Source: Candidatus Kapaibacterium sp. (GTDB lineage: Bacteria; Bacteroidota; Ignavibacteria; Kapaibacteriales; UBA2268). Taken from it: a DNA stretch of 64,000 nt. The stretch is taken from positions 1 through 64,000 of the forward strand of contig JAPLFL010000040.1 of assembly GCA_026390695.1 (NCBI GenBank), in the 5' to 3' direction. Below, one piece after another: positions 1 through 64,000 of this stretch; within the stretch, counting starts at the first letter, position 1; each line of letters begins with the position of its first letter. Made by a program: the position numbers and the translations under genes. A model generated the notes under the pieces. It was not told the origin of the DNA, ran no database searches, and worked only from the letters and a program-made list of their open reading frames with translations.

Positions 1-56
1 AGTGATTAATGTATAATGTTCTGAAAATCTCTCTTAAACCAAAGAAAAATCCCCCC

Positions 57-194
57 TTAAACCAAAGAAAATCCCCCCTGCCCCCCTTTTTCAAAGGGGG
101 GTTAGGAAGCAATTTTCTTATTCCCCCTTTGAAAAAGGGGGTTAGGACAGTAATTGTCTTACCCCCCTTTGAAAAAGGGGGGCAGGGGGGATTT
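57..194. repeat. G/C-run palindromic repeat cluster (family A)
   Basis: Three copies of a short palindrome of the form CCCCCTTTGAAAAAGGGGG, at about 72-106, 123-147 and 160-190, are linked by GTTAGG or GCAGGGGGG tails. Each can fold into a hairpin. A related copy lies at 25184-25260. The flanking bases up to 311 are AT-rich and hold no gene that I can support. This looks like a dispersed noncoding element of MITE or REP type. Confidence 0.7.
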
Positions 195-311
195 TCTGCT
201 GCTTTCTTCGTTAAAATTGGAAGATGTGGGGATTTTTATTAGGTTTATGTGTTCCCAAGCGGGAGCTTTGAAACAAGGAATTTTACTTATTTTATAATTT
301 TTTTTAAACTC

Positions 312-1394
312 TTATCCCGCCAATCCTTGATTCAGCATTTCGGAGCGCTCGGCAACCTGAAGATTTTCGATAACAGTTTCTAAATTTCCATCAACGATAT
401 CACGAAGTGAGTAGTTCTTGGCTTCACCTTCAAGCCTGTGATCGGTAACTCGGTTCTGTGGCCAGTTATAAGTTCGGATTTTTTCAGAACGATCTCCCGT
501 TTTAACCATAGATTTACGAGTTGAAGCAATTTCATCCTGCTGCTTTTTCAACTCCAGTTCATATAAGCGCGAACGCAGAACCTTCAGTGCTTTTTCTCTG
601 TTTTTGAGCTGAGAGCGCTCGTCCTGACATTGAACGACTAAGCCGGTGGGAATATGCACAAGCCTGACAGCCGTTTCAACTTTATTTACGTTCTGTCCAC
701 CCTTTCCACCGCTACGAAAAATGTCAATTCTTAAATCATCTTCCTTAATATCAATATCAACGGCTTCGGCTTCGGGTAAAACCGCAACCGTTGCAGCCGA
801 AGTATGAATTCTACCGTTAGCTTCGGTTTCGGGAACACGTTGGACACGGTGAACACCGCTTTCAAATTTCATTAATCCATAAACATCTTCGCCATTGAGC
901 GAAAAGACGATTTCTTTGAATCCGCCACGTTCAGATTCATTGAAATCAATTAATTCGACTTTAAAGTTACGTTTTTCAGCATATTTCTGGTACATTCGAT
1001 AAAGATCACCGACGAATATTCCGGCTTCATCACCGCCTGTTCCTGCCCTAATTTCAACAATTGAGTTTTTAGTATCATTCGGATCTTTGGGGATGAGAAG
1101 TATTTTCAGTGCATCATCGGTTTTGGCTAATTCATCATTTAAAAGATTTATATCATCATAAGCCATTTGCCGCAATTCAGGATCAATATCTGGTGTTTCG
1201 ATCATTTCTTTATTTGCCTGAATATCCGATTCAATTTTCAAATATAATTTTGCTTTTTCAACAATAGGCGACAAATTCTTTAATTCTCTCGAAACTTCTT
1301 TGAATTTTTGCATATCCAAAGCAATTTCAGGATCTTCCAGGCGAAGCTTCACTAACTCATATCGTTCAATAATTGATTCTAATTTTTCGGTCAT
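312..1394 (-). CDS. prfA: Peptide chain release factor 1
   Basis: RF1 reads UAA and UAG stop codons in the ribosomal A site and triggers hydrolysis of the peptidyl-tRNA. The 360-residue length is normal for the family. The GGQ catalytic tripeptide is at residues 232-234 in the context [12 protein letters not shown]. The stop-codon-reading PxT motif is PET at 188-190, not the SPF motif of RF2, which fixes the identity as RF1. An N-terminal helical domain precedes the core. The gene lies 13 bases downstream of the secreted protease gene on the same strand, so it may be co-transcribed with it, although the functions are unrelated. Nothing appears missing. Confidence 0.97.
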
Positions 1395-1407
1395 AAATCC
1401 CTGTTGA

Positions 1408-4400
1408 TTAATTACTAATTATCATATTTTTTATATAAATTTTTCCGTCAATATTAATTTTGAGGAAATAAACACCATTCGGATAATCTTTGCAGTTTAA
1501 CTCTATCTCTGCATTTGTTTGATAAAGAATACCATTGAAAATGGAATTAAGCAAAGTTCCAGTAACATCATAAAGCTCAATATTAGCTGGCAGATCATCG
1601 TTTAATTTCATTAGGATATACGCTTTTTCCGAAGATGGATTAGGATACACATTAATAATATTCTTTGCGCTTTCAGGATCTTCCACGCCAACAAACTTAG
1701 TTGCATTTCCTTTTAAAAACAATTCAGTAGTTTGATTACCAGGACTTGAAGCATCGCAATGAATTGTCAGTTTAGCAATTTTCTCACCAACGGTTTTTGG
1801 TCCAAACCGCAAACGTACGGATTTAGATTCACCTGCGGCAAGTAATGTAGCAGGTGGCTGAAAAAAGAAAAATTCGGAATCAAGAGCAGTTACAGGTTTA
1901 ATCTCAAATTGATCAATATTGAGATCAACATTTCCTGTATTCTGATATGAGAGATCGAAAGACTTTTTCACTGTTAACATAACATCACCAAATTTTATCG
2001 TATCAGTTTGATTGATTTTAATGGCTTTGTACTGATTTTTAGGAGCAGCATTAAATTGTAGGTATTCGACCGAAGGAGCCGATGCATTCCATATCTGAGT
2101 ATTTAATCCTGAAAAAACCAATGAACCGACATCTGCACCATTTGATCGCCTTGATAAAATCGGTATCCATGTTAATCCGACATCTTTAGTTCCATATACT
2201 TCTCCGCCACGGCAAAGTGCGACAATCATACCGCTGCTGTCAAGCGGAGACAGCATGACCGGATATAATCCGTTTTTAGCGAAAAAGTCAAGTCCGGTTT
2301 GCCAGTTATTTCCAGCATCGGTTGTTGAAGCAATGTATCGTGGAGAATTTTTAACTTGCATACTTGCGGTATAAATAGCAATCCCGTTCATATCATCAAA
2401 CATTGAAACATGAGTAATAATATTTGAGGCTTTAATATTAGATACTTTCCAATTCGCTCCCGAATTTGTTGTAAAGTAGATATTTCCAGCTGAAGTTCCG
2501 AAATATCCGTTTGTACCACGCCAGCATCCACATCCGGCATAACCTGTTTCGTTAGGATCGGGACTGATTGCCATTGATACAGCAGACCATGAAGTGCCAC
2601 CATTTGTGGTTTTACCGATTCCCCATTTGTTATTTACAGGATCACCAAAGAAAAATCCATTATTTGCATCAGCAAAATAAATTGTATTTACAAAATTTGT
2701 AATACCACTTACATCACTACCTGACCATGAAGAACCGGCATTAACTGTTTTGAAAATTTTTGCTTTACCGTTTGAGGGTCCTGATCCTCCGAACATTGTT
2801 TGAGCGTTTTGGGCGTAAATACAATAGAGCTGATCGGTATTTGTTTGTTTTACAGGATTAGCAGTATTTGTATAAAGCACAGGCCCGATATATTGCATTG
2901 CACCAATGGCTGCAAAATTACTGTAATTATATGCATGAGCACCTAACCACTGGACAGTATAAGTCTGTGGGATATTGCTGACAGTTGTCAGAACGTTGTT
3001 TGATGTCACTGAAATTGGAATTTGCAGCATTTGATAATCAACATAACCTCCGTCAGCTTCATATTTAATTAAAATATTGCCCCAACCCTTGTACCAAGGA
3101 TTGGATTGCTGCTTCAGAGTTATATATATATTCATCTCTTTCTGTCCGTCAGACATTAATGTACCGGCAGCCAAAGCTGAAGGAGTAACCGAGAAGAAAC
3201 TATCAATAGGTATTATAGTCATTTTAAGATTGGTAGCTGTACCAAGATAATTATTAAATGTCAAAATATTTCTATGTGTCTGATAATCTGTTAAAGTGGC
3301 ACCGCCATCCATATCAGTTTTGATAATTTCAATTCCCGGGCACACATTATTTGGAAACATAGGATTGTTATAAGAAACAGCTTTATAAGCATTGACTCTT
3401 CCAAAAAATAAAGGTCTTTGATCTTGATTTGAGACAAGAACGTTATCAACGGTGCTGCGAAGTTGATGTATAATTTGTTTGGGAGTCCATGTTTTATGCA
3501 CACATTTAACTAAAGCGGCTACTCCTGCTGCAACTGGCGAAGACATAGAAGTTCCGTCCATGTTTCCATAATTATTATTCGGTAAAGTTGATAAAATTCC
3601 TTGTCCGGGAGCATAAACATCACACTTATATCCCCAATTTGAGAAACTTGCAACTTTATCACTTGATGTTGAAGCACCAACGCACAGCACACCATCGTAA
3701 CATGCGGGGAATGTATTATAGCTGTCAATTTCATCTGAATCATTGCCCGCAGAAACGACAATAACTGATCCCATAGCTACAACCTGATGGATCAGATCCT
3801 GTTCGGCAGGAGAACTTCCTGCGCCACCCCAACTGCAATTAATAATGTCAGCTTTTAATTTTGCTGCATATAATATTCCCTCATATCCACGAAATATTGA
3901 AGATATTAATTGCTCTGATGCACATTTAACCGGTAATATAGAACAAGAAAACCCCGGTGATGCAATCCCAATAGAATTATTGGTAACTGCACATGCGCAT
4001 CCAGCGGTATGAGTACCATGCTCTAAACTTGCCGTTGTCGGTTTCGGGTCGTTATCTTCTTTATAAGTTCCGGCACTTACCTCGTTGCCGGAAACATTAC
4101 CTACAAAATCCCAACCATTGACATCATCAATTTTTCCGTTTTTATCATCATCAATTCCATTATTGGGAATTTCTCCCGGATTTGTCCATATTGCTGCTTT
4201 CAAATCCTGATGATCAGTAAAAGTGCCCCCATCAATAATAGCTACTACAACTGATTTATCACCGGATGTAACATCCCATGCTTTTGCACACTGCATCACC
4301 TTCAGAGCATATTGAGCAGCCGGACTGTACTTAGGATCGTTTGGTGTGAAATCATGCATTTTTCTTACATAAACCGGACAAGCATATTCAATCTCAGGAT

Positions 4401-4869
4401 TCTGCATCAATTCTTTTGCCATCTGATATGGATCGACATCGGAACTATAATGAACTTCATATATCCTTCCAATACCGAAAGCATCATTAGATTCTTCGGT
4501 TTCATTTTTATTCTCGAAAGGGGCAGAGATTTTCTCTATACCATAATCAAAAAAAGCAGATTGAAGGGAATTATTTGCAAATCCCTTTTTATCTTTATTG
4601 ATTTTCATGGATTGTTTGGTTTTAACATGCAGTGTCTTGCTGACAATAAACTCAGGTGCAACGCGGCGGATTTCAATTGTTTGAGCTGCAACATAACCAC
4701 CATTGACAGTATATTTTTCCGGCATCTGAACTTTATATTCAATCGGAGATGTATTCTGATTAAAATTTTTAATATTGTTGGGTTGCGGATTTACTGCAAA
4801 TGGCATAGCTGCTTCAGCTATTGCGAAACATAACAAACCCAGTACGGAAAGGAGTAGATATTTTTTCAT
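1408..4869 (-). CDS. Secreted subtilisin-family (S8) protease with T9SS sorting domain
   Basis: This 1153-residue exported serine protease starts with a signal peptide (about residues 1-20, hydrophobic core [16 protein letters not shown]). A pro-region follows, then an S8 catalytic domain with Asp213 (IIDGG), His284 (HGTHTAG), oxyanion Asn376 (SAGND) and Ser441 (GTSMSSP). All catalytic residues are present. The middle (about 640-960) has repeated WxxS and TTNGGTSW-like Asp-box units resembling BNR/YCF48 propeller repeats. Next is an ASH or choice-of-anchor-D-like beta domain (about 980-1070). The end is a T9SS type A sorting domain with YPNPS and NGVYFLKI. The likely fate is export by Sec, then T9SS transport to the surface with loss of the tail. 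It lies 17 bases after the lipoprotein gene and probably shares its transcript. Confidence 0.93.
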
Positions 4870-4886
4870 ATATGTCTTAAAATTGG

Positions 4887-6830
4887 TTAATATTCTTGTT
4901 GGACAATAGCACCGCAGTTTTTGGTGGGGTCTCCAGTAAAAATTATTGAATAATTCTTACCTAATAGCAGATTGACATTGGATACATGAAGGTAAATTTT
5001 GGTACTATCTTTGGGATTCAAATAGACAAAACCTAAGCGTTTTTCAGAAGGATAAGTATTCAAATTACCGACTGACCCATAGCCAATGGTATCACGGAAT
5101 AAAATACTGTTATTCTGATCAATTGTATTTATTACTACAGGATCGACCAATGGACACGCGTTCATTAAGCGATAAATTGTGTTTGATCCGGTTGCTCCTA
5201 AGGGGGGATTAATTACCGGAAATGTTTTTATTTTTGTTCCGTCGGAAGAGGCAATCAGAAGAAGTCTTTGAGCAAAATTTACATTGCTATTATTAACAAC
5301 CCCATTAATAGAAACAGATTGAGAGCCATCTTCTAATACTGTAGTAAGTTGTGAGGCATAATATAATTTGATATTATTTAAAATTGGATTTGAAGTTACG
5401 TTTACAAACTGATCAGAATTATTAACCCCATTTATAATTTCTGCAAATACCCCATTTTTTTCAGACTGAAAAGCTGATTCAGGCTGATTATCTTCATCAA
5501 TAACAGTAAGTTTTGCATTTCCATTATCATCATCGGAAACAACAATGAAATATGATTTATTAGGCTCAATTTTAGTAAGAGAGCAAACATACAATGAGCT
5601 TGGTTCATAACCGGTAAACAAGCACAAGGGCAGTGTTTGAACTGATCCAGGATCTATAGCCACCGGACTTGATACATCGCCGAATTCAACTCTTTTACCA
5701 AGAACTTCTGCCGCAATAAATGATGATGCATTTGAAGGATCGTTCCTTGCTCCGGTCGATAAATTAACAGTTGGATGGCTCTTCGAGCCATTTACAACTC
5801 TGATCAATGCTTTTCCGTTCCATGGATAATAGAAAGTCTTTTTTTCAGCCATTATCACATTTGTTGAATCAAAAACGAAAACATTGTATTGTTTACTTGT
5901 AGTGAAATTTTTAAAATGCTTTGAGAAAGTTGAAGAATTTGCAGTGAAATAAACTTCATCCGATGATGATGGGTTGCAGACTGACATAGAAAGATTGCCT
6001 TTTGATTCCATTGAATTTACATTTGCATTCAATCCGTTTGAATAATTGACTGCAACAGGCGATTTTGAAAAATTCAGAATACGTAATTTACAACTATTAT
6101 CAGTATTAAGCTGTGGCTCCTGTAGGGTTTGAGTCAGTAGATTGAATAGTTTGACCTGACTAACTCCAGCATCGGAATAAGCAATCAGAACATATTGCTG
6201 TTGTGCCTTAATCTCAAGCTGATAAATTCCAACGAGTACATTTCCAGAAGATGTTTGTTTAACAAGCGAATAACTATTTGTTTGTCCGGCAAGCGACGCT
6301 GAGACCAGATAATTACCGGGTTTTTCTCCTAATTTTTTTCCCGCAGTAATGAGATTTCCGTTCGAACATCCTTCGTATAGTGAATATGTTGATGAGGGAT
6401 CGGCATTGAACAAACCAATGAAAGATTGATTCGGGTTATCAGTAAGCATGGAAGTAGATGAAACCGGAACAATCATGTCAGGTATTGTACTACTGCTTGG
6501 AGATGGGATAGCAAAATAGGTATAAGTTAAATTTTTCGAGAATTTTTGAAAAATGGTATCACTTGTGGGTTTATCAATATTCATACCGATATAAATGTGG
6601 GCTGAGTCATATTTAGGGTGGAAAATATTTGAATTTGAAGCAAAAGGAATGGCTCCGGAATTCAGTTGCTTTGCCAAAAACAAGGTTCGCGGATTCGGAT
6701 CGGAAATGAAATTCAAAAAAGATATAGCTATATGAGGGCCTTGAGACGGTGGATTGACTAAATTCATATCCTCCTTTATACAAGAGATAAGGCTTATTAG
6801 TAGAGCAATTAATATATATCTTTTTTTCAA
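4887..6830 (-). CDS. Exported lipoprotein with repeated DUF4397-like beta domains
   Basis: The 647-residue product starts with a lipoprotein signal; the lipobox LISC places the lipidated cysteine at residue 17. The rest resembles repeated beta-sandwich units. Similar segments begin with phrases such as LRILNFSKS, IRVVNGSKS and EIINGVNNSD and end in TSKQYNVFV or NKSYFIVV. This pattern recalls DUF4397, but the match is by eye and tentative. I see no catalytic motif. The gene is flanked by the DUF1501 gene upstream (125-base gap) and the secreted protease downstream (17-base gap), so it is probably part of a secreted or envelope gene cluster. Its role is unknown; carbohydrate or protein binding is possible. 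Confidence 0.7.
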   Translation of the reverse strand: MKKRYILIALLISLISCIKEDMNLVNPPSQGPHIAISFLNFISDPNPRTLFLAKQLNSGAIPFASNSNIFHPKYDSAHIYIGMNIDKPTSDTIFQKFSKNLTYTYFAIPSPSSSTIPDMIVPVSSTSMLTDNPNQSFIGLFNADPSSTYSLYEGCSNGNLITAGKKLGEKPGNYLVSASLAGQTNSYSLVKQTSSGNVLVGIYQLEIKAQQQYVLIAYSDAGVSQVKLFNLLTQTLQEPQLNTDNSCKLRILNFSKSPVAVNYSNGLNANVNSMESKGNLSMSVCNPSSSDEVYFTANSSTFSKHFKNFTTSKQYNVFVFDSTNVIMAEKKTFYYPWNGKALIRVVNGSKSHPTVNLSTGARNDPSNASSFIAAEVLGKRVEFGDVSSPVAIDPGSVQTLPLCLFTGYEPSSLYVCSLTKIEPNKSYFIVVSDDDNGNAKLTVIDEDNQPESAFQSEKNGVFAEIINGVNNSDQFVNVTSNPILNNIKLYYASQLTTVLEDGSQSVSINGVVNNSNVNFAQRLLLIASSDGTKIKTFPVINPPLGATGSNTIYRLMNACPLVDPVVINTIDQNNSILFRDTIGYGSVGNLNTYPSEKRLGFVYLNPKDSTKIYLHVSNVNLLLGKNYSIIFTGDPTKNCGAIVQQEY

Positions 6831-6955
6831 TGAAGCTTCCGTAAAAATAAAGTAATTAGTTAAGACGATTATAATAGAAATTAAGTGTTAGTTTGCCATT
6901 GAGTGATTATTTGTTTTTCACACAGTCTTATTAAATCTAATCCAATTATTTCTTT

Positions 6956-8542
6956 CTATTTACAAATAACAAATCCTTCAGTAAATCGCTGTCCGTCAGC
7001 TTCTACAGAGCATATATAGGTACCGGCAGAATCAATTATAAATGGAATTTGATAATAACCGGCATTCATAAATGTATTCGTTATTTCCAAAACTTTAGCT
7101 CCAATTACTGAATGTATAGAAATTCTGACCTGACAGGCTGTTTTCAATTCAAATTTAAGATTACAAGCTCCTTCCGAAGGATTGGGGCCGATTGACAGAT
7201 TTTTACCATTAAATTGAGATATGTTTTCGTAAACGCCGATTGGCTTGGGTTTGATAACTCCTATGGGTAAAAATTCATTACCGAAAACTTGTTTTGATTC
7301 ATCTGCTGTGGCTCCGAACCATGTTTCCATTATATCGGTGTAAGTTTTACGATAATCGAACTGAATGCCGACATTTCCATTGGAATCCAGACCAGAACTT
7401 AAATTTGGAGGATTCCCGTGATAACCAGCAATTACGTTTGTTCCAAATACGAATTGAACTGAAGAAGCACCGTGATCAGTGCCACTATTGCTATTTTCAT
7501 AAGCACGACGTCCGAATTCGGATATTGTCATTCCAATAACTTTTTTATCATAACCCAATTGGACAGCATCATCGGTAAATTCACAAATTGCAGTTGCAAG
7601 CTGATTAAGCAAGTTCGGGTGCTGACCACTGTGTGAAGGCGACATTTGGTTGACATGTGTATCGAAATTACCGAGCCGAACGTAATAAACTTTGGTACTT
7701 AGACCACCAGCAATTAATTGTGAAATAAATTTGAATTTTTGTGAAAAGCCGCTTGAATAGTTAGCTTTGATTTTATTTTTCCCTTTATCATAAGCTTTCT
7801 TTACTGCTGCCGAATAAAGCTTGCTTTGCTTTGCTTGTATATTAAGGAAATTAATTTCGTTCAAAAAATTATCGGTTCCGGGCATGGTGGGTAAAGGATT
7901 AGCGAATCCCTGACCAAGCTGATAAAATTTATCCGCATCCTGAACCGCTATTCCCATATCTGCAAATGTACTCTTAAAAAGTAGCGGAACATCGCCGCTA
8001 ACAGAGATTGCAAGCGGTTCAGCAGGCATTTCAACTGGAAAAGTCGGAAGAAGGGATGAAAAATAACGTCCCAACCAACCATCTAATATTTTCTGTTTGG
8101 GATCTGAGCTAACTAAGCCGCTATGCCAGAATTCAGAAGACCTACAATGCGACAAATCCTGATTATCATATCCAATACCTTCGATAATTGCTAAACGATC
8201 TTCTTCCAAAAGTTTCATCATTCCGTTTTTTGGGCTAATATTATCTACCAAGGCGGGGTTAAGGAATAAATCACTTGTACCGAATTGTTTTGCAAGATTT
8301 TTAGGATAATTAATATTCGGTCTTAAAGTGTAATAATTTGGGTTATTGACGGGAATTATTGTGTTCAAGCCATCATTGCCGCCAATCAGTTCAATAATAA
8401 TTAATATCTTATCATCTTCAAATCCTTGAATTGACCTGATTGGTTTTAAATCAATAATATCTTTCCCTTTGGAGAGGTATGGGGACATCAATGCTCCTGC
8501 AGCAACAGCAGCAGACGCTTTTAAAAATTTTCTTCGTTCCAT
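6956..8542 (-). CDS. DUF1501 family exported protein with T9SS sorting domain
   Basis: DUF1501 proteins are exported members of the sulfatase/alkaline-phosphatase-like superfamily, almost always paired with DUF1800 proteins; their reaction is unknown. The start chosen is the ATG at 8542, where GGGAGA sits about six bases upstream. An in-frame ATG 18 bases earlier overlaps the upstream gene's stop. The N-terminus ERRKFLKASAAVAAGALMS is a Tat-like signal, although RR is followed by KFLK. Family hallmarks are GGNDGLNTIIP near the start, then NFDTH and SEFGRRAYEN...GTDHG. The C-terminus has a T9SS type A tail (GPNPSEG ... AGTYICSVEADG), which suggests surface delivery. It begins 11 bases after the DUF1800 stop. 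Confidence 0.9.
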   Translation of the reverse strand: MERRKFLKASAAVAAGALMSPYLSKGKDIIDLKPIRSIQGFEDDKILIIIELIGGNDGLNTIIPVNNPNYYTLRPNINYPKNLAKQFGTSDLFLNPALVDNISPKNGMMKLLEEDRLAIIEGIGYDNQDLSHCRSSEFWHSGLVSSDPKQKILDGWLGRYFSSLLPTFPVEMPAEPLAISVSGDVPLLFKSTFADMGIAVQDADKFYQLGQGFANPLPTMPGTDNFLNEINFLNIQAKQSKLYSAAVKKAYDKGKNKIKANYSSGFSQKFKFISQLIAGGLSTKVYYVRLGNFDTHVNQMSPSHSGQHPNLLNQLATAICEFTDDAVQLGYDKKVIGMTISEFGRRAYENSNSGTDHGASSVQFVFGTNVIAGYHGNPPNLSSGLDSNGNVGIQFDYRKTYTDIMETWFGATADESKQVFGNEFLPIGVIKPKPIGVYENISQFNGKNLSIGPNPSEGACNLKFELKTACQVRISIHSVIGAKVLEITNTFMNAGYYQIPFIIDSAGTYICSVEADGQRFTEGFVICK

Positions 8543-8553
8543 ATTTTCTCCCA

Positions 8554-10155
8554 TTAACATAATTGGTAATCAGGTTCGCAAATAATTGCCATAAGTAATG
8601 CTTTAATAGCCCTTGAAGCAGCCGATGAAAAACTACTAATTTCTCCAGACCAGCCCGATTCGGAAAATCCACCAGCCGATAACATCAATGTTTTATAGGA
8701 ATCAAGCCGTGACTGCTCGATTTGTTTGGGTAAGAACATTTCTGCCAGATACGATATAGCCTCTACTAAAACTGTCTGCTTTGTACATTTGCTCAGCAAG
8801 GCAATCAATCCAATATCATCTACTTGATTGAGCATAGCTTTTGCATGCAAAATTCTTAAAGGATATGTTTTACTATTTATCCATGAATGATATTTCAACC
8901 AACCACCAGTATTTTGAGGATTATATAGAACCTGCTCAAGATCAGCCATTGCAGTTTGAGCTGCAGGATAATTAATGCCCAAATTCCGCTGTAGTCCGAT
9001 AATAAAATCAACCGGAGTTTTTACTTGTATTCCTATATTTACAGGGTCGTAAAAATAAGCACTTGACAATAAGGTACGAAGTAAAAACTGCATATCAAAT
9101 TTGGCTATAGGATTAGGTTTTGCATTAGGATCACCATTTAAAAATTTATCGGCAAGTTGGCTGATAATATTGTCATCTGTTCCGTTTGGTGAACTATAAA
9201 CAAAAAATTTGAATGCTTTTTCAGCTATAAAAGAAGCTATAGCTGTACCTTGGTTATTAAACAGAGTATCAACAAGTTTATAAACTTCTAATGTTTTTGC
9301 TTCATTTTCTGTTTTAATATCCTTAGAAAAAGTTACTCCCATAAAAGTTTTTTCACTTGTATCGTGATCCGAGGGAGAAAAATAATTTTCTAAATATCCA
9401 TTGGGGTGCAACTGCTGATCGAAAGCAGCGATTCTCCAACCTGATAAAATTTTTGCAGATTCTCTAACGTCTTGCTGAGAATAGTTCCCAATGCCGAGAG
9501 TATCAAGTTCCATTAATTCACGTGAAAAGTTCTCGTTGGGAGCGGGTTTAGAACTATAATTCAAACTCTGATATAATAACATTGCTCCGTCTAAGGTCAT
9601 ATCTTTAACAATTTGATTATAAGATCCAAGCCGGTCTGCTCTTAAAGTTTGATTATTCCTATATAAAAGAGCCGGAGGAATAAGTGCCACAGTGTCATAA
9701 TTATAAGCAACACACCAAATTGAATGCAGAAATAAAGTTAGTTTTTCACGAACGGATTTATCCTCAGTGACCATCATTTTAAGCCACCAATCAATCAATT
9801 GGTTGTACCTGGTATTTAAAACAGCTTCTATTTGATAGCGAATATCATCGGAAGCCGCAGTGAGTGGGTCAGCCAGAGGAATATTAATCCAATTACCTGG
9901 AGAAATTGACTCTTTATCACTAAATTTATCGAAAAGTATGGTGACAGCGTTATTTGCGGTTTGACCAACAATTTTAGATAATAAGAATTCACTTGGTCCA
10001 AAGCCGAGCCTACGCAACAAATGCATTGCTTTGCTTCTGTCAAGAGTGCCGCTTAATGGCTCCAATCCTGACTGAATGGCTGGTCGCTTATCAATTGGCT
10101 CAGTTTCACTAATTGGGTTGTTTCCTAAGATACCTATGAATTCTCTTCTATCCAT
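8554..10155 (-). CDS. DUF1800 family protein
   Basis: DUF1800 proteins are large helical proteins of unknown biochemical role that co-occur with DUF1501 partners. The start chosen is the ATG at 10155 (MDRREFIGILG), preceded by TTGGAG about five bases upstream; a longer reading from 10185 has no such site. The sequence shows the family hallmarks: HLLRRLGFGPS near the N-terminus, FLHSIWC in the middle, and NFSRELMELDTLGIG followed by YSQQDVRESAKILSGW. The 533-residue length is normal. I see no T9SS tail and no classical signal peptide, apart from a possible twin-arginine start (MDRREF). It is the first gene of the leftward cluster. Confidence 0.9.
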   Translation of the reverse strand: MDRREFIGILGNNPISETEPIDKRPAIQSGLEPLSGTLDRSKAMHLLRRLGFGPSEFLLSKIVGQTANNAVTILFDKFSDKESISPGNWINIPLADPLTAASDDIRYQIEAVLNTRYNQLIDWWLKMMVTEDKSVREKLTLFLHSIWCVAYNYDTVALIPPALLYRNNQTLRADRLGSYNQIVKDMTLDGAMLLYQSLNYSSKPAPNENFSRELMELDTLGIGNYSQQDVRESAKILSGWRIAAFDQQLHPNGYLENYFSPSDHDTSEKTFMGVTFSKDIKTENEAKTLEVYKLVDTLFNNQGTAIASFIAEKAFKFFVYSSPNGTDDNIISQLADKFLNGDPNAKPNPIAKFDMQFLLRTLLSSAYFYDPVNIGIQVKTPVDFIIGLQRNLGINYPAAQTAMADLEQVLYNPQNTGGWLKYHSWINSKTYPLRILHAKAMLNQVDDIGLIALLSKCTKQTVLVEAISYLAEMFLPKQIEQSRLDSYKTLMLSAGGFSESGWSGEISSFSSAASRAIKALLMAIICEPDYQLC

Positions 10156-10342
10156 CTGAACTCCAAAAATTAGAAATAACAACAATAATGAAAAATTTAT
10201 TTATTCAAATATCTAAAATAATAAGATTTAGACTAATGTAATAATATAATAATTGTTACAATTTACATTATTTATAAATAATTTTTGATTTTTAGCAAGT
10301 TTAAAAGTATTTTAGTTTTTTTACAATTACGGGAATTAAAAA

Positions 10343-11245
10343 ATGGAAGAAACTTTTTTTTCGCTTAAAGAAGCATTAATAAATCCTGCAGCGGTTAAAA
10401 GACTGGATCTGCACTCAAATAAACTGACTGAGTTTCCTGAAGAAATTTGCACACTTGAAAATCTTGAAGAACTCGCATTAATGAATAATAAAATCAAAAC
10501 AATTCCTGACAATATCTCCTCGCTGAAAAACCTTAAAAGGCTAGACCTGAGCGGCAATGAGCTTGATACAATTTCTGACGGAATCTGTGGTTTACAAAAT
10601 CTTGAAGTTTTAATTGTCAGCTGGAATAATTTAAGTGAAATCCCTGAAAGTATAGGTCAGCTCACTGGTCTCATGTATTTTAGTTTAAGTAATAATAAAA
10701 TTGTCAAATTACCTGAAAGTTTTTCAAAATTAACAAATTTAAAAGAACTTGTGTTATCCGAAAATAAGATTGACTCGCTTCCTTCGGGCATTGGGAACTT
10801 AGTGAATTTAATAAAGTTCAGGTCTGACTGCAATGTTATTTCACAATTGCCGGATTCTATTTGTGACCTGATGAGTCTTGAAAAACTGGAATTAAGTGAA
10901 AATTCTTTATCATCGCTACCTGAGAACTTTGGCAATCTTTCTAATCTTAGGAAATTAAGACTGTCAAAAAATAGTCTGACTGCACTTCCTGATAGTTTTT
11001 GTAATCTTGGTAAATTAACAAAATTATTATTGTTTGAAAATGATTTAAAATCCTTACCAACTGCATTTGGTCAGCTTTCTTCTCTTGAACGACTTGATTT
11101 GAGTTATAATGCTCTTGAAGAATTACCATCAGGTATTACTAATCTGAAATCTCTGAATCAGTTCGATTTGACAAAAAATTCAATCAATAAAAAAAGTATT
11201 TCTGAAATTCAAAAGCAAATAAAAGGTGTAAAAATAGAATTTTAA
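10343..11245 (+). CDS. Leucine-rich repeat protein, 12 exact 23-residue repeats
   Basis: After an 18-residue cap, the whole 300-residue protein is leucine-rich repeats of the form LxxLxLxxNxLxxLPxxIxxL. I count 12 units, each exactly 23 residues apart from the last, which runs into a short C-terminal cap. There is no signal peptide, membrane segment or attached catalytic domain, so a cytoplasmic protein-binding scaffold is the likely role. The partner is unknown. The stop codon abuts the stop of dnaB on the other strand with no base between them. Upstream is an AT-rich 187-base gap shared with the divergent DUF1800 gene. Confidence 0.9.
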   Translation: MEETFFSLKEALINPAAVKRLDLHSNKLTEFPEEICTLENLEELALMNNKIKTIPDNISSLKNLKRLDLSGNELDTISDGICGLQNLEVLIVSWNNLSEIPESIGQLTGLMYFSLSNNKIVKLPESFSKLTNLKELVLSENKIDSLPSGIGNLVNLIKFRSDCNVISQLPDSICDLMSLEKLELSENSLSSLPENFGNLSNLRKLRLSKNSLTALPDSFCNLGKLTKLLLFENDLKSLPTAFGQLSSLERLDLSYNALEELPSGITNLKSLNQFDLTKNSINKKSISEIQKQIKGVKIEF

Positions 11246-12730
11246 TTAAAAAGGTGCATCATCGATTTCATTCGGATTATTGTCATAATCTCCCATTGGA
11301 GGCTGAGTGTGATGAGTATCGAGATTCTCGAATCGTGCATAATTTTTAATATAAGCTAATCTGGCAATTCCAATAGGACCATTTCTTTGTTTACCAATAA
11401 TGACTTCGCCTGTGTTGATGGTTGGAGTTTTATCGTCATACTGCATTATGCCGTAAACCTCAGGCCTATTGACGAACATTACAACATCTGCATCTTGTTC
11501 TATACTACCGGATTCACGTAAATCAGAAAGCATTGGGCGCTTATCGCCGCTTCTACTTTCGACCGAACGATTAAGCTGAGCCAGAGCTATTACAGGAATA
11601 TCCAGTTCTTTTGCTATTGATTTTAATGATTGGGATATAAAGGATATTTCTCTTTCACGACTTTCGGCTTTGGGAGCGTGCATAAGCTGTAAATAATCTA
11701 CAAATATTGCTTTTATTTTATGCTCTGCTCTCATCCTTCTTGCTTTTGCACGAAGCTCCATTATTGAAAGCATTGGTGAATCATCTATTACCATAGGAGC
11801 CACTGATAACTTACCAAAACCCTCGACTATAGAGGACATGTGCTGATTATTAATTTTTCCGGTACGTATAAGGTGTTGATCAATTTTGGTTTCGGCACTT
11901 AAAAGGCGCATTACAAGCTGAACTCCAGACATTTCAATAGAAAAAAAACCTACCCCGTAACCATAATCTAAAGCGATATTTCTTGCAATAGAAAGAGCCA
12001 GAGCTGTTTTTCCCATCGACGGGCGTCCTGCGATAATTATTAAATCAGAATTTTGAAATCCACCTAATAATTCGTCTAATTCGTAATATCCGGACGGTAC
12101 TCCGGTTATTCCTGTAGAATCTTGCTTCCGCAGCCTGTCTATCAAATCCATAGTGCTGTGCGATACTTTACTAAGAGTTTGATAACTTTTTTTAAATCTT
12201 TTTTCAGCGATTGCAAAAATCTCTCTCTCAGCAACATCAATTTCCTCTAATGCGTCATTTGTATCATCAAAAGATGCCGAAATTATCTTATATGAAGTTT
12301 CAATCAATGACCTTTTTAGATATTTTTCCTGTACTATGCGGGAATATTGTTCTACGTTGGCAGCTGTAGGAGTCTGTGCAACTATCTCGGTAAGGTAATA
12401 AGTCCCGCCGATAAATTCGAGATTTCCCTGATGAGTCAGTTCTTCCGAAAGTGTTAGTATATCTATGTTTAATCCTTTTTCAAACATTATTGAAATAACG
12501 TTAAATATCTTTCTATTCTGTTCAAAGTAAAAGCTATCCTCATCAATAATTTCAATAGCCTTTGCTATAGCCGATTTGCTCATTATCATCGAACCAAGAA
12601 CTGCTATTTCCGCATCCTTTGAATGAGGTGGTACCGAAGATGAAAGATTTTTGAATAAATCAGGATTATTAAAATTCCTTTTTTCCGAATATTGTGATCC
12701 ATTGCGACGTTTTGATTCTAAATTTGCCAT
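11246..12730 (-). CDS. dnaB: Replicative DNA helicase DnaB
   Basis: DnaB is the hexameric 5'-3' helicase that unwinds DNA at the replication fork. The N-terminal domain begins after a variable leader, at about VPPHSKDAEIAVLGSM. The RecA-like domain has the Walker A motif GRPSMGKT at residues 235-242 and the Walker B segment IKAIFVDYLQLM. The SQSLKSIAKELDIPVIALAQLNR and RPMLSDLRESGSIEQDAD regions are typical of the family. The length of 494 residues is normal, with no intein. It is divergent from lptB across a 302-base AT-rich gap that contains a candidate promoter. Confidence 0.97.
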   Translation of the reverse strand: MANLESKRRNGSQYSEKRNFNNPDLFKNLSSSVPPHSKDAEIAVLGSMIMSKSAIAKAIEIIDEDSFYFEQNRKIFNVISIMFEKGLNIDILTLSEELTHQGNLEFIGGTYYLTEIVAQTPTAANVEQYSRIVQEKYLKRSLIETSYKIISASFDDTNDALEEIDVAEREIFAIAEKRFKKSYQTLSKVSHSTMDLIDRLRKQDSTGITGVPSGYYELDELLGGFQNSDLIIIAGRPSMGKTALALSIARNIALDYGYGVGFFSIEMSGVQLVMRLLSAETKIDQHLIRTGKINNQHMSSIVEGFGKLSVAPMVIDDSPMLSIMELRAKARRMRAEHKIKAIFVDYLQLMHAPKAESREREISFISQSLKSIAKELDIPVIALAQLNRSVESRSGDKRPMLSDLRESGSIEQDADVVMFVNRPEVYGIMQYDDKTPTINTGEVIIGKQRNGPIGIARLAYIKNYARFENLDTHHTQPPMGDYDNNPNEIDDAPF

Positions 12731-13032
12731 TATTTCCTTTTTGTAGTTAATTTTGTCCTCTAACGATAAAGCATCTTAGGAGAGCTACAAAAATAATCTT
12801 TTATGATTTACTGTTACTAAAAGATATTCAACATCATTTAAAGAGTTATTAACAAATTATTTTTGTTACCAACAATATTTTCTGTTTTATACACCTGAAT
12901 ATTAATTTTTTAAACAATTTATCAACATTTTCAAAGACACTCCTAAATATAATAAAACAATATTAATTGTCTTCGGGCGTATATCATAAATTAATCGCTA
13001 ATATTTTTTCAAATTTTTTATCCGGATTTTGA
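12731..13032. other. Divergent dnaB/lptB intergenic region
   Basis: No gene is visible in these 302 bases. The region is AT-rich. It has a TAnnTTTG element for dnaB (separate entry), a short inverted repeat at 12850-12868 (TAACAAA / TTTGTTA, five-base loop), and two sequences close to a DnaA box: TTATTAACA at 12846 and TTATCAACA at 12919. Each differs from TTATCCACA by one or two bases, so chance is likely in such AT-rich DNA. Confidence 0.4.
12788..12795 (-). promoter_or_regulatory. TAnnTTTG promoter-like element upstream of dnaB
   Basis: On the minus strand this reads TATTTTTG, matching the Bacteroidota -7 consensus TAnnTTTG, about 58 bases before the dnaB start. I did not find a well-spaced upstream TTTG. 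Confidence 0.4.
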
Positions 13033-13776
13033 ATGGTTCATGAACTTACTGCTAATGCGCTTGTCAAGAAATTTAAAACACGAACGGTTGTGAAAAGTGT
13101 GTCAGTTTCAGTGAAACAAGGAGAGTGTGTGGGACTGCTTGGTCCCAATGGTGCAGGCAAAACAACGACGTTTTATATGATTGTCGGTATGATTAAGCCA
13201 ACAGCAGGACATGTGACACTGAACGGGCAGAATATAACTTCAAAAGCAATGTATAAGCGCTCTCACCTTGGAATTAGCTATTTACCTCAAGAAGCATCTA
13301 TTTTTAGAAAATTATCAGTAGAGAACAATATTCGTGCGATTCTTCAACTTCAGAAAATGAGTTCAAAGCAGCGTAAAGAGCGGCTGGAAGAGCTTTTAGA
13401 GAATTTTCATATATCACATATTCGAAACAGTAAGGGCTACCAATTATCCGGTGGTGAGCGCCGCCGATGCGAAATTGCTCGTACATTGGCTGCTAATCCT
13501 ATGTTTGTTCTTCTCGACGAACCATTTGCGGGTATTGATCCAATAGCCGTTGAAGATATTATGAATATGGTGAAGGAATTAAAAAATCAAAACATCGGAG
13601 TTTTGATTACCGATCATAATGTGCATGAGACGCTCTCAATCACAGACAGGGCATATATTCTGATCGACGGGAGCATATATACGTCTGGTATTGCAGAAGA
13701 AATAGCTGCCAATGAGGAGGTCAGAAGATTATACTTAGGTGAATCGTTTAAACTTGAGCGGTATAATAACACTTGA
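13033..13776 (+). CDS. lptB: LPS export ABC transporter ATP-binding protein LptB
   Basis: LptB is the cytoplasmic ATPase that powers extraction of lipopolysaccharide from the inner membrane by LptFG. The sequence has Walker [10 protein letters not shown] (37-45), signature LSGGE (138-142), Walker B ending in LLDEP (about 160-164) and the switch His in ITDHNV. The wording of [19 protein letters not shown] and [15 protein letters not shown] is characteristic of LptB rather than of LivF-like ATPases. The 247-residue length is normal. The usual neighbours lptA, lptC and rpoN are not here. Together with kdsD at 43.6 kb it indicates a Kdo-containing LPS outer membrane. Confidence 0.93.
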
Positions 13777-14612
13777 TTGAGCCTTATATTTTATATAAAT
13801 AAATTTCAACTTTAAGTATTTATTATTGCTAAATCCGAAATCAAATAAAGTTTATTCTTAGTAATATTAAAACTGCCCTCTTAACAAACTATTATTAAAT
13901 CCTTGGAAGGTCTCATTCCAACCTTCTCCACAGGAGCGGGAACTGAAGCATTTATCTCACAAAAATTAAATTCATTGATAATGTCACGAAGATACAGTTA
14001 AAGTTAATGCAAAATGGAATTAATAAACTCATCACCTAACCCACTCATATTAGGGATCGGAACTGGAACATGGCTATAGCTCTTATTCTCTCACCAACAA
14101 GAGGGGGTTTGTGGCAATGGTGCATGGATAAGGAATAAAATATCCGAAATGTCATTCCTGCGAATGCAGGAATCTCCAAATTGGCAGTGTAAGGGGATTC
14201 CCGCATGCGCGCTTGTGTAAAAACTCCTTATTGCTGTCATTCCTGCGAATGCAGGAATCTCCTCTAAGGTGCCATAGATGGGGATTCCCGCATGCGCGGG
14301 AATGACAAGTTATTTAAATTTGTAGGTTTTTTCACAAGCTCATTCGCAGAAATGACAGAATTAAATACTTATCATAGCCCCATGGTGGAGTTAGGGGGGG
14401 GTGTAGAAGAAGAACGATTATACAAATTTTATTCTATCTTCGAGCCATTCCCATAGGTGAGTGTAGAGGCTGAGGTTATAAGTAAAATTGCAATATTTAT
14501 TGATTTATCTGGTTAATTTCATTTTCAAAATAATTCGAGTAAACAAATCGGTTTTTTTTGTAAATTGCTTAACTAAGTTAATTAAATTGAAAATATATTA
14601 AAAAAAGTAAAT
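13777..14612. other. Intergenic region with dispersed repeats
   Basis: These 836 bases between lptB and cheA contain no gene that I can support. The centre holds a composite of family B palindromes (separate entry). The left part and the last 180 bases are AT-rich and otherwise featureless. There is a G-run fragment near 14390 that may be a degenerate family A relic. Confidence 0.6.
14151..14356. repeat. Family B palindromic elements (two copies plus tail)
   Basis: Two copies begin with GTCATTCCTGCGAATGCAGG (14151 and 14236). The second continues to GGGATTCCCGCATGCGCGGG and closes with AATGAC near 14306. The ends are inverted (GTCATTCC / GGAATGAC), as in a MITE. A third fragment, TTTTTCACAAGCTCATTCGC followed by AATGAC, ends at 14356. 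Related copies are at 25344, 58530, 58926 and 62721. Confidence 0.75.
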
Positions 14613-16976
14613 ATGAATCAAAACGATTACGATATTTCTCAAATAGATGCTGAAACTCAGGAAATGCTCCGTTCATTTGTTTCCGAAGCCTTTGATTCAC
14701 TTGATACCAATGAACCTATTGTTGAAGACCTTCGTAATGCCGATAATGGCGAATCTGTAAATGCAATTTTTAGGGTTTTTCATACTCTGAAAGGGCTTTC
14801 AGGCTTTTTTGAGATGAATGTTATTAGAAAGGTAACTCACGAAGCTGAGACTTTATTAGATATTATTCGAAAAAATAACAAGAAGCAATCTGATGCAACA
14901 TTGACAATTATATATCAGACTTTTGATTTTTTACGAGATTTATTGACTCGGGTTAATACAGAACTTACAGATAGAAGTGGAGAAGAAGAAGCAGACGATA
15001 TGATTCTGATCCTTAAAGATTCAATTGAAAATGCAAAGAATCCTGAATTATCTTTAATTTCCGATAATTCGACAGATTTTATTGATCTTGAGGGAATATC
15101 TGCAATAGAAGATGGCAATGCATTCCAATCCGATCAAAATAAAGAAACGGAAAATATTAACGAAAATTCCGCTTCAGCAAGTGCAGATGAGGACTCCTTA
15201 ATTTCAGATGACATGCTGGATCAGTATATTACAAGTTCAAATGAATTACTCGACCTTGCCGAACGAAATATTCTTGTTCTTGAAAAAAATCCTGATAACT
15301 TTGGTGTGATTCGTGAGACCTTCGGTGCTGTTCATAGTCTTAAAGGGAATTCCGGGTTCATGGGCTTCTCTGAAATCGAAGATATTTCAGTTGATATGGA
15401 AACTATCCTCGATTGTATTAGAAACAGTGAATTGGTAATTGATCAAAATATAGCTACAATTCTGTTAAGTAACATTGAAACAATAAGGAAGAGATTTGAG
15501 TCCATTCAAAATGAAGTAAATAAAAAAGTTAGCTTAGAGCAAACTGATATTGGACAATCAAATTCCGAACATGCCCAAATTACTCATGAAATAAAGCCAG
15601 CGGCAAGTTCTAAAAGTGAGCCTCATGCAATAAATCCCAAAATTGAGATAAGCAAGGAAATTGCTGTGCATTCAGAAGAAGATTCTTCAGTTGCGAAAAT
15701 GGCATTGACAGCGATTGACCCTGATTCCGAAACTGAATCGGCTGTTACAAAAACTTCCTCTGCTCAGACCGCGAATAAAGCACCTTCTGTCCCAAGTATG
15801 CAGAGAAAAGATATTCGAGTTGAAACAATAAAAATTGATAAATTATTTGATCTTGTCGGCGAGCTTATCACAATTGAAACTATGGTGACAAAAAATCCCG
15901 ATTTGATAGGCTTGCAATTGCCAAACTTCAGCAAGTCCGCAAATATGCTTAACAAGATTACACGGGAGCTTCAGGAAATATCAATGTCAATAAGGATGAT
16001 GCCGCTGGAAGGGCTTTTTAATAAAATGAAACGCCTTGTCCGCGATGTTTCAATAAAAATGAAGAAGAAAGTGAATCTTGTAATTTCCGGTCAAGATACT
16101 GAGATGGATAAAAATGTAATTGATGAAATATCCGATCCTCTTGTTCATATATTGCGAAATTCGATTGATCACGGCGTGGAATTACCTATGATTAGGGCGG
16201 AGAAAGGCAAATCCGAAACAGGAAATGTCTGGCTATCGGCTCGGTATGAAGGTAATGAGATTTTAATTATTGTGCAGGATGACGGCGCCGGAATGGACAA
16301 ACACAAACTTCTGAAAAAAGCTGAAGAGAAAGGTATTTTAACAGTAGCGGCAGATAAAATGAGTGATAAAGAGATTTACGGTTTAATTTTTGAACCCGGT
16401 TTTTCCACTGCTGAAAAAGTTACTGATATTTCCGGTCGCGGAGTAGGAATGGACGTTGTTAGGAAAAATATTGAAAAACTAAGAGGTGCAGTTACTGTTA
16501 TGAGTGAATTGGGCAAAGGCTCGACCATAACTTTGAGAATTCCATTAACCCTCGCTATAATGGAAGCAATGATTATTCGTGTCGGAAAAGATCAATTTGC
16601 TCTCCCGATATTATCACTTAAAGAATCTTTCAGAGTTAATAGAAAAAATATCAACGTTACTATGGATGGTCTTGAGGTCGTGAAGGTAAGAAATGAAATT
16701 ATACCTATAATTCGGCTTTATGAACTGTTTAACAAAGAACCTGAAAATACTGATCTCGAAAAAGGGATACTAATAATTATTGAATTGCGTGATAAACAGT
16801 TCTGTCTATTTGCCGATGAAATAGTAGGACAGCAGCAGGCAGTGATAAAGAGTCTCGGTGATTATATCGGAAAAGTCCCCGGAGTAATGGGTTGCATGAT
16901 ATTAGGAGACGGCGGGATAGGACTGATTCTTGATATTGAATCATTAATGGATATGGCAGAAAAACCACTTGTTTGA
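14613..16976 (+). CDS. cheA: Chemotaxis histidine kinase CheA with two Hpt domains
   Basis: CheA autophosphorylates on an Hpt histidine and passes phosphate to CheY and CheB. This 787-residue protein has two Hpt domains: phospho-acceptor His57 in FHTLKGLSGF and His241 in VHSLKGNSGF. An acidic linker separates them and a longer low-complexity linker (about 300-398) follows. Then come the dimerisation domain (about 402-465), the HATPase domain with N box HILRNSIDHG (512-521), and G boxes around DDGAGMD and GRGVGMDV, followed by a CheW-like domain (about 650-787). All key residues are present. Most CheA proteins have one Hpt domain, so the duplication is notable. It is the first gene of a six-gene operon. 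Confidence 0.95.
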   Translation: MNQNDYDISQIDAETQEMLRSFVSEAFDSLDTNEPIVEDLRNADNGESVNAIFRVFHTLKGLSGFFEMNVIRKVTHEAETLLDIIRKNNKKQSDATLTIIYQTFDFLRDLLTRVNTELTDRSGEEEADDMILILKDSIENAKNPELSLISDNSTDFIDLEGISAIEDGNAFQSDQNKETENINENSASASADEDSLISDDMLDQYITSSNELLDLAERNILVLEKNPDNFGVIRETFGAVHSLKGNSGFMGFSEIEDISVDMETILDCIRNSELVIDQNIATILLSNIETIRKRFESIQNEVNKKVSLEQTDIGQSNSEHAQITHEIKPAASSKSEPHAINPKIEISKEIAVHSEEDSSVAKMALTAIDPDSETESAVTKTSSAQTANKAPSVPSMQRKDIRVETIKIDKLFDLVGELITIETMVTKNPDLIGLQLPNFSKSANMLNKITRELQEISMSIRMMPLEGLFNKMKRLVRDVSIKMKKKVNLVISGQDTEMDKNVIDEISDPLVHILRNSIDHGVELPMIRAEKGKSETGNVWLSARYEGNEILIIVQDDGAGMDKHKLLKKAEEKGILTVAADKMSDKEIYGLIFEPGFSTAEKVTDISGRGVGMDVVRKNIEKLRGAVTVMSELGKGSTITLRIPLTLAIMEAMIIRVGKDQFALPILSLKESFRVNRKNINVTMDGLEVVKVRNEIIPIIRLYELFNKEPENTDLEKGILIIIELRDKQFCLFADEIVGQQQAVIKSLGDYIGKVPGVMGCMILGDGGIGLILDIESLMDMAEKPLV

Positions 16977-17023
16977 GCCAATAATATATAATCAATCATT
17001 ACTAATAAATTGAAAAATACCAA

Positions 17024-17524
17024 ATGAATCCAAATATAACTGAAAATGATGACTTAATATCTGAAAGTTTTGAAGATACTCTCAAGGATAGGTATCTGAC
17101 TTTTCGCATTGGGTCGGAAGATTACGGCATTGAAATTAAATACGTAACGGAAATTGTCGGAATTCAAAGAATAACCGAATTACCAAATATCAAACCATAT
17201 ATCAAGGGAGTAATTAATCTTAGAGGATTAATTATTCCGGTTGTCGAAGTTAGAGTTCGCTTTGGAATTGAACATATTGAATATAATGAGAGGACTTGCA
17301 TCATTGTTGTAAATTTTGAGAATATGGCTATTGGTCTGATTGTTGATGAGGTAAATGAAGTTTGTAACATAGCTTCCACCGATATATCCGAAACTCCTAT
17401 GACAAATAAAAGGTCTCAAAGCAGATTTATTCAAGGAATTGGCAGAATTCACAATGATGTAAAAATTCTTTTGAATATAAGTAAAGTTTTATACGACGAT
17501 ATTAAAGAAAATAATGCCGAATAA
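17024..17524 (+). CDS. cheW: Chemotaxis coupling protein CheW
   Basis: CheW links chemoreceptors to CheA in the signalling array. The 166-residue protein is a single CheW domain after an acidic N-terminal extension of about 25 residues. Typical segments are YLTFRIGSEDYGIEIKYV, followed by ELPNIKPYIKGVINLRG and then VEVRVRFG; further on are NFENMAIGLIVDEVNEV and KILLNISKVL. It lies 47 bases after cheA and 10 bases before cheR, so co-transcription is very likely. No receptor (MCP) gene is in this window, so the receptors must be encoded elsewhere. Confidence 0.94.
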   Translation: MNPNITENDDLISESFEDTLKDRYLTFRIGSEDYGIEIKYVTEIVGIQRITELPNIKPYIKGVINLRGLIIPVVEVRVRFGIEHIEYNERTCIIVVNFENMAIGLIVDEVNEVCNIASTDISETPMTNKRSQSRFIQGIGRIHNDVKILLNISKVLYDDIKENNAE

Positions 17525-17534
17525 AGGATAAATA

Positions 17535-18398
17535 ATGCCCGCTGATACTGATAAAATGTTTAAAGGATTAAACTGGATAGAAATCGGTGATGAAGAGTTT
17601 GATCTGATCCGCAAATTAGTTTATTCTAAGCTCGGAATTAATCTTACTGATGAAAAAAAATCACTTGTTGCCGGAAGATTACAAAAGATTCTTAAAGACT
17701 TAAATTTTAAAAATTTTAAAGCATATTATGATTTTGTAATTGGTGATTCAACTGGTGATTCATTAAGTACACTTGCCAATAAAATTACAACAAATCATAC
17801 ATTCTTTTATAGAGAAAATGATCATTTTTCTTATTTTTTCGATAATGTTTTACCAGAAATTGTTAAAAAGCATCAGAATAATCGGAACTTTGATTTAAGA
17901 ATCTGGAGCGCAGGTTGCTCCAGCGGTGAAGAGCCATATATGCTTGCGATATTATTATTAGAGTATTTTAAGGATGATTATAAAAATTGGGATGCAGGTA
18001 TTTTAGCAACCGATATTTCCGAAAAAGTATTGGCCATAGCTAAGACAGGAATATATAATTTTGATAGATTGAAGGACTTACCAGAATACTATTTAAAAAA
18101 ATACTTTAAAAAAACCGGTGCGGATGAATATGAGCTTATTGATAAAGTGAAAAAAGAAGTTACATATAGACATTTGAATTTTATGTCTGCGGTATTTCCT
18201 TTTAAAAAACCGTTTGATGTGATTTTCTGCAGAAATGTGATGATTTATTTCGATAATCCGACAAGAGAAGTTCTTGTCCGCAAATTTTGGGAAAATCTCG
18301 CTGTTGGAGGATATTTATTTATTGGTCATTCGGAAAGTCTTAATAAATCAAAAATATTATTTGAATATGTTAAACCGGCATTATATAGAAAAATTTAG
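17535..18398 (+). CDS. cheR: Chemoreceptor methyltransferase CheR
   Basis: CheR transfers methyl groups from S-adenosylmethionine to receptor glutamates during adaptation. The 287-residue protein has the small N-terminal helical domain, then NHTFFYRE (about 87-94) and the SAM-binding motif GCSSGEEPY (127-135). VIFCRNVMIYFD and VGGYLFIGHSES follow near the end, as usual for the family. An AAAGGA ribosome-binding site is present seven bases before the ATG. It is followed by cheB after 17 bases; the cheR/cheB pairing supports an adaptation system that uses methylation. Confidence 0.95.
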   Translation: MPADTDKMFKGLNWIEIGDEEFDLIRKLVYSKLGINLTDEKKSLVAGRLQKILKDLNFKNFKAYYDFVIGDSTGDSLSTLANKITTNHTFFYRENDHFSYFFDNVLPEIVKKHQNNRNFDLRIWSAGCSSGEEPYMLAILLLEYFKDDYKNWDAGILATDISEKVLAIAKTGIYNFDRLKDLPEYYLKKYFKKTGADEYELIDKVKKEVTYRHLNFMSAVFPFKKPFDVIFCRNVMIYFDNPTREVLVRKFWENLAVGGYLFIGHSESLNKSKILFEYVKPALYRKI

Positions 18399-18415
18399 AA
18401 CCATAGAGTAAGGAA

Positions 18416-19486
18416 ATGATGAGTAACGCGCAAAAGAAAATAAAAGTTTTAATAATAGATGATTCGGCATTAGTCCGAGATATTCTTTTTAAAGGATTGA
18501 ATCAGGATTTAGGTTTAGAAGTGGTAGGAGCAGCTCCCGATGTTTTTGTCGGCAGGGATATGATATTAAATTTCAGACCTGATGTGGTTACTCTTGATAT
18601 TGAAATGCCCAGAATGGATGGCTTGGAATTTCTTCGTCGTCTGATGCCTCAGTTCCCAATTCCGGTTGTTGTAGTCAGCTCACTGACTCAAAAGGGAAAG
18701 TATATTACAATGCAAGCTCTCGAAGCAGGAGCAGTTGATTTTGTACCGAAACCAACTTCTGATATTGCTCGTGGATTGGTCGAGATGTTAACCGAATTAA
18801 AAACTAAAATTAAAATTGCATCCACAGCAAATGTTTCTCATTGGAAAAATAAGAAATTTCAAAATTTGAACCGATCAATTCCAACTACTAAAACATTATC
18901 CGACTCTACCGATAAAGTTATTGCTATAGGTGCTTCTACTGGCGGCACTGACGCAATTCGTAAAGTGGTTATGGATTTACCACCATATACTCCCGGAATA
19001 GTTATCGTCCAACACATGCCCGCTGGATTTACCAAAACATTTGCCGATAAAGTTAATGAACAGTGTTTGATGGCTGTGAAAGAAGCTGAAGATGGCGATC
19101 GAATAGTTGCAGGAAGGATTCTAATAGCGCCGGGAGGAGATTATCATACTCGTGTTATCCGTTCGGGTGGTCATTATTTTATTGAATGTATAAATAGTGA
19201 AAAGGTTAACGGTCATCGGCCTTCTGTTGATGTAATGATGTTCTCTGTTGCAGAAAATGTTGGTGCGAAAGCTATTGGCATAATTTTAACCGGTATGGGA
19301 AAAGATGGAGCTCTTGGTATGAAGGCAATGCATGATGCGGGAGCAAAGACCTTTGGACAGGATGAAGCTTCTTCAATTGTTTACGGGATGCCGAAAGTAG
19401 CCTTCGATTTAGGTGCTGTCGATGTCCAATTACCTCTTGAATCTATTGGCGGAGCATTGAATAATTATTTGAATAGTTTAAAATAA
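18416..19486 (+). CDS. cheB: Chemotaxis protein-glutamate methylesterase CheB
   Basis: CheB removes methyl groups from, or deamidates, chemoreceptors and is activated by phosphorylation. The receiver domain has acidic pair DD at 15-16 and phospho-acceptor Asp61 in TLDIEMPRMDG, with the conserved Lys in FVPKP. A linker leads to the esterase domain with the catalytic triad Ser174 (GASTGG), His200 (VQHMP) and Asp297 (GMGKDG). All are intact and the 356-residue length is normal. Two ATGs lie in tandem. The second, at 18419, is better spaced from the AAGGA site (four bases) than the first (one base), so translation may start there. Confidence 0.95.
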   Translation: MMSNAQKKIKVLIIDDSALVRDILFKGLNQDLGLEVVGAAPDVFVGRDMILNFRPDVVTLDIEMPRMDGLEFLRRLMPQFPIPVVVVSSLTQKGKYITMQALEAGAVDFVPKPTSDIARGLVEMLTELKTKIKIASTANVSHWKNKKFQNLNRSIPTTKTLSDSTDKVIAIGASTGGTDAIRKVVMDLPPYTPGIVIVQHMPAGFTKTFADKVNEQCLMAVKEAEDGDRIVAGRILIAPGGDYHTRVIRSGGHYFIECINSEKVNGHRPSVDVMMFSVAENVGAKAIGIILTGMGKDGALGMKAMHDAGAKTFGQDEASSIVYGMPKVAFDLGAVDVQLPLESIGGALNNYLNSLK

Positions 19487-19487
19487 A

Positions 19488-21914
19488 ATGGCTGGAACAG
19501 AACAAAATTTAAATCCACTTTCTGTACTTGTTGTCGAAGATGATGCGACATCAAGGCATTATCTGGTAGCATTGCTCAAAAAAACACTTGAGTCTGTTTA
19601 TATCGCAGTTGACGGCAGGGATGGATTAAACAAATATCTTGAATATAAACCCGATATTGTACTATCAGATATTGGTATGCCTGTAATGAACGGTTTGGAG
19701 ATGTCCCGCAGGATAAAAAAGATTAATCCTAAGGCACAAATAATACTTACTACCGCATTTGACAATAAAGAAAATTTAATGGAAGCAATCAATATTGGAA
19801 TTAGTCAATATTTGGTCAAACCGGTACAAAAACAATACCTTTTTGATGCTTTAAACAGGATTTCTGAAATTATTAACCTCGAAGCCGAAGTTCAACGCCA
19901 AAATGACAATATACAAACATTATCAAATGCTATTGAGCATAGTTCAACGATTATTGTTCTTTTTAATAAGGAGGAATTGATTGAATACTGCAATCCGATA
20001 ACTTATGAACTGACAGAATATACTTCTGATGATATTCTTAATAAACCATTAGAATGCTTTAATTTTGAATTTTCCGATAAAATTCTTTCCGATAATTTTT
20101 ATCAGGCATTTCATGATAAAAAAGATTGGCGAGGCGAGATTCAAGTCAGAACAAAGGGTGGCTTATCTTTTTGGTCTATTGCATCAATTTCTCCTGTAAA
20201 AATGCCTAATGGTAGTTTCTCGCATATTGTTCTTACAATTGAAGACATTACACTTCAAAAGATGAAAGAAGAATATCTTGAAATGACAAATTTTGATTTA
20301 GAATCAGTTGTTCTATCTCGAACAAAAGAACTACAAACTTCAAATAAACTATTATCGGCTGAAATAGAAACAAGGAAAAAAACTGAAATTGAACTCATAG
20401 CCGCTAAGGAATTGGCAGATGCCGCTAATCAGGCAAAAAGTCTTTTTTTGGCAAAAGTAAGTCACGAACTTAGAACCCCTTTAAATGGAATAATCGGGGT
20501 CGCAAGTTTATTAATTGATTCTGAATTAAATGAGAAGCAACTTAGATTTTTGCGAATGATTCAGCTTTCATCGAAAGATCTGTTGAAAATAATAAATGAT
20601 ATTCTTGATTATACAAAACTTGAATCTGGTAAACTACAAATTTCCATTGCAGATTTTTCTATCTATAAAATGATAGATCGTATTAAAGATATTATTTATC
20701 CTATAATTGAAAATAAAAATTTGGAATTTATTATTAATCTGGATTCTGCAATTCCTGATAAAGTTAAGGGTGATCAATCAAGAATTCAGCAATCACTGAT
20801 AAATTTAATTTCCAATTCAATTAAATTTACTAACAAAGGCTCAGTTCGGATTAATTTGACTGTTAGTAACATTAATGAGAACATCGTCGAGATTTTGTTT
20901 GAAGTTAATGATACCGGAATTGGAATACCGGCAAATAAACGAGATTTATTATTCAAAAGTTTCTCTCAGATTGACGACACCTTTACACGGAAATACGGTG
21001 GTACGGGTTTGGGCTTGGCTATTACAAAGGAACTTGTCGAACAGATGGGTGGTTCGATTGATTTTGAAAGTGAAGAAAGCAAAGGATCAAAATTTTTCTT
21101 TCTTTTGAAATTTAATTATACAAACAGTCCTCTACAAAAAACTGAAGAATTTATTATTTCCGATAATAGCCCTGATGAAGCAATCCGAGCAATAATTCCT
21201 TCTGAATTGAAAATATTGGTAGCTGAAGATAGTTATATTAATCAAGAAGTCATTCGCGAAGGATTTTGTAAAATACCCGGATGGGAAATAGTAATTGTTA
21301 ATAACGGGTTGGAAGCCGTAGAAGCATTTAAAACTCAATACTTCGATATTATTTTAACAGATATATCAATGCCAGTTATGGATGGTTATGAAGCAGCTAA
21401 AATTATCAGAGAACTCTGGACAGATTCTGCTAAAAAAATTCCGATAATCGGCTTTACTGCACATAATGATCCGACACATCTGAATCAATGTCTGGAAAAC
21501 GGAATGGATTCTTATATCAGCAAACCCTTTAAATGGAATGAACTTTTCGATAAAATTTTAGAATTCACGAAGAAAGAAGCAACTTTTCCGGCAGATATTT
21601 CCGGGTTGATGATTTCCTTAAATAATAATAAAATCACCTTTGAAAAACTTGTTCGGTATTTATTAGTAAATTATCCTGAACAAATTGGAAATCTTAATGA
21701 CTTCTTTTCCAATAAAGATTTTATACAAGCAAACCAACTCGCACATAAAATGAAATCCGAATTTATGAACTTTGGAGCAACAGAGGTTGTAAATCTTCTG
21801 GCTCACTTTGAACATATTGCAGCTGTAGATTCAGATACCAACTTCACAAGCGATTTTAAAAAACTTGAAGCTGCATTAATTAAATTAGAAAGTTATTTGT
21901 TATCACTAATATAG
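19488..21914 (+). CDS. Hybrid sensor histidine kinase (REC-PAS-HisKA-HATPase-REC-Hpt)
   Basis: This soluble 808-residue phosphorelay protein begins one base after the cheB stop, so it is probably translationally coupled. Order of domains: receiver with Asp61 (SDIGMPVMNG), PAS (about 140-255), coiled coil (about 260-310), HisKA with His326 (SHELRTPLNG), and HATPase with N box around SLINLISNSIKFTN and G2 box GGTGLGL. A second receiver follows with Asp625 (TDISMPVMDG), then a C-terminal Hpt with His753 (AHKMKSEF). All phospho-sites are present, so a complete internal relay is possible. No membrane segment is visible, so the signal is either cytoplasmic or arrives through the first receiver. Its place in a che operon suggests cross-talk with CheA. 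Confidence 0.93.
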   Translation: MAGTEQNLNPLSVLVVEDDATSRHYLVALLKKTLESVYIAVDGRDGLNKYLEYKPDIVLSDIGMPVMNGLEMSRRIKKINPKAQIILTTAFDNKENLMEAINIGISQYLVKPVQKQYLFDALNRISEIINLEAEVQRQNDNIQTLSNAIEHSSTIIVLFNKEELIEYCNPITYELTEYTSDDILNKPLECFNFEFSDKILSDNFYQAFHDKKDWRGEIQVRTKGGLSFWSIASISPVKMPNGSFSHIVLTIEDITLQKMKEEYLEMTNFDLESVVLSRTKELQTSNKLLSAEIETRKKTEIELIAAKELADAANQAKSLFLAKVSHELRTPLNGIIGVASLLIDSELNEKQLRFLRMIQLSSKDLLKIINDILDYTKLESGKLQISIADFSIYKMIDRIKDIIYPIIENKNLEFIINLDSAIPDKVKGDQSRIQQSLINLISNSIKFTNKGSVRINLTVSNINENIVEILFEVNDTGIGIPANKRDLLFKSFSQIDDTFTRKYGGTGLGLAITKELVEQMGGSIDFESEESKGSKFFFLLKFNYTNSPLQKTEEFIISDNSPDEAIRAIIPSELKILVAEDSYINQEVIREGFCKIPGWEIVIVNNGLEAVEAFKTQYFDIILTDISMPVMDGYEAAKIIRELWTDSAKKIPIIGFTAHNDPTHLNQCLENGMDSYISKPFKWNELFDKILEFTKKEATFPADISGLMISLNNNKITFEKLVRYLLVNYPEQIGNLNDFFSNKDFIQANQLAHKMKSEFMNFGATEVVNLLAHFEHIAAVDSDTNFTSDFKKLEAALIKLESYLLSLI

Positions 21915-21921
21915 GTTTCTT

Positions 21922-22305
21922 ATGAAAATACTTATTGTTGAAGACGATTATATTACTTCAGAAGTAATGAAGGAAATCCTTTCATCATTCGGGGAATGTA
22001 TTTTAGCAGAAGACGGAGAAAAAGCCGTTGATGAATTTTCCCGTGCCTTGCAAACCGGGCTAAAGTTTGATGTAATTTTCTTAGACATAATGATGCCAAA
22101 TATGGATGGAATTGAAACATTAAACAATATCCGCGAAATAGAGAAATCTTATGGTATTCTCGGACTTGACACGGTTAAAATTATTATGACCACCGCATTG
22201 GACGATTTCGATAATATTAAATCAGCTTTTCACAATCAATGCGAAGGTTACATTGTTAAACCAATTGAAAAAGCCAAAATTATCGAGCAATTGCAAAAAT
22301 TATAA
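21922..22305 (+). CDS. Single-domain response regulator (CheY-like)
   Basis: The 127-residue protein is one receiver domain. The acidic pair is at 8-9 (VEDD), the phospho-acceptor is Asp55 in FLDIMMPNMDG, a conserved Thr lies in IIMTTALDD, and the Lys is in YIVKPIEK. It is the last gene of the che operon, seven bases after the hybrid kinase. It may be the output of CheA to a motility machine, or the acceptor for the kinase's C-terminal Hpt; the sequence does not decide. No output domain is attached. It converges with pyrB with only two bases between the stops. Confidence 0.92.
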   Translation: MKILIVEDDYITSEVMKEILSSFGECILAEDGEKAVDEFSRALQTGLKFDVIFLDIMMPNMDGIETLNNIREIEKSYGILGLDTVKIIMTTALDDFDNIKSAFHNQCEGYIVKPIEKAKIIEQLQKL

Positions 22306-22307
22306 GT

Positions 22308-23219
22308 TTACTCTTCATCGAAAATCATTGTCAAAAGAGCCATACGAACAAATAATCCGTTCTGCGCCTGACGAAAATACGCAGCCCGTGGATCTGAATC
22401 TATGGCTGAACTGAGCTCGACTGATCTCGGCAAGGGATGCATAATTACCGAATCGGTTTTCATCTTCCCCAAAACTGATTGATCGATATTAAACCTTGAT
22501 AAATCAAGATGGTAATTTGACAAACGTTCGCGGTCTATACGTGTCTGATAAACAACATCAACCTTACTGATAACTTCCTCCAAAGAATCTGAAAGTTCGT
22601 AAGAAACTCTTTTTTCGTCAAGATGTTGTAAAATATCAGATTTGATTTGAAGTTCAGCAGGAGCAATAAAGTAAAGTTTCACTCGCTCGAATTTACTGAG
22701 CAAATATGCTAATGAGCGGACTGTTCGTCCCAGATCGAGCGCTCCGATCATAGCTACTGATAAACCGTTTAAAATTTTACACTCATTATAAATAGTAAAA
22801 AGATCTAATAAAGCCTGAGTTGGGTGTTGTCCGCCCGATCCATCACCGGCATTTATTATAGAAACAGGCGAAACGGCTGCAGCACGTTTTGCACCACCTT
22901 CTTCAAAGTGACGTAAAACAATGCAATCGCAATAATTTGAAATAATCCTTATTGTGTCTTCTAATAATTCACCTTTTACTTCCGATGAAAACTCCCTTGC
23001 ATGCTCGGTTGAGAGTATCTTCCCACCTAATCTGAGCATTGCGGACTCAAATGAAAAGCGGGTACGTGTGGATGAATTATAAAATAAAGTAGCAAGTATC
23101 TTTGTGTGATAATCCTGGGTGCCGCCACGAGCTACAATTCTTTTCATTAGCGGAGTTCTTTCGAAAAGTTCCATAATTCTTGGAACTGTAAATTGCTGTG
23201 ACTCGTAAATATGTTTCAT
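22308..23219 (-). CDS. pyrB: Aspartate carbamoyltransferase catalytic subunit
   Basis: PyrB joins carbamoyl phosphate and aspartate in the second step of pyrimidine synthesis. The 303-residue protein carries the carbamoyl-phosphate motif STRTR (50-54, in FYNSSTRTRFSFE) and the GQHPTQALLDLFTI segment. The aspartate-side motif MHPLPR is near the C-terminus. The length is normal. The regulatory subunit pyrI is not adjacent. It lies 62 bases downstream of the TusE-like gene on the same strand, so it could share that transcript, though the functions do not obviously match. Confidence 0.95.
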   Translation of the reverse strand: MKHIYESQQFTVPRIMELFERTPLMKRIVARGGTQDYHTKILATLFYNSSTRTRFSFESAMLRLGGKILSTEHAREFSSEVKGELLEDTIRIISNYCDCIVLRHFEEGGAKRAAAVSPVSIINAGDGSGGQHPTQALLDLFTIYNECKILNGLSVAMIGALDLGRTVRSLAYLLSKFERVKLYFIAPAELQIKSDILQHLDEKRVSYELSDSLEEVISKVDVVYQTRIDRERLSNYHLDLSRFNIDQSVLGKMKTDSVIMHPLPRSVELSSAIDSDPRAAYFRQAQNGLFVRMALLTMIFDEE

Positions 23220-23281
23220 TTTTATTAATCCTTTATTTTTCTAATTATTCATTCCGAAGGATATTAAATTCAATCAGTTCT

Positions 23282-23599
23282 TTATTCACAAAGACATTGA
23301 CGTGGAATACCCGCAATTTTCAGTGCACCTTTCACTGGTCCGCTTGGAAATAATATATATATTTCTTTTAAGCTATATTTATTATCTCTCAGTAATTTGG
23401 CTAATTTCGGCACTCGGTTGTTTTTAAAATAAAAATTACGAATATAATTTATTATTCGCCAATGCTCTAATGTTAATTCATTAATGTTCTCTTGTTGTGC
23501 AAGAGCTTCGGCATACTGTTGGTTCCACTGCTTAGGCTCTGAGAGATATCCAAAGGCATCAAGTTCTAATTCTGTTTCATTTTGTTGTTGAAGGTGCAT
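23282..23599 (-). CDS. TusE/DsrC family sulfur-carrier-like protein
   Basis: The 105-residue protein has the DsrC/TusE fold markers: DAFGYLSEPKQWNQ, then LTLEHWRIINYIRNFYF and FPSGPVKGALKIAGIPR near the end. The penultimate-type cysteine (CysA of the family) is Cys104. The second DsrC cysteine, normally in GACK, is Leu here (GALK), so it is not a two-cysteine DsrC of sulfite reduction. TusE-type sulfur relay or a related regulator is more likely. An extra Cys102 gives a terminal CLC arrangement that I have not seen as standard. It follows the ferritin-like gene by nine bases; TusB, TusC and TusD are not here. Confidence 0.8.
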   Translation of the reverse strand: MHLQQQNETELELDAFGYLSEPKQWNQQYAEALAQQENINELTLEHWRIINYIRNFYFKNNRVPKLAKLLRDNKYSLKEIYILFPSGPVKGALKIAGIPRQCLCE

Positions 23600-23608
23600 T
23601 TTGAAGAA

Positions 23609-24031
23609 TTATAATTTGTTATCTTCTATTAATTTATTGATGTTTTCCATAAGGACATCGTGTTTCTTCTCATCAGTCAATAAATACTCTAATAAAAATT
23701 TAACAATAATCGAATCAGTATTCTCAAGAGCTTGTTTAGCAAGGACTATTGTCTGTTTCTCGTGAGCATCGTGCTCTTTCAACAGGTGCAAATAATTAGA
23801 ATCGGAAGCGAAATCAAAACTAATTTTTTTTCCTTCTAAGTGATTTAATAACAAACTCTGAACACGGTAGTGAATCGTAGAATCATGCCGGATAATTTCC
23901 ATTATTAAATGAATCAGTGGATTTTTGGCATTGACAATAATTTCGGTTGTGGCTCTGATAGAGATGTCTTCAATTTTCTGCCATTGCCTGAGAATATCAA
24001 TTAATTCTTTAGTATTGTTTGGATCACTCAT
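23609..24031 (-). CDS. Ferritin-like / rubrerythrin-like four-helix protein
   Basis: The 140-residue all-helical protein resembles the ferritin-like superfamily. A glutamate-rich first helix is followed by MEIIRHDSTIH (Glu44, His49, His54), a third helix with HEKQTIVLAKQAL (His90, Glu91), and DEKKH (Glu121, His124) in the fourth. These could bind a di-iron centre, as in rubrerythrins that detoxify peroxide or oxygen. There is no rubredoxin domain. The assignment is by pattern, not by a search. It is the first gene of the unit ferritin-like / TusE-like (/ pyrB), divergent from an iron-sulfur protein. Confidence 0.65.
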   Translation of the reverse strand: MSDPNNTKELIDILRQWQKIEDISIRATTEIIVNAKNPLIHLIMEIIRHDSTIHYRVQSLLLNHLEGKKISFDFASDSNYLHLLKEHDAHEKQTIVLAKQALENTDSIIVKFLLEYLLTDEKKHDVLMENINKLIEDNKL

Positions 24032-24146
24032 ATTATTCCTTTATTTAACTGCATTTTTATTGTTGCTTAAAAATATAAAACGTTGAATTGACGATTAATC
24101 ATTTAAAATATTGATTGTATTTGCATATTTATTCTGATTTTTTTCG

Positions 24147-24154
24147 TATTTTTG
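24147..24154 (+). promoter_or_regulatory. TAnnTTTG promoter-like element upstream of the iron-sulfur protein
   Basis: TATTTTTG lies 48 bases before the ATG at 24203. A TTTG at 24120-24123 is 23 bases upstream, slightly wider than the 19-21 bases usual in Bacteroidota. Confidence 0.45.
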
Positions 24155-24202
24155 AATCGGACTTAAAATTCCGCTTATGTTTTATTTATTCAGAAAGTTC
24201 TA

Positions 24203-25057
24203 ATGTTAAGAGAAATAATAAAGATTGATGAGCAACTTTGCGATGGCTGCGGATTATGCGTACCGGCATGTGCCGAAGGAGCCATTCAGATTATAGAAGG
24301 GAAAGCCCGGTTAATAAGTGATTTGTTTTGTGACGGATTAGGAGCCTGTCTTGGCCAATGCCCTCCCGGTGCTATTACAATAGAAATGCGTGAAGCAGAA
24401 CCTTATGACGAAATCAAGGTAATGGATGGTATATGCAAACAGCCTGCAAGCGTCATCAAGGCGCACCTAATGCATTTGAAAGACCATAATGAAATTATAT
24501 ATTTGAATCAGGCTATCACATATTTAGTTGAGAATGGATTTGATATTCCCGATCTTGATTCAAAACCAGCAGAAACATCTTGCGGATGTCAAGGAACTGT
24601 TCATAGGGAATTAAAATCCAAAACAGTTTATGCTCCTCTTAACAAACCACCAAGCAATGAACTTGAGTCCGAACTGAGCCAGTGGCCTGTGCAGTTGCAT
24701 CTTGTCAACCCCAATGCATCGTTTTTCAAGGATAGGGAACTTCTCATTTTAGCCGACTGCGGACCAATAGTTAATGCAAATATTCATTCGAATTATATTA
24801 AAGGTCGTTCGCTGGTTATTGCATGTCCGAAACTTGATTATACTGATCCATATATTGAGAAATTAACTGAAATATTTAGCGGCTCCGGGACTAAAAAAGC
24901 AATTGTCGTTAGAATTGAAGTGCCGTGCTGTGGCGGAATTACACGTTTTGCAGCAGAAGCTGCCAGCAGAAGCGGCAGATCGGATTTAATTGTTGAAGAA
25001 CATATTTTAGGGATTGATGGCAGCCTGAAAAGCAAAACAATAATTTTTGGGAAATAA
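24203..25057 (+). CDS. Ferredoxin-domain iron-sulfur protein
   Basis: The N-terminal 60 residues form a ferredoxin domain: Cys13, Cys16, Cys19, Cys23 (CDGCGLCVPAC) and then Cys43, Cys49, Cys53 (CDGLGACLGQCP). The second motif lacks one ligand (Leu46 where Cys is usual), so a [4Fe-4S] plus [3Fe-4S] arrangement is plausible. The middle has SCGCQG (Cys126, Cys128). The C-terminal half has further cysteines in IACPK and VPCCGG, which may bind another metal or cluster. Such proteins are annotated as 4Fe-4S binding and likely carry electrons; the partner is unknown. It is divergent from the ferritin-like gene, so a shared redox or stress role is possible. Confidence 0.8.
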   Translation: MLREIIKIDEQLCDGCGLCVPACAEGAIQIIEGKARLISDLFCDGLGACLGQCPPGAITIEMREAEPYDEIKVMDGICKQPASVIKAHLMHLKDHNEIIYLNQAITYLVENGFDIPDLDSKPAETSCGCQGTVHRELKSKTVYAPLNKPPSNELESELSQWPVQLHLVNPNASFFKDRELLILADCGPIVNANIHSNYIKGRSLVIACPKLDYTDPYIEKLTEIFSGSGTKKAIVVRIEVPCCGGITRFAAEAASRSGRSDLIVEEHILGIDGSLKSKTIIFGK

Positions 25058-25099
25058 AATAATTAGTAATTGTTAATTAGTAATAATTTTGGGGTGATT

Positions 25100-25172
25100 G
25101 TCATCCTAAACGAAGCGAAGGATCTCTCTTACAGCAACTTTCAGGAAGATCCTTCACTTCGTTCCTAATGAC
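25100..25172. repeat. Family C inverted repeat
   Basis: The element opens with GTCATCCTAAACGAAGCGAA then GGATCT, and closes with AGATCCTTCACTTCGTTCC then TAATGAC. The two ends are imperfect inverted copies around a loop of about 25 bases. It shares its GTCAT / ATGAC ends with family B but not its interior. Confidence 0.6.
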
Positions 25173-25183
25173 ATCTTTGGACA

Positions 25184-25260
25184 AACCCCCTAACCCCCTT
25201 TGAAAAAGTAGGAATAAAAGCTCAGGTTCTTATCCCCCCTTTTTTCAAAGGGGGTTAGGG
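25184..25260. repeat. Family A palindrome, distant copy
   Basis: TAACCCCCTTTGAAAAAG at 25191 and CCCCCCTTTTTTCAAAGG near 25234 match the elements at 57-194. One half is interrupted by an unrelated 25-base insert. Confidence 0.6.
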
Positions 25261-25343
25261 AGTTTAAATCATCTTGTTATTTTCACCCCTTTAAAAGCGT
25301 TGCGCTTATAATTGCCTCAGGATGACATTACGCAATTTCTATG

Positions 25344-25376
25344 TTTTGACACAAGCTCATGCGCAGGAACTGTCAT
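25344..25376. repeat. Family B tail fragment
   Basis: TTTTGACACAAGCTCATGCG followed by CAGGAACTGTCATG resembles the tail of the family B elements at 14327-14356 and 62900-62927. Confidence 0.5.
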
Positions 25377-25400
25377 GATTAAAAAATCACAAATTAGGAT

Positions 25401-25449
25401 GAAAATACCCCTCAAGTCAGATTTTAAATCTGACTTGAGAGGTATTTTC
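25401..25449. repeat. Near-perfect 24-base-arm hairpin
   Basis: Left arm 25401-25424 and right arm 25426-25449 are reverse complements with one mismatch; the centre is a single T. The core is CTCAAGTCAGATTT. No T-run follows on either strand, so it is not a classical intrinsic terminator. It lies between convergent genes and could still end transcription both ways, or be a mobile palindrome. Confidence 0.65.
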
Positions 25450-25519
25450 GGAAGAATGTCATTCTTGGTAAATATTATGCTTTTGTGACAGTCTCACTAC
25501 AAATGGAATTTGTGCAACG

Positions 25520-26575
25520 TTAAGTCTCGGTTTCGAAATATATTTTATAGAACTTACGGCCGTCTCTATCGGTTCCTTGTTCAATAAGTTCTTTATTTCC
25601 ATGAATATATATATGGAAATTATTGTCAAGTTTCAAAATGCTTTTGAAGACTTTAGATTGCTTTTTAACGGCTTGCTGTGAAATATCAAAAGTGTCACTT
25701 ATATTAATATCATTATTCTCTCGATATTTGCCATCAAAGTTCCTGAACGATTTTATTATATCTTTATTCTGAAAAACCTGCTTTTCGAATTCTTTTTTCT
25801 CGAAAGTCTCATGGGTTTTGAAATAATCAACCGAACGATTCAGCAAATCAATCTGATCGGTTTTGCTTATTTCAAATTCTTCTGTGATTTGCTTGGTAAC
25901 ATATTTTTTGGCGAGAATCATAAGCTCTCTTGTTTGATGATAATCATCCGAACATTCCTTTATTTGAAGAAAATTATCGCGCCAATACTGAGCTTCAGCT
26001 GCTTTATTCGATTTATCAACTATGCAGATTCTATATCCCAATTCTTTATCAATATCAAAGATAAAACAGCCTTTATCTAATTTGTCAATATTAATTCCTG
26101 AATCAGTAATCACGGAATATTCATTTTGCTGAGAGTTCAATTTTATAAAATCTTGCTTATTTTCTGATTTGAAAATACCGATTGCATCTATCATTTCATC
26201 TTCAATTCTTACATCAGTAAGATAAGCGATGAACAAGTCGCCGGATTTAATCTGTGGATGCGTAGATAGTTCATAGAGATGTTTTGCAATGTTCACTGAA
26301 TTTTTATGAAATGTTTTAGCAGAATCAAAAATATTTGAAGCAAAAACAAACATTGGATTTAAAGTAAAATCATCATTTGAGAAAGTAAAATTATAAAACT
26401 CAGGGCTTTGGAAAGGATTAGTGAAAAATTTAAAAAGCAATTCCTTCACCTGCGAATCGGAAATATCGAGAAGAGATTTAGAAATGTAAAGCTCTTCATC
26501 ACTGGTAATATTTCCTATTCCATGAACCGAAACTTTTTCGAGCCTACTGTTTGAATAATCAATTAGATTTGTCAA
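25520..26575 (-). CDS. ndpA: Nucleoid-associated protein (NdpA/YejK family, NA37)
   Basis: The protein matches the 37-kDa nucleoid-associated family in its Bacteroidota form. Diagnostic segments are NPFQSPEFYNFTF, then SVNIAKHLYELSTHP, DAIGIFKSENKQDFIKL and NIDKLDKGCFIF. Further on are DLLNRSVDYFKTHE, DTFDISQQAVKKQSKVF and NFHIYIHGNKELIEQG. The role is binding to the nucleoid; the details are unknown. I chose the TTG at 26575, because GGAGG lies six bases upstream at the end of tldD and the product then starts TNLIDYS, as relatives do. An ATG at 26593 would overlap tldD and has no ribosome-binding site. Co-transcription with the upstream tldD-like gene is likely. Confidence 0.85.
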   Translation of the reverse strand: MTNLIDYSNSRLEKVSVHGIGNITSDEELYISKSLLDISDSQVKELLFKFFTNPFQSPEFYNFTFSNDDFTLNPMFVFASNIFDSAKTFHKNSVNIAKHLYELSTHPQIKSGDLFIAYLTDVRIEDEMIDAIGIFKSENKQDFIKLNSQQNEYSVITDSGINIDKLDKGCFIFDIDKELGYRICIVDKSNKAAEAQYWRDNFLQIKECSDDYHQTRELMILAKKYVTKQITEEFEISKTDQIDLLNRSVDYFKTHETFEKKEFEKQVFQNKDIIKSFRNFDGKYRENNDINISDTFDISQQAVKKQSKVFKSILKLDNNFHIYIHGNKELIEQGTDRDGRKFYKIYFETET

Positions 26576-26576
26576 A

Positions 26577-28271
26577 TTAATCCTCCGGTGCATTTAGAAT
26601 TGGAGGTTTTGCTTGTGATTTTTGCTTTTTCTGCACTTCAATGGTTGAGACCAAAAGCGAGGGTGAACTTGCCGAAACTGGTACCGATCCTGATTCAGCT
26701 CCGCAAATACCGTTGAATATTCCTATTTTATCATCAGCTGCAACAATTTTTGCAAATGTTGTCATCGGAGTACCGATTAAATCCACACCACGGACGAGTT
26801 CATCGGGGCGGCCATCTGCATATATTTTATAAACTACAAGCGGATTGACGTTAAACGCATTTGGTATTGTTCGTCCGGTGAAAGTGAAACCACCGGCTAC
26901 AACAACAAAATATAATCCATATTCTTTATTTTGTTTTTTGCATTCTTCGCGTAACATATCGCGTAATTTGTCGGTACTGACCTTTTCTTTTGCTTCAACT
27001 ATCAAGTTGGACTGACGAGAGCATACTTCATGTCCGGCTTGTTTGCGCCCATGGCCATTAGAATGGGAATAATTCTCAATCGGGCTGCGGCTCATAAGGA
27101 AATCTTTAAATACACCGTTTTCGACGGCAGTTACTTTTTGCCCCTGAACACCTTCGTCATCAAATTCATAAAAGCCGGAAATCTCGCGCCCATCCAATTT
27201 CTTGCTGGATGGATCGAAAACGACATCTATGAATTCAGGTAAAACTTTTTGCCCTACATAATTCTTAAATGTTTGACTGGAATTAGGATCCTTCTGGCGA
27301 TGACCTTCAACACGGTGTCCGAATATTTCATGGAAAAATACTCCTGCAGCCTCACCCGATAATATCGCCGGCCCTGTATAAGTTGAAACAAGCGGTGCAC
27401 TGCGTAATTTATCCATTAATTCAATCATACTCTTAATATCTGAAGCTATTGTTTCCTTAGAGGGCAAACCATCGGCTGTATAGGAGAAATAACTTTTATA
27501 AAGAGGCAGACTCATACCGTCATCAGCCTTGGTTTTTGCTGAAACCATGATGCGGTATTCCACCTGTGACCATTGCTGGAGCGATCCTTCGGTATTTACA
27601 AAATAACGGGTTTTAAGCTCGGCTGTCAATGAGACCGAACCGACATAAATCCAGTTGTTTCCTGAAAACATGGCAGATAGATCGCGTAAGTTCGAGCGCC
27701 ATATTTCAGGAACTTCGATATTATTAATCGGATCAGTAATATATTTGGACGGCTTCTCGTGCGAGAAATCTGCGCTTGAATCTTCTTCCTTCACTTTGAC
27801 GGCTTTGTTTGATACAGCCTTCCCGTATTTTTCAATTGCATCTTTATAATTTTTATCGGTTGCATACCAGATTGCATCTTTTAGTGCTTTTTCATTATTA
27901 TCAAGTGGAAGTTCTGTAGAGCCGGAACTTGAGCCGAAATTGAACCGCGAACCACGGATTATATGATAATTATCAAAATCATAGCCACCCACACGCAGGG
28001 TTACATCTAAGATTCTGTCATTACTGCTATGATCTGTTTTCATCTTACCAAAAGAAGCTGAAAGCGAGATTTGCTTAACATCACTTATAGAATAAGCTAT
28101 ATAATAGGGAGCTGTTTTTTCAGATTTGAGAATATTATAATCACGTTCCAATTCTGCTTTTGCATACTTGAGAACAGCACCTTCTTCGGCTGCTGAACTA
28201 ACAATGGGACATAAAATAAAACTTAGTACAAGAGCAGCAAAACCACTGCTAAATATTTTTGATAATTTCAT
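26577..28271 (-). CDS. Exported TldD/PmbA-family metalloprotease
   Basis: TldD proteins are zinc proteases that normally act in the cytoplasm in a TldD/TldE heterodimer. Here the zinc motif HEIFGH is intact (His314, Glu315, His319), followed by RVEGHRQKDPNSSQTFKN. Downstream family segments include ISGFYEFDDEGVQGQ and then GHGRKQAGHEVCSRQSNLIV. Unusually, the 564-residue protein begins with a signal peptide (about 1-27, core FAALVLSFILCPIVSS, ending SSAAEE), so it is predicted to act outside the cytoplasm. No TldE partner is adjacent. The gene ends where ndpA begins, with the ndpA ribosome-binding site inside its last codons. Confidence 0.88.
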   Translation of the reverse strand: MKLSKIFSSGFAALVLSFILCPIVSSAAEEGAVLKYAKAELERDYNILKSEKTAPYYIAYSISDVKQISLSASFGKMKTDHSSNDRILDVTLRVGGYDFDNYHIIRGSRFNFGSSSGSTELPLDNNEKALKDAIWYATDKNYKDAIEKYGKAVSNKAVKVKEEDSSADFSHEKPSKYITDPINNIEVPEIWRSNLRDLSAMFSGNNWIYVGSVSLTAELKTRYFVNTEGSLQQWSQVEYRIMVSAKTKADDGMSLPLYKSYFSYTADGLPSKETIASDIKSMIELMDKLRSAPLVSTYTGPAILSGEAAGVFFHEIFGHRVEGHRQKDPNSSQTFKNYVGQKVLPEFIDVVFDPSSKKLDGREISGFYEFDDEGVQGQKVTAVENGVFKDFLMSRSPIENYSHSNGHGRKQAGHEVCSRQSNLIVEAKEKVSTDKLRDMLREECKKQNKEYGLYFVVVAGGFTFTGRTIPNAFNVNPLVVYKIYADGRPDELVRGVDLIGTPMTTFAKIVAADDKIGIFNGICGAESGSVPVSASSPSLLVSTIEVQKKQKSQAKPPILNAPED

Positions 28272-29011
28272 ATTACAATTCGTAAATAAAATAAAGTAAT
28301 GACGAGTGGAAAGAACAGTTATTGTCTGAAATTAGTTCCAAGATGAAATTTGATAAAGTTTTCCAGGGCCGAATGTTGAATTTGCTGTTATAAGGTAAAG
28401 AATCTTAGCATAGTAAAATTGATTTCTGAAAAACTCTCTTTAATTTACCTCCCCACTACAAATGCTGCTATTAAAAGTAGCTAATTTTTCCCAAAATGGT
28501 TCATTAGCATATAAGTAACCAAAAGTTAAAAAGATTAATAAAATGGGTATTAATTTTTCCTCCCTTACTTTATTACCGGTTTTCTTGCAATTTTCTCCGG
28601 CACTCTTGCAATTTATACCGGCATTCTTTCAATTTATACCGGCACTCTTGCAGTTTTTACCGGCACTCTTTCGGTTTATACCGGCACTCTTGCAGTTTTT
28701 ACCGGCACTCTTGCAGTTTTTACCGGCACTCTTGCAATTTTTACCGGCACTCTTGCAATTTTTACCGGTATTTTCTCTTCCGTTGCCGGTATTTTTTCTT
28801 CTGTTGCCGGCACTCTTTCTTCTGTTGCCGGTATTTTTTCTTCCGTAACCGGCACTTTATCTTTCATTGCCGGCACTAAATTTCAATTCATTTCTAAAGA
28901 CTGATTAATTATTAAATTATTGTTTTGTTAATTATAAAAATATTCTCTAAGTTGAACAATTATACGTAAGGATGTGTATTCATACAGTTACATGCACAGC
29001 AATAACAACTT
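28272..29011. other. Intergenic region with tandem repeat array
   Basis: The 740 bases between the tldD-like gene and the ABC ATPase pair are dominated by a 21-bp tandem array (separate entry). The rest is AT-rich with no feature that I recognise. Open frames inside the array on both strands follow from the repeat length being a multiple of three. Confidence 0.6.
28576..28873. repeat. 21-bp tandem repeat array
   Basis: Fifteen CCGG anchors occur at exactly 21-base spacing from 28576 to 28870, with no slip. The consensus unit is CCGGCACTCTTGCAGTTTTT plus A; the rightmost units shift to TATTTTTTCTTCTGTTG. There is no unique spacer, so it is not CRISPR. Read on the plus strand it gives a hydrophobic heptad (LLQFLPA); on the minus strand it gives VPVKTAR and VPATEEK heptads that are cut by TAA in some units. 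Neither frame has convincing signals for expression, so I list it as a repeat. Confidence 0.85.
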
Positions 29012-29899
29012 TTAGAATTTGCCTTCTTTTCCTATCACTTGAATCAGGGGATTGAATGCTTTCGAGGCAACTAAAACCTTCGTTCCGATTGCAAAATTAA
29101 CTGATTCCTCTTCGGTTGCTATAACTTTCACGATATTATTTCCAGTCAAAACACTAATAATAAAAATCACATCACTCTTTTTTATTTCTATTATCTCGCC
29201 GGTTAATTTGAATTTACTGCTCAACTTCTGCTCAGAAAATACATAAGACGGAGTTCCTTGATTAATTATCTTACCCTTTTCAAGTCGAATTACTTTATCA
29301 GATAATTTAAATATTTCTGGCAGATGGTGACTTACTAAAACGGTTGTTAGCCCGTACTGCCGATGAGCTTTCATTATATAAATCTGTAATTTATGGCGCA
29401 TCTCATCATCCAAAGCCGAGAGTGGCTCATCCAAAAGCAATATTTTCGGCTGCCGTGCAATTGCACGAGCAAGAGCCACACGTTGTTTCTGTCCACCAGA
29501 AAGATTTTGTGGATTAGCTTCTTGCAGCGATTCAAGTTCCATTAGTTCCAAGAGTTCATTTACAAGAGAATTATTTTCCTTTTGCAAGGCAAATTCCAGA
29601 TTTTGGCGAACCGTTAGATTCGGAAATAAGGCAAAATCCTGAAAAACCATGCCAATCGAACGTTTTTGGATAGGGATATGATACTTTTTTGAAGAATCAT
29701 CCCAAATTTCACCGTCAATTTCAATAAATGATTTTTCTGTTTGGCAAAGTCCTGCTAAAATACGGAGCAACGTTGTTTTTCCTGCACCTGAATCGCCATA
29801 AACCGAGATCAACTCACCATTTTCTATCTCCAGAGATATATCAAATGACATTGGGCCATCGGACGAGTGAAGCTGTTTATATGCAGAAAATTTTATCAT
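29012..29899 (-). CDS. modC: ABC transporter ATPase, ModC-like
   Basis: The ATPase has Walker A GDSGAGKT (35-42), Q-loop VFQDFALFPNLTV, signature LSGGQ (133-137), Walker B LLLDEP and the switch His in LVSHH. A C-terminal TOBE-like domain (about 230-295) begins LTGEIIEIKKSD and contains KVIATEEESVNFAIGTKV. This layout is that of ModC, the ATPase of molybdate uptake, but other anion or metal importers have the same plan. No permease or binding protein lies nearby. Its ATG overlaps the stop of the preceding ATPase in a TAATG arrangement, so the two are translationally coupled. Confidence 0.75.
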   Translation of the reverse strand: MIKFSAYKQLHSSDGPMSFDISLEIENGELISVYGDSGAGKTTLLRILAGLCQTEKSFIEIDGEIWDDSSKKYHIPIQKRSIGMVFQDFALFPNLTVRQNLEFALQKENNSLVNELLELMELESLQEANPQNLSGGQKQRVALARAIARQPKILLLDEPLSALDDEMRHKLQIYIMKAHRQYGLTTVLVSHHLPEIFKLSDKVIRLEKGKIINQGTPSYVFSEQKLSSKFKLTGEIIEIKKSDVIFIISVLTGNNIVKVIATEEESVNFAIGTKVLVASKAFNPLIQVIGKEGKF

Positions 29900-30945
29900 T
29901 AATCTTTAAAAAATAAACTTTTATCATCTTCAAATTTTAATGAGACAGATTCGCCGATTGATAAATGTAAATTTTGTATATTTCTAAATGCCTTGGTTTG
30001 TCCGAAATAATCAAAATAATAAAGGAATTCATTACCAAGATTTTCAATATTTATCACTTTAAAATCATTTGAATTACCAGCATTATCCAAATAAATATTT
30101 TCGGGTCTTATGCCAAGAGTTATATTATTTATTTTATTAATTTTGATTGTTTGGTGATTTTTTAATTCAATCTTATTATAATTATCAATAAAATTACCAT
30201 CTATGATTTTGCCTTCGAAGAAATTTATCTGGGGATTACCAACGAAGCTTGCAACAAATTTATTAGCCGGATTATGATAAATTTCATCGGGACTACCTAT
30301 TTGCTGAATCTTACCTTTATCCAAAACTACAATTTTAGTACCCATTGTCATAGCTTCGGTCTGGTCATGTGTCACATAAATGGCAGTTGAACCGGTTCGA
30401 CGCTGCAAAGAAGTAATTTCAGAGCGCATAGATATTCTCAATCTTGCGTCGAGATTTGATAAAGGCTCATCAAACAAAAATATTTTAGGTGATCTGACTA
30501 TTGCTCGCCCCAATGCCACTCTCTGGCGCTGTCCACCTGATAGTTGTTTGGGTTTACGATTAAGGAATTCAGTAAGATTTAATATTTCGGCAACATTTGC
30601 AACACTCTTCTTAATTTCCACTTTGTTTATTTTTCGTATTGATAATGGAAATGCAATATTATCGAATACTGTCAGGTGAGGATAGAGAGCATAATTTTGA
30701 AAAACCATGCCTATATTCCGATCTTTTGGAGGCAAATTATTAACAATTTCATCATCGAAAAATAACTCACCTGAGCTTATGTCTTCAAGTCCGGCAATCA
30801 TTCTTAATATTGTTGATTTTCCACAACCCGAAGGACCGACTAAGACAACAAATTCGCCTCGCATGGCTTTGAATGATACATTATCAACTGCTACATTAGA
30901 ATTATCAAAGATTTTTGAAATGTTTTTAAGCTCAATATTTAACAT
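29899..30945 (-). CDS. ABC transporter ATPase, MalK/UgpC-like
   Basis: This 348-residue ATPase has Walker A GPSGCGKS (37-44), Q-loop VFQNYALYPHLTV, signature LSGGQ (135-139), Walker B FLFDEPLSNLDA and the switch His in VTHDQTEA. The C-terminal portion (about 235-348) is a regulatory/OB-fold region as in sugar and glycerol-phosphate importers (MalK/UgpC). The substrate cannot be told from the ATPase. No permease or periplasmic component is adjacent; such multitask ATPases sometimes serve permeases encoded elsewhere. It forms a coupled pair with the ModC-like gene, and a 146-base AT-rich gap separates it from the divergent TonB receptor. Confidence 0.85.
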   Translation of the reverse strand: MLNIELKNISKIFDNSNVAVDNVSFKAMRGEFVVLVGPSGCGKSTILRMIAGLEDISSGELFFDDEIVNNLPPKDRNIGMVFQNYALYPHLTVFDNIAFPLSIRKINKVEIKKSVANVAEILNLTEFLNRKPKQLSGGQRQRVALGRAIVRSPKIFLFDEPLSNLDARLRISMRSEITSLQRRTGSTAIYVTHDQTEAMTMGTKIVVLDKGKIQQIGSPDEIYHNPANKFVASFVGNPQINFFEGKIIDGNFIDNYNKIELKNHQTIKINKINNITLGIRPENIYLDNAGNSNDFKVINIENLGNEFLYYFDYFGQTKAFRNIQNLHLSIGESVSLKFEDDKSLFFKD

Positions 30946-30999
30946 GAATATTTAAATGATTTGAATAAAAAATTAACGACGATAATAATATAAAATTAT

Positions 31000-31030
31000 T
31001 TTGAACTTGTTTGAAACTTTAGTAAATTTG
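31000..31030 (+). promoter_or_regulatory. TTTG-N19-TAnnTTTG promoter of the TonB receptor
   Basis: TTTG at 31000-31003 and TAAATTTG at 31023-31030 are separated by exactly 19 bases, matching the full Bacteroidota -33/-7 consensus. The element lies 61 bases before the ATG. This is the best-matched promoter in the window. Confidence 0.65.
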
Positions 31031-31091
31031 TAGCGTAAAATGAACAGTGTTCATTAAAGATTTTAAAAACAATTTAATCTAAAGATACTTT

Positions 31092-33458
31092 ATGAAATAT
31101 ACATTACTTATTCTGATTACATATTTCTCTTTATTAAATCCAACTTTTGCTGATGATCAAAATAATGGCAGCTCACCAACTCAAACAATTAAAGGCAGAA
31201 TCGTTAATTTGCAAACCCAACAGTTAATATCAGGTGCAACTGCACGTGTGATCAGCACTACTCTTGGATCTATTTCAGATAATAACGGCATTTTCAGAAT
31301 AAAAGATGTACCCGTCGGGCGACAGAAGGTTGTTATCACATTCATAGGCTTTGAACCGCAGACTTTTGAAGTTGCTCTTAGCTCAGGCAAAGAAGTCGAA
31401 ATCAATGTTCAGCTTAAAGAATCGGTAATTCAGGCAAAAACATTGGAAGTGTTTGCTGCAAAAGAAAATTTCCGCTCAATAAATGAAGCTGCATTCGTAA
31501 GTTCAACTTTGTTTAATAAAGATGATGTGGAACGTTTTGCAGGAAGCCGAAATGATCCGGCACGAATGGCACAAAATTTTGCAGGAGTTGTTGCCTCTAA
31601 TGACAGTCGTAATGATATAATTATTCGTGGAGGTTCTCCTACTGAACTTCTTTGGAGGCTTGACGGTCTGGATTTTCCGAATCCTAATCATTTTGCCACT
31701 CAAGGCGCAACCGGTGGACCGATTTGTGCAATTAACAGTTTATTGCTTGATAATAGTGATTTTTTAACTGGTGCATTCCCTTCGGAATATGGTGGTAAAA
31801 TGAGCGGAGTTTTTGATCTGCATACTCGCCGTGGAAACCGAGATAAATATGAATATATGGGACAGTTCGGATTTAATGGAATAGAGTTAGGAGCTGAAGG
31901 GCCGATTGTAAAGGAAAACAGTTCTTTTATTTTTAATTATAGATATTCTTTCCTTGATATAATGGATAAAATGGGTTTTAAATTTTCTGAATATTCCGGT
32001 ATTCCAAAATATCAAGATGGAATGCTGAAAGTGGATTATGATATTAATTCATCAAATAAATTATGGCTAACAGGTTTGTTTGGCAAAAGCTCCATAGACA
32101 TTTATGAGAGCAAAACTGATAATTACTATTCCGGTGATTTTAATATTTTGAACGGAACAGATATTTATTCACTGGGTTTAAACTGGCAACATCTGATTTC
32201 AGAACAAATCTATGGTAAGCTAACAATAGGCGCGGTTTATAATAATTATAGAATTGAACTTGATTCTATCACTGCCGACACAGTCGATGGTAAAAAGCAT
32301 GTAAAAAGTTTAGATCATTACTGGTATCAAAATTCATCAGAAGCCTATAAAACAATAAAATATGATATAAACTATTCACCCAATCCATCACACAATTTTA
32401 GTTTAGGTACTGAATTAAGATTTAATGAATATAATTTTGATGAACATCGCTTCACAGCTTCATGGTTTTCGAGCGAAATTTTCAAACTTAAAGAAAGCGG
32501 AACTGCCCTTCAGACATTATCCTTTATCAATTGGAACTGGCGTGCAACTGAGGATTTCACAATAAATGCGGGTATTCACAGCCAATATCTTAAAATTAAT
32601 GATAAAATTACCTTCGAACCTCGTTTATCTGCGCAATGGAAACTTACGGAAATGCATAGTTTTAATGCCGGTTTTGGCATTCACTGCCAAACTCTACCTC
32701 TTTTGCTTTATTATGAAAATGAAAAAAATAAGAATCTTGATTTTGAAAAAGCTAAACATTTTATATTGGGTTACACGGTACAACCCTCCACAAATTTAAT
32801 GTTAAAAATAGAAACCTATTACAAAGACATAACTAATGCTCCTGTAAAAAGGGATTTTGCAAGTGCTTTCTCCTTTCTGAATGCAGGGACAAATTACGGC
32901 ACAATCAGTAGCAATGACGATCCTCTTAAAAGTACCGGTTCCGGGCGAGCGTATGGCCTTGAGTTATCGGTATTCAAACATTTTGCTGATGGATATTATG
33001 TAACAGCAACCGGTTCTTATGTGCGACAGCAATATAAGGGATCCGATAATGTTCTACGTTGGGGTGGATTCGATAATATCATTGTCACTAATGTTCTTGC
33101 AGGTTATGAGTGGAAAATATCAAAGGCACAAACACTTGAGTTCAGCGGAAAATTTATTTATGCAGGTGGATTGCCATATTCTCCAATTGATTCTCTCAAA
33201 TCAATGGAACGCCATTCTACATATTTTATCGATAGTCTGACCAATAATTTAAGATTACCGTTTTATTCCAAAACCGATATAAAAATAGAATTCAGGGATA
33301 ATTACAAAAGCTTTGCAATGATCAGTTACTTTAGTATTGAAAATGTGTTTAACACCAAGAATATTTTGCAATATTTATTTGATCCAAGCACAGGCAAGCA
33401 GAAAACTGTTTATCAATCCGGCTTTTTCCCGGTGGGAGGAATAAGAGTAGAGTTTTAA
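31092..33458 (+). CDS. TonB-dependent outer-membrane receptor
   Basis: The 788-residue protein is an outer-membrane active-uptake receptor. It has a signal peptide (about 1-21), then a carboxypeptidase-D-regulatory-like domain (about 32-115) with IKGRIVNLQTQQLISGA and VPVGRQKVVITFIGFE. The plug follows, with NDIIIRGGSPTELLWRLDG and FPSEYGGKMSGVFDL, and then a beta-barrel that ends in an aromatic residue (GIRVEF). The substrate is not evident and no SusD partner is adjacent, which argues against a classical polysaccharide locus. The upstream promoter element is strong. Confidence 0.93.
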   Translation: MKYTLLILITYFSLLNPTFADDQNNGSSPTQTIKGRIVNLQTQQLISGATARVISTTLGSISDNNGIFRIKDVPVGRQKVVITFIGFEPQTFEVALSSGKEVEINVQLKESVIQAKTLEVFAAKENFRSINEAAFVSSTLFNKDDVERFAGSRNDPARMAQNFAGVVASNDSRNDIIIRGGSPTELLWRLDGLDFPNPNHFATQGATGGPICAINSLLLDNSDFLTGAFPSEYGGKMSGVFDLHTRRGNRDKYEYMGQFGFNGIELGAEGPIVKENSSFIFNYRYSFLDIMDKMGFKFSEYSGIPKYQDGMLKVDYDINSSNKLWLTGLFGKSSIDIYESKTDNYYSGDFNILNGTDIYSLGLNWQHLISEQIYGKLTIGAVYNNYRIELDSITADTVDGKKHVKSLDHYWYQNSSEAYKTIKYDINYSPNPSHNFSLGTELRFNEYNFDEHRFTASWFSSEIFKLKESGTALQTLSFINWNWRATEDFTINAGIHSQYLKINDKITFEPRLSAQWKLTEMHSFNAGFGIHCQTLPLLLYYENEKNKNLDFEKAKHFILGYTVQPSTNLMLKIETYYKDITNAPVKRDFASAFSFLNAGTNYGTISSNDDPLKSTGSGRAYGLELSVFKHFADGYYVTATGSYVRQQYKGSDNVLRWGGFDNIIVTNVLAGYEWKISKAQTLEFSGKFIYAGGLPYSPIDSLKSMERHSTYFIDSLTNNLRLPFYSKTDIKIEFRDNYKSFAMISYFSIENVFNTKNILQYLFDPSTGKQKTVYQSGFFPVGGIRVEF

Positions 33459-33620
33459 GTAAAGTTTTCATTAGGAAAATCTTTAAATAAGTAAATGATA
33501 AAATATTAATTATATTCTCATTGTAGTTTCAGAAATATTTCGTATTTTAGTATCTTTACAGGGGGAAAATATAGATTTTTTGTTTACATAGTTGATTTTT
33601 TTGATTTTTGATTGTCTATA

Positions 33621-34415
33621 ATGTTCATATTAAATAAAATAGTACCCCAGTACACCAAAATTCTTTGCTTCTTGCCTTTGATTCTATTGTTTATTTTAGC
33701 GGTTAATTTTGAAGGAAATGTCCGTGCAGGAGATTTTCCGCTTAAATCTTTGTTTGTTGTCGATACGGTTGAGGATATAAATCAGGCTATAAAAGAGATG
33801 AACATCGGCTCTAATTATAATTATCTCGAAACAGGTATTTGTTCTTATTATGGCAAACGTTTCCAAAATTGTAAAACTTCAAACGGTGAACGATTCGATA
33901 TGAATGGCTTTACAGCCGCTCACAGGGAATTACCATTCGGAATGATTCTTAAAGTGACTAATCAATTAAATAATCAATCTGTTTTAGTAAGAATAAATGA
34001 CCGCGGCCCGTTTATGAAAAACAGGATTATTGATCTTTCCCGCAATGCCGCTGTTGAAATAGATATGCATGGTACCGAAGAAGTGAAACTTCAGGGATTC
34101 AAACCCGGACTCACTCCTATCGGGAATTCGGCAAGGGAAGCTTATTTCTACGGATTTTCTATAACAAAGGATTTGGTCTGTTTGCCTTCATCGGTTATTG
34201 AAACAATACATAAATCCGCCGATTTTGATGAGATAATGCTTGAGTATATTAATTATACCGAGACCAAGCCAGATGCTTTTGTTTATATATTTGTTCAGAC
34301 AGATTATCTGACTTACTCGACTAATTCGCAAGTTCAACTGCAATATTATCTTGGTAGAATTGATATAAATGCTAAATCTTTTATTGAAGCAGACAATATG
34401 TCTGAGATAAAATAA
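33621..34415 (+). CDS. rlpA: RlpA-family double-psi beta-barrel protein
   Basis: RlpA proteins act on peptidoglycan glycan strands that lack stem peptides. The conserved core is present: GICSYYGKRFQNCKTSNGE, then FTAAHRELPFGMILKVTN and VRINDRGPFMKNRIIDLS. The core is followed by an unassigned C-terminal region (about 160-264) and no SPOR domain is recognisable. The N-terminus has a hydrophobic segment (ILCFLPLILLFILAVNF) that acts as a signal or anchor. I prefer the ATG at 33621; a TTG nine bases earlier is the longer alternative, and neither has a clear ribosome-binding site. The next gene starts 18 bases after this stop. Confidence 0.88.
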   Translation: MFILNKIVPQYTKILCFLPLILLFILAVNFEGNVRAGDFPLKSLFVVDTVEDINQAIKEMNIGSNYNYLETGICSYYGKRFQNCKTSNGERFDMNGFTAAHRELPFGMILKVTNQLNNQSVLVRINDRGPFMKNRIIDLSRNAAVEIDMHGTEEVKLQGFKPGLTPIGNSAREAYFYGFSITKDLVCLPSSVIETIHKSADFDEIMLEYINYTETKPDAFVYIFVQTDYLTYSTNSQVQLQYYLGRIDINAKSFIEADNMSEIK

Positions 34416-34433
34416 ACACGAGGTAATTAACAA

Positions 34434-35576
34434 ATGGCAGGCAGAAAGCCGAAAAGCAGCGAATTAAAAGATAGTCTAAACCTTGATTCCTTCGATCCGA
34501 AAGATGAAAAAATTGAACAATTAGAGAAGCAGTTGTCTTGGTATAAATCTTTTTTTGATTTAGCAACAGATGCTGTTTTTATAGTTCAGCCCGAAAGCTG
34601 GAGCGTTCTTGATGCAAATGAATATGCAGCCACTTTATTAGGCATTCCGCGCAATGATATTTTAGGAACCACACTTCCTCAATTCAGAAGAATTTTTAAG
34701 TTATTGAAAAAATCAAGCAGTCCGATTGTACTCTCCGAACTATCATTCGAAACAAATTCAAGTGAAGAATTAATGGTCGAAGTTAGTGCCAGATTCGTTG
34801 AATATGAAGGACAGAAGCTGATTCAGGCTATTGCCCGCGACGTTAGTGAACAGCACGCATTGACCGATAAGCTCGTTCAGGCAGATAAACTCGTTCTTCT
34901 GGATCAATTATCGGCTGGAGTTGCTCACGAAATTCGCAATCCGCTTGCAGCAGTTAATCTAAATCTACAAGTATTAAAAAGGAAAATCAAAGAGGATGCT
35001 CCTGAATATAACTATATATCTACCGCCTTACAAGGAGTAGATAGAATTTCGCGAATAGTGGAAGTTACTCTAAATTTTTCACGTCCTGCCATGCCTGAAA
35101 TAACTGATGTTAATTTGAATACTCTTCTTCGTGCTTCTCTTGATTTGACTGCTTCAGCACTAAAAAGAAAGGAAATTACGGTTGATCTCAAACTTGATGA
35201 CGCTCTTCCGCTTGTTGCTGCCGATGCAAAGCAAATGCAGCAGGTGTTTATAAATTTGATTACCAATGCTGCCGATGCAATCAAGACAAAAGGAATGATA
35301 AGTATCAGCTCATATCCAGAAGCACCGCAACGGCAGAATGAGGGCGAATATGCCTGTGTTTCTATCACAGATAACGGAATTGGGATTACTCCCGAAGATT
35401 TGCCCAAGATATTCAATCCATTCTTTACACGAAAAGCCGAAGGAACTGGATTAGGCTTGCCGATTACCCAGAGAATTCTCCATCAGCACAGCGGTATTGT
35501 GGATGTTGAAAGTAAAGTTGGTGAAGGAACTACATTCTATATAAAATTGCCCGTTACCCATGAGAAAATACAATAA
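34434..35576 (+). CDS. PAS-domain sensor histidine kinase
   Basis: The 380-residue soluble kinase has a short coiled coil (about 22-40), a PAS domain (about 38-145), and HisKA with His165 in AGVAHEIRNPLAAV. The HATPase domain has N box INLITNAADAI and G boxes around DNGIGITPEDL and GTGLGLPI. It resembles NtrB-like kinases. No membrane segment is visible, so the signal is probably internal, and no response regulator is adjacent. GAGG before the ATG is a good ribosome-binding site. The last 17 bases overlap the start of the gldF-like gene, which suggests coupled expression of the kinase and transporter. Confidence 0.92.
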   Translation: MAGRKPKSSELKDSLNLDSFDPKDEKIEQLEKQLSWYKSFFDLATDAVFIVQPESWSVLDANEYAATLLGIPRNDILGTTLPQFRRIFKLLKKSSSPIVLSELSFETNSSEELMVEVSARFVEYEGQKLIQAIARDVSEQHALTDKLVQADKLVLLDQLSAGVAHEIRNPLAAVNLNLQVLKRKIKEDAPEYNYISTALQGVDRISRIVEVTLNFSRPAMPEITDVNLNTLLRASLDLTASALKRKEITVDLKLDDALPLVAADAKQMQQVFINLITNAADAIKTKGMISISSYPEAPQRQNEGEYACVSITDNGIGITPEDLPKIFNPFFTRKAEGTGLGLPITQRILHQHSGIVDVESKVGEGTTFYIKLPVTHEKIQ

Positions 35577-36276
35577 TATCGGAATTATTTTCCAAAAAGA
35601 ATTTCGCTCATATTTTAACTCACCCGTAGCATATATTTTGATTGTTGCTTTTTTGGCAATTATAGGCTGGTTCTTTGTTAATAACATCTTTTTGATAAAT
35701 CTGGCTTCGCTCAGATCCATGTTTGAAACTATCCCATATATTTATTTATTACTGATTCCTGCCCTAACAATGAGATTATTAGCCGATGAGCAGAAATCAG
35801 GTACTTTTGAATTATTAGCCACAAAACCTGTTCACGAGATTGAAATAATTTTGGGAAAATTTTTAGCTGCATGGACACTTGTTCTTTGCACTTTAGTTCC
35901 GACTTTCTTATATTTTATTACAATTGCTTCTCTTGGAAAAGTTGATTTCGGTGAAATCATTGGCGGATATATCGGACTTGGTCTTATGTCTGCCGTATTT
36001 GTAGCTGTAGGGCTATTTTCATCGGCTATTACAAATAACCAGATAGTTGCATTTATTATTGGATTCGGACTCAATTTTGCACTTTATATGTTTGATAAAA
36101 TATTGGAATATTTACCTATTTCAGCCTTATCGGTTTTTGAATACATTGGTATTGATTATCATTATGCAAGCATATCACGTGGCGTTATTGATACACGCGA
36201 CTTGATTTATTTCGCATCTGTTCTGATTATTATAATATATTTGACAAAACTGTCATTGGACAGGAGGAAATGGTGA
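35560..36276 (+). CDS. gldF: GldF-like ABC-2 transporter permease
   Basis: The 238-residue membrane protein has about six transmembrane segments. The first is SPVAYILIVAFLAIIGWFFV, and the last two are around FIIGFGLNFALYMF and FASVLIIIIYL. Motifs such as MRLLADEQKSGTFELLATKP are typical of GldF/NatB-type ABC-2 permeases. In Bacteroidota, GldF with GldG and the ATPase GldA form a transporter linked to gliding, but GldF-like proteins also occur in non-gliders. No gldA is adjacent. It is followed by gldG after 31 bases. The ATG lies inside the end of the kinase gene without its own ribosome-binding site. Confidence 0.85.
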   Translation: MRKYNNIGIIFQKEFRSYFNSPVAYILIVAFLAIIGWFFVNNIFLINLASLRSMFETIPYIYLLLIPALTMRLLADEQKSGTFELLATKPVHEIEIILGKFLAAWTLVLCTLVPTFLYFITIASLGKVDFGEIIGGYIGLGLMSAVFVAVGLFSSAITNNQIVAFIIGFGLNFALYMFDKILEYLPISALSVFEYIGIDYHYASISRGVIDTRDLIYFASVLIIIIYLTKLSLDRRKW

Positions 36277-36307
36277 TGATCTTTCAACCCATTTCGAGGA
36301 TGAGATT

Positions 36308-37846
36308 ATGAAAGTAAAATCCTCAAAAAAAATACAATCTATTATCAGTGCCTGTCTCTTGATAGGAATACTGATACTAATTAATATTATTTCTATTAGA
36401 GTGTTTTACCGTTTGGATATGACTTCAGGCAAGCTTTATACTTTATCAAATGCGAGTAGAAACATTGTTGCCAAAATTGAAGATAAACTTAATATTAAAG
36501 CTTATTTTACTGAAGATCTGCCAGCACCTTATAACAATAATAAACGTGCACTGATAGATATTCTCAATGAATATAAAGCGTATTCCCATGGTAATCTTAA
36601 ATTCGAGTTTATCAATCCCGACAATCAGGAATTGGCAACAGAAGCCAAGCGAGCAGGTATCCCCGAAATGGATGTCAAAGTTATTGATAATGATAAAGTC
36701 GAAGTGAAACGGGCATTCCTCGGATTAACAATACAATATCAGGACAGACATGAAATTTTACCGGTTATGCAAAATGAAGAAGTGATGGAATATGATCTGA
36801 CAAGTGCTCTGCTTCGTTTGATTCAAAAAGAAAAAAAACGAATTGCTTATTCAACCGGTCACGGCGAAGTTCCACTGAATACCCTGCAATTACCTTATCG
36901 TGCTATTTCTCTGCAATATGATTTAGCTCCGGTTGATCTTTCTGTGGATACATCAATTTCCGATGATTTTTCAGCTTTACTTATCATTGATCCCAAAGAG
37001 CCTTTCAGTGATACTGCTAAATATGCTATTGATAAATTTGTTGTAAATGGCGGCCGAGTGGCTCTGTTCAACTGTATGCTCAAAGTAGATCCCTCATCGC
37101 CGCTGCCATATACTCAACAGAGTGAATTAAATCTTGATGATTTATTTGAGAATTACGGAGTTAAATTAAATCATGATTTAGTCAGAGATCAGAATTGCGC
37201 GAAAATTTCGGTTGTTCGCGAATCCGGTGGCTATCAGTTCCAGACTCAGGTTGCTTTTCCATATTTACCAACTCTTACCAATTTTGATAAATCCAATCCA
37301 ATCGTCCGTGATTTACAAAATATCGTTTTATCATTCCCCGGTTCCTTTGATTATTCTAATGCTAATTCAAAGGGAATTACCGCAACAGCACTTGCTTCGA
37401 CATCCGCAAAAAGTGCTTCCGATACTGGAATGGTAAGGGTAGATCCTTTTAAAAAATATACAATCAATGATTTTTTACAAAAGAATATTTGTTTAGCTTT
37501 GACTTTGGAGGGACAATTCCCTTCGTTTTACCATGGTAAAAGATCGGGTGCCTCAATTCCCAAAAGTAAAGATACGCGTATGGTTTTGGTAGGTTCAGGG
37601 CAGTTTATTGATAATAATTTATCGCGTTATAAAGATAATCTTACATTTTTTGCAAATATCATTGATTTTTTAGTGGACGATACAGGTTTAATTACCATTC
37701 GCTCAAAAAGTGTATCGCTTCCTCAATTAGAGTCAACAAGCGATGGAAGTAAAAAAATTCTTAAATATTCGAATATGCTCATTCCTCCATTTTTAATTGC
37801 CATTATTGGGCTACTGAGATGGCGGAAAAGAAGAGAGAGCATTTAA
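36308..37846 (+). CDS. gldG: GldG-like ABC transporter auxiliary protein
   Basis: The 512-residue protein has an N-terminal transmembrane helix (SACLLIGILILINIISIRV), then a long extracytoplasmic region beginning RLDMTSGKLYTLSNASRN and containing DKLNIKAYFTEDLPAPY. It ends with a C-terminal helix (IPPFLIAIIGLLRW) and a basic tail. This matches the GldG/ABC-transporter auxiliary family, which works with GldF-type permeases. GAGGATGAGATT precedes the ATG. It converges with the 37870 gene across 23 bases. Together with gldF it makes a two-component membrane unit lacking an adjacent ATPase. Confidence 0.85.
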   Translation: MKVKSSKKIQSIISACLLIGILILINIISIRVFYRLDMTSGKLYTLSNASRNIVAKIEDKLNIKAYFTEDLPAPYNNNKRALIDILNEYKAYSHGNLKFEFINPDNQELATEAKRAGIPEMDVKVIDNDKVEVKRAFLGLTIQYQDRHEILPVMQNEEVMEYDLTSALLRLIQKEKKRIAYSTGHGEVPLNTLQLPYRAISLQYDLAPVDLSVDTSISDDFSALLIIDPKEPFSDTAKYAIDKFVVNGGRVALFNCMLKVDPSSPLPYTQQSELNLDDLFENYGVKLNHDLVRDQNCAKISVVRESGGYQFQTQVAFPYLPTLTNFDKSNPIVRDLQNIVLSFPGSFDYSNANSKGITATALASTSAKSASDTGMVRVDPFKKYTINDFLQKNICLALTLEGQFPSFYHGKRSGASIPKSKDTRMVLVGSGQFIDNNLSRYKDNLTFFANIIDFLVDDTGLITIRSKSVSLPQLESTSDGSKKILKYSNMLIPPFLIAIIGLLRWRKRRESI

Positions 37847-37869
37847 AAATCAGAATTCCCCCCATCCCT

Positions 37870-40452
37870 CTACTTCCCAACAATTACTGGTATGCAATCG
37901 CTGATTCCATTATGATTAACAACAATAAAATAATTCCCGTTTGGCACGGACGCACAGTTCCAAACTAATTCTGCATAGGCTTTTGATTGATTTTTTAAAA
38001 TAATATTTTTTTTGCCTTCTAATTTTTCACCATTTACGTCATAAATTCCATCTATTGCTTCCCACAAATCAAAGCTCATATCGTACGATATTTTTGCAGT
38101 TACTGAATTAACCGATGGCAATGGATATGGTGCTGATGAATAAAAATGATTTGTATAATATAAGATTTCCGGCTTTGTTTCCTCTTTAACATCAGACGAT
38201 TTATTTACCATTATCCTGTAATAATTCAATGGTCTGAGGCTGTCAGAAAGCTTTGCCAGTGCAACATTTCCTTTAAAAATTACCGATTCAAACGAAGGTG
38301 TCCCATAATCCCATTTAGCAGGCTGCCATTTTGTTAAATCATTACGATCTGAATTCTCAAGAAAAGTATTTTGACCACAAATATAAAACATATTTCCTAA
38401 ATACATTATTTTAATACTATTATTTTTGGAAGGTTTATACAGAGTATCAATTACATTCCTTTTTCGGTCATACATAAATAAATTCGGCGTGTTCGAGCAG
38501 GTGAAGAACACCGAATCCTTGTTATGTTCGTATATTTGATCAATAAGCAAATCTCGTTCTATCGTACAAATTGCAAAATGAGTTTTTCCACTATCAGTGG
38601 TCTCTCTGATCTGGAAATGGTTTCTGTCTATATTTAAAGAATCTTGAGACGTTGTTAGCATAAAAAAATGAGCAGGATTTTGAGCTATAATATATTGGAT
38701 TTTTATCAAAGAATCTAAAATCCATTTACCTTCAGATTTCAAACTCGTATCTGCAAATCTGATAACTGATATATATTTATTATTGTATTTGGTTGAATTT
38801 GAGATTGAAAAAATATAAGTTCCATCAACATTAATAACATTAGATGCAATAAAATCGGTATAATTCATTCCAAAATTCAGATTTTTAACATTCGTAAATT
38901 TAAATCTTTTCCCTCCATCATTAGAAAAAGCGCAGTTGTATTTGAAATCAGATAAATAGCTTGGAGCTCCCCAAAGGCTTCGACCGCTATTATCCATGTA
39001 AAATACAGAAACTTTTTGGAATTCCTGAAAGTAGGTCAATGTATCTATACTTTTGGAAATAGTATCAATTTTTCCTGTACTATCTTTTCTTGTTTGTATG
39101 TTTAGTAGAGTATCTAAACCTATTTCAGTTGGTTTAAATGTCATACCATAATCTTCGGACCTATAAATATCGTTCAGATAATCATTATCATTAACAAAAA
39201 TATATGTAGAGTCATTTAAAATCAGTTTAGGTGTTCCGTTCAGACATGAAACTAATTCCCATGTTTTGCAATTATCCCGTGATTGTAAAAGTGATTTAAA
39301 ATAGCTTGTTTTTATTATTATTGAATCATAGTAATAAAAGTTATTTGCATAATATAGTTCTGTGATGGGTGTGTTATCTTCTAAGTAATTAACAGCAGGA
39401 GTGTAGTATGTATTTTCAAAATAATTATTGTAAAGATTGAAAGAACTGTTACTCCCGTTAAACTCATATTTTTTTAATCCGAATTTGCCCACAGTACCTC
39501 CACCTTTTGACGAACCATAACTACTTACTCTCATTTTTTTATTTGTATAAGTAAAATGATTGATAAATAAATCATTACTATTCGTGTAAAAATTGGAAGT
39601 TATATAGTCTGGAGATGGCCACTTTTGACTAAAATAAGGGTCGTTATGATTAATAAAATTAGTATCTTTAAAGAAATATTGCCATTTAGTCAAATCAATG
39701 TTAGTTTTATAAATATTGGAATTGATTTGAAATATATTTTCACCTTTTAATCTAAAAAAATCTGTGAATGAAAAGCCAGATTGATTAGTATAAATTTTAT
39801 CTTTGATATTAAATGAGATGGTATCAATATTTGATAAATTTTCGTCAATTACGGCAAAACCATTTCTTTTATTTCTGCTATTACATTTAACAATGAGCTT
39901 ATTATTATCAAAATACATTTTATTAAAAAAACTGAATATTGATAAAGATTCCATAATTGTTCTTGTATAAAGCGTATCTTTAAGGATTGGATCACTAATT
40001 GAATTAATATAATTGAAGTTTTTATCAAATCGTCGAATTTCATTTAATGTACGGATATAAATATATTTATCAGAAGCAACAATATTTGTGAAATAGTCAC
40101 CAACAACAAGTTTATTCTCTTTTATACTCCAATTCAACCCATGATTAAGCGAACGAATTAATAATCCTTCACTAAAAATCCCCCATAAAGTATCATTACT
40201 ATTAATTATTTTCCTGATTGTCCCAAAGTTACTCATTGAATACTGCTTCCACATACTCCCTTTGTCCGATGACAAAAGATATGATCCATTGTCACCATAA
40301 ACGATTATATTTTTACTTGTTGAGACAGTGCCAGTAAAATGAATATTAATTGGCATCAAATTAAAATCGGATCCAATCAAGAAAATACGGAAAACAAAAA
40401 ATATTGTCACAAGTAATTTCAATTTTATTGATTTTATAATATTTATCTTCAT
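37870..40452 (-). CDS. Large exported protein with Asp-box-like repeats
   Basis: I do not recognise a specific family. The start chosen is the ATG at 40452 (MKINIIKSIKLK), because GGAGA lies eight bases upstream; a longer reading begins at 40491. An N-terminal hydrophobic segment (LLVTIFFVFRIFLIG) acts as a signal. The body of about 860 residues contains scattered S-x-D-x-G-x-x-W units such as SSDKGSMWKQ, SLNHGLNWS, SRDNCKTWE and SNDGGKRF, resembling sialidase-type propeller blades. The C-terminal 70 residues look like a degenerate T9SS-type tail (YDVNGEKLEGK ... VPNGNYFIVV) without the usual PNP motif. It is probably surface-delivered; its function is unknown. Confidence 0.7.
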   Translation of the reverse strand: MKINIIKSIKLKLLVTIFFVFRIFLIGSDFNLMPINIHFTGTVSTSKNIIVYGDNGSYLLSSDKGSMWKQYSMSNFGTIRKIINSNDTLWGIFSEGLLIRSLNHGLNWSIKENKLVVGDYFTNIVASDKYIYIRTLNEIRRFDKNFNYINSISDPILKDTLYTRTIMESLSIFSFFNKMYFDNNKLIVKCNSRNKRNGFAVIDENLSNIDTISFNIKDKIYTNQSGFSFTDFFRLKGENIFQINSNIYKTNIDLTKWQYFFKDTNFINHNDPYFSQKWPSPDYITSNFYTNSNDLFINHFTYTNKKMRVSSYGSSKGGGTVGKFGLKKYEFNGSNSSFNLYNNYFENTYYTPAVNYLEDNTPITELYYANNFYYYDSIIIKTSYFKSLLQSRDNCKTWELVSCLNGTPKLILNDSTYIFVNDNDYLNDIYRSEDYGMTFKPTEIGLDTLLNIQTRKDSTGKIDTISKSIDTLTYFQEFQKVSVFYMDNSGRSLWGAPSYLSDFKYNCAFSNDGGKRFKFTNVKNLNFGMNYTDFIASNVINVDGTYIFSISNSTKYNNKYISVIRFADTSLKSEGKWILDSLIKIQYIIAQNPAHFFMLTTSQDSLNIDRNHFQIRETTDSGKTHFAICTIERDLLIDQIYEHNKDSVFFTCSNTPNLFMYDRKRNVIDTLYKPSKNNSIKIMYLGNMFYICGQNTFLENSDRNDLTKWQPAKWDYGTPSFESVIFKGNVALAKLSDSLRPLNYYRIMVNKSSDVKEETKPEILYYTNHFYSSAPYPLPSVNSVTAKISYDMSFDLWEAIDGIYDVNGEKLEGKKNIILKNQSKAYAELVWNCASVPNGNYFIVVNHNGISDCIPVIVGK

Positions 40453-40475
40453 TAAAGTTCTCCATTTTTTAAAAT

Positions 40476-40508
40476 TTACCAAACCTGTCATGGCGGCAGG
40501 TTTGGTAA
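40476..40508. repeat. Hairpin between two leftward genes
   Basis: TTACCAAACCTG (40476-40487) and CAGGTTTGGTAA (40497-40508) are perfect 12-base inverted arms around a nine-base loop. For leftward transcription the downstream stretch is AT-rich but has no clean T-run. It may end transcription from the cysteine-rich gene upstream, or control the leader of the next gene. Confidence 0.55.
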
Positions 40509-40524
40509 TTATCTTTACAATAAA

Positions 40525-41174
40525 TTAGGGGCAATCCGTTCTAACTGAGACACAAGGTGCATCATAAGTTTCGTTATTATCATGAGCAACAAGCATAGCA
40601 GAAATAGCTGTCATCAAAGTTGTGGTACAAGTCCCAGTTCCATCAATTGAATAATTTTCACATGTTATTTTTACATGTGGAGTACATGGAATACTTGGAT
40701 CACAGTCAGGGTGCAATTACACCAGCATTGAAACCAATCTTTAACACAATATTTAAGACAAGAATTTTGATTAATCGTTATTGTATAGTTCATGTCGTTA
40801 TTTCCATCATAATGGAAATCAGCACACATTGGCATTTTTAAAACCAAATGAGTTGAACCTACATTACAGGGTTGCACACCGCAAAGAATAGCGGCATTAT
40901 CACGAAACCAATGATAGAAGAAATCAAAAACTGCATCTTCTTCACCTGCCTTCATATTCTCTATTTGAATAAGCTCAGCAGTTATTCCATTATACATTAT
41001 TTCACAATTATAACACAATGTATAAAATACTGTACCAACATTAGGTACATCTACTTCTATTCTTTTACAGGTTTTGGGTGCAAAACACTTAGCACATGTA
41101 TCCTGTGCAAAAGCCTGAAAGCTACTAAACATGGCCACGACAGCCACGACGATAAGAAGAGATAATTTCTTCAT
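40525..41174 (-). pseudogene. Cysteine-rich exported protein, frameshifted
   Basis: The first frame (41174 down to 40671) encodes a signal peptide (about 1-23, ending AFAQD) and a cysteine-rich domain with motifs CAKC, CYNC, CVKDWFQCWCNC. It then ends in an unconvincing tail that stops soon. In the overlapping frame, from about 40716, translation continues as HPDCDPSIPCTPHVK and then ITCENYSIDGTGTCTTTL, ending DAPCVSVRTDCP at 40525. It keeps the cysteine-rich style, so one base change near 40716-40718 appears to break a single gene of about 210 residues. This could be a decayed gene, a sequencing error or programmed slippage; I see no slippery site. The function is unknown. Confidence 0.7.
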
Positions 41175-41224
41175 TTTTTTTCCTTTGATAAAAGTTACAA
41201 ATATTTTGTTTATATTTGCATGTC

Positions 41225-41255
41225 AACCGCTCCATTTTTGTGAGACGAAGCGGTT
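41225..41255. repeat. Small inverted repeat
   Basis: AACCGCT at 41225-41231 pairs with AGCGGTT at 41249-41255 around a 17-base loop. It lies about 50 bases upstream of the cysteine-rich gene and may be part of its leader RNA or an operator. Confidence 0.35.
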
Positions 41256-41637
41256 AGACGCCGGCTTGACCGGTAAGCTAATCCCTTCCGGTTAAGTTTT
41301 TTTTTATACTTAATCGAATTTTTATAGCTTAAGCCGTAGTTAATAGTTTGCGAGTTACTAAATATGTTTAACCCGCAGTTAAACGTTCATAATCACCCTT
41401 ACATCCTTCACGACACTTTCATTCCTTCAACATAATCTCAAACTTATTAGTTAAAATTTGGATATTCGGAAAAAACAATATCTCTCCCGAAAACCGCACC
41501 CATCCTTATTAATTCAAATACTACACATCAACTATTTAATTACAATACAAAATTACAAAATAAATTTGAATTAAGCAAAAATTGGTTGATATGTTATTAA
41601 GTTAAAAGTGTGGAATATCATTTCGTTTCATAATTGC

Positions 41638-41687
41638 TTATGCAAGCAACTACCGCTGCTGTTCTGCCTTCTAATGCTATTTGCATA
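41638..41687. repeat. 50-base direct repeat, copy 1
   Basis: The unit starts TTATGCAAGCAA, ends ATTTGCATA, and has an internal CCGCTGCTGTTCTGCCTTCT. The ends are inverted (TATGCAA / TTGCATA). Copy 2 starts 87 bases later with three differences in 50 bases. Confidence 0.8.
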
Positions 41688-41724
41688 AATACATAATTAA
41701 ACTTGCATAACTTTGCATAGTCTA

Positions 41725-41774
41725 TTATGCAAGCAAGTTCCGCTGCTGTTCTGCCTTCTAATGCCATTTGCATA
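41725..41774. repeat. 50-base direct repeat, copy 2
   Basis: Second copy of the element with TATGCAA / TTGCATA ends. Between the copies the fragments TTGCATAA and TTGCATAG recur, and copy 2 is followed by TTTTGCATAC, so there are extra half-ends. Confidence 0.8.
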
Positions 41775-42061
41775 CTTTTGCATACTTTTTCTATCATAAC
41801 AATTTCCCATCATCCGGGGCTTTAAACTCTACAAACCTTTTGAACTTTAAAAATTGTTAATTGAACAGAAACGCAAAAATATTAGTTTAGAATTTCATAT
41901 CAAGAAAACCGCTTGAAAACAACTCATAAAATATTTTGAAAAATATGATGAGAAAAGTTTGGAATTTTCCCTAAAGCCTGAATTTAGCAATGACACTTTT
42001 AGAAAAATCACTCCTACCCATGCTTTAAAATATTCAATAAATTCAATCGTTTTAATTACTG

Positions 42062-42069
42062 TATTTTTG
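42062..42069 (+). promoter_or_regulatory. TAnnTTTG promoter-like element before the mini-lipoprotein
   Basis: TATTTTTG lies 78 bases before the ATG at 42148. I found no TTTG at the expected spacing upstream. Confidence 0.35.
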
Positions 42070-42147
42070 TTTAGAAAAATGAGTTCTTATTCAACTGTTA
42101 ACACAATATATTTAAATTGAATTTTGTAAACTAAATTATGGATTAAA

Positions 42148-42537
42148 ATGAAAAGTGTTTTTATGAGGATTAGTCCCTTATTGATTTTTTCTTTGCTGAT
42201 TTTTTGTTCTTGTAAGGAAAATAATTCGCCTGCCGTCAGCTATATAATGATTAATGATCTTGATGAACCCACCTCTGGTTTCCAATTTTTTACTTATCCC
42301 AATCCTGTAAGCAATAGAATGAATATTAATTTGGTTATCGGATATGAGATGCCTGTTACGATATTAATTTCTGATATGTATGGTCGGGAACTTATGAAAT
42401 TAACTGAAAACAACATTTTGGCTATTGGTAATCATACCTTTGAAGCAAATGTTGATAATTTAGCTCCCGGAGTATATTTCGTTTTATTAAATATTGCGAA
42501 CAAAACATTTTATCAAAAATTTATTATTTTCAGATAA
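42148..42537 (+). CDS. Small lipoprotein consisting mainly of a T9SS sorting domain
   Basis: The 129-residue product starts with a lipoprotein signal (SLLIFCSC lipobox; Cys about 22 after KSVFMRISPLLIFSLLIFC). A spacer of about 20 residues follows, and the remaining 80 residues are almost entirely a T9SS type A sorting domain: YPNPVSNRMNINL, MPVTILISDMYGREL and APGVYFVLLNI. Such a tail is normally on the end of a large cargo protein. Here there is almost no cargo, and the lipid anchor would compete with T9SS surface attachment. The function is unknown; possibly a decoy, a chaperone-like partner or the remnant of a longer gene. Confidence 0.8.
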   Translation: MKSVFMRISPLLIFSLLIFCSCKENNSPAVSYIMINDLDEPTSGFQFFTYPNPVSNRMNINLVIGYEMPVTILISDMYGRELMKLTENNILAIGNHTFEANVDNLAPGVYFVLLNIANKTFYQKFIIFR

Positions 42538-42552
42538 TAGGATATAATTATT

Positions 42553-43515
42553 TCAACTACTTTTTTTCTTTAAAAACACTCTTAATAAATTTTCGATCTC
42601 CTTCGAAGAGCCGAAATCAGATCCGAGCAATGTCGCTTCTGAAGTATGAATTTGCTCACCAATATCGTTTTCATCTTCGGAACGGGCAAACATCAGGGTT
42701 ACGGCATAGATTATCAAAAGCGTAAATTCAAGCCCAAGAGCAAGCAAAACTGCTGTCGGATGAGTCGGTGGAATAAACTTTAGTCCGCGCAAGCCAACAA
42801 TAATTATTAACACGGCTGCTCCTACATAGACCAAACCTAAAACAATATTACTGTATTTACTTGTAAAGTAATATCGCATATAAATATTAATGCCATCACC
42901 GATATTAATCATTTTTTTAAAAAACGAAGAGTGGCTCCAAATAATAGCTTTGTAAAGTACACGCAGGTCTTCGGCAGATATACTGTAATCATGCGCCATC
43001 TCGCGAATATATCTAAGATCAAGATTCATCACTTCATTATATATCTGACCACGGTTAATATCGGAATATTCACCGAATTTATTATAAGTAATCATTTCAA
43101 TTGCTTTAATGATCTCCCTTTCGATTTTATGGCGCATCACTCCAATTTTTTGCGGAAGAAGTGTTGTGATAAGAATAGCGCAACCGAAATCAATTATTAA
43201 GGAAGGTATTAACAGAGATAATCCGGGATTTAGCCAAATTCGTGTTTCGCTTGCACTTTTTCTGTAAATATCGACTGCCCAGAAAAAATAAGGATTTGTA
43301 AGGAATAATTGTCCTTTTTTATCATCTTTTATCAAAGGCAACCACTCACCATTATTGAAAACCTCTGCATTAAGATAGTCAGTTAAAAGATTCTTGAAAA
43401 AAGGAAGAATTAGTGGGATAAAACAAACAATAAGAGCCACAATAATCGCAATGAAAATAATTATTTGTTTGGTATTGTGCCCTTCTAATTCAAAAGAAGA
43501 TTTGGAGGCTTTCAT
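42553..43515 (-). CDS. Four-helix membrane protein of unknown function
   Basis: I do not recognise a family. The 320-residue protein has four clear transmembrane segments: IIIFIAIIVALIVCFIPLI (about 18-36), SLLIPSLIIDFGCAILITT (about 101-119), LGLVYVGAAVLIIIVGLRG (about 226-244) and LALGLEFTLLIIYAVTLMF (about 258-276). A central cytoplasmic-type region of about 100 residues between the second and third helices is rich in charged residues (NKFGEYSDINRGQIYNE). The C-terminal tail is soluble. It is divergent from kdsD with a promoter element on each strand in the short gap. Confidence 0.7.
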   Translation of the reverse strand: MKASKSSFELEGHNTKQIIIFIAIIVALIVCFIPLILPFFKNLLTDYLNAEVFNNGEWLPLIKDDKKGQLFLTNPYFFWAVDIYRKSASETRIWLNPGLSLLIPSLIIDFGCAILITTLLPQKIGVMRHKIEREIIKAIEMITYNKFGEYSDINRGQIYNEVMNLDLRYIREMAHDYSISAEDLRVLYKAIIWSHSSFFKKMINIGDGINIYMRYYFTSKYSNIVLGLVYVGAAVLIIIVGLRGLKFIPPTHPTAVLLALGLEFTLLIIYAVTLMFARSEDENDIGEQIHTSEATLLGSDFGSSKEIENLLRVFLKKKSS

Positions 43516-43546
43516 ATTTTTATACTCTTTATATCAAGCAAATTAA

Positions 43547-43554
43547 CAAAACTA
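43547..43554 (-). promoter_or_regulatory. TAnnTTTG promoter-like element for the membrane protein
   Basis: On the minus strand it reads TAGTTTTG, 31 bases before the start at 43515. No upstream TTTG has the usual spacing. Confidence 0.35.
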
Positions 43555-43619
43555 TAATTTAACAAAAAAAAATGATTTAAAAAAAGAGAAAATGAATTGC
43601 ATGTATAATATTAATATCT

Positions 43620-43627
43620 TATTTTTG
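43620..43627 (+). promoter_or_regulatory. TAnnTTTG promoter-like element for kdsD
   Basis: TATTTTTG lies 19 bases before the TTG start, with an ATTG (one mismatch to TTTG) 20 bases upstream. This predicts a very short leader RNA. Confidence 0.45.
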
Positions 43628-43646
43628 TTATTTAACATATTGGAAT

Positions 43647-44618
43647 TTGGGATTGATAAATTATATTGAAGAAGCCCGCCAAGTTATAAAACTCGAAATA
43701 GATAGTTTGATTGCGATGATGGAACGTTTGGACGAATCATTTATCCGTGCTTGTACCATTTTGTCAGAGTCCAACAAAGTGATAACAGCCGGAGTTGGGA
43801 AATCGGGAATGATCGGTAGAAAAATAGCAGCAACTCTATCAAGTATCGGCTTACCTTCTGTATTCCTGCATCCGGTAGAGGCTTTGCACGGAGATATAGG
43901 AATTATTCAGAAGGGAGATTCTGTGATATTACTCTCTAAAAGCGGCAATACCGAAGAAATTATTACTTTGATCCCATATATTAAATCTCGCAAAGCCAGT
44001 ATCATTGCAATAACCGGTAATCCTGATTCTTATTTAAGTAGAGCTGCAGATGTTTCTTTGGATGCATCAGTTGAAGCTGAGGCTTGTCCGTTTAACCTTG
44101 CTCCAACAACCAGTACGACAGCAGCTTTGGTAATGGGAGACGCACTTGCAGTAGCCTGTATGAAAATTCGAGAAGTTTCGCTTGAAGATTTTTCTCTTAC
44201 ACATCCGCAAGGGCAAATCGGAAGAAATATTAGTTTGCAAGTACGTGATGTAATGCATAAAAATGAACATTTAGCATGGATTAATCCGGAAGCTGCTTTT
44301 AAGGATGCTTTAATTGAAATATCGAATAAAAAATTAGGTTGTGTTTGTATTTTGGATTCAAATAAAAAACTTATCGGGATAATAACTGATGGTGACGTTA
44401 GAAGGATTTTACAGATTCGGGATAATATCGGAAACATAAGTGCTGCTGAAGTTATGACTACTAATCCGGTCTCAATTAATGAAGATGCTTTCTTGAACGA
44501 TGCATTATTAGTCATGGAAAATCGGGATAGTCAAATATCTGCACTTCCGGTGATTAATTCAGCAGGAGAATGTGTAGGACTTATCAGGACGCATGATATT
44601 TTGAGAAGTGGATTTTAG
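43647..44618 (+). CDS. kdsD: Arabinose-5-phosphate isomerase (KdsD/KpsF family)
   Basis: KdsD interconverts ribulose-5-phosphate and arabinose-5-phosphate, the first step of Kdo synthesis for LPS. The SIS domain has GVGKSGMIGRKIA (about 52-64), EALHGDIGII, LLSKSGNTEE and the family motif PTTSTTAALVMGDALA. Two CBS domains follow (VRDVMHKNEHLAWI and AEVMTTNPVSI regions). The 323-residue length is normal. Translation seems to start at TTG (43647), or at another TTG six bases later; no strong ribosome-binding site chooses between them. With LptB it supports a Kdo-containing LPS. Confidence 0.93.
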   Translation: MGLINYIEEARQVIKLEIDSLIAMMERLDESFIRACTILSESNKVITAGVGKSGMIGRKIAATLSSIGLPSVFLHPVEALHGDIGIIQKGDSVILLSKSGNTEEIITLIPYIKSRKASIIAITGNPDSYLSRAADVSLDASVEAEACPFNLAPTTSTTAALVMGDALAVACMKIREVSLEDFSLTHPQGQIGRNISLQVRDVMHKNEHLAWINPEAAFKDALIEISNKKLGCVCILDSNKKLIGIITDGDVRRILQIRDNIGNISAAEVMTTNPVSINEDAFLNDALLVMENRDSQISALPVINSAGECVGLIRTHDILRSGF

Positions 44619-44646
44619 ATAATTTTTAAAGTTTAATAGTAAATAA

Positions 44647-44654
44647 TAAATTTG
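44647..44654 (+). promoter_or_regulatory. TAnnTTTG promoter-like element upstream of 44704
   Basis: TAAATTTG lies 49 bases before the ATG. I see no TTTG at the usual spacing upstream. Confidence 0.35.
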
Positions 44655-44703
44655 AAGAACTAAACTGCATGAATTAAATAATAATAACAAAGGAATTTAT
44701 AAA

Positions 44704-45075
44704 ATGTTAATTTTATCTTCGACTTTGATCTCACTTGCTTTGGTGTTTTACTCAATTGGGATATGGGCTGAACGATTAGCTCACTATTTAAAGCCATGGC
44801 ATGTTATATCTTTTTGGTTAGGTTTGTTTTTCGATGTTTCCGGCACTATGGCTATGAGTCATATATCGAAACGAGAATTTAATTTCTTTGACCTTCATAC
44901 CCTAACAGGTCAGTTAGCACTTTGGTTAATGCTCTCACATGCTGTCTGGGCAACTTGGGTGATTCACAAGGGCTCTGAATCACTTCATAAGAAATTTCAT
45001 CGTTATAGTATAGTCGTTTGGTGTTTCTGGTTGATTCCGTATTTTGGCGGTATGTTCTTGGGAATGAAGCACTAA
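44704..45075 (+). CDS. Small membrane protein, HsmA/TIGR03987-like
   Basis: The 123-residue integral membrane protein has four predicted transmembrane helices: LISLALVFYSIGIWAE, VISFWLGLFFDVSGTMAM, LTGQLALWLMLSHAVWATW and VVWCFWLIPYFGGMFLGM. Conserved-looking histidines and charged residues lie near helix ends (HISKREFNFFDLHTLTG). The overall pattern resembles the TIGR03987/HsmA family, whose role is not well defined; the assignment is from memory of the pattern. AAAGGA precedes the ATG. A 57-base gap separates it from the glycosyltransferase-like gene. Confidence 0.6.
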   Translation: MLILSSTLISLALVFYSIGIWAERLAHYLKPWHVISFWLGLFFDVSGTMAMSHISKREFNFFDLHTLTGQLALWLMLSHAVWATWVIHKGSESLHKKFHRYSIVVWCFWLIPYFGGMFLGMKH

Positions 45076-45132
45076 ACAATTACGAATTAGGAATATTCAG
45101 TAAATGAAGTTTTTGTCAAATTTTTATCTATT

Positions 45133-46686
45133 ATGATAAATCGGAAGAAATTATTTAAAATACTCTTGGTCATGGCTCTACTTGCTCCAACCTTGACTTT
45201 TCCACTTTCTGACGATTTATCTACATTTATTGCTGGTGCTAAAACTATAATTTCAGGTGGTAAATTATACGTTGACTTCATTGATATTAAATCACCAATG
45301 GTTTTTTATATTTTCTCTTTAATAATAAAAATATTTGGATATTCCGAATTTGGTCCGAGGTTATTTGATTTTTTATATCAATTACTTACAGCATTATTTA
45401 TATATAAAATAACGATAAAATATACAGAAAGTGAAAACATTTCATTTTTTTCTGCTGTTTTCTATTCATTGACCTATACCGTTTTTGATTTATTTAATAC
45501 ACTTCAAATTGAAACTTTGATAGCTCTACCTCTTATACTTTCGATAGATTTTCACCTTAGAAAAGATAAAAAATTAAGTTCTGCTATTTTTTTGGGAATA
45601 TGTCTTGGCTTTATTGTTAGTTTGAAAATTTCATTAGTATTCTTTGCAATTGGATTCATTTTTGATGATATTATTTCAAAAAGATTAACTTTTCTATCTT
45701 TATTAAAAAAATATTTAATTACATTTTCTATCCTAACAGTCATTTTTATAATATCTTTATTTCCGTTAATTGATTTTCAAATTTACCTGGGGTATAAAAA
45801 TGTTCTAACCTATTTAACTTATTATACTAACCTAAATATCAATGCAATAAATAATTTTTATTATTGGTTTTTATTAATAGGTTCCCATTTTAATAGAATG
45901 TACTCAAAAGCATTCATTCTCATAACCTTAATTTCTTTGTATGGCATTTATAAACAAAAGAACAATCCGTTAAGATCCTTTTATTTGACAGTTTGTTATT
46001 TAACAATTTTTGGATTTTTGTCTATTGTTTTGGAACATAAATTTTTTGATTATCATTTTGCTCGAATATATATTCCATTGATGATTATATGTAGCTCGGG
46101 ATTTGAAATAATCAGATTAAAATTATTTTCGATGTTTATAAATAAGTCACAACTATATAAATCAATTGTAATTCTAAGTTGCTTTATCTTATTGGCTATT
46201 AGTCCATTTCCTAAATTTTTAAATTCATGTTCTCGTACTTGGGATTATTTTACAAACACATATAAATATGACAGTAATTTCGGTAATCTTAAAACTGGCG
46301 AATCAATCAGAGTTCAGCAAAAAATAGTATCGGATTTTCTGAAAAATAATATTAAAAATTCTGATAAAATTGAAATCATAAAAAATGGACCAAATTTAAT
46401 TAGATTTTTTGTTAATAAAGGAAATTTTAACAAATTCGCACATTCTGCCTTCTATTTATGTAATTTTAAAATCCCCAATTGGCAAACTGTTTTTCTTGAA
46501 GAATATAAAAGCGCAAATTGGGTAGTAATACAGAACAATGATCCAAATAGTTTCATCTTTCAGTATGAATCAAGTTATAAATTAATTTCATCTAATAAGG
46601 TTTATAAGAATATCCTTGATTCTAATTTCAAACAGGTTATGAATACTGATAATTACTTTGTTTTTAAAAGTAATAAAAATAATTAA
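45133..46686 (+). CDS. GT-C type membrane glycosyltransferase-like protein
   Basis: The 517-residue protein has about ten transmembrane segments, with an N-terminal loop SDDLSTFIAGAKTIISGGKL followed by YVDFIDIKSP. This is the typical first extracytoplasmic loop of PMT/ArnT-type (GT39/GT83) transferases, where acidic residues (Asp in SDD and in DFIDIK) are catalytic. Such enzymes move sugars from polyprenyl-phosphate donors to proteins or lipids. The soluble C-terminal part (about 380-517) has no recognised domain. The gene is strongly AT-rich relative to its right-hand neighbour. The acceptor is unknown. Confidence 0.7.
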   Translation: MINRKKLFKILLVMALLAPTLTFPLSDDLSTFIAGAKTIISGGKLYVDFIDIKSPMVFYIFSLIIKIFGYSEFGPRLFDFLYQLLTALFIYKITIKYTESENISFFSAVFYSLTYTVFDLFNTLQIETLIALPLILSIDFHLRKDKKLSSAIFLGICLGFIVSLKISLVFFAIGFIFDDIISKRLTFLSLLKKYLITFSILTVIFIISLFPLIDFQIYLGYKNVLTYLTYYTNLNINAINNFYYWFLLIGSHFNRMYSKAFILITLISLYGIYKQKNNPLRSFYLTVCYLTIFGFLSIVLEHKFFDYHFARIYIPLMIICSSGFEIIRLKLFSMFINKSQLYKSIVILSCFILLAISPFPKFLNSCSRTWDYFTNTYKYDSNFGNLKTGESIRVQQKIVSDFLKNNIKNSDKIEIIKNGPNLIRFFVNKGNFNKFAHSAFYLCNFKIPNWQTVFLEEYKSANWVVIQNNDPNSFIFQYESSYKLISSNKVYKNILDSNFKQVMNTDNYFVFKSNKNN

Positions 46687-46765
46687 AATTTCTCTGCGTT
46701 ACTACTTTAATTTACAATTTACAATATATAATTTTTAAATTTAATAACCTTTATTTAATTTATAC

Positions 46766-49570
46766 ATGAAACATCTTATACAAATTAATGTCAACCAAAC
46801 AGATTATGAAATTGCAGTTAACTCCGGTATGACGCTCTTGGACTTACTGCGTGAAGAATTGCGTTTGACCGGAACAAAAAAAGGCTGCGAACTTGGTGAT
46901 TGCGGCGCTTGTACTGTGATTATGAACGGAAAAGCTGTAAATTCCTGCCTTGTGTTGGCTCTGGAAGCTGATGGTAGCAGAGTTGAAACTATCGAAGGAT
47001 TGGCCGAAGGTGAAAATATGCATCCGATTCAACGAGCTTTTGTCGAAAAGGGCAGCATTCAGTGCGGATATTGCACACCCGGAATGGTCATGCGCACAAA
47101 AGCCTTTTTAGATGAAACTCCCGATCCAAACCATGATGAAATAAAAGAAGCTATTACCGGCAATCTGTGCCGCTGCACCGGTTATACAAAAATATTTGAG
47201 GCAATCGAAACTGCTGCGGCTTATATTAATGGTAAACCAATAAAAGAAATTAAATATCAGCCACAGAAGGGCTCAATAGATTTGGCTGTTATCGGAAAGC
47301 GTCTGGCTAAACTTGATGCACCCGACAAAGCTACCGGCAGAGCCATTTACACCGATGATATTGTGCTTCCGAATATGATTTATGGTAAAATATTATTCAG
47401 TCCTCATGCTCATGCAAAAATTATTTTTATAGATACATCCGCAGCAGAAGCTCTTCCCGGAGTAAAAGCTGTTATTACAGGTAAAGATGTTACAAATATC
47501 ACCTGGGGAACCTCGCCACCGCGTTACGATGAAAACGTATTAGCAAAAGATAAAGTTCGTTATGTTGGCGATCCGATTGCTGCCGTTGCTGCTCTTGATG
47601 ACGAAACTTGTTACAAAGCATTGAAATTAATAAAAATTGAATATGAAATTCTACCTGCCGTATTTGACCCATTCGAGGCTATGGCAGAGGGCGCACCGCG
47701 TTTATTCGATCATAAATACGAGAGAAATATTAATACACACGTTGATCATCATTTCGGTGATGTCGAAAAAGGTTTTGCAGAAGCCGATTACGTGCGGGAA
47801 GCCAAATTTACAGGCAATAGAATTTATCAAAATCCAATGGAGCCACATTGTGCAATCTCTGAGTGGGACAGGCATGGTCGCGTTACAGTTTATACATCCA
47901 CTCAGGTTGTGCATTACGTCCATCATCAATTATCACGGATATTGGAATTGCCGCTGGGTGATATCCGCGTGATAATGACCAACTGCGGAGGTGGATTCGG
48001 AGCCAAAGCTGCAACAAATCATCTTGAAATATTATCAATCCTATTAGCTAAAAAAGTCGGACGACCGGTCAAAATGCGCTATAGCCGCAAGGAAATGTAT
48101 TTATACGGACGCGGCCGACATAAACAACATATTACGATGAAGATCGGTGTGAAAAATGACGGCACAATTACTGCTGTTCAGCAGAATAATGTGCTTGAAG
48201 GCGGCGCCTATTCCAGCTTTGGCATAGTAACAGCATATTATGCAGGTTCAATGCTTACTACGCTCTATAAATTCCCGAATTACCGTTATGAAGGCTTCCG
48301 TGTCAATACCAACCTTCCACCTTGCGGTGCTATGCGCGGACACGGCACACCTCATCCACGATTTGCATTTGAATCGCTGCTATCCATGATTGCCGATGAT
48401 ATTGGCATGGATCAGGTGGATATTCGTCTTAAAAATGCAATGACGCCGGAATACCACACTTGCAATGATCTGGATATTCATTCCTGCGAATTAGTCGCGT
48501 GCTTGGAGCTTGTCCGCAAGAAATCAGGCTGGGACGAAAAGCACGGCAATCTGCCAAAAGGACGAGGTATTGGAATTGGCTGCGGCGGCTTTGTTTCAGG
48601 TGCAGGTTATCCGATTTACCGCTCGAAATTCCCACATTCCAATGCAATTATCAAAGTGCAGGAAGATGGCTCTAAGGCTGTGCTATTTATCGGAGATGCA
48701 GATATCGGGCAAGGTTCTGATACTGTTCTTGCACAAGCCGCTGCAGAAGCGCTTGGAATAACACTTGATAAAATGAGTGTTGTTTCGGCTGATAGCGATA
48801 CGACGCCAATCGGGTTCGGTGCATATTCCAGCCGCGTGACGCTTATGGGAGGTAATGCCTCAAAACGCGCCGGTGATGAGGTGAGAGGAAAACTTTTACC
48901 AACAGCATCAAAAATGTTGAATATTGCCGAAGAAAATATAATTGCAAAGAATAATTTATTTTTTGATAAAGATAATACTGAAAACTCAGTGCCATGGCAT
49001 GTTGTGGCTAATGATTATTTCTCAAAACAAGGCCCGCTGACAGGAGCCGGACATTATTCTCCGCCGGAAGGATTGGGCGGAAAATATAAAGGCGCTGCTG
49101 TTGGTACTTCACCGGCATTTTCATTTTCGGCCACAGTTTGTGAAGTTGATGTAAATCTCGAAACCGGAAAAGTGAAAGTGCTAAATTTCTGGGATGCACA
49201 CGACTGCGGAACGGCTATTAATCCGCTTGCTGTTGAGGGACAAGTGGAGGGAGCTATTGTAATGGGCATGAGTGAAGTTTTGTTCGAGGATGAAGTTTTT
49301 GATGCCACCGGAAAAATGCTCAATCCGGATTTGCATAACTATATCATGGCAACCTCTGCGGACGTACCGAACATAGATTCCTCCATTGTCGATAGCTGGG
49401 AACCCGAAGGCCCGTTCGGAGCCAAGGAAGTGGGCGAGGGAGCCACTTTGCCTGTTCTCGGAGCGCTTGCCAATGCCATTGAAAACGCAATAGGAGCGCG
49501 TATCTATGACCTGCCCATTACCCCGGAGAAGATATTGAAGGCGATAAGGGAGAAGGAAGGGAAGAAATAG
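46766..49570 (+). CDS. Molybdenum hydroxylase (xanthine dehydrogenase family) with fused 2Fe-2S domain
   Basis: The 934-residue protein joins the iron-sulfur subunit and the molybdopterin subunit of the xanthine oxidase family. Plant-type [2Fe-2S] ligands are Cys41, Cys46, Cys49 and Cys61, and the helical-domain ligands are Cys100, Cys103, Cys135 and Cys137 (CGYCTPGM and LCRCTGY). The Mo domain runs from about 185 to the end, with GGGFGAKAA, PCGAMRGHGTPHPRFAFE and the catalytic Glu891 in EVGEGATLP. There is no FAD domain, so the layout resembles the aldehyde oxidoreductase of Desulfovibrio. The substrate (aldehyde, purine or aromatic) is undetermined. No FAD subunit or XdhC-type maturation gene is adjacent. 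Confidence 0.9.
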   Translation: MKHLIQINVNQTDYEIAVNSGMTLLDLLREELRLTGTKKGCELGDCGACTVIMNGKAVNSCLVLALEADGSRVETIEGLAEGENMHPIQRAFVEKGSIQCGYCTPGMVMRTKAFLDETPDPNHDEIKEAITGNLCRCTGYTKIFEAIETAAAYINGKPIKEIKYQPQKGSIDLAVIGKRLAKLDAPDKATGRAIYTDDIVLPNMIYGKILFSPHAHAKIIFIDTSAAEALPGVKAVITGKDVTNITWGTSPPRYDENVLAKDKVRYVGDPIAAVAALDDETCYKALKLIKIEYEILPAVFDPFEAMAEGAPRLFDHKYERNINTHVDHHFGDVEKGFAEADYVREAKFTGNRIYQNPMEPHCAISEWDRHGRVTVYTSTQVVHYVHHQLSRILELPLGDIRVIMTNCGGGFGAKAATNHLEILSILLAKKVGRPVKMRYSRKEMYLYGRGRHKQHITMKIGVKNDGTITAVQQNNVLEGGAYSSFGIVTAYYAGSMLTTLYKFPNYRYEGFRVNTNLPPCGAMRGHGTPHPRFAFESLLSMIADDIGMDQVDIRLKNAMTPEYHTCNDLDIHSCELVACLELVRKKSGWDEKHGNLPKGRGIGIGCGGFVSGAGYPIYRSKFPHSNAIIKVQEDGSKAVLFIGDADIGQGSDTVLAQAAAEALGITLDKMSVVSADSDTTPIGFGAYSSRVTLMGGNASKRAGDEVRGKLLPTASKMLNIAEENIIAKNNLFFDKDNTENSVPWHVVANDYFSKQGPLTGAGHYSPPEGLGGKYKGAAVGTSPAFSFSATVCEVDVNLETGKVKVLNFWDAHDCGTAINPLAVEGQVEGAIVMGMSEVLFEDEVFDATGKMLNPDLHNYIMATSADVPNIDSSIVDSWEPEGPFGAKEVGEGATLPVLGALANAIENAIGARIYDLPITPEKILKAIREKEGKK

Positions 49571-49579
49571 GAGGAAATC

Positions 49580-50386
49580 ATGCAAAATTTTACAAAAAGT
49601 GACCATCAAATCTATTTAGGAGATTCAATAGATATCCTTAAAAATCATATTGAAGATGCCTCAATTGATTTGATTTTTGCTGATCCTCCTTATAATATAG
49701 GTAAAGTATTTAATGGCTATAAAGAAAAATGGGATTCGGATGAAGAATATTTGAACTGGTGCTATACTTGGATTGATCTTTGTATAAATAAGCTAAAGCC
49801 AAATGGAAGTTTTTATGTGATGACTTCAACTCAATTTATGCCTTTTTTTGATTTATATATAAGAAAAAAAATGAGCATTTTGAGCAGGATTGTCTGGTTT
49901 TATGATAGTTCAGGTGTTCAGGCAAAAAATTATTTTGGATCACTTTATGAACCAATTTTGTTTTGTGTAAAAGACAAAAATAATTATAAATTTAATTCTA
50001 CAGATATATTGACAGAAGCTAAAACCGGGGCAAAGCGAAAACTTATTGATTACAGAAAAAATCCTCCACAAGTTTATAATTCAGAAAAAGTACCCGGTAA
50101 TGTCTGGGAATTCCCTAGAGTAAGATATCGAATGGATGAATATGAGAATCATCCTACACAAAAACCTATTACTTTATTAGAAAGGATTATTAAAGCAAGT
50201 TCGAACGAAGGTGATTTAGTTTTAGACCCTTTTTCCGGAACTTTTACAACTTCATTTGTGGCAAAATCATTAATTAGAAAATCCATTGGAATTGAAATTC
50301 AAGATGAATATGTAAAAATAGGATTAAGAAGATTAGGTATTCAAAATGAATATTATAGCGAAAGGAAAACAAATAATGTCTTATGA
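49580..50386 (+). CDS. DNA methyltransferase of a restriction-modification system (beta-type)
   Basis: The 268-residue enzyme has the catalytic motif DPPY (35-38) near the N-terminus and the SAM-binding motif DPFSGTFTT (216-224) near the C-terminus, which is the beta-class order of N6-adenine or N4-cytosine methylases. HPTQKPITLLERII precedes the SAM motif, as usual. Target sequence is unknown. GGAGG lies just after the stop of the molybdenum enzyme, nine bases upstream of this ATG, so read-through from that gene is possible. The low GC content of this and the next two genes differs from the gene before it, which suggests acquisition. Confidence 0.9.
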   Translation: MQNFTKSDHQIYLGDSIDILKNHIEDASIDLIFADPPYNIGKVFNGYKEKWDSDEEYLNWCYTWIDLCINKLKPNGSFYVMTSTQFMPFFDLYIRKKMSILSRIVWFYDSSGVQAKNYFGSLYEPILFCVKDKNNYKFNSTDILTEAKTGAKRKLIDYRKNPPQVYNSEKVPGNVWEFPRVRYRMDEYENHPTQKPITLLERIIKASSNEGDLVLDPFSGTFTTSFVAKSLIRKSIGIEIQDEYVKIGLRRLGIQNEYYSERKTNNVL

Positions 50387-51515
50387 ATCAGTTGATAAAC
50401 TTCAAAAAGCATTGGAAACAGAAGTATTTCATTATGCAAAAGATTCTAAGAAAGCAGCCGGTAGAGCATTAGGCACTTTAGTCGAGATAATTACCTTTTA
50501 TTTATTGAAAACTTGGGAACTAAATGATAATATTTCTATTGAAATCAGATTACCAGAATATGGGAATGCAGACATAACACATAATGTTGAATATTCACTG
50601 CATCCGATTTTAAACAAAGATAAAATTTCAATTCCAAAATCAATTAATACCATTTCTTCAAGTTATCTTTTTAAAGAATTGCAGAATGTCGATTTTGACT
50701 TTAGTAAATTCAATAAAACAAGTAACCAACTCTTAACAAAAACAAATATATTAAGAAATGGGTGTATTATTGGAAATGGAATTAATTCCAATCTTTTAGC
50801 AAGTTTTGAAGATAGCACAGATGATCTTCATTATATTAAAATTTTTGAACAACACATTAAACCTTTTGCTATTTTTGAATGTAAACGTGTTGGTGTTGAA
50901 GAGGGTATGAAAAAAGGACCACAGGCTATTGAAAAAGCTAAACAAGGCGCTTATGTTGCACGAGCTGTTTCTTCTTTACAAAAAGTTAGAAATGAAAAAG
51001 GTGAACTAAGAGGAATAATTTATAAAAGTGATAATTCTTTTAGGACTGATAACTTCTCAAAACTTCTTAATGAAGTGATAAATTCTAATGACAGGGAATT
51101 ATTAAGAAAATTTATTTTAACTGTAGGAGTAGTCAGTAATCATGGGAATTGGTTTACTTCTTTGAATCCCAATAAGGAACTAAAAGTTTTAGCTCAATCA
51201 TATGATTGGTTAATATTTCTAACTGATAGCGGATTATCTGAATTTATTGAGACATTTATTCAAAAACCAAACAAAAAAAATCAGATAATTAGAGATGCTT
51301 TCTCAGATAGCTATTCAGCTGATAAAAAGAAAAATCAATTTACAAAAGTGCAAATGAATTTTCATGCTGATAAAATCCTACTTGATTTTTTCCAAAGTAA
51401 TTTGAAACAAATTGAAAATTGGTTTAATATTATTTCCCCTGACAACTCAAAAATTGATATTTTAAAAGAACAATTAATACTACTTAAAAACAAACCTTGG
51501 AATAGGATTTTATAA
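50376..51515 (+). CDS. Putative type II restriction endonuclease
   Basis: The start chosen is the ATG at 50376 (MSYESVDKL), with AAGGAAA about nine bases upstream; a longer reading from 50346 lacks this. It overlaps the methylase gene by 11 bases. The 379-residue product is likely the cognate nuclease. PFAIFECKR contains an ExK signature (Glu168, Lys170 from this start) typical of the PD-(D/E)xK nuclease fold, and RVGVEEGMKKGPQAIEKAK follows. I cannot assign the catalytic Asp with certainty. Other than position between two methylases and the ECK motif, I recognise no close family. It is AT-rich. Confidence 0.75.
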   Translation: MSYESVDKLQKALETEVFHYAKDSKKAAGRALGTLVEIITFYLLKTWELNDNISIEIRLPEYGNADITHNVEYSLHPILNKDKISIPKSINTISSSYLFKELQNVDFDFSKFNKTSNQLLTKTNILRNGCIIGNGINSNLLASFEDSTDDLHYIKIFEQHIKPFAIFECKRVGVEEGMKKGPQAIEKAKQGAYVARAVSSLQKVRNEKGELRGIIYKSDNSFRTDNFSKLLNEVINSNDRELLRKFILTVGVVSNHGNWFTSLNPNKELKVLAQSYDWLIFLTDSGLSEFIETFIQKPNKKNQIIRDAFSDSYSADKKKNQFTKVQMNFHADKILLDFFQSNLKQIENWFNIISPDNSKIDILKEQLILLKNKPWNRIL

Positions 51516-51517
51516 TT

Positions 51518-52108
51518 ATGTCTGCTGGTAGAACTGTAAATAGTCTAAGCCAAAATTGGGGAACTCCCCAAAAGTATGTAGATGCGGTAAAAAAAGCTTT
51601 TAATGGCAAAATTGATCTTGATCCCTGTTCAAATGATTATTCAATAGTTAACGCAATAACTGAATATAGATTACCACTAATAGATGGTTTAAAAGAATCA
51701 TGGAAATATCCTACAATTTTCGTCAATCCACCTTACGGTGCAGATAGGAAAAGAAATACTACGATAAAGAATTGGCTTGCAAAATGTTGTAAAGCACATT
51801 ATGATTATAATTCTGAAGTGATTGCACTTGTTCCAGTTGCTTCAAATACAAGCCATTGGAAAAAATATGTTTTTGGCAAAGCTCATGCAGTTTGCTTTTT
51901 ATATGATACAAGATTAAAGTTTTTAGTAAATGGTAATGGTGGTGGTAAAGGTGCTCCAATGTCTTGTGCAATGATTTATTGGGGAACTAATGAAAAAAAA
52001 TTTCATGATGTATTTATAGAGTATGGAGCTGTGGTAAACATCTCTGATTTAATAAATAAAGAAATCGGTACAGAGAATAAACAAATAAATCATTTTATCT
52101 TATTTTAA
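51518..52108 (+). CDS. Phage-type DNA N6-adenine methyltransferase (Dam, PF05869-like)
   Basis: The 196-residue protein has the pattern of phage Dam methylases: NWGTPQKYVDAVKKAF near the start, then DLDPCSN (33-39), and FVNPPYGADR with catalytic NPPY at 70-73. These enzymes methylate adenine in short sites such as GATC, but this member's site is unknown. It starts two bases after the nuclease stop, in the same unit. Its place beside a beta-class methylase and a nuclease is unusual: either the system uses two methylases (as DpnII-type systems do), or it was captured from a prophage. No other phage genes are nearby. Confidence 0.85.
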   Translation: MSAGRTVNSLSQNWGTPQKYVDAVKKAFNGKIDLDPCSNDYSIVNAITEYRLPLIDGLKESWKYPTIFVNPPYGADRKRNTTIKNWLAKCCKAHYDYNSEVIALVPVASNTSHWKKYVFGKAHAVCFLYDTRLKFLVNGNGGGKGAPMSCAMIYWGTNEKKFHDVFIEYGAVVNISDLINKEIGTENKQINHFILF

Positions 52109-52201
52109 TGATTATGAAATTATCTTACAAAGCAAAGTTGAATTCAATTATCATGAATTTTAAATAAATTATAAATCCTTCTTCTTCTTCGGAGAAACCT
52201 T

Positions 52202-55200
52202 ATGAAAAACCGCATCCTTGCTCTGCTCCTTGCCTTGGCTTTTGTTTCATGTGGATCTGATCAGGTTCATATTAAAGAAACAAATATTGGAACTAATGGC
52301 GAAATTGCTGAAAAGCAGAATATAATGATCACTTTCGACCGTGATCTGGCTCCCGATTCCCTGATTTCAAAGTGGGATTCAAGCTCATATTTTGTGATAA
52401 AACCTCGAACAGAAGGACGCTACCAATGGATCTCACGGAATACCCTTTCTTTTTCTCCTGCTTTTGGCTTTGAGCCAAATACCGAATACGAACTGGAATT
52501 AACCGATAAAATCCTAAAACATGGCAATTCTCAGCTTTCTTTGCCTGATGATAAATTTATTAAATTCCATACCGAATTTCTGCGGATTGATAATATTTCC
52601 TGTAAATGGCGATTGCCTGATAGCAGCGCTTCTACTCCAGTTTTATCAACAGTTATAACTTTAAATAATGCGATAAACCCAAACTCACTCGATTCTTTGC
52701 TTGAAGTTGAGATCGCTGGAAAGACTATTCAGTATAAAATTATCAGCACAGAAATCACACCAAAACTTTCATTCTATATCCCTGTTTCTCGGGTGGAGGA
52801 TATTGCCGGCGAAACTATGAAAATAAAAATAAGAAAAGGAGTTCAGATTGCCGGATCTAAGAATAAATCCGACATAGATTTATCCGAAGATATGACTATC
52901 CCCACTCTTGATAAATTATTAATTGAAAAAGTAGTAACGAGTGACGCAATAGAAGAATTGTGCCTCAAAATAGCGACTAATCAGGAACTTGCCAAAAATC
53001 AGGATTTAAAAAAACTTATCAAATTAAAACCTGAAATTGATTTTACAATTCGCCAAACAGAATCGGGTTTTAATATTGAAGGCAATTTCGATGTTTCAGT
53101 CAATTATGAACTTGCAATCTCGGGAGATCTAAAAGGTGTTTGCGGTCGTCCTTTGACAGGCGAATTCAAGACACAAGTGAGTTTTAAAGATGTGGAGCCA
53201 ATGCTAAGTTTCTCATCACCTAACGGGATGTATCTTTCTTCAAAGGGTTACAAAAATTTAGGTGTAAAAATATATGGAACGCAAAAAATTACCGTTACTG
53301 TGGTTAAAGTTTATGAGAATAATATTCTTGCTTTTTCTAAGCAAGGAAAAAGCTCAAATTATGAATTTGACGATTATGGAAGTGGCTCTTATGGTCATTC
53401 TTATGAGTATTATGATACTGAAGAATACGGCGATGTGGTTTTCAGAAAAGAATATGAAGTTTCAAAATTAGGTAAAAATGGAAATCTATATCTGTTAAAC
53501 CTCGATTTCAAAGATGTTATTAAAAATTATGATGGCATTTATGTTGTAGCAGCCGAAGCATCGGATAAAAAATGGCTAACGGACAGCCGAATTGTTTGTC
53601 TGTCTGACATTGGACTTGTTGTTAAAAAAACAGCATCGCAAGTTCTGGTTTTTGCAAATTCAATTAAAACCGGCGAGGCAATTCAATCAGCTAAGGTCAG
53701 ACTCATTTCATCAAACAACCAATTTTTTGCAAGTAAACTCACTGATCCTGATGGAATTGCTATTTTCGATCTTGATAAACATGATGTGCCCAACTTCAAA
53801 CCAAAATTAGTATCGGTTCGACAGGATAATGATTTGAATTATATGATTTTGGACAGCAAAACAGAAGTTGATAATTCAAAATTTCAGGGAATCGGTGGCA
53901 TAAGTGGAGCTGATTATAAGACTTTTCTTTATGGTGATCGCGATTTGTACCGACCTGATGATACTCTGACAATTGCCGGTATAATTCGTGATGAAGACTG
54001 GAATCCACTTAGGGATATTTACATCAAAGCAGAGCTTCTTATGCCAAGTGCTAAATTATTAAAAGAAATGAAAATTCTACTAAATAATGAGGGCGGTTTT
54101 GCTGAACGAGTTTATCTGCCACCCGGAATTGTTACTGGAATATATTCGATTAAAATATCATTGCTAAACGGAACGGTACTTAAAACCCGTAAAATCAGTG
54201 TTGAAGAATTTATGCCGGATAGAATAAAAGTAAATTTAAGTTCCGACCGTGAGGATTATACCGCACCGGACTCAATTCGAGTTAATGCCAATGTAATGAA
54301 TATGTTCGGCCCTCCGGCAACGAGTAGGAGTTATGAATTTAATTTTACTTTGAAGAAAATTGATTTTGAGCCTAAAGAATATAAAAATTATAAATTTAAT
54401 ATTGATTTTTCAAGTGATAAATTGATTTCCGAGAAAATGAGAACCGGCAAAACTGATAAGAATGGTGAAGTTCATGAAGTTGCAGGAATATCATCTAATC
54501 TGAGAGATTTAGGATTACTTAGCGGGACTGCCGATTTAACTGTTTTTGACGAAAATAATCGTACAGTTTCACGAAATTTGAAATTAAATATTTATACTCA
54601 GGATATTTTTATCGGAATCGGACAGGTTGACAGTTATGTCGGTACTAACCGAAGAATCGGATTTCCAATTGTTGCGGTAAATAAAAGCGGTAAATTACAA
54701 AACAATGCACCGGTTATTATTCAGGTAATAAAACGAGAATGGGAAACTGTCATGCGTCGGGGGCATTCGAGCAGGTATTTATTTGAATCGCAAACAAATG
54801 AAAGAATAGTATTCGAGAAAGAAGATAAAATCAGCGGTACAAATAATATGTTCTATTTCCGCCCAGAACATTCCGGTAGATATGAGCTAAGAGTATTCAA
54901 TAAAGGTGCAAAAAATTGTGTTACCCATAAATTTTATGCTTATTCATGGGGAAGCACACAAGCAAATGATTTTGAAGTAAATACAGAAGGAAAAATCGAC
55001 ATTTCAATGGACATGTCAAAATATGATGTTGGCGATAAAGCAAAAATACTATTCAAAACTCCCTTTCAGGGCAAAATGTTAGTTACCATCGAACGCGATG
55101 GAATTATTGAACACAGAATAATCAATACTGACGGCCGAGCAGCCGAAATGACAATCCCACTCAAAAAAGAATTTGTCCCTAATATTTACGTATCAGCAAC

Positions 55201-57718
55201 ATTGATAAAAGCGCTGAATTCAGAGGATGTGCCGCTGACAGTTGCTTACGGTTATGCATCAATACCAGTTGAAGATGAATCGAATATTTTACCGTTAAAA
55301 ATAACAGCCAGCCCAAAAGCAAGGTCAAAGACCATGCAGAAAATTACAGTTAAAACTAAAGCAAAAAAAGATATTTTCGTAACTGTAGCAGCGGTGGACG
55401 AAGGAATATTGCAAGTTAAAAATTTCAGAACTCCCGATCCATATTCTTTCTTTTACCAGAAAATTGGTTTAGATGTCAGCACCTTTTCAATTTATCCATA
55501 CCTTTTCCCTGAGTTGAAAATGCAGGCATTCCGCACCGGTGCAAGTGACGGAGCAGATTATAATCTTGCCAAGCGTCTGAACCCATTGACTAATAAGCGA
55601 GTTCATCTGCTTGCACTCTGGAGCGGTGTTCTGAAAACAAATTCAAAAGGTGAAGCAAGCTGGGAAATTGAAATACCTGAGTTTTCGGGTGCTGTCCGTC
55701 TGATGGCTTGTGCATATAATGAACATTCTTTCGGATCGGGTGAAACAATGATGACTGTTTCAGATCCGATTGTATTGAGTAGCTCCTTGCCGCGATTTCT
55801 CAGCCCAGGTGATGAGATAGAATCACATGTTACTTTTACAAATACAACCAATAAAAAAGCCAACATCAAAGCCACTATCAGCACGAGTGGAGCTGCCCGG
55901 ATTGTAGAAAATATTTCAAATAATGTAACAATCGAGCCTGAATCGGAAAAAATGCTGACTTTCAAACTTGCTGCTAATAATCAGATAGGATATGCCAAGG
56001 TTACTGTCAATGCAGAAGGATTAGGTGAAAAATACTCTCAGACTACGGACTTGACAGTTCGTCCGGCTTCTGCTTTGCAGAAAAGTGATATTTCGGGTGT
56101 GATTCCAGCCGGACAATCTCATTATCTGAGCCTCGAAAAGGATTACTTCAAGGAAAGCGTTAGCTCAAGTATAATTTTCAGCAAATCTCCAATGATAGAG
56201 TTTTCAAAAAATCTGAAAAACCTTATTGAATATCCTTATGGATGCTTGGAACAAACTGTATCAACAGCATTTCCTCAGCTTGCACTTGCAGATATTTTAA
56301 ATCAACTTGGCTCGGATTATGATAAAAATGATGCTAAAGAAGCTGCTCGAAATGTTCGTTATGCAATAGAAAAAGTACAATCCATGCAAATGCCAAATGG
56401 TGGACTTACTCTTTGGCAGGGCGATTATATCGAAACATGGTGGAGTTCTGCTTATGCCGGACATTTTCTGATAGAATGCAGAAAAGCCGGTTATGAGATT
56501 AATTCTTTTGTTTTAGAGAGATTGTTAAATTATTTATCCTATAAAACAGTAAACGATAAACCGGATGCTTATTATACAAACAGCCGTTTTGGTACTCGCG
56601 AAACGTACAGCCGTGAATCAATGTATTCTCTATTTGTGTTGGCTTTAGGCGGAAAACCTGATATTGTATTAATGAATCAGTTCCGCAGTAGAGCTGAAAA
56701 ATTGACCGAAGATTCTAAATTCATGCTTGCTGCAAGCTATAAACTTGCGGGTGATAAAAAATCTCAAAATAGTTATTTGCCTGTATATTCAGTCGATAAT
56801 TTCAAAAAGGAAAGCGGAGGCAGCTTTTCATCACCAACCCGTGATTTGGCTTTGGCACTTTATATGCTGCAAATAGCCGATCCGATCAATCCTCAGATAA
56901 CAACCCTGATCCATCGCTTATCTACTCAAATGAAGAATGAGCTTTATCTATCTACTCAGGATAAATCGTTCGGTTTGCTCGCACTTTCCAGAATAATGAA
57001 GGAAACTTCCGCGAATGCAAAAGGTGAATTATACTTGGATGAAAAATATAAAAGTTCAATTTCAATTGAAGATAAATTTATAAAGGAGCGTTTTTCAAAT
57101 CAGAATGTAAAATTGGTTAATTCCGGTCAGGGAAATTTATATTATTTTGCACGCCGTGAAGGTGTTTTGCAGAATGTTTCCTATACCGACCGAGATAATT
57201 TCATTAGAGTTCGCCGTCAGTTTTTCAATCGCTGGGGCGGACAGATCGGTGATAATAGATTTAAATTAGGGGATATGATTGTTGTGAAAGTAACACTCGA
57301 ATCACAGTTTAACGAAAATATAGACAATATAGTTATCACTGATTTATTGCCTGCCGGCTTTGAGATAGAAAACCCACGTCTTGGCAAAACCAATCAATAT
57401 GATTGGATAAAAGACAAAGCAACTGCTTCGCATATTGATTATCGTGACGACCGGATAAATATTTTCTGTAATCTTGGATATAACAAAAAGCAACAAAATT
57501 TTGATGATAATGAAAATGATTCCGAAACCAACGATGAAGATCAACCTGTACCTGTGCCACAGAAGCCAATGTTATCTCCTTATAACAAATCATTTTATTA
57601 CATAGTTCGTGCCGTTACCAAGGGTAAATTTGCGCTCAGCCAGATCAGTGCCGATGCTATGTATTTTGGTGAGTATAATTCATATTCAGGCGGAGGAACA
57701 GTAGTAATTAATCAATAG
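52202..57718 (+). CDS. Bacterial alpha-2-macroglobulin lipoprotein
   Basis: The 1838-residue protein is a periplasmic protease trap. It has a lipoprotein signal (FVSC lipobox; Cys17), then a long series of macroglobulin beta domains. LYRPDDTLTIAGIIRD marks the MG3-like region. The thioester motif CLEQ is intact at residues 1348-1351 (YPYGCLEQ) in a thioester domain of helical toroid type (about 1310-1600). A C-terminal receptor-like domain (about 1660-1838) ends the protein. Such proteins often pair with the peptidoglycan synthase PBP1C; no pbpC is adjacent here. GGAGA precedes the ATG. An acidic insert (NENDSETNDEDQPVPVP) near 1766 is odd. Confidence 0.92.
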   Translation: MKNRILALLLALAFVSCGSDQVHIKETNIGTNGEIAEKQNIMITFDRDLAPDSLISKWDSSSYFVIKPRTEGRYQWISRNTLSFSPAFGFEPNTEYELELTDKILKHGNSQLSLPDDKFIKFHTEFLRIDNISCKWRLPDSSASTPVLSTVITLNNAINPNSLDSLLEVEIAGKTIQYKIISTEITPKLSFYIPVSRVEDIAGETMKIKIRKGVQIAGSKNKSDIDLSEDMTIPTLDKLLIEKVVTSDAIEELCLKIATNQELAKNQDLKKLIKLKPEIDFTIRQTESGFNIEGNFDVSVNYELAISGDLKGVCGRPLTGEFKTQVSFKDVEPMLSFSSPNGMYLSSKGYKNLGVKIYGTQKITVTVVKVYENNILAFSKQGKSSNYEFDDYGSGSYGHSYEYYDTEEYGDVVFRKEYEVSKLGKNGNLYLLNLDFKDVIKNYDGIYVVAAEASDKKWLTDSRIVCLSDIGLVVKKTASQVLVFANSIKTGEAIQSAKVRLISSNNQFFASKLTDPDGIAIFDLDKHDVPNFKPKLVSVRQDNDLNYMILDSKTEVDNSKFQGIGGISGADYKTFLYGDRDLYRPDDTLTIAGIIRDEDWNPLRDIYIKAELLMPSAKLLKEMKILLNNEGGFAERVYLPPGIVTGIYSIKISLLNGTVLKTRKISVEEFMPDRIKVNLSSDREDYTAPDSIRVNANVMNMFGPPATSRSYEFNFTLKKIDFEPKEYKNYKFNIDFSSDKLISEKMRTGKTDKNGEVHEVAGISSNLRDLGLLSGTADLTVFDENNRTVSRNLKLNIYTQDIFIGIGQVDSYVGTNRRIGFPIVAVNKSGKLQNNAPVIIQVIKREWETVMRRGHSSRYLFESQTNERIVFEKEDKISGTNNMFYFRPEHSGRYELRVFNKGAKNCVTHKFYAYSWGSTQANDFEVNTEGKIDISMDMSKYDVGDKAKILFKTPFQGKMLVTIERDGIIEHRIINTDGRAAEMTIPLKKEFVPNIYVSATLIKALNSEDVPLTVAYGYASIPVEDESNILPLKITASPKARSKTMQKITVKTKAKKDIFVTVAAVDEGILQVKNFRTPDPYSFFYQKIGLDVSTFSIYPYLFPELKMQAFRTGASDGADYNLAKRLNPLTNKRVHLLALWSGVLKTNSKGEASWEIEIPEFSGAVRLMACAYNEHSFGSGETMMTVSDPIVLSSSLPRFLSPGDEIESHVTFTNTTNKKANIKATISTSGAARIVENISNNVTIEPESEKMLTFKLAANNQIGYAKVTVNAEGLGEKYSQTTDLTVRPASALQKSDISGVIPAGQSHYLSLEKDYFKESVSSSIIFSKSPMIEFSKNLKNLIEYPYGCLEQTVSTAFPQLALADILNQLGSDYDKNDAKEAARNVRYAIEKVQSMQMPNGGLTLWQGDYIETWWSSAYAGHFLIECRKAGYEINSFVLERLLNYLSYKTVNDKPDAYYTNSRFGTRETYSRESMYSLFVLALGGKPDIVLMNQFRSRAEKLTEDSKFMLAASYKLAGDKKSQNSYLPVYSVDNFKKESGGSFSSPTRDLALALYMLQIADPINPQITTLIHRLSTQMKNELYLSTQDKSFGLLALSRIMKETSANAKGELYLDEKYKSSISIEDKFIKERFSNQNVKLVNSGQGNLYYFARREGVLQNVSYTDRDNFIRVRRQFFNRWGGQIGDNRFKLGDMIVVKVTLESQFNENIDNIVITDLLPAGFEIENPRLGKTNQYDWIKDKATASHIDYRDDRINIFCNLGYNKKQQNFDDNENDSETNDEDQPVPVPQKPMLSPYNKSFYYIVRAVTKGKFALSQISADAMYFGEYNSYSGGGTVVINQ

Positions 57719-57831
57719 GTAGTGAAAAATCCTTCTAATGATTTCAATATGAGGGGGAATTATAGCAAGGACTCAATAAATGGAAAATTCATTCGTTTTT
57801 TATTTTGGATTTTTATATAAGGAGAAAAAAT

Positions 57832-57972
57832 ATGCCGAAACTTTATGAATATTTTGGAATAGTTATCCAGTTTTACTCGAATGATTATGAACCAATTCAT
57901 GTTCATTGTAAATTCCAAGACCAAGAAAATAATGTGCAGATAACATCTGAGAAAATTACAAAGAGGGTTTAA
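57832..57972 (+). pseudogene. DUF4160 protein, truncated remnant
   Basis: An excellent AAGGAGA site precedes this 46-codon frame. The product begins MPKLYEYFGIVIQFYSNDYE followed by PIHVHCKF, which is the DUF4160 N-terminus. Members usually run to about 80 residues, but this one ends after EKITKRV, as if the middle had been deleted and the end kept. It is followed directly (no gap) by a DUF2442-like frame, a common partner. The pair is often described as toxin-antitoxin-like, though its function is not established. It is probably non-functional. Confidence 0.65.
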
Positions 57973-58217
57973 ATGTCAATTTCAATAAAAAAAGCTGAAT
58001 ATATTGGCGAATATAAGATAAAACTTTTATTCTCTGATAACCTTGAGCAGATTGTGGATTTCTCTGATTTTTAAATTGTGCAAAAAATCCAATGTCATCA
58101 AAATATCTTGATCAAAATCTATTCTTGAATTTTGAAATAGTTTATAGAGATTTGATATGGAATGATTATGAGATGTGTTTTCCAATTTGGGATTTATATA
58201 GTGGAAAAATATCTTGA
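57973..58217 (+). pseudogene. DUF2442 protein, broken by a one-base deletion
   Basis: The ATG touches the stop of the DUF4160 remnant. Frame one reads MSISIKKAEYIGEYKIKLLF then VDFSDF and stops at 58074 in the run GATTTTTAA. If the T-run had one more base, translation would continue as SDFLNCAKNPMSSKYLDQN, then FEIVYRDLIWNDYEMCF and PIWDLYSGKIS to 58217, which is the usual DUF2442 C-terminus. So the gene looks whole apart from one missing base in a homopolymer. A sequencing error or phase variation in the T-tract must be excluded before calling it dead. Confidence 0.75.
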
Positions 58218-58529
58218 TTACTCTTTCCTCAGTCCATCCAATCTAAGCAAAAGATATTGGAATGGGAAGGGTAAATCAAAGAAAGAAGTAATACCAAATC
58301 GCCATCAAGATTAGTAATATATTTTATCATACCGGAGGAAGTGAGGGATCTATCTTCGGCTTCTGGAGATATTCTTCTCATCTTTACCAATGACATATTT
58401 ATCGCTATTGTTGTTAGCACTCTGGCATAAGCCATATATATTGCCTTTACAAGTAGGGAACTGCAATATCTCTTATATTTGAGCTAAAAAACAATATAGT
58501 ATCATTTCCTTAATGAATAAAGAATTATT

Positions 58530-58734
58530 GTCAAAGATTCAGATGCAGGAATCCCCTACAAGAAACAGTTTAGGAGATTCCCGCATTCGAGACTGTGTGA
58601 AAACTTCAATTTCTGTCATTCATGGGAATGCAGAAATCCCCAATTGCGCCATGGAAGGGGATTCCCGCATGCGCGGGAATGACAGATACGTGAATATTTC
58701 GTGTTTTCACACAGTCTCATTCGCAGGAATGTCA
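58530..58734. repeat. Family B composite element
   Basis: Two palindromic units sit side by side, with GGGGATTCCCGCATGCGCGG ending in GAATGAC near 58683, and a tail TTTTCACACAGTCTCATTCG ending near 58734. GAGACTGTGTGAAAAC at about 58588 is the reverse complement of the tail, so the whole element folds into a long inverted structure. Confidence 0.75.
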
Positions 58735-58925
58735 ACTTCAAGTAGGATACAAAAAAATCAACTTGCAAACATGAATAATAAATATAAATTTTATTTTAAT
58801 AATTTTGTTTATGTCGAAATTATTATTTAAATTGCAATTTACGATTCGTTTTTGTTCATTTTAATATTAATAATAAAATTTTAATTGTTACTTTTTCAAA
58901 TAATATCGTTTCCTACTTAAAGGCT

Positions 58926-58991
58926 GTCATTTCTGCGTATGCAGGAATCTCCTGATTGGTAGAGGGGGATTCCCGCATGCGCACAAATGAC
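58926..58991. repeat. Family B single element
   Basis: GTCATTTCTGCGTATGCAGG opens the copy and GGATTCCCGCATGCGCAC leads into AAATGAC at the end. It is one complete unit of about 66 bases with inverted GTCATT / AATGAC ends. Confidence 0.7.
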
Positions 58992-59045
58992 AATAATTCC
59001 TAATTCATTAGGGAAATGATATAATTTAATTGATGCTGAGGATTT

Positions 59046-59225
59046 ATGTACGCAAAATTGTTGAATAAAACCGGAAAGATTGAACCGGTTATTGTAATAT
59101 TTTCGGATCTTATTAATTGTTTAAAAGAAGTTAAACTCCTGAATGAAAAAATCAGCTGCTCTGAACTTCCCAAAAGACCAGCCAAAAAATGTATTTTCTC
59201 TAAATGGAGATATATTAATGGCTAA
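59046..59225 (+). CDS. Small hypothetical protein, 59 residues
   Basis: The frame starts at an ATG with GAGGA five bases upstream and encodes MYAKLLNKTGKIEPVIVIFS, then DLINCLKEVKLLNEKIS, ending in KKCIFSKWRYING. It is basic and has no signal or membrane segment. I recognise no family. The start signal, the codon use and the position directly against prmA (its TAA overlaps the prmA stop on the other strand by two bases) suggest a real gene, but a short frame this size could also be chance. Confidence 0.45.
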   Translation: MYAKLLNKTGKIEPVIVIFSDLINCLKEVKLLNEKISCSELPKRPAKKCIFSKWRYING

Positions 59226-60067
59226 TTAGATTTTGCACAAAAAGATATCCATTCTTCTTCCACGATAAATTCAAGAACAGTAAAATTATTTGACTTGAGT
59301 GCTGTTTCTATTTCCTCACGGTCGAAAACCAAAATACCTGCAATTATTAATAATCCTTTCTTGGATTTTAAAGATTCTGAAAACTTCGCCAACGATTCAA
59401 GTATAAGATTTCTGTTGAGATTTGCTAAAATTCCATCTGCTTGAGGCAGTGCCAGAGTATCTATGTCGAGTAGGTCTAATTCGATACTATCTCCCTCACC
59501 ATTTAGCTCAAGATTCTCTTTAGCATTTTCAAAAGCCCAATCATTATTATCAAATGCAAATACTCGAATAGCGCCTAATTTTTTTGCCAAAATTGCTAAC
59601 ACACCAGTACCACAGCCAACATCAAGCCAGAATGGGCGTGTTTTAACATATTTTTCTGCCAATCTGCATGCCAGGCGTGTGGATGCGTGATGGCCGGTTC
59701 CAAAAGACATTTTCGGATTAATAATAATTTTTATTGGACAATCAAATTCGTTTACTCGCCATTGTGGTAAAATTGCAATGTTTTCATTCACTCGAATAGC
59801 CTCAACATGGCTCTCCCACTCTTCGTTCCAGTTTCTTTCAGTGATATTTTCTTCGCTAATAAACGAAATTTCAGGAATGTATTTTTTTGCTTCTTCTAAT
59901 ATTTCATACTTCAGATTTTTAGAATAATCCGGTTCTTCAAAGCATATAACGAGCTCATCATTACGTTCTTCAATTCCCTTGAAAGGAAAATCTGCAACAG
60001 CACCTGCAAACAGTTCGAAATCCTCTTCCATTACTTTGAAATGCAGATTGTAATATTGTTTTCTCAT
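59222..60067 (-). CDS. prmA: Ribosomal protein L11 methyltransferase PrmA
   Basis: PrmA trimethylates ribosomal protein L11 using S-adenosylmethionine. The start chosen is the ATG at 60067 (MRKQYYNLHF); a TTG 12 bases earlier is a longer alternative. The N-terminal substrate-binding domain is followed by the linker segment NPKMSFGTGHHASTRL and the SAM site WLDVGCGTGVLAILAKKLGA. Later come FDNNDWAFENAKENLELNG and DGILANLNRNLIL, all standard for PrmA. The 281-residue length fits. It converges with the small gene at 59046 and is divergent from the YbjQ-family gene. Confidence 0.93.
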   Translation of the reverse strand: MRKQYYNLHFKVMEEDFELFAGAVADFPFKGIEERNDELVICFEEPDYSKNLKYEILEEAKKYIPEISFISEENITERNWNEEWESHVEAIRVNENIAILPQWRVNEFDCPIKIIINPKMSFGTGHHASTRLACRLAEKYVKTRPFWLDVGCGTGVLAILAKKLGAIRVFAFDNNDWAFENAKENLELNGEGDSIELDLLDIDTLALPQADGILANLNRNLILESLAKFSESLKSKKGLLIIAGILVFDREEIETALKSNNFTVLEFIVEEEWISFCAKSN

Positions 60068-60084
60068 AGTTCTAACCAAATTTG

Positions 60085-60092
60085 CAAATTTA
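60085..60092 (-). promoter_or_regulatory. TAnnTTTG promoter-like element for prmA
   Basis: On the minus strand this reads TAAATTTG, only 18 bases before the ATG at 60067. It predicts a leader of about ten bases; it may also be chance in AT-rich DNA. Confidence 0.3.
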
Positions 60093-60146
60093 TTAATAAT
60101 TATTGACTTTTATATTATAAAAAGAGTATATTTAATTATTTTTTTA

Positions 60147-60154
60147 TAAATTTG
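60147..60154 (+). promoter_or_regulatory. TAnnTTTG promoter-like element for the YbjQ-family gene
   Basis: TAAATTTG lies 63 bases before the ATG at 60218 and is followed by TATAGG. Confidence 0.4.
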
Positions 60155-60217
60155 TATAGGTTTAATCTTTTAATTGCGACATGAATTTTATTTATAAAAA
60201 TTATAAAAGGCTAAAAA

Positions 60218-60547
60218 ATGAATTCACAAATGACAAGCACCACTTTCGAGCTTCATGGCTATAAAGTTGTAAAAAACTTAGGATTAGTAAGAGGTATAAT
60301 AGTTCGTTCACGCTCTATTTTCGGAACTATCGGAGGCTCGCTACAAACAATTTTTGGTGGAAATATTACTCTATTCACTGAACTTTGCGAAAAAACCCGT
60401 GAAGATGCTTATGAAATGATGATGAAACATGCCGCTGCAATCGGAGCTAATGCAGTGATAGGAGTGCGATATGATGCAACCGAAGTCATGCAGGGAGTTT
60501 CAGAAGTCCTTTGCTATGGCACGGCAGTTGTGGTCGAGACGGTGTAA
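60218..60547 (+). CDS. YbjQ/UPF0145 family protein
   Basis: The 109-residue protein matches the UPF0145 (YbjQ) family, sometimes annotated as a heavy-metal-binding domain. Diagnostic segments are [19 protein letters not shown], then [19 protein letters not shown] and [11 protein letters not shown], ending CYGTAVVVE. These proteins form homo-pentamers; their cellular role is uncertain. There is no signal or membrane segment. It stands alone between prmA and yidC, with its own promoter-like element. Confidence 0.9.
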
Positions 60548-60674
60548 TACAGTTAAAAGTTTATAAAGTTTGTCAAGTACTTGGTAGAATATTAATTTCT
60601 GTTGATTACTCTGCGTATAAATAATCATATTTCCAATTTTTGAGTATAACTTATTCCATTTGGAATAAATTTCG

Positions 60675-60682
60675 TATTTTTG
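60675..60682 (+). promoter_or_regulatory. TAnnTTTG promoter-like element for yidC
   Basis: TATTTTTG followed by TAG lies 56 bases before the ATG at 60739. No TTTG sits at the usual distance upstream. Confidence 0.4.
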
Positions 60683-60738
60683 TAGTCTTTCATTTTCTCG
60701 TTAATCAATTTATTTATACTAACTATTGTAATTAAAAT

Positions 60739-62616
60739 ATGGACAGATCAAGTAAAATAGGCTTTGGTATTATAGTTATTCTTATTACTGCATGGATGTT
60801 TTATAATTCAATGCAGCAACAATTACCAGTCCCAGCTGCTGCCACGCAAAGCAAGGATAGCTCTAAGACTAAAGTAGATTCAAGTTTATCAAAAGCTGCA
60901 AATCAGATACCACAAAGTCAGTTAAATAATATTTTACCGGAAAACGACTCTTCAGTAGCTGTTGCTCGTTATGGCAGCCTTTTTGCAGCTTTCGTTGAAG
61001 GAACTGAAAAAGTTTATACAATTAAAACAGATTTAGCTAAGATTACTTTTACAAACAAGGGAGCTGCACTCACCGGCTGGGAACTCAACAAATTTCAGAA
61101 GTGGGACAAGGAGCCATCACAGCTAATCAATTATGGTGATAAACAGCTTACCCTAAATTTTCTTAGCACCGAAGCAAAAGCAATTGATACAAAGAATTTA
61201 TTTTATAAAATTAATACCGATCAAACCGATTTTGTTCTCCATGGCACTGACTCTCTGGTTTTGCGTGCTTCAATAGATATTTCACCGGGAAAATCTATCG
61301 TAAAAACTTTTACATTTTATGGTGATAAATATCATTTTGAACAAAATATCTCTCTTGAAAATCTTGAAAACGTGCTCCTGCCCTCAACTAATTGTGTATT
61401 CTACAATTGGGATGGCGGGATGCATTATCAGGAACAAAACTCCGTTGACGAGTCAAACGAAGCCGTAGGATTTACTCAAACACGAGATAAGACTTTTGAG
61501 CTTGATGCCAATGAAGACCTTGCAAAACGGGATACTGCACGTGGAACCATTCTTCACGTATATACAAAAATCAAATACTTTGCAGCCGCAATTATTCCTG
61601 CTCCGGCAGATAAGCTCAATGGTACGGTTCTAATGACCGGAACACGTGAGCACACCGAACATGAAGGTATGATAGAAAAGTATAATCTTGCTATTCAAAT
61701 CCCCTACCATGGCGGTAAACAGAGTAATTCTTTCAAAGTTTATATTGGCCCGCTCGATTATGATATAATAAAAAGTTATGGGATCGAAGATGCTCTTAAT
61801 TTTGGCTGGAAATGGCTTGTGAGGCCAATTGGTGAATATTTTATGTTACCTGTTTTTAATGCAATACATTACGTCGTTCCGAACTGGGGACTTGTTATTA
61901 TTATCTTTTCAATATTTATTAAATTAGTCCTATACCCGCTTTCGATTACTCAGCTTAAAAGTTCACAGAAAATGCAGCTTTTAGCTCCTGAGATTGCTAA
62001 AATCCGCGAAAAATACGGTGAGGACCAAATGAAGCAGCAGCAGGAAACTATGGCTCTTTATCGTGAGTATGGGATTAATCCTGCAGGTGGATGTCTGCCT
62101 TTGCTTCTTCAAATGCCGATTCTTTATTCCATGTGGGCAGTTCTTGGCCATGCTATTGTTCTTCGCCACACTGAATTTATCTGGTGGATTAAAGATTTAG
62201 CGACACCGGACGTAATATTCCGTTTACCAATGAAACTTATTTTCTTTGATACATTTTCCGGTTTAGCGCTCCTAATGGGTATTACCATGTTTATCCAACA
62301 GAAAATGACTATCAGTGATCCGAGACAAAAGGCGATGGTTTATATGATGCCTGTTATGTTTACTGTTATGTTTGCAAGTTTCCCATCAGGACTGAATCTT
62401 TATTATTTCATGTTCAATTTGCTTAGTATTGCTCAGCAATATTACATGAATAAGATATCGAAAAAACGTTTGACTCTTGAACAAATGCGCAGATCACCCA
62501 AAAAGGAAGGTTGGTTTGCTAAAAAAATGAGAGAAGCTCAGGATTTGGCTCAGTCTCAGGGACGTACTCTGCCCGGACAGTCAAAGAAATACAATAGAAA
62601 TCAACGTAAAAAATGA
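60739..62616 (+). CDS. yidC: Membrane protein insertase YidC
   Basis: YidC inserts and folds inner-membrane proteins with or without SecYEG. The 625-residue protein has an N-terminal transmembrane helix (IGFGIIVILITAWMFYNSM), a linker, and a large periplasmic beta domain (about 90-355). The conserved C-terminal helices include VVPNWGLVIIIFSIFIKLVL, INPAGGCLPLLLQMPIL, FSGLALLMGITMFIQ and FPSGLNLYYFMFNLLSIAQQ. A basic tail ends the protein (KYNRNQRKK). This is the Gram-negative long form. The usual neighbours rnpA, yidD and mnmE are not here. Confidence 0.96.
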   Translation: MDRSSKIGFGIIVILITAWMFYNSMQQQLPVPAAATQSKDSSKTKVDSSLSKAANQIPQSQLNNILPENDSSVAVARYGSLFAAFVEGTEKVYTIKTDLAKITFTNKGAALTGWELNKFQKWDKEPSQLINYGDKQLTLNFLSTEAKAIDTKNLFYKINTDQTDFVLHGTDSLVLRASIDISPGKSIVKTFTFYGDKYHFEQNISLENLENVLLPSTNCVFYNWDGGMHYQEQNSVDESNEAVGFTQTRDKTFELDANEDLAKRDTARGTILHVYTKIKYFAAAIIPAPADKLNGTVLMTGTREHTEHEGMIEKYNLAIQIPYHGGKQSNSFKVYIGPLDYDIIKSYGIEDALNFGWKWLVRPIGEYFMLPVFNAIHYVVPNWGLVIIIFSIFIKLVLYPLSITQLKSSQKMQLLAPEIAKIREKYGEDQMKQQQETMALYREYGINPAGGCLPLLLQMPILYSMWAVLGHAIVLRHTEFIWWIKDLATPDVIFRLPMKLIFFDTFSGLALLMGITMFIQQKMTISDPRQKAMVYMMPVMFTVMFASFPSGLNLYYFMFNLLSIAQQYYMNKISKKRLTLEQMRRSPKKEGWFAKKMREAQDLAQSQGRTLPGQSKKYNRNQRKK

Positions 62617-62673
62617 GGTTAACGGTTTTCCTTTGTGAATGATAAAAATAATTCAACCCTGATTATTCGAAGA

Positions 62674-62693
62674 GGGCACGGCAAGCCGTGCCC
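62674..62693. repeat. GC-rich palindrome
   Basis: GGGCACGGC and GCCGTGCCC are perfect inverted arms around AA. No T-run follows. It lies 58 bases after yidC and may act as a terminator or be a short mobile palindrome. Confidence 0.5.
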
Positions 62694-62720
62694 CTACACT
62701 ATTTCATAAGTTTCGTTTCT

Positions 62721-62927
62721 GTCATTGATGGCGCATGCAGGAATCTCCTAAAGTGGTACTGGTAAGTGATTCCCGAATGCGAGACTGTGTGAAAACAATC
62801 TTTTTCTGTCATTGATGGCGCATGCAGGAATCCCCTGATTGGTACTGGATGGGGATTCCTGCATGCGCAGGAATGACAATTCAGTAGAAGTTGTGAGTTT
62901 TTATACAGGCTCATGCGCAGGAATGAC
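62721..62927. repeat. Family B composite element
   Basis: Two units opening GTCATTGATGGCGCATGCAG are at 62721 and 62808. The second continues to GGGATTCCTGCATGCGCAGG and GAATGAC, and a tail with TCATGCGCAGGAATGAC ends at 62927. GAGACTGTGTGAAAAC is again present, at about 62780. Confidence 0.75.
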
Positions 62928-62994
62928 ATTTTTGAGACGACAGCCTCCTACACAATGATTCTGAATAATAAGATAATGCTTTATTTGAGATTAT

Positions 62995-64000
62995 CTAATC
63001 TCCTGCAATTTTAAGAGTAAATTTAAAACCGTTAGTAAAATCTTGTGTTATTCCCGATGATGTGGCATATCTCAGATCCAATTGCGCAAAATAATAATGA
63101 AAGGAACAACCAAAAGTATAATAGCTGCGGTTTCCCATTACTGCGGGCTCAAAATAATGCCCCAATCTTAGAGCAAATATATGCTCGTACCAATATTCAG
63201 CACCAAATTTCCAGATAAAACCTCCCTCATTTTTCCATGATGATCCTAAAGATAAAGGAAATGGATCAGTGGTCAAACTATTCCTGCGGATTAATAATTT
63301 AACAGCATCTGCTGCCAAAGTTAATTTATGTGTTTTTTCGTAATTAAAATTTATTGCAGTTCCAAGTTTTAATACTGTTGGCAGTGGTTCTGAAGACTTT
63401 AGATAGTCAACCTTTCCCCCCATATTTTGCAGAGTAAGTCCGAAAGAAAGGAAATGTTTATCCAAAAACGGATTAGTTCCGATGTTTATTTGAGGATGAA
63501 GCATGAGAGCTAAATCAAAAGCCAGACCTGCTGATGATGTCTCAGACATGATAGTTCCCATGGCAGGTGCTAAATCAGAAAGAAAATATTTGATCTTAGC
63601 ACCTGCTGCAAATTGTTCGGAAAATGAAATCCCATAAGCCAAACCAATCAAGTATTCGATTGAAGCGAATTTACCTTTCGGGTTTCCCGAAGCATCTGTG
63701 TGATGGCTTTCACCAAGATAATTACGGCTTAAATCAAGAGCAAAACAACCTCTAAAAGTTGGTAAATAACTTGCTACTGCTATATTAAAAAGTGACATAT
63801 CAGATATGATATTTGAACTTACTTTATTATATGCCAGGGATACACCGAAAAAGTCATATTTTTGATTATCAATTATAGTTTTTTTTAAAAAACCAAGTCC
63901 TGCCGGATTCAAATATGTTGCGCTAATGTCATCGGAAATAGCCGTTCCAGCCTCACCCATTCCGGAACTACGGGCATCAGGATTTTCCAGAAGAACTGGC
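62995..64000 (-). CDS. PorV/PorQ-like outer-membrane beta-barrel protein (5' end outside window)
   Basis: The frame stays open to the right edge, so the Met at 63960 is internal. Beyond it the frame reads PVLLENPDARSSG before MGEAGTAISDDISATYLNPA. This resembles the N-terminus of PorV-type proteins (NPDARxxGMGxAG ... WNPA). The rest is a beta-barrel with alternating strands (FGVSLAYNKV, RLGHYFEPA). PorV helps T9SS cargo leave the translocon and reach the attachment complex. PorQ and UPF0164 members look similar and cannot be excluded. Several T9SS-tailed proteins in this window fit such a role. The last residues are IAGD. Confidence 0.75.
   Translation of the reverse strand, partial: PVLLENPDARSSGMGEAGTAISDDISATYLNPAGLGFLKKTIIDNQKYDFFGVSLAYNKVSSNIISDMSLFNIAVASYLPTFRGCFALDLSRNYLGESHHTDASGNPKGKFASIEYLIGLAYGISFSEQFAAGAKIKYFLSDLAPAMGTIMSETSSAGLAFDLALMLHPQINIGTNPFLDKHFLSFGLTLQNMGGKVDYLKSSEPLPTVLKLGTAINFNYEKTHKLTLAADAVKLLIRRNSLTTDPFPLSLGSSWKNEGGFIWKFGAEYWYEHIFALRLGHYFEPAVMGNRSYYTFGCSFHYYFAQLDLRYATSSGITQDFTNGFKFTLKIAGD

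Follow-up and report, generated by a model that had tools for sequence, protein, structure and literature searches.

T9SS sorting domains (CTDs) are mostly viewed as address labels that are removed by cleavage. What is then the role of a gene whose product has such a label and a predicted lipid anchor, and has no cargo? This question is raised by an ORF at positions 42148-42537 (+ strand) of the 64,000-nucleotide stretch analysed here (the window), which belongs to a Candidatus Kapaibacterium genome of 4.63 Mb in 129 contigs (G000). The ORF and its product are referred to below as the mini-gene and the mini-protein.

Layout of the mini-protein

The mini-gene is an intact frame with an ATG start and encodes 129 aa. 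Its product begins with a lipoprotein-type signal peptide (residues 1-21, MKSVFMRISPLLIFSLLIFCS; 42148-42210). This is followed by Cys22 (codon at 42211-42213, read from the sequence), the residue predicted to be lipid-modified, and by a 27-residue tether (residues 23-49, KENNSPAVSYIMINDLDEPTSGFQFFT; 42214-42294), whose pLDDT in the structure model is low to about residue 40. The rest is a complete T9SS type A CTD (residues 50-129; 42295-42534), which is identified by the PF18962 and TIGR04183 profiles, by fold and PDB sequence matches, and by alignment, and which retains Lys124 near its C-terminus. The first-pass annotation described a lipobox, a spacer of about 20 residues, and nearly no cargo. 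The spacer between Cys22 and Tyr50 actually has 27 residues, and this tether alone stands between the lipobox cysteine and the CTD, in agreement with the view that cargo is lacking.

Lipoprotein signals are recognized by a lipobox, a Cys at position 15-35, and a basic n-region (PROSITE-type pattern). The mini-protein matches this pattern with I-F-C-S-C22, as had been read before, and has K2 and R7 in its n-region. The lipobox is non-classical, with Phe at -3 and Cys at -2. Ser at -1 is also found in two other lipoproteins of the window (LISC and FVSC). Lipidation of Cys22 is predicted from this motif. The GC3 of the mini-gene (0.28) equals the window median for ORFs of at least 250 aa.

The surface lipoprotein export signal (LES) of Capnocytophaga is reported as K-(D/E)2 right behind the Cys (PMC5080379). 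The mini-protein has C-K-E-N-N, with a single acidic residue, and thus lacks K-(D/E)2 after Cys22; this motif is of the C. canimorsus type and may not be that of the present lineage. A 647-aa predicted lipoprotein elsewhere in the window (4887-6830, - strand) begins with C-I-K-E-D, i.e., the C-X-K-(D/E)2 export signal of Capnocytophaga, which suggests that a surface signal of this type may work in the lineage.

Upstream of the mini-gene, 78 nt from the ATG, is a weak match (TATTTTTG, 42062-42069, + strand) to what we take to be the Bacteroidota -7-like element. It is of little value, since TANNTTTG occurs 15 times in 3957 bases where 6.4 occurrences are expected. Farther upstream (41619-41774) there are two 69-nt direct copies, 84% identical, spaced 87 nt, and with ends TATGCAA...TTTGCATA. 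This repeat pair is MITE-like, and its 24-nt core has no further occurrence within the window.

The sorting domain

The claim of a full type A tail is borne out. The CTD scores 44.6 bits against PF18962 (cut-off 27; E 1.8e-11), with residues 50-127 matching positions 2-75 of the 75 in the profile, and 40.7 bits against TIGR04183 (cut-off 23). In an AlphaFold2 model built on an alignment of 19 sequences, there are seven strands between residues 46 and 127, 81 residues have a pLDDT of at least 90, and confidence is low before residue 41. Neither profile search nor the model has any domain ahead of residue 46, and the 27 residues that precede the CTD, mostly of low confidence in the model, do not form a cargo region. 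The CTD is therefore whole and the cargo is absent.

In the VIA structure list, the CTD model is aligned with the translocon-bound NucA CTD (8glk_D) over 75 of 75 residues with Z 10.3, and the CTDs of mirolase, PorU, and PorZ give Z 11.3, 11.3, and 9.6. Since unrelated Ig-like domains appear in this list beside T9SS CTDs and score equally well (human CD109 tops it with Z 11.5), membership in the CTD family rests on sequence. With a sequence profile, the top PDB chain is 8glk_D (E 1.5e-10). Structures imply that type A cargo exits the translocon CTD-first together with PorV and that the CTD touches PorV loops; one near-invariant C-terminal lysine of type A CTDs contacts PorV (PMC10994853). In an alignment with other CTDs, this lysine is present in the window CTD as K124.

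Foldseek finds nothing in PDB at E <= 0.001 with the CTD model. Its best match is 4g5a (E 1.5e-3), a DUF3244 protein of Bacteroides thetaiotaomicron. DUF3244 (PF11589) is found in small Bacteroides proteins, resembles the window CTD in fold, and likewise stands alone as a small domain. It may be related to T9SS CTDs. The window protein has no match to PF11589 at E <= 1, and the counterpart described below scores 16 bits, below the cut-off of 25. In a literature search over titles and abstract openings, the papers that name DUF3244 do not deal with its function.

Rarity of the layout

G000 is rich in CTDs, with at least 150 over the cut-off (150 of 286 candidates scored). How many of them have a lipobox? 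Sixty of the 149 other CTD rows were fetched, namely the first 60 of 90 in rank order after short and contig-edge rows were excluded. The N-termini of 59 are readable, about six of which have no convincing signal peptide, and none of the 59 has a lipobox. A canonical lipobox is also absent from eleven of the excluded rows inspected by eye; the contig-end rows on C62, C63, and C69 lie outside the survey. Sibling CTD proteins have a signal of the signal-peptidase-I (SPI) type, and the mini-protein has a lipobox instead. The first-pass annotation was right in that the layout is unusual.

Other small CTD proteins are found in this genome. One, of 116 aa (locus L069 944-1294, contig C61), is CTD-only, has a hydrophobic N-terminus, and shows LSEEC in place of a canonical lipobox. 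Others are similar proteins of 141-143 aa, made of a signal peptide, a YD-type motif (YDAAGNR), and a CTD, along with a 92-aa frame missing the CTD end; they are in tandem on contig C58 (locus L070 516-1280) and found again on C41 (locus L071 724-1155).

When the window protein alone is used as the query, no close orthologue is found in the named public genomes. A profile of the mini-protein (alignment A2) detects 23 loci in these genomes. In 22 of them, the CTD is part of a protein of 253 aa or more; the remaining one is a mini-gene in G020, a genome of the same family. We also scanned 54 family genomes with DNA patterns for a lipobox followed by YPNP after 10-20 or 20-30 residues. The shorter spacing gives 33 matches (6 in the reversed control) and the longer one 71 (1 in the control). 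Every distinct place was read, and most are chance sites ahead of CTDs in long proteins. Only three lipobox mini-proteins are left: the window gene, the G020 gene, and a gene in G038 with a degenerate CTD. Note that the patterns require an ATG start and, within YPNP, a Tyr and the Asn codon AAT; other cases may therefore escape. Conservation in many genomes, which had been put forward as a sign of a real role, is thus not seen in these scans.

The G038 gene (locus L136 1501-1947, contig C16) lies 3' of a CTD gene. Its product, 148 aa long, has a lipobox and YPNP, and the CTD scores 17.1 bits (cut-off 27). A gene in G035 (locus L110 451-774, contig C96) encodes a cargo-less protein of 108 aa in which about 9 residues separate an SPI-type signal from a full CTD, with no lipid anchor. 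Literature searches over titles and abstract openings returned no lipid-anchored or cargo-less CTD protein.

The counterpart in G020

The second mini-gene is on contig C33 (SCSM01000023.1) of the MAG "Bacteroidetes bacterium FW215_bin.12" (G020). Its product has 118 aa, or 127 if translation starts at an upstream ATG, with a lipobox LSGC, a 15-residue tether, and a CTD, and so provides one counterpart of the same layout. The CTD passes TIGR04183 (29.8 bits, cut-off 23) and is just under the cut-off of PF18962 (26.2 bits, cut-off 27). In the alignment, Asn replaces the near-invariant lysine. A PorV-family gene precedes it on the same strand, and the distance between the stop of that gene and the mini-gene start is 33 bp (6 bp if the upstream ATG is used). 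No counterpart is found in three congeners of G020.

The two mini-genes are reciprocal best hits among the candidates scored. From G020 to G000 (110 scored), the window gene ranks first with E 2.3e-10 and the runner-up has 4.5e-9; in the other direction (43 of 206 scored), the G020 gene ranks first with 2.5e-10 and the runner-up has 4.7e-9. In a 94-row CTD tree, the two CTDs do not form a supported clade, and a constraint that places them together has p-AU 0.347; the tree neither favours nor rejects orthology. Overall, the CTD closest to that of the window (40%) is not the one from G020 but belongs to a G018 protein of 494 aa. Within G000, the best other CTD has 36%.

The mini-gene is probably real and not a fragment. 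The conditions that the first-pass annotation named as refuting do not refute it: no longer parent gene is found, and the G020 counterpart exists. This counterpart, which has the same layout and a near length, also disfavours truncation. The adjacent membrane protein gene (42553-43515) has matches in all 60 genomes searched, in some of them a partial match to a longer protein, and no longer version of the mini-gene is found beside it at the loci of 11 relatives. Its homologues often lie next to a gene that we take to be rfbC-like. In G020 (contig C30), an 89-aa CTD frame without signal peptide (locus L090 10396-10665, - strand) is found about 2.4 kb away and beside a presumably DnaJ-like gene. 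CTD genes of 224 and 216 aa are found farther away at two other loci (L092 and L093). None of these three has a visible link to the mini-gene, and the synteny of the neighbour says nothing on it. CTD pieces on contigs G021:C160 and G000:C77 resemble truncated ends.

An additional PorV-family gene

The best clue to the role of the mini-protein lies at the right end of the window, where the first-pass annotation had already pointed out a PorV-like gene (62995-64000, - strand). This gene, PorV-b, is cut by the window edge, and the whole gene extends over 62995-64086 or 62995-64149 of the contig (C73). It belongs to the family NF033709, with 189.8 bits from the first ATG within the window and 211.7 bits for the whole gene (cut-off 90). 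It falls short of the PorV equivalog NF033710 (167.5 bits, cut-off 250), and so does the canonical PorV of G000 (231 bits). NCBIfam NF052325 'PorV2' (PorVQ2) is, like PorV-b, an extra barrel of the PorV/PorQ type; PorV-b scores only 18.6-18.8 bits against it (cut-off 325) and is not a member.

G000 has six PorV/PorQ-family genes above the family cut-off, including PorV-b. A tree was made with 27 rows from G000 and five relatives, 25 of which are PorV/PorQ-family proteins; the other two (L292 and L294) are neighbouring frames at contig ends, wrongly included. Canonical PorV is present once in each of the six genomes. PorV-b groups with the PorV gene next to the mini-gene of G020 in a single clade (support 100/98) adjoining canonical PorV. 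Another PorV/PorQ-family gene of G000 (contig C33, 3942-4763) is isolated in the tree.

Among the genomes searched, PorV-b is seen in the same two only. With its profile at E <= 1e-60, 108 of the 123 genomes of the order have a match, and two matches are found only in G000 and G020; the two founders of the profile score 691 and 763 bits by construction. At a loose threshold (101 genomes), the strongest second gene outside these two has 103 bits (G059), and two pieces in G030 are parts of a single broken gene. A draw of 395 genomes from the phylum (E <= 1e-78) yields no extra genome with two, 12 genomes being matched with few candidates scored per genome. Lipobox proteins with a CTD over the curated cut-off (TIGR04183) are found in exactly the two genomes that have PorV-b. 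Two random pairs would coincide among 54 genomes with p 0.0007, a value that is unadjusted for genome size and for the choice of G000 on account of its mini-gene. Since both genomes are among the larger ones of the family (4.63 Mb for G000 and 4.2 Mb for G020), extras common to them could reflect size.

In G000, the mini-gene and PorV-b are 20.5 kb apart. Another CTD gene (C73:64200-65675) lies 50-113 bp from PorV-b in divergent orientation and is an equally good candidate partner.

Proposed role and alternatives

The reading that we prefer, held with somewhat less than even confidence, is that the mini-protein is not cargo but a lipid-tethered CTD that docks on the second shuttle PorV-b as its resident ligand. 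The mini-protein would be an outer-membrane lipoprotein with the type A CTD as its sole folded part. The CTD would be retained and docked on PorV-b, as are the uncleaved CTDs of PorU and PorZ that remain on PorV and PorQ. Because the lipid tether would make docking local and lasting, the mini-protein would serve as a fixed subunit, a plug, or an occupancy sensor of PorV-b rather than as a secreted product. This role is proposed because a cargo-less, lipid-tethered CTD is more readily placed among the retained CTDs than among those of cargo.

Formally, T9SS cargo has the layout of a signal peptide plus a CTD, and the mini-protein could accordingly be an ordinary short surface lipoprotein, with the lipid end outside and the CTD cut off. 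This is very improbable, since cleavage would leave merely a 27-residue lipopeptide with no cargo domain, and since the lipobox is absent from all 59 sampled CTD proteins. It is also distinctly improbable that the mini-protein is no lipoprotein at all and is cut by signal peptidase I, as one of the rare SPI mini-CTD proteins. The non-classical lipobox (Phe at -3, Cys at -2) and the G035 protein would suit this explanation, but the PROSITE-type pattern fits, the Ser-Cys is shared with the window lipoproteins LISC and FVSC, and the G020 counterpart has a textbook LSGC.

A serious rival to a resident ligand, though an unlikely one, is a chance chimera of low function: in each of two CTD-rich genomes, independently, a CTD would have recombined behind a lipoprotein signal, or a cargo gene would have been stripped of its cargo. 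CTDs are very numerous in G000, scraps of them exist (L110 in G035, L090 in G020, and the truncated ends on G000:C77 and G021:C160), and no counterpart is found in most relatives. On the other hand, the frame is open, the CTD is full, no other CTD in G000 is close enough to be parental (36% at best), and the layout is found twice, with PorV-b beside one copy. The first-pass annotation suggested a decoy, an assembly factor, or a regulatory competitor, and a rather unlikely alternative is a regulator or decoy acting on canonical PorV/SprA. The tethered CTD would then compete with cargo for the CTD site that they share and damp or report the secretion load, in the manner of a membrane-bound PorA. 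Studied type A CTDs share similar modes of binding to SprA/PorV (PMC10994853), the window CTD has the conserved lysine, and PorA is a precedent for a regulatory CTD protein (PMC7712824). However, this explanation accounts neither for the adjacency to PorV-b nor for the co-occurrence with it. The lysine is missing from the G020 protein, and the at least 150 CTDs of G000 would out-compete the mini-protein unless it is abundant. Note that these alternatives are partly compatible with one another.

The resident-ligand reading is itself weakened by several observations. The pair is known from two genomes only, both large for the family, and in G000 PorV-b is distant from the mini-gene and has the alternative partner at C73:64200-65675. 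Orthology of the two CTDs is unsupported by the tree, and the 494-aa protein of G018 is closer. In the PorV-b profile searches of the order, PorV-b is absent from G038, which has a lipobox protein with a degenerate CTD. The G020 CTD is just under the Pfam cut-off and has Asn in place of the PorV-contacting lysine, and the C. canimorsus-type surface export signal is absent after Cys22 of the window protein, whose lipidation is predicted from a lipobox that is not fully classical.

It is possible, if doubtful, that PorV-b and its own lipid-tethered, cargo-less CTD form a two-gene module with the CTD as a permanent ligand. If so, the sorting tag would have changed its nature: no longer a disposable address label, it would be a permanent component of the sorting apparatus and would gate or sense one shuttle. 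Tag and cargo would be naturally separated in a lipid-anchored, cargo-less CTD that is linked to one PorV paralogue by its distribution and, in one genome, by gene neighbourhood. At about 80 residues, it would be a minimal ligand for studying the choice, holding, and release of CTDs by PorV-family shuttles, and for asking whether the outer membrane is a site at which T9SS load is sensed.

Comparison with known systems

PorU and PorZ are large multidomain proteins that are not known to have a lipid anchor, whereas the mini-protein consists of a tether and a CTD only. In P. gingivalis, the CTDs of PorU and PorZ are reported to remain docked on PorV and PorQ, and one hypothesis is that cognate PorV-like barrels protect CTDs against cleavage (PMC10202324). 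In these proteins, the CTD is retained on a PorV-family barrel and is not disposable, as we propose for the mini-protein.

Another small CTD protein is PorA (PGN_0123) of P. gingivalis, which is described as binding PorV via its CTD, reaching the surface without the T9SS machinery, and affecting T9SS gene expression (PMC7712824). It has a FimH-like N-terminal domain, and no lipid anchor is mentioned for it; the mini-protein has no N-terminal domain.

A third comparison is with type B substrates, where shuttle and CTD genes are frequently linked (PMC12618676). In type B CTD/PorP-SprF pairs, the CTD gene adjoins the gene of a dedicated shuttle, as in the G020 pair. The mini-gene differs from these pairs in having a type A CTD, a PorV-family barrel, and no cargo, and in being adjacent to the barrel gene in G020 only. 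Viewed beside these systems, the mini-protein is a plausible new variant on the CTD theme, in which a dedicated shuttle is paired with a tethered CTD.
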